Positions 1-10,716 of a DNA stretch of 10,716 nt are shown here, in pieces. How positions within the stretch are numbered: position 1 is the stretch's first letter; every line of letters starts with the position of its first letter. The position numbers were made by a program, and so were the translations under genes. The DNA is from Bacteroidales bacterium UBA1733 (GTDB lineage Bacteria; Bacteroidota; Bacteroidia; Bacteroidales; UBA3663): contig DCIF01000068.1 in assembly GCA_002315795.1 (NCBI GenBank), forward strand, positions 1 to 10,716, given 5' to 3'. Under the pieces are notes generated by a model that was not told where the DNA came from, did no database searches, and was given only the letters and a program-made list of their open reading frames with translations.

Positions 1-281
1 GTAACCATGTTCTTTACGTAGTCAGCGTGTCCAGGACAGTCAACGTGTGCGTAGTGACGGTTAGCAGTCTGGTACTCAACGTGTGCAGTGTTGATAGTGA
101 TACCACGCTCCTTCTCTTCAGGTGCGTTATCGATCTGATCGAAAGACTTTACTTCTGAAAGACCTGCCTTAGCGAGTACTGTAGTGATAGCTGCTGTAAG
201 TGTAGTCTTACCGTGGTCAACGTGACCAATTGTACCAATGTTTACATGAGGTTTGGTACGCTCGAATTTTTCTTTTGCCAT
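1..281 (-). CDS. tuf: Elongation factor Tu, N-terminal part (cut by window edge)
   Basis: EF-Tu is the cytoplasmic GTPase that delivers aminoacyl-tRNA to the ribosome. Only the first 93 codons are present; the gene continues beyond base 1. The protein begins [16 protein letters not shown]. It shows the G1 P-loop GHVDHGKT (residues 19-26), the switch I motif RGITIN with the conserved Thr62, and the G3 motif DCPGH (81-85), so all GTPase motifs expected in this stretch are intact. The ATG at 281-279 is the only sensible start and no Shine-Dalgarno sequence precedes it. It lies 69 bases downstream of tRNA-Thr with no terminator between, so the tRNA and tuf are probably co-transcribed from the promoter at 538-567. 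The identification is certain; the full length cannot be judged here. Confidence 0.98.
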
Positions 282-350
282 AGCTTAATAATATTCTTTA
301 TTGTTTAAAATGTATAGTCGATTAACTTTACTTCATTCAATCTTTCAATG

Positions 351-422
<72 letters not shown>

Positions 423-501
423 GTGGAGGTTCCTTGAACTCGTTTCACAAAATAAGAGGGCGATAATTCGCTCTATTCTAATCGTATGAAAGAGTCTTTA
501 G

Positions 502-536
502 AGCCGTTCGCGCAGATGACTCCACGCGAAACGGCT
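502..536 (-). other. Hairpin at the predicted 5' end of the tRNA-Thr/tuf transcript
   Basis: An 11-bp stem (502-512 with 525-536, one bulged A at 529) encloses a 12-base loop; the arms are AGCCGTTCGCG and CGCGAAACGGCT. On the minus strand it begins two bases after the -7 box at 538-545, so the transcript would start with or inside this stem. No U-tract follows, so it is not a normal terminator. It may protect the 5' end or shape the tRNA precursor leader. The pairing is seen; the role is inferred. Confidence 0.5.
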
Positions 537-537
537 G

Positions 538-567
538 CAAATTTAGGCATATTTTTTTAAACACAAA
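538..567 (-). promoter_or_regulatory. Bacteroidota-type promoter for tRNA-Thr and tuf
   Basis: The minus strand carries TTTG (567-564), an 18-base spacer and TAAATTTG (545-538), matching the -33 TTTG / -7 TAnnTTTG form of the Bacteroidota primary sigma factor. Transcription would start near 533, about 110 bases before the tRNA. The -33 region TTTTGTGTTTAAA is identical to that of the rpsU promoter. Confidence 0.7.
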
Positions 568-582
568 AAGTTTTTCGTGTTT
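559..582. repeat. A/T-rich inverted repeat behind hpf
   Basis: AAACAC-AAAAA-G-TTTTT-C-GTGTTT is a near-perfect palindrome 17 bases past the hpf stop codon. It overlaps the -33 element of the tRNA/tuf promoter. It could be a weak terminator for the rpsU-xerC-hpf transcript, but it has no GC-rich stem, so this is uncertain. The rest of the 423-598 gap holds the promoter and leader hairpin listed separately and no gene. Confidence 0.35.
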
Positions 583-598
583 TTTTTCAAAAATACGC

Positions 599-886
599 TT
601 ATTTTTCTTTGTATTTAGCTAATTGACGCTCTAAAGCGGCAATAGATTCTTGAATTGCTTCCTCAAATGTGTCGCAAACTTTATCAGCTCTCAGCTCTTC
701 TCCAGGGAGCATAACTGTGATGGCAGCTTCCTTGTTCTGAGCAGATTCTGGCTTCACGACTTTAAGTGACACCTCTACCTTTCTTATATTGTCACAAAAC
801 TTTTCCAGCTTACTAACCTTCTTCTGGATGAACTCCTGCAACTTATCTGTTGCATCAAACTTAATCGCCTTTACAAAAATCTCCAT
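599..886 (-). CDS. hpf: Ribosome hibernation promoting factor, short form (HPF/RaiA family)
   Basis: A 95-residue member of the HPF/YfiA family, which binds the small ribosomal subunit near the decoding and tRNA sites and helps shut down or store ribosomes in stationary phase. The sequence shows the typical beta-alpha-beta-beta-beta-alpha layout: MEIFVKAIKF, then the DKLQEFIQKKVSKLEKF helix, central strands with VEVSLKVV and AAITVMLPG, then a C-terminal helix rich in Glu, Gln and Lys. It has only the N-terminal domain, so it is the short form; long HPF proteins add a dimerisation domain. I chose the ATG at 886. A GTG two codons upstream (892) is in frame but less likely. It lies 23 bases after the recombinase gene and is probably in the same transcript. 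Function is from the family; placement in the operon is inferred. Confidence 0.93.
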   Translation of the reverse strand: MEIFVKAIKFDATDKLQEFIQKKVSKLEKFCDNIRKVEVSLKVVKPESAQNKEAAITVMLPGEELRADKVCDTFEEAIQESIAALERQLAKYKEK

Positions 887-909
887 AGTCACTTTATTTT
901 AAGTTTATA

Positions 910-1845
910 CTACTTGCGCGGGTGCGCATTCTTATAAGCATTCTTTAATTCTTCGAATGACAGATGCGTATAAACCTCAGTCGTAGCAAGACTTGCGTGT
1001 CCCAGCAACTTCTGAATGGATCCCAAGTCAGCTTCATTGTTCAGCATGGCTGTAGCAAATGAGTGCCGCAATACATGCGGTGTGCGCTTAGCTTGGTTGG
1101 TAACAAGCGAAAGGTTCTTCTTGACCACATCACCCAACTGAGAGTTTGTGATCGAGGCACCTTTTTCGGAGATGAACAGAGCATTTGAAACGTGCGTGTC
1201 CGATTGCATGGAAGAGTCACCAGAAGGCGGACACACATCTTTTAGCACCTGACTTCGCAGACTCAAATATCTGCAGATTTCATCTTCCAATTCTTTTCCA
1301 AACGGGATGATGCGCTCTTTGTTACGCTTTCCAAGAACCTTGATCTGCTTGGCAGGAAGGTCAACATCGCCAACCTTCAAGTTCAGCATCTCAGTTCTTC
1401 GGATTCCCGTTTCATAGAACATCATTATTATCAGTCTGTTTCTGACACCGGCAAACGACTCATCCTCTGACATGATGTCGAAAAGGCGATCCATATCGTT
1501 TTCCTTGACGAAGACCGGCAGAGCCTTTTTCTTCTTGGGTCCCTCGATCTTGGTTGTCGGGCTTATCTCCACCCACCCCATTTTACGGAGATATCGGTAG
1601 AAACTCCTCAACGCGCTCAAGTGTCGGTTGACTGTGGCGGAAGAATACGACTGTGCATCGAGCATATAAATCATCCATTCCCTTATGGTAGAAGCATCAA
1701 GTGACTTCCAGTCAACCTCCGCATCCAATCCCTGCAAGAACTTCTGACAATCCACCAAATCTGCCGAATAACTCTCCAGCGTCCTCTGTGAATAATTACG
1801 CTCTGACCTCAGATATTCTATAAAAGAATCTATCCACTGTTCCAT
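910..1845 (-). CDS. xerC: XerC/XerD-type tyrosine recombinase
   Basis: A 311-residue site-specific recombinase of the XerC/XerD size class, which in other bacteria resolves chromosome dimers at the dif site. The N-terminal SAM-like core-binding domain spans about residues 1-95 (RTLESYSADL, TVNRHLSALRSFYRYL). The catalytic domain follows, with all expected residues: Arg149 in TGIRRTE, Lys173 in GKRNKER, His257 and Arg260 in HVLRH, His283 in LGHASL, and the nucleophile Tyr292 in EVYTH. A short insertion with CPPSGDSS lies near residues 205-212. The start is the ATG at 1845; an in-frame TTG at 1905 gives a longer reading that lacks family similarity and would cross the predicted promoter. Whether it is XerC or XerD cannot be settled without the second paralogue, so the symbol is tentative. 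Its position between rpsU and hpf suggests a housekeeping enzyme rather than a mobile-element integrase. Confidence 0.9.
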   Translation of the reverse strand: MEQWIDSFIEYLRSERNYSQRTLESYSADLVDCQKFLQGLDAEVDWKSLDASTIREWMIYMLDAQSYSSATVNRHLSALRSFYRYLRKMGWVEISPTTKIEGPKKKKALPVFVKENDMDRLFDIMSEDESFAGVRNRLIIMMFYETGIRRTEMLNLKVGDVDLPAKQIKVLGKRNKERIIPFGKELEDEICRYLSLRSQVLKDVCPPSGDSSMQSDTHVSNALFISEKGASITNSQLGDVVKKNLSLVTNQAKRTPHVLRHSFATAMLNNEADLGSIQKLLGHASLATTEVYTHLSFEELKNAYKNAHPRK

Positions 1846-1874
1846 TATTTCATCGCCATTCTTAAAATGTGCGA

Positions 1875-1906
1875 CTAATATAGAGCTTTTTTTATCAACG
1901 ACCAAA
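1875..1906 (-). promoter_or_regulatory. Possible promoter for xerC-hpf
   Basis: TTTG (1906-1903), a 20-base spacer and TATATTAG (1882-1875) on the minus strand match the Bacteroidota promoter form with one mismatch in the -7 box. It would give a leader of about 25 bases before the xerC ATG. It could supplement read-through from rpsU. Confidence 0.35.
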
Positions 1907-1942
1907 TTTGTTGCTAAAAAACTTCTAATTTGATACGTTTTT

Positions 1943-1978
1943 TCGCACTATTTAACGTCATAATGACAAAAAGTGCGA
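1943..1978. repeat. Nested inverted repeat between rpsU and xerC
   Basis: A 7-bp stem TCGCACT (1943-1949) / AGTGCGA (1972-1978) encloses an 11-base palindrome, GTCATAATGAC (1957-1967). It sits 18 bases past the rpsU stop. On the minus strand an A-tract, not a U-tract, follows, so it does not fit an intrinsic terminator; it could slow polymerase, set a processing point, or bind a protein. Confidence 0.5.
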
Positions 1979-1995
1979 CTGCTGAATGCAATGGC

Positions 1996-2187
1996 TTATT
2001 CCTCGTTGAGGTGAAGCTTGTTTACGTAAACAGCGTGCTGCATCTTGATGCGCTTTACAACAGATGGCTTGTTGAACTGCTTGCGGTTACGTACTTCCTT
2101 GATAACGCCAGTCTTTTCAGACTTTCTCTTGAACTTCTTGAGCGCGCGCTCAATGTTCTCACCTTCTTTTACAGGAACGATGATCAT
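1996..2187 (-). CDS. rpsU: 30S ribosomal protein bS21
   Basis: A 63-residue basic protein starting MIIVPVKEGENIERALKKFKRK, typical of bS21. It sits on the small-subunit platform near the 3' end of 16S rRNA. In Flavobacterium, bS21 takes part in hiding the anti-Shine-Dalgarno sequence, a group-specific feature of Bacteroidota translation. Length and composition are normal. The ATG at 2187 is the only start. The 14 bases before it (AAAAAAGAATTAGA) are A-rich without a GGAGG core. The gene has its own strong promoter at 2260-2290 and is first of the block rpsU, xerC, hpf, tRNA-Thr, tuf. Confidence 0.96.
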   Translation of the reverse strand: MIIVPVKEGENIERALKKFKRKSEKTGVIKEVRNRKQFNKPSVVKRIKMQHAVYVNKLHLNEE

Positions 2188-2236
2188 TCTAATTCTTTTT
2201 TAGTAAATTATTAATTAAAAAGTGTTATAAAAATGT

Positions 2237-2253
2237 GTTGGGATTTTCCCAAC
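2237..2253 (-). other. Hairpin at the predicted 5' end of the rpsU leader
   Basis: GTTGGG-ATTTT-CCCAAC forms a 6-bp GC-containing stem with a 5-base loop. Its first base lies 7 bases past the -7 box, so the rpsU mRNA would begin with this stem, about 50 bases before the ATG. It may be a stability element or part of an autoregulatory leader bound by bS21; no sequence evidence separates these. Confidence 0.45.
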
Positions 2254-2259
2254 GGGGTG

Positions 2260-2290
2260 CAAAATTACGTCAAATTTGTTTAAACACAAA
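2260..2290 (-). promoter_or_regulatory. Strong Bacteroidota-type promoter for rpsU
   Basis: TTTG (2290-2287), a 19-base spacer and TAATTTTG (2267-2260) on the minus strand are an exact match to TTTG-N19-TAnnTTTG. Transcription should start near 2256, giving a leader of about 67 bases. The -33 element overlaps the edge of the 16-bp inverted repeat at 2288-2328. Confidence 0.8.
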
Positions 2291-2328
2291 ATATTTCGCT
2301 AAAAATTAACGATTTAGCGAAATATTTT
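2288..2328 (-). terminator. 16-bp perfect stem-loop after the gpr gene, likely terminator
   Basis: AAAATATTTCGCTAAA (2288-2303) pairs perfectly with TTTAGCGAAATATTTT (2313-2328) around a 9-base loop. It lies about 80 bases past the gpr stop. The 3' arm read on the minus strand ends in ATATTTTGTGTTT, giving a partly U-rich tail. It likely ends the GH28-smr-rhaM-gpr transcript and insulates rpsU. Between it and the gpr stop (2329-2408) I see only a minor inverted repeat, GCAA-N7-TTGC. Confidence 0.65.
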
Positions 2329-2408
2329 AAAGGTTTATGAGCCCGTAACAGTTAAAAACTTACATTTTTAGCAACAAAAGATTGCAAAATGTCGTATTCC
2401 TTCCTTAT

Positions 2409-3380
2409 TTAAAACCAGATTGTTGGGTCATTGATTATGGCATCTATACGCTTCAACTCTTCTTCAGTAAAATCCAGATGCTCCAAAGTCTTCAGATTAT
2501 CATCCAACTGGCCCACGGAAGATGTGCCAATGATGAGAGAAGTGACTCTCTTGTCGTTCAATACCCACGCCAAAGCCATCTGAGCCATCGACTGCCCACG
2601 TTCCTTTGCTATCAACGCAAGTTTTTTGACAGCCTCAACACGCTCTGGAGTCACTTGTGACGTCTGGAGGAAACCAGTGGATCGCGCCGCACGACTGCCT
2701 TCAGGTACGCCATTATCGTATTTTCCTGTCAGAAGTCCCTGGGCAAGTGGAGAGAAACAGATGATTCCCGAACCATTATCAGCAGCAATCTGGAAATTCT
2801 CACGCTGAGCTTTTGGATCAAACATCGAACAACGATACTGCGACAAAAGGCAAGGTACATGAGCTTCGCGAAGAATATCATAGCACTTCTGCTGAAGAAG
2901 AGGAGGATACTTTGAAATACCAACATACAATGCCTTCCCCTGACGCACAAGCTGAATAAGAGCTTCCATCGTCTCTTCGATAGGAGTGACACCATCATAA
3001 CGGTGGCTATAGAATATATCCACATATTCGAGTCCCATTCGCTTCAAACTCTGATCGCACGATGCTATTATATTCTTTCTTGAAGAGCCATCGCCATACA
3101 CACCTGGCCACATATCATGACCAGCCTTACTTGAGATAAACATTTCATCACGATGAGCAGAGAGATTGTTCTTCAGTATTCTTCCGAAATTGCTCTCAGC
3201 GCTTCCAGGTACAGGCCCATAGTTGTTTGCAAGATCAAAATGGCAAATGCCCTTATCGAACGCACGAAGCACCATCTGTGTGGCTACTGAGAAATCGTCG
3301 ACAGATCCAAAGTTATGCCACAGACCAAGCGAGAGTTTTGGTAATTGGACACCAGAATGTCCGCAATAAGAATAGATCAT
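2409..3380 (-). CDS. gpr: Aldo-keto reductase, YghZ/Gpr type (L-glyceraldehyde 3-phosphate reductase family)
   Basis: A 323-residue cytoplasmic NAD(P)H-dependent reductase of the aldo-keto reductase superfamily, close to E. coli YghZ (AKR14). The (alpha/beta)8 barrel tetrad is complete: Asp49 and Tyr54 in HFDLANNYGP, Lys85 in SSKAGHDMWPG, and His126 in YSHR. Further family signatures are SLGLWHNFG near the N-terminus, SLKRMGLEYVDIFYSHR, FSPLAQGLLTGKY, and the cofactor-binding GQSMAQMALAW and IIGTSS near the C-terminus. The E. coli enzyme, about 20 residues longer, reduces L-glyceraldehyde 3-phosphate and methylglyoxal. The gene lies 60 bases after rhaM with no terminator between, so it is probably last in the GH28 unit. 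In a rhamnose context it could reduce L-lactaldehyde to propanediol; this is inference. A relaxed aldehyde detoxifier is equally possible. Subfamily call is firm, substrate is not. Confidence 0.9.
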   Translation of the reverse strand: MIYSYCGHSGVQLPKLSLGLWHNFGSVDDFSVATQMVLRAFDKGICHFDLANNYGPVPGSAESNFGRILKNNLSAHRDEMFISSKAGHDMWPGVYGDGSSRKNIIASCDQSLKRMGLEYVDIFYSHRYDGVTPIEETMEALIQLVRQGKALYVGISKYPPLLQQKCYDILREAHVPCLLSQYRCSMFDPKAQRENFQIAADNGSGIICFSPLAQGLLTGKYDNGVPEGSRAARSTGFLQTSQVTPERVEAVKKLALIAKERGQSMAQMALAWVLNDKRVTSLIIGTSSVGQLDDNLKTLEHLDFTEEELKRIDAIINDPTIWF

Positions 3381-3440
3381 TGAGTTATAAGTTAATTATC
3401 GTGTTCCTTTAAATATATAATGTGTAAGTTGTGTCCCACG

Positions 3441-3755
3441 TCAATCCATGTGGAACATCTCAGGCAAAGGAATGCTGATAGGACTATTGTCCGGATTTGT
3501 TTCCATGATGTCAGCCATATATGCCCACCACTTCTGGCAGATCTCAGTTCCGCCAAGATTCTGACTTCCGCCATCGCCTTCAAGTTCTTGGTATGCATAC
3601 AGTATGTTGGTATCCTCATCCAGATAGATACTATAGTTGCGTACACCACTCTCTGACAGCAATGCCTTCAACTCTGGAAAGAGATTAGCATGGCGACGCT
3701 TGTATTCATCTTTACATCCTGGTTTCAGGAACATTTTGAATGATTCACGTTTCAT
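3441..3755 (-). CDS. rhaM: L-rhamnose mutarotase
   Basis: A 104-residue protein of the RhaM (YiiL) family, which interconverts alpha and beta anomers of L-rhamnose before isomerisation. Length equals that of E. coli YiiL. The conserved blocks are visible: EYKRRHANLFPEL with the active-site histidine at residue 22, the strand YSIYLDED, the core CQKWWAYMADIM, and the C-terminal NPDNSP signature with PEMFHMD. The ATG at 3755 is chosen over an in-frame TTG two codons upstream because it matches the family length. The gene starts 24 bases after the smr stop, consistent with one operon, and no rhamnose isomerase or kinase is seen here, so the rest of the pathway must lie elsewhere. It is a cytoplasmic enzyme of rhamnose use, fitting a nearby pectin-acting GH28. 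Confidence 0.95.
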   Translation of the reverse strand: MKRESFKMFLKPGCKDEYKRRHANLFPELKALLSESGVRNYSIYLDEDTNILYAYQELEGDGGSQNLGGTEICQKWWAYMADIMETNPDNSPISIPLPEMFHMD

Positions 3756-3779
3756 ATTCAATCGTTTTTTTGGGGAAAA

Positions 3780-4523
3780 TCAATGAATTATCACCATTGT
3801 AGCACCAAAGCCATACTGCTGGAATGATGCATCCTGGTACTCACAACTCTTATACCTATATTTCAGTTCGTCGATGATAGCCTTGCGAAGCACACCATCA
3901 CCTTTACCATGGATGAACACGATTTTGCGTCCCTTCTCCTTCAGATGCTCCTGCATCGTACGGTTGAAGATTCCAATCTGGTAGTTCTTAATGTCTGCAG
4001 GCTGCATGCCGGATGTAGTCTCAAGCACTTCATGCGCATGAAGGTCAACCTCCACGAGGTCGTCCTTCTGAGCCTTTCTCATCTGCTTGGCCTGAATCTT
4101 CTCCTTTTCCTTAGCAGCCTTATTATCCTCCAGGCGCTCAAGGCGAGCCTCAAGCTTTGCGAGTTGCATTTCAAGGCGTACGACTCTTGCCTCCAGATTT
4201 TCATCAACCTCATCGGCAACCGTTGCAGCAGGGGTTTTAGACGAGAGATACTCCCTGCCATTCACCATAGCCGGCTTGGCTGTAGCGCCCTCCTTCGACA
4301 CCACAGGACTGCCGCTTGGTTTGTCGTTCTTATGCCACCGGTCAAACTTATGTATGTCTACATTATGTTCATTAGTAACAATTGCCACCAAATCATCCAC
4401 AAGACAAGGAATTTCAAAACCGTCCTCATCCTCCACCATAGCCATACCGCCAGGCTTGATCGATTTTACTATACCACCTCCCACATCATTGAGAAAGCGG
4501 ACTTTATCACCTACGTTTATCAT
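3780..4523 (-). CDS. Smr-domain protein with an N-terminal DUF2027-like SH3 segment
   Basis: A 247-residue protein with three visible parts. Residues 1-50 resemble the small beta-barrel start of Bacteroidota DUF2027 proteins (VGDKVRFLNDVGGGIV, EDEDGFEIP). Residues 106-155 are a highly charged Glu/Lys/Ala-rich, probably coiled-coil segment. Residues 156-247 are an Smr domain with the DLHAH motif (160-164), HGKGDG (205-210) and YGFGATMVI near the end. Smr domains, as in MutS2, are nucleases or nucleic-acid binders. From memory, usual DUF2027-Smr proteins are about 100 residues longer, with a beta-sandwich between SH3 and Smr; here that part seems replaced by linker and coiled coil. No ATPase domain exists, so it is not MutS2. 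Its ATG overlaps the GH28 stop (ATGA, 4520-4523), so translation is probably coupled, though the functional link is unclear. Confidence 0.85.
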   Translation of the reverse strand: MINVGDKVRFLNDVGGGIVKSIKPGGMAMVEDEDGFEIPCLVDDLVAIVTNEHNVDIHKFDRWHKNDKPSGSPVVSKEGATAKPAMVNGREYLSSKTPAATVADEVDENLEARVVRLEMQLAKLEARLERLEDNKAAKEKEKIQAKQMRKAQKDDLVEVDLHAHEVLETTSGMQPADIKNYQIGIFNRTMQEHLKEKGRKIVFIHGKGDGVLRKAIIDELKYRYKSCEYQDASFQQYGFGATMVIIH

Positions 4524-5989
4524 TTGTACAAATATATTTTTTCTCCGTATGAATCCTTCGGAAAATTATTATCAAAAGTCACACCTATCGTTTCTGCACC
4601 TATCACATTCGCATTATCCACAACCAGTGCATGAGTCTTACCCTTCACAAATCCTTCTCCAAGACATGGTCGACGGTCATAAACTCCAAGAGGGAAATCC
4701 GTGATGCGCTTAAGGTTGAGATTGACATTCTCAAACACGATGTTATTCACCTTACCATACTCATCACCACCGACAAAGCATCCATTCTCACTTATGCATC
4801 TGATATTACGGAACACGATATTGCTAACCTCGCCGCATCTGCCTTCCTTAGCGCCCTTTGGGAAACGCCAGCCTGCATCCTTATGATTGCCGACTGCACG
4901 AGGATAACTGGTCACGTATATCGGCTCCGCCTTTCCCCACCACACATCAGTCCAAAGCTGACACTCGACTGTCATGTTCTGGAAAACAACGTTAGTCACC
5001 GTTCCTTCATCACGGTTCTGTATGCCAAGTCCTCGGTTTGAAGCGGTGATATGGCAGTTGTCAAATACCACATTGCTGATGCTATCCATATTTTCCGAGC
5101 CGATCTTGATAGAACAAGATCTGGAAGTCATCCGGCAGTTCTCAACACGTATATTACCACACTTCTGACTTCTCATCGCAATACCACCTTTGGCTATATA
5201 TGGGAAAGCCTGCATATAACCTTCTGAGTACTCGCGCCTGTTTTTCAGGCACACACAATCATCACCGCTCGTGATCAAGCAGTTCTTGATCAGCACATTC
5301 TGTGTATGGTCAAGGTCGATGCCATCACCGTTTCTGATTTTCAAGTTATTGAGAAGGGACATGTCGTGGATATTGGCATCAAGACAACCAACGAGATGCA
5401 CCGTCCAATAGGCACCATTTCTGATGGTTACATCCTTTATCTCCACATTCTGACACCCAAAGAGTGTAAGAAGGTGTGGACGCGGATCAAACACCGACGT
5501 ACGCTGTTCACCCACGCTTGTCGTGTAGTCAATGGTAGGCAGATCCTTCAGCACATACGAATCCACGATCTCTTCTCCCATGAAAGCGATACCATTGCCA
5601 TCGATAGCCCCTCTGCCCGAAATCACAAGATTCTCAGCATTGTTGGCATAGATCCAAAGCATTCCTTCACCGATATTATCGCCAAAGGCACTCATTTTAT
5701 ATGCTTTCTCATCTGGGTTGGCTATCAACACTGCATTTTCCTCAAGATGGAAGTCAACATTTGACTTTAACTCTATAGGAGACGACAAAAATGTACGGTC
5801 AGTAGGTAAGAGTACCTGCCCGCAATGAGCAGATGCCTCATTAATGGCCTTTTGAATGGCTTTTGCATCATCTGCAACTCCGTCGCCCTTGGCACCGAAA
5901 TCCATTACATTATAAACGCCTACGGTAGATTGAGCGTGAACACCGAGACTCAGTATTACACCTAATAATATAAGTTTAATTGCCTTCAT
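4520..5989 (-). CDS. Secreted GH28-family pectinase-like glycoside hydrolase
   Basis: A 489-residue exported protein: signal peptide MKAIKLILLGVILSLGVHA, then a pectate-lyase-type beginning (VMDFGAKGDGVADDAKAIQKAI) and a right-handed beta-helix with repeated NVVF/NIVF coil turns. Family 28 includes polygalacturonases and rhamnogalacturonan hydrolases. The catalytic aspartates appear present: NGDGIDLD (residues 220-227, Asp222) and GDD (242-244). The usual GHG motif is instead SRSCSIKIGS (289-298), and the usual RIK is RGLGIQ, so the histidine and Arg/Lys of classical polygalacturonases are missing. Later motifs VWWGKAEPIYVTSYPRA and GWRFPKG recall, from memory, a large Bacteroidota GH28 subgroup. 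The ATG at 5989 is chosen because the signal peptide begins there; the in-frame TTG at 6025 lies inside the promoter. It is first in the unit with smr, rhaM and gpr. An action on rhamnose-containing pectin is inferred from rhaM. Confidence 0.88.
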   Translation of the reverse strand: MKAIKLILLGVILSLGVHAQSTVGVYNVMDFGAKGDGVADDAKAIQKAINEASAHCGQVLLPTDRTFLSSPIELKSNVDFHLEENAVLIANPDEKAYKMSAFGDNIGEGMLWIYANNAENLVISGRGAIDGNGIAFMGEEIVDSYVLKDLPTIDYTTSVGEQRTSVFDPRPHLLTLFGCQNVEIKDVTIRNGAYWTVHLVGCLDANIHDMSLLNNLKIRNGDGIDLDHTQNVLIKNCLITSGDDCVCLKNRREYSEGYMQAFPYIAKGGIAMRSQKCGNIRVENCRMTSRSCSIKIGSENMDSISNVVFDNCHITASNRGLGIQNRDEGTVTNVVFQNMTVECQLWTDVWWGKAEPIYVTSYPRAVGNHKDAGWRFPKGAKEGRCGEVSNIVFRNIRCISENGCFVGGDEYGKVNNIVFENVNLNLKRITDFPLGVYDRRPCLGEGFVKGKTHALVVDNANVIGAETIGVTFDNNFPKDSYGEKIYLYK

Positions 5990-5994
5990 GGGTG

Positions 5995-6026
5995 CAAAAT
6001 TAGTCTTTTTGTCACAATAAGACAAA
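5995..6026 (-). promoter_or_regulatory. Promoter of the GH28 unit, giving a nearly leaderless mRNA
   Basis: TTTG (6026-6023), a 20-base spacer and TAATTTTG (6002-5995) on the minus strand fit the Bacteroidota promoter form. Only five bases (CACCC) separate the -7 box from the GH28 ATG at 5989, so the start of transcription would fall at or within about three bases of the start codon. Confidence 0.65.
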
Positions 6027-6052
6027 GTTTTGAGCGTTTTTTTTGAAAATAT

Positions 6053-6083
6053 TTTGAATTCTTAAAAACTTGTCGTAATTTTG
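6053..6083 (+). promoter_or_regulatory. Promoter of the ligase pair
   Basis: TTTG (6053-6056), a 19-base spacer and TAATTTTG (6076-6083) match the Bacteroidota promoter exactly. It stands back to back with the GH28 promoter, with 26 bases between the two -33 boxes. Expected transcription start is about 6086-6090, some 25 bases before the ligase ATG. Confidence 0.75.
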
Positions 6084-6089
6084 CACACA

Positions 6090-6116
6090 ATGAAGAGAAA
6101 TGCGCAACTATTATGA
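6090..6116 (+). CDS. Candidate 8-codon upstream ORF (MKRNAQLL)
   Basis: The ATG at 6090 opens an 8-codon frame that stops at TGA 6114-6116, overlapping the ligase start as ATGA (6113-6116). Its ATG lies only 6 bases past the -7 box, so it would be nearly leaderless. It could couple translation into the ligase or sense the availability of a tRNA or amino acid, but a chance ORF of this length is quite possible. Confidence 0.3.
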   Translation: MKRNAQLL

Positions 6117-7729
6117 AAGTAAAGATAAGACAATTTAGAGAGACAGACACTTCCCTTCTTGATCTTGTGGAAAGAACGATTAGGAGAAATTGGAACTCAC
6201 CTGCCTATACCGACTATGGTACAAACCTCACCTACTCATACTGTGATGTAGCAAAGAAGATTGCATCCCTACACCAACTCTATAAAGACCTGGGCATTCA
6301 GCCAGGCGACAAGATTGCCCTCTGCGACAAGAACAGCAGCAACTGGGCAGTCAGTTTCATGTCTGTACTCACATACGGGGCTGTAGCCGTGCCTATCCTT
6401 CCAGATTTCAACGCCGAACAGATCCAAAACATCTTCGAGCATTCAGAGTCAAAACTCATGATAGGACGTGCAGATATTCAGACTGTATCACCTATACTTG
6501 ACATCGTGGAGTGGAAAATGGCCGATGGCAGTCGCAGTATTGCTGACTACGACAACAGCGATCTCACTGCTGCCAACGTATCATACTTTCGCGAGAACAC
6601 CGACGACCTTTGTCTCATGAGTTACACAAGTGGTAGCACCGGCCGATCAAAAGGCGTAATGCTGCCATACCGGTCTATCTGGTCAAACGTGAAGTTTGCC
6701 GACGAAGTGTTAGGTCTGCCACGCGGCTGCAAGACCATGGCGATCCTCCCTATGGCTCACATGTATGGTTTCTCATTCGACTTCATCTACGAGTTCTGCT
6801 GCGGATGCCATGTGCATTTCCTCACCAAGAGTCCAAGCCCAGCCATTGTGACAAAGGCTTTTGGCGAGGTCAAACCAGCCATCGTCATCGCTGTGCCTCT
6901 CATCATCGAGAAGATCATCACAGGCAAGGTATTTCCTATGCTACGCACTCCAAAGATGCGTATGTTGCTCCGCATGCCACTCCTCAATCGTTATCTTTAC
7001 AAGAAGGTGCGCGAAAATCTTATCAATGCCTTCGGTGGCGAATTCTACGAAGTCATCATCGGCGGCGCGGCATTCAGCAAGGAGGTCGAAGAGTTCCTTC
7101 GTCTCATCAAGTTCCCTTACACCGTAGGCTATGGTATGACAGAGTGTGGTCCGATACTTGGTTATGAAGACTGGCATCACTTTGCCAAGAACTCCTGTGG
7201 TAAGGCTGCCCCACGCATGGAGATAAGGATCGACAGCGCAGATCCTGAAAATCTTCCGGGCGAAATTCTTGCTCGAGGTGCTAATGTCATGCTCGGCTAC
7301 TATAAGAATCCGGAAGAGACAGAGCTGGCCATCGATAGCGAAGGATGGCTTCACACCGGCGACCTTGGCACCATGGACCGCGAAGGCAACATCTTCATCC
7401 GTGGCCGCAAGAAGACAATGCTTCTCGGCGCCAACGGCCAGAACATCTACCCTGAGGAGATTGAGGATGTAATCCTCTCCAACGCCCCATTTGAGGAGAC
7501 GGTAGTAGTGCAGCGTGGTGAAAAACTCGTGGCTCTAGTCTATGTGTCCGATCAGGAACTTCAGAAGCACGAACTTACTCGCGAGACTGTTGCAGCATCG
7601 CTCGACCAGTACAAGCGTGAGGTCAATGCTGCGCTCCCTCGATTTGCAAATATCTCTTCCTACGAACTCCAAGAGCAGGAGTTTGAAAAGACACCAAAGC
7701 GCAGCATACGCCGCTACCTATATAAATAA
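6113..7729 (+). CDS. Acyl-adenylating enzyme, ANL superfamily (acyl-CoA ligase-like), copy 1
   Basis: A 538-residue AMP-binding enzyme that should activate a carboxylic acid, probably a fatty acid, with ATP and pass it to CoA or another thiol. Motifs in order: A3 P-loop YTSGSTGRSKG (171-181), GGAA (317-320), A5 YGMTECGP (340-347), A7 HTGD with Asp417, the A8 hinge RGRKKTMLLGANGQNIYPEEIED starting at 430, and the C-terminal FEKTPKRSIRRYLYK. In the last motif the A10 lysine position, aligned by eye with TPTxK of long-chain acyl-CoA synthetases, is Ser531, with Lys529 and Arg530 just before it. No signal peptide or membrane segment is obvious, so it is likely cytoplasmic or peripheral. It is divergent from the GH28 unit and 6 bases upstream of a close paralogue. 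Substrate cannot be told from sequence; acyl-ACP synthetase is an alternative. Confidence 0.88.
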   Translation: MKVKIRQFRETDTSLLDLVERTIRRNWNSPAYTDYGTNLTYSYCDVAKKIASLHQLYKDLGIQPGDKIALCDKNSSNWAVSFMSVLTYGAVAVPILPDFNAEQIQNIFEHSESKLMIGRADIQTVSPILDIVEWKMADGSRSIADYDNSDLTAANVSYFRENTDDLCLMSYTSGSTGRSKGVMLPYRSIWSNVKFADEVLGLPRGCKTMAILPMAHMYGFSFDFIYEFCCGCHVHFLTKSPSPAIVTKAFGEVKPAIVIAVPLIIEKIITGKVFPMLRTPKMRMLLRMPLLNRYLYKKVRENLINAFGGEFYEVIIGGAAFSKEVEEFLRLIKFPYTVGYGMTECGPILGYEDWHHFAKNSCGKAAPRMEIRIDSADPENLPGEILARGANVMLGYYKNPEETELAIDSEGWLHTGDLGTMDREGNIFIRGRKKTMLLGANGQNIYPEEIEDVILSNAPFEETVVVQRGEKLVALVYVSDQELQKHELTRETVAASLDQYKREVNAALPRFANISSYELQEQEFEKTPKRSIRRYLYK

Positions 7730-7735
7730 GACAAA

Positions 7736-9343
7736 ATGAAAGATTTACGTCTGAAGAGCAAATCCCTCATGGAACTGCTCGAGACTTCATTTCAGAAGAA
7801 CTGGGATCACCCAGCATACTCCGACTACGGAACCGACACCAGCTACACCTATGCCGACGCATACCGCAACATGATGCGTCTGCATGCCATCTTCAAGCAG
7901 TTGGGCATCCAGCCTGGCGACAAGGTTGCACTCTGCGACAAGAACAGCAGTCGCTGGGCCATATCCATGATGGCCATACTCACTTATGGTGCAGTCGGTG
8001 TGCCTATTCTTCCCGACTTCAGTATTGAACAGATACAGAACATCTACACTCACTCCGAATCCAAACTCATGATCAGCGGTCAGAAGCTGACGGAGCACTT
8101 CCCTAACGGAATGGACATTACCAACTTCTCGATGAACGACGGTACTGCCCTCCCAGCGCTCGATGAGTTCGCGACACTCCGTTCGTCACAGGTCAAATTC
8201 TTCCGCGAGTTTCCAGACGATCTTGCCATCATCAGCTACACTAGCGGCAGCACCGGACATTCAAAGGGAGTCATGCTCCCATACCGTTCGCTATGGTCAA
8301 ATGCTCTGTTTGTTGATGAATATCTCAGAGTGCCAAACCGTTGTGACATCCTCCCACTCCTCCCAATGAGCCACATGCTTGGATTCGCATTTGAATATAT
8401 GTTTGGCACATGCGTAGGAGCACATATCCATTTCCTCACAAAGATACCAAGTCCAAAGATAGTACTGACTGCATTCGCCGAGGTCAAGCCTATCATGCTG
8501 GTATGCGTGCCTCTGGTTATAGAGAAGATTGTCACAAGCAAGGTATTCCCAATGCTTCGCACACCAAAGATGCGCAACATGCTTCGGGTTCCGGGATTGA
8601 GAAACATAGTCTTTGCACAGATCCGCAAGAAACTCATCAAAGCTTTTGGCGGCAACATACATGGAGCCGTGATTGGCGGAGCAGCCATGAGTCGCGAAGT
8701 TGAGGAATTCCTGCACAAGATCAAGTTCCCTTACACCATCGGTTACGGTATGACCGAGTGCGGTCCTCTCATCTGCTATGAGGACTTCAAGACTTTCCCT
8801 CTCGGATCGTGCGGACGTGCCATCAACCGCATGGAGGTGAAGATTGACAGCCACGATCCAGAGAACAAAGAAGGAGAGATTCTCGTACGAGGCACGAATG
8901 TCATGCTGGGATACTTTAAGAATCAGGAAGAGACCGACGAGGCCATCGACTCAAGAGGATGGCTTCACACGGGCGACCTTGCCACCATGGACAAACATGG
9001 CTTCGTTTATATCCGCGGTCGCAAGAAGAGCATGCTGCTTGGTGCAAACGGGCAGAACATCTATCCGGAAGAGATTGAAGATATCATCCTCACTCACACC
9101 AGCTTCGACGAATGTATTGTCGTGCAGCGTGAAGACAAACTCGTGGCTCTTGTCTACATGTCGGAAAAGACCATGAAGGAAAAAGCTTTCACTCGCGACA
9201 TCATCCTCGGCAAACTCGACTACTACCGCAAGCGCACCAACGAACTCCTGCCTCGATTTGCTGCGCTCTCATCCTTCGAACTGCGAGACGAAGAATTCGA
9301 AAAGACTCCAAAGCGCAGTGTCCGCCGATACTTATATAAATAA
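7736..9343 (+). CDS. Acyl-adenylating enzyme, ANL superfamily (acyl-CoA ligase-like), copy 2
   Basis: A 535-residue paralogue of the preceding gene, roughly 60% identical by eye along its whole length, with long shared runs such as GIQPGDK, ALCDKNSS, KVFPMLRTPKMR and LLGANGQNIYPEEIED. Motifs: A3 YTSGSTGHSKG (168-178), GGAA (314-317), A5 YGMTECGP (337-344), A7 HTGD (411-414), the A8 hinge from about 427, and a C-terminus FEKTPKRSVRRYLYK with Ser528 where the A10 lysine is expected. The region around residues 120-160 and the stretch 208-260 (the substrate-tunnel side of the N-terminal domain in relatives) differ most, which would fit two enzymes of different substrate choice after tandem duplication. 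The ATG at 7736 is 6 bases past the previous stop, so the two are co-transcribed. A strong stem-loop follows immediately. Confidence 0.88.
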   Translation: MKDLRLKSKSLMELLETSFQKNWDHPAYSDYGTDTSYTYADAYRNMMRLHAIFKQLGIQPGDKVALCDKNSSRWAISMMAILTYGAVGVPILPDFSIEQIQNIYTHSESKLMISGQKLTEHFPNGMDITNFSMNDGTALPALDEFATLRSSQVKFFREFPDDLAIISYTSGSTGHSKGVMLPYRSLWSNALFVDEYLRVPNRCDILPLLPMSHMLGFAFEYMFGTCVGAHIHFLTKIPSPKIVLTAFAEVKPIMLVCVPLVIEKIVTSKVFPMLRTPKMRNMLRVPGLRNIVFAQIRKKLIKAFGGNIHGAVIGGAAMSREVEEFLHKIKFPYTIGYGMTECGPLICYEDFKTFPLGSCGRAINRMEVKIDSHDPENKEGEILVRGTNVMLGYFKNQEETDEAIDSRGWLHTGDLATMDKHGFVYIRGRKKSMLLGANGQNIYPEEIEDIILTHTSFDECIVVQREDKLVALVYMSEKTMKEKAFTRDIILGKLDYYRKRTNELLPRFAALSSFELRDEEFEKTPKRSVRRYLYK

Positions 9344-9344
9344 G

Positions 9345-9380
9345 AAACTGGTCGTTTGGTTGTTGCCAAACGACCAGTTT
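9345..9380 (+). terminator. Strong intrinsic terminator after the ligase pair
   Basis: AAACTGGTCGTTTGG (9345-9359) pairs perfectly over 15 bp with 9366-9380 around a 6-base loop, directly after the second ligase stop codon. The 3' arm ends CCAGTTT and is followed by TCATTCTTGTC, a broken U-rich tail. Since the next gene is convergent, the stem may also serve from the other side. Confidence 0.85.
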
Positions 9381-9451
9381 TCATTCTTGTCTATTACTTC
9401 TTTAAGGGTTGGCATTTGGTTAATATTTTATATTGTTATGGAAATCTCAGC

Positions 9452-9522
9452 GGCAATTGATGATGCGCACATTTCCACACGCCTCTTGGGAGGCGGCTAC
9501 AATGCGCACATCATAATTTGCC
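9452..9522. repeat. Large imperfect inverted repeat downstream of the variable-region gene
   Basis: The core is CGCCTC-TTGG-GAGGCG (9480-9495), a 6-bp perfect stem with a 4-base loop. Outside it, TGCGCA (9464-9469) pairs with TGCGCA (9503-9508), and the pairing continues outward through GATG/CATC, TT/AA and GGCAA/TTGCC with small bulges, for about 17 further pairs. The 10-base direct repeat ATGCGCACAT occurs at 9463-9472 and 9502-9511. It starts 36 bases past the stop of the convergent gene and has no U-tract. The remainder of the 9381-9557 gap shows no gene or other clear signal. Confidence 0.6.
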
Positions 9523-9557
9523 TTTGGTTTCATTTGGCTTCGGCTTGGAAGCAAAAG

Positions 9558-10538
9558 TTACTGAGGCAAAGCAACGAGGCGCAGACTTCGACCGTAGAAG
9601 CGGCCGAAGTCGTTACTCGCGTAGACAAAGTATGAGTAGAAGTCCAGGTAGTAGGCGTCGTCCGAACTGCCGGAGCCAGACGTCGACGACCAACAGTAGC
9701 CGTCACTACCCCCATAGCCGAAGCTGGAGCCACCGCGGAGGCCAGCAGCGGGCAGACAAACCAAGCCTAGAGTATTCACTTCTGCGAGGGTGTATGAGGA
9801 CTGCAAAGTACCCGTGACCCCATCAGGAGCTATAATGAGGCAGTTGGTGTAGGTGGTTCCGTTGTTGGATACAGATACACCATACTTTCTGAGGCTTGAG
9901 GCATTGGTGCGACTGCTGATGAGGTAGGAGTACTCATCTCTACTCAAGGCAAAGAGGTCCGAGGCGCCTTCGACAGTCAGACCACCCTTGCTCTCTGCGA
10001 AGAAAGGCACATCACTGGTTGAATTGGTACCATAGCTATATGACTCTGCATAAGAGGCTGCAGCTGTCTTGGTCCAATAGAAATGGCTTACGTGCTTAGG
10101 GTCCCATGTAGCACCTGCTGACGTGGTGTTCAAACCATCCGTCTGGTTAACCTCGAACTTGAAGGCGCTACCATCCCAGTAGAGGTTAGCCTTGGTGAAC
10201 TGTACGGTCTTTCCTTCGGCAACTGTGAATGTACCAGGAAGAAGGTTACTGGATGATGGCTCTGGGGCTGGGGCTGGGTCGTCACTGATGCACAACTTAG
10301 CCTTGATGGCAGCAATGTCGGTGCTCAGCTTTGTCAGCACCTGCAACAGAGCCTCAGTATCAACCACCGTCTTGTCCGTGGCTGCAGCTGCCTTCACCTG
10401 GTTCACCACCTTCGTCACGTCAGCAATGCTTTCCTTGTCATCCTGGTTCACATCGTAAACGGAATAAGCCTTCAGGCTCTGCACATTCATGCTCATCGTG
10501 ACAACGAATGCCGCAAAAAGAAATAGAATCTTCTTCAT
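9558..10538 (-). CDS. Secreted FISUMP/C-type-lectin-like protein, putative DGR target
   Basis: A 326-residue exported protein of unproven function. Residues 1-24 are a signal peptide (MKKILFLFAAFVVT..., likely cut after SLKA). Residues 28-46 form a single dockerin-like calcium motif (DVNQDDKESIADV). Residues 60-82 look helical or coiled-coil, then comes a Pro/Ala linker, PAPAPEP (88-94). From about 102 the sequence resembles a Bacteroidota family I recall with a VxFSxGNLxY start (here TVQFTKANLYW), an SRDEYSYLISSR segment, and a LPAAGxRGG...GYxWSST...RSxRLV end, related to FISUMP/DUF1566 and C-type-lectin-like folds. The last ~60 residues are rich in Tyr, Ser, Asp, Gly and Phe, as in DGR variable regions. 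It stands alone, convergent to the ligases, with no neighbour in its transcript. Surface-exposed ligand binding is the likeliest role. The ATG at 10538 begins the signal peptide. Confidence 0.75.
   Translation of the reverse strand: MKKILFLFAAFVVTMSMNVQSLKAYSVYDVNQDDKESIADVTKVVNQVKAAAATDKTVVDTEALLQVLTKLSTDIAAIKAKLCISDDPAPAPEPSSSNLLPGTFTVAEGKTVQFTKANLYWDGSAFKFEVNQTDGLNTTSAGATWDPKHVSHFYWTKTAAASYAESYSYGTNSTSDVPFFAESKGGLTVEGASDLFALSRDEYSYLISSRTNASSLRKYGVSVSNNGTTYTNCLIIAPDGVTGTLQSSYTLAEVNTLGLVCLPAAGLRGGSSFGYGGSDGYCWSSTSGSGSSDDAYYLDFYSYFVYASNDFGRFYGRSLRLVALPQ
9585..9737 (-). other. Putative DGR variable region in the C-terminus
   Basis: Residues 268-318 of the secreted protein, between LPAAGLRGG and RLVALPQ. 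Of the 50 codons for residues 269-318, 40 end in C or T, many being TAC, TTC, GAC, GGC, AGT or TCC, as expected if AAC/AAT template codons had been mutagenised at their adenines; only one AAY codon remains (Asn309). The fixed frame RGG, CWSST, AYYLDF, GRSLRLV matches the conserved skeleton of such domains. A template repeat is needed for proof and none is in this window. Confidence 0.45.
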
Positions 10539-10658
10539 GATTATTAGTTTTGTTTATATTACTGGTGACAAAGGCACAAAAAAGTAAATGAAGAACAAAA
10601 AAAACGTGAAATTCGCATGGAGAGGGGACCTTTTACTGCAGCATGCTATGTTTTAGCA

Positions 10659-10677
10659 ATTTGCAATCGCAAATATA
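10659..10677 (-). promoter_or_regulatory. Possible -7 box with overlapping palindrome upstream of the secreted-protein gene
   Basis: TATATTTG (10677-10670, minus strand) fits the -7 consensus TAnnTTTG. A clear -33 TTTG at normal spacing is missing; the nearest is 28 bases away. The box overlaps the palindrome ATTTGC-AATC-GCAAAT (10659-10674), a possible operator. The leader would be about 125 bases. Elsewhere in 10539-10716 I see A/T-rich sequence and no gene. Confidence 0.3.
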
Positions 10678-10716
10678 ATTCTTTTTTTTATAATAAGTAA
10701 GTGATCAAAAAGATTT

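Follow-up and report, generated by a model that had tools for sequence, protein, structure and literature searches.

According to the available text of PMC4159848, variable proteins (VPs) of diversity-generating retroelements (DGRs) in the human microbiome carry DUF1566 (now Lcl_C) or Fib_succ_major domains, with DUF1566 as the commonest Pfam domain (47 proteins). Remote or leftover DGR targets are described for Treponema denticola, cyanobacteria and Thiohalocapsa in the accessible portions of PMC4891356, PMC7517822 and PMC10907252. A large DGR survey sought variable regions (VRs) adjoining a reverse transcriptase (RT) and states, in the portion available, that remote targets would escape it (PMC8144416). 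In Bordetella phage BPP-1, a hairpin behind the VR is required for efficient target recognition, as given in the excerpted text of PMC3240598.

The window, by which we mean the whole stretch of 10,716 nucleotides analysed here (Bacteroidales bacterium UBA1733, contig DCIF01000068.1), contains a VP gene that resembles the human-microbiome proteins in that a domain of similar type has the VR at its C-terminus. Those proteins belong, in the available text, to DGR systems with an RT and a template (TR), whereas neither was found in the window, and the Pfam match of its VP is under the cut-off. The described targets of Treponema denticola, cyanobacteria and Thiohalocapsa are likewise remote from the RT or lie in genomes without one; as far as the accessible text goes, they come from other phyla and have a known template, whereas the target in the window is inferred from what its sequence and that of a single relative show. 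Remote targets with this type of domain were known before; what is new is the member in the window and a template-free signature for orphan targets. The literature searched (most subscription papers fall outside it, and acc was not queried by sequence) held no description that we recognised of the window VP gene or of the gene here called acc.

The initial annotation had read the gene as a candidate orphan or remote DGR target, and this reading is supported indirectly by frozen silent sites in the VR, a match to the AAY columns of templates, a VR-specific hairpin, a stump of acc, and the arrangement of a complete DGR in a related genome (G069). From these sequence comparisons, we put the probability that the VR of the window was written by a DGR, active or past, at roughly 0.87.

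The VP gene and its relatives

The skeleton LPAAGLRGG...GYCWSST...AYYLDF...GRSLRLV was found where it had been claimed, in the minus-strand open reading frame of the VP gene (Table 1). In the Pfam scan, Lcl_C (PF07603) scored 12.5 bits on the VP, below the cut-off of 34.9, and Fib_succ_major (PF09603) was not among the Pfam matches. For the relative P0004, the scores were 25.3 of 34.9 bits (Lcl_C) and 20.1 of 33.9 bits (Fib_succ_major), both below cut-off. The domain of the window VP is Lcl_C-like only, at scores under the Pfam cut-offs. The modelled fold showed a weak likeness to Lcl, Mtd and C-type lectins, and Foldseek alone gave no match at E ≤ 0.001. The VP is probably secreted.

Table 1. 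Features of the window around the VP gene, and copies of acc at other loci
Feature	Position	Strand	Remarks
VP gene, 326 aa	9558..10538, stop codon included	-	open frame; 94 relatives at E ≤ 0.001
C-type-lectin-like C-terminal part, residues about 94-326	9561..10259	-	
VR, residues about 259-326	9561..9764	-	from third-position track against L008 and Asn columns of templates
Two-tier hairpin behind VR, outer 14-bp stem, inner CGCCTC/GAGGCG stem	9460..9514, inner 9480-9497	-	43 bases past stop codon; DNA fold z -5.8
acc stump, first ten codons MPTLKEVIDK	9386..9415	-	same place in L008 (MPTLKEVIEK) and L001 (MPSLKEVLER)
Inverted repeat, 15-bp arms, probable shared terminator (putative function)	9345..9380	.	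between stump and convergent gene 7736-9343
acc copies at other loci	L101:3225-3710; L136:1078-1632; L140:317-874; L107:410-895; L008:624-986	-; -; +; +; +	further acc proteins: P0216-P0221

Ten loci with VP relatives, in six genomes, were found by a scan of genome contigs. Among the loci scanned, the closest DNA to the VP gene was L008, in the draft MAG UBA1720 (G004); at the protein level, the relative P0002 is 82% identical. The window VP had no match at 1e-5 among phage and plasmid records. In viral contigs, the DNA pattern of the VR core gave 14 matches, which we attribute to chance and in none of which the VR frame was present (three frames read); the DNA pattern of the VR 3' end gave no matches, and the 21 stretches found there with profile A1 yielded no confirmed case.

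Several further observations were made on the gene, its relatives and its surroundings. Residues 27-50 of the VP (about 10389-10460, minus strand) include a DVNQDDKESIADV stretch that resembles a dockerin-type repeat, and Dockerin_1 matched the relative P0004 weakly (E 0.03). Convergent with the VP gene are two adjoining AMP-binding enzyme genes, alike in sequence, at 6113-7729 and 7736-9343 on the plus strand. A MAG from horse faeces (G001) had 15 VP-profile matches (some genes counted twice), four of them in the VR part only, on contigs C10, C134, C105, C129 and others; RVT_1 was unmatched in it.

Silent sites in the VR

Between the window and L008, third positions differed in 38 of 72 codons upstream of residue 263 but in only 5 of 59 codons of the VR (residues 263-322; Fisher p 3e-8), while first- and second-position differences numbered 20 and 14 in the upstream codons and 15 and 13 in the VR. 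The third-position differences are dense through residue 257, with a single one at 263 and the next not before 286, which places the 5' edge of the VR between residues 257 and 263. The freeze of the VR third positions, with its sharp edge, indicates that the 3' ends of both genes were overwritten. On this pattern, the window gene and L008 appear to be old relatives whose 3' ends were replaced from nearly the same sequence and then changed at first and second positions.

Third-position divergence from the window, upstream and in the VR, was 0.57 and 0.27 for L001, 0.50 and 0.38 for L002, and 0.57 and 0.41 for L003. L005 (0.58 and 0.59) and L006 (0.59 and 0.57), which belong to the same domain family, showed no freeze, so the relatives include some that are not recent targets. 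Differences at first and second positions that involve adenine made up 19 of 27 in the VR core and 23 of 35 upstream between the window and L008; this comparison of two VRs does not discriminate and is not used as evidence.

Asparagine columns of related templates

The TRs of G069, G119, G071 (partial) and G036 translate as VP-type domains with Asn at set places. Where half or more of these four independently found TRs (related ones, none of them cognate to the window VR) have Asn, which is the case in 19 columns, the 13 VRs compared had a mean of 6.4 distinct residues, against 2.0 in the 41 other columns (Mann-Whitney p 2e-9); the VRs (the window, L008 and 11 proteins) were hand-picked from the VP relatives for a matching skeleton. 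A first column test with ten TR sequences had given 6.25 against 1.68 distinct residues and is partly circular, because seven of the ten came through an Asn-rich query. It had been claimed that codons at variable positions end in C or T, and this held for 20 of 20 codons at the Asn columns, compared with 110 of 168 codons of residues 95-262; the columns were those at which half or more of the same ten sequences carry Asn, a choice that shares the partial circularity.

Residues that cannot be derived from AAY amounted to 8 of 251 at the Asn columns (6 Trp, 1 Glu and 1 Lys). The variation in the VR thus falls mostly at codons derivable from AAY or from codons with a single A, with the third positions kept (5 of 59, against 38 of 72 upstream). 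Among the best 120 of 324 query matches in the protein collection, 13 proteins were read, and seven of these were Asn-rich TR-like open reading frames. One such frame, P0096, has the LVCLP start and RLVAL end of the window VR group.

A hairpin behind the VR

The hairpin behind the window VR has a near letter-for-letter copy in L008 (fold z -6.1). Its inner part is kept in L001, where the outer stem is different yet pairs (z -4.6), and in L051 (z -3.2). A search for the inner motif CGCCTC-N3-6-GAGGCG in 143 fetched sequences (142 loci plus the window, 653,073 bases with overlaps counted) returned 8 rows that represent four distinct places, namely the window, L008, L001 and L051, and all of these lie behind a VR or VR fragment.

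An inverted repeat behind the VR is thus present in the window, but its shape is unlike that of the phage class. The hairpins of the BPP-1 class, as described in the available part of PMC3240598, have 7-10 bp stems and GRNA loops and lie 4-34 bp from the VR, whereas that of the window has a two-tier stem with a 6-bp inner stem and a CCAA loop and is separated from the stop codon by 43 bases. By analogy with BPP-1, the window hairpin may serve in homing in spite of this difference in shape. In G069, a different hairpin stands behind three of four VRs (not that of C57) and is absent from L101, the locus with the TR and RT.

Another FISUMP family with VR-type ends has hairpins that are alike in layout and differ in their stems, which read GCGAGTTGCC/GGCAACTCGC in L034 and L039 (G001) and AGCGTCGGGC/GCCCGACGCT in L123, L105 and L131 (G069). 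This looks like preservation of structure through changes on both sides of the stem.

The acc stump and the acc gene

The frame that starts with MPTLKEVIDK at 9415 is identical to P0218 over the first ten residues of the latter, and homology is then lost at the probable terminator. The unbroken blastn stretch between the window and L008 covers 9387-9977. At the position of the stump, the acc open reading frame has 121 aa in L008 and 76 aa in L001; fuller relatives of 193-203 aa are P0216, P0217, P0220 and P0221, from which P0218 diverges partway. The equal longest contigs (2298) of P0218 and the VP relative P0002 suggest that the two adjoin.

The acc gene encodes about 160-200 aa with the motif RAYDxSAW...GFP; in DGR cassettes of the window's group its place is after the VP and before either Avd or the TR, and it also occurs on viral contigs. 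It was found at nine places in eight of 139 genomes, and a FISUMP-type VP or VR, a TR or a DGR RT adjoins it at eight of the nine, the place in G131 being undecided. In three of four viral loci with acc, the gene is followed immediately by a TR-like open reading frame and a DGR-type RT; in the remaining one, where the contig ends 1.3 kb on, neither was flagged. From this linkage at eight of nine genomic places and three of four viral loci, acc is a DGR-linked gene. Given this linkage and the stump, the VP gene of the window either once headed an acc-bearing cassette or was copied together with the 5' part of such a cassette. A shortened acc of 61 aa also stands behind the remote VR C9 of G069.

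No family matched acc above its cut-off: the acc of L101 matched MutS_I at E 0.013, under the cut-off, and six acc proteins compared with Pfam or PHROGs gave two weak matches only (P0220, E 0.16; L136, E 0.023). A MutS-like accessory gene of DGRs has reportedly been described before. The IMG/VR contigs L148, L150 and L151 carry acc, a TR-like open reading frame and a DGR-type RT in a row; two of them, L150 and L151, further carry a frame of about 1954 aa with a VR-like lectin domain at its end. We make no claim that the L008 contig is a mobile element; five of its open reading frames had no Pfam match, and one weak match of unknown function was found among three compared with PHROGs.

Comparison with a complete DGR

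The complete DGR of G069 served as a control. On its contig C13, the order is VP, hairpin, acc, Avd, TR and RT (L101, L105, L127), with an acc of 162 aa, an Avd that matches bAvd at E 1.7e-8 (under the cut-off) and an RT that scores 49.8 bits with RVT_1 (above the cut-off). Four VRs, of which three lie on other contigs, match the TR over 185 bp, and mismatches fall at TR adenines in 17 of 17 cases for C9, 20 of 20 for C13, 20 of 24 for C57 and 21 of 27 for C53. Compared within the same domain and with the frameshifted C53 omitted, the VRs of C9, C13 and C57 showed 0, 2 and 4 third-position differences in 61 VR codons, against 32, 41 and 33 in 101 codons upstream. Judged by this control, the pattern between the window and L008 is of the same kind as that among VRs under one proven TR.

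G069 and the window are alike in the order of VP, hairpin and acc, in that G069 has remote VRs, and in the truncated acc behind the C9 VR. They differ in the VP bodies and the hairpin sequence, and the window VR has a template other than the TR of G069. Two other observations concern the targets in this genome: the frameshifted VR of C53 (L131) is a decayed target whose DGR is still in the genome, and the targets on C13 and C57 (L127 and L130) have long N-terminal parts joined to the variable lectin domain, in which we take motifs seen by eye to be kinase-like.

Search for an RT and a template

The reported absence of an RT and a template from the window was confirmed. The best other match to the VR within the window was 17 bases long (E 0.26), two template-type peptide words occurred in none of the six frames, and the Pfam scan detected no RT among the eight other open reading frames. 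Because no RT or TR adjoins the VP gene, we class the feature as a DGR target and not as a complete DGR cassette.

RVT_1 (PF00078) had no match in G004 and G001, the two draft MAGs with the nearest VRs. Searches with the VR DNA returned only VR copies, fragments and weak matches in six genomes, and no cognate TR among the best five candidates at most per genome in 139 genomes of the genus of G004; L008 DNA likewise found none among the best two at most per genome in 399 genomes drawn from the family of G004. L051 (G001 C161:424-467) was considered as a TR and rejected, as this intergenic stretch beside an unrelated gene is a piece of a VR 3' end that includes the stop codon and the hairpin. 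RVT_1 matched in 42 of the 139 genomes of the GTDB genus of G004. The RT of G002 (L011) was rejected as a DGR RT, being group II intron-like by motif. We take six of 30 fetched RT loci to be of DGR type by the motif [LI]PIG[ND]L[TS]SQ, which has no family model behind it; several loci were left out of this set by a filter, and others (SIGLRSSQ type) were assigned to no class.

Alternative explanations

The DGR that wrote the VR might since have disappeared, which would leave the gene static. This is a variant of DGR writing, so that its likelihood is part of that given above, and we regard it as a possibility of some weight though not the favoured one. The reduction of acc to a stump and the lack of an RT in the window would fit such a fixed remnant, and leftover targets without a core DGR are described for Treponema denticola in the accessible text of PMC4891356. 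Against it stand the intact frame and hairpin of the window and the fact that the silent sites of the VR are almost those of L008, though the gene bodies have diverged. Moreover, the older VRs of G069, C57 and C53, carry four and six non-adenine mismatches, and C53 is frameshifted, whereas the window VR shows no such decay. On the intact frame, the intact hairpin and the near-identity of silent sites with L008, we lean towards recent rewriting over a fixed copy. We judge present DGR activity on the window VR to be slightly favoured.

Gene conversion or recombination among lectin paralogs, with selection for variety and no retroelement, could draw on the 15 VP-profile matches in G001 (again with some genes counted twice), where an RT was not found, and conversion by itself would also reduce silent divergence across a tract. 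A converted tract is not expected, however, to have 28 first- and second-position differences and only five at third positions; the columns that vary coincide with those of DGR templates, and the acc stump and the hairpin link the gene to DGR cassettes. We therefore consider this explanation very improbable. Ordinary divergence of a FISUMP/DUF1566-type domain with loops tolerant of Tyr, Ser, Gly, Asp and Asn is the least credible of all, for although such domains are common and variable and L005 and L006 show no freeze against the window, it would alter third positions first, and the VR compared with L008 shows the opposite within a sharp tract.

A probable remote target and its template

Under writing by a DGR, a retroelement elsewhere in the host, or one visiting it, would yield a template RNA, which an error-prone RT and Avd would copy with random bases opposite adenines; the cDNA would then replace the VR at the 3' end of the VP gene, aided by the hairpin behind it. 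An RT and a TR are presumably present in the host.

The other genes of the window showed 65-76% DNA identity where they matched in the seven genomes compared (matches in G004, G001, G002, G069 and G119 and none in G068; one of two comparisons left G004 without a match). Within the genus of G004, 64 of 139 genomes had matches, and identity there did not exceed 73%. This low identity indicates that none of the compared genomes is the species of the window. The silent agreement of the VR with L008 in spite of this implies either mis-binning of the small L008 contig or a template shared between species. The 5.7-kb contig may be mis-binned and come from the window's own species, which would then have two targets of one template. 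Alternatively, the template may be more mobile than its targets, with one DGR lineage moving among distant Bacteroidales and rewriting resident orphan lectin genes in trans. We consider this speculative and rather unlikely; if it is true, VRs and hairpins of different hosts would be near-identical at silent sites while the remainder of the gene diverges.

These results suggest that, given one relative, orphan targets are recognisable even where the template is missing, by sharp-edged frozen silent sites, a hairpin behind the VR and a stump of a DGR-linked gene. If this signature holds generally, fragmented metagenomes would allow the full extent of DGR-diversified lectin repertoires in Bacteroidales to be measured.
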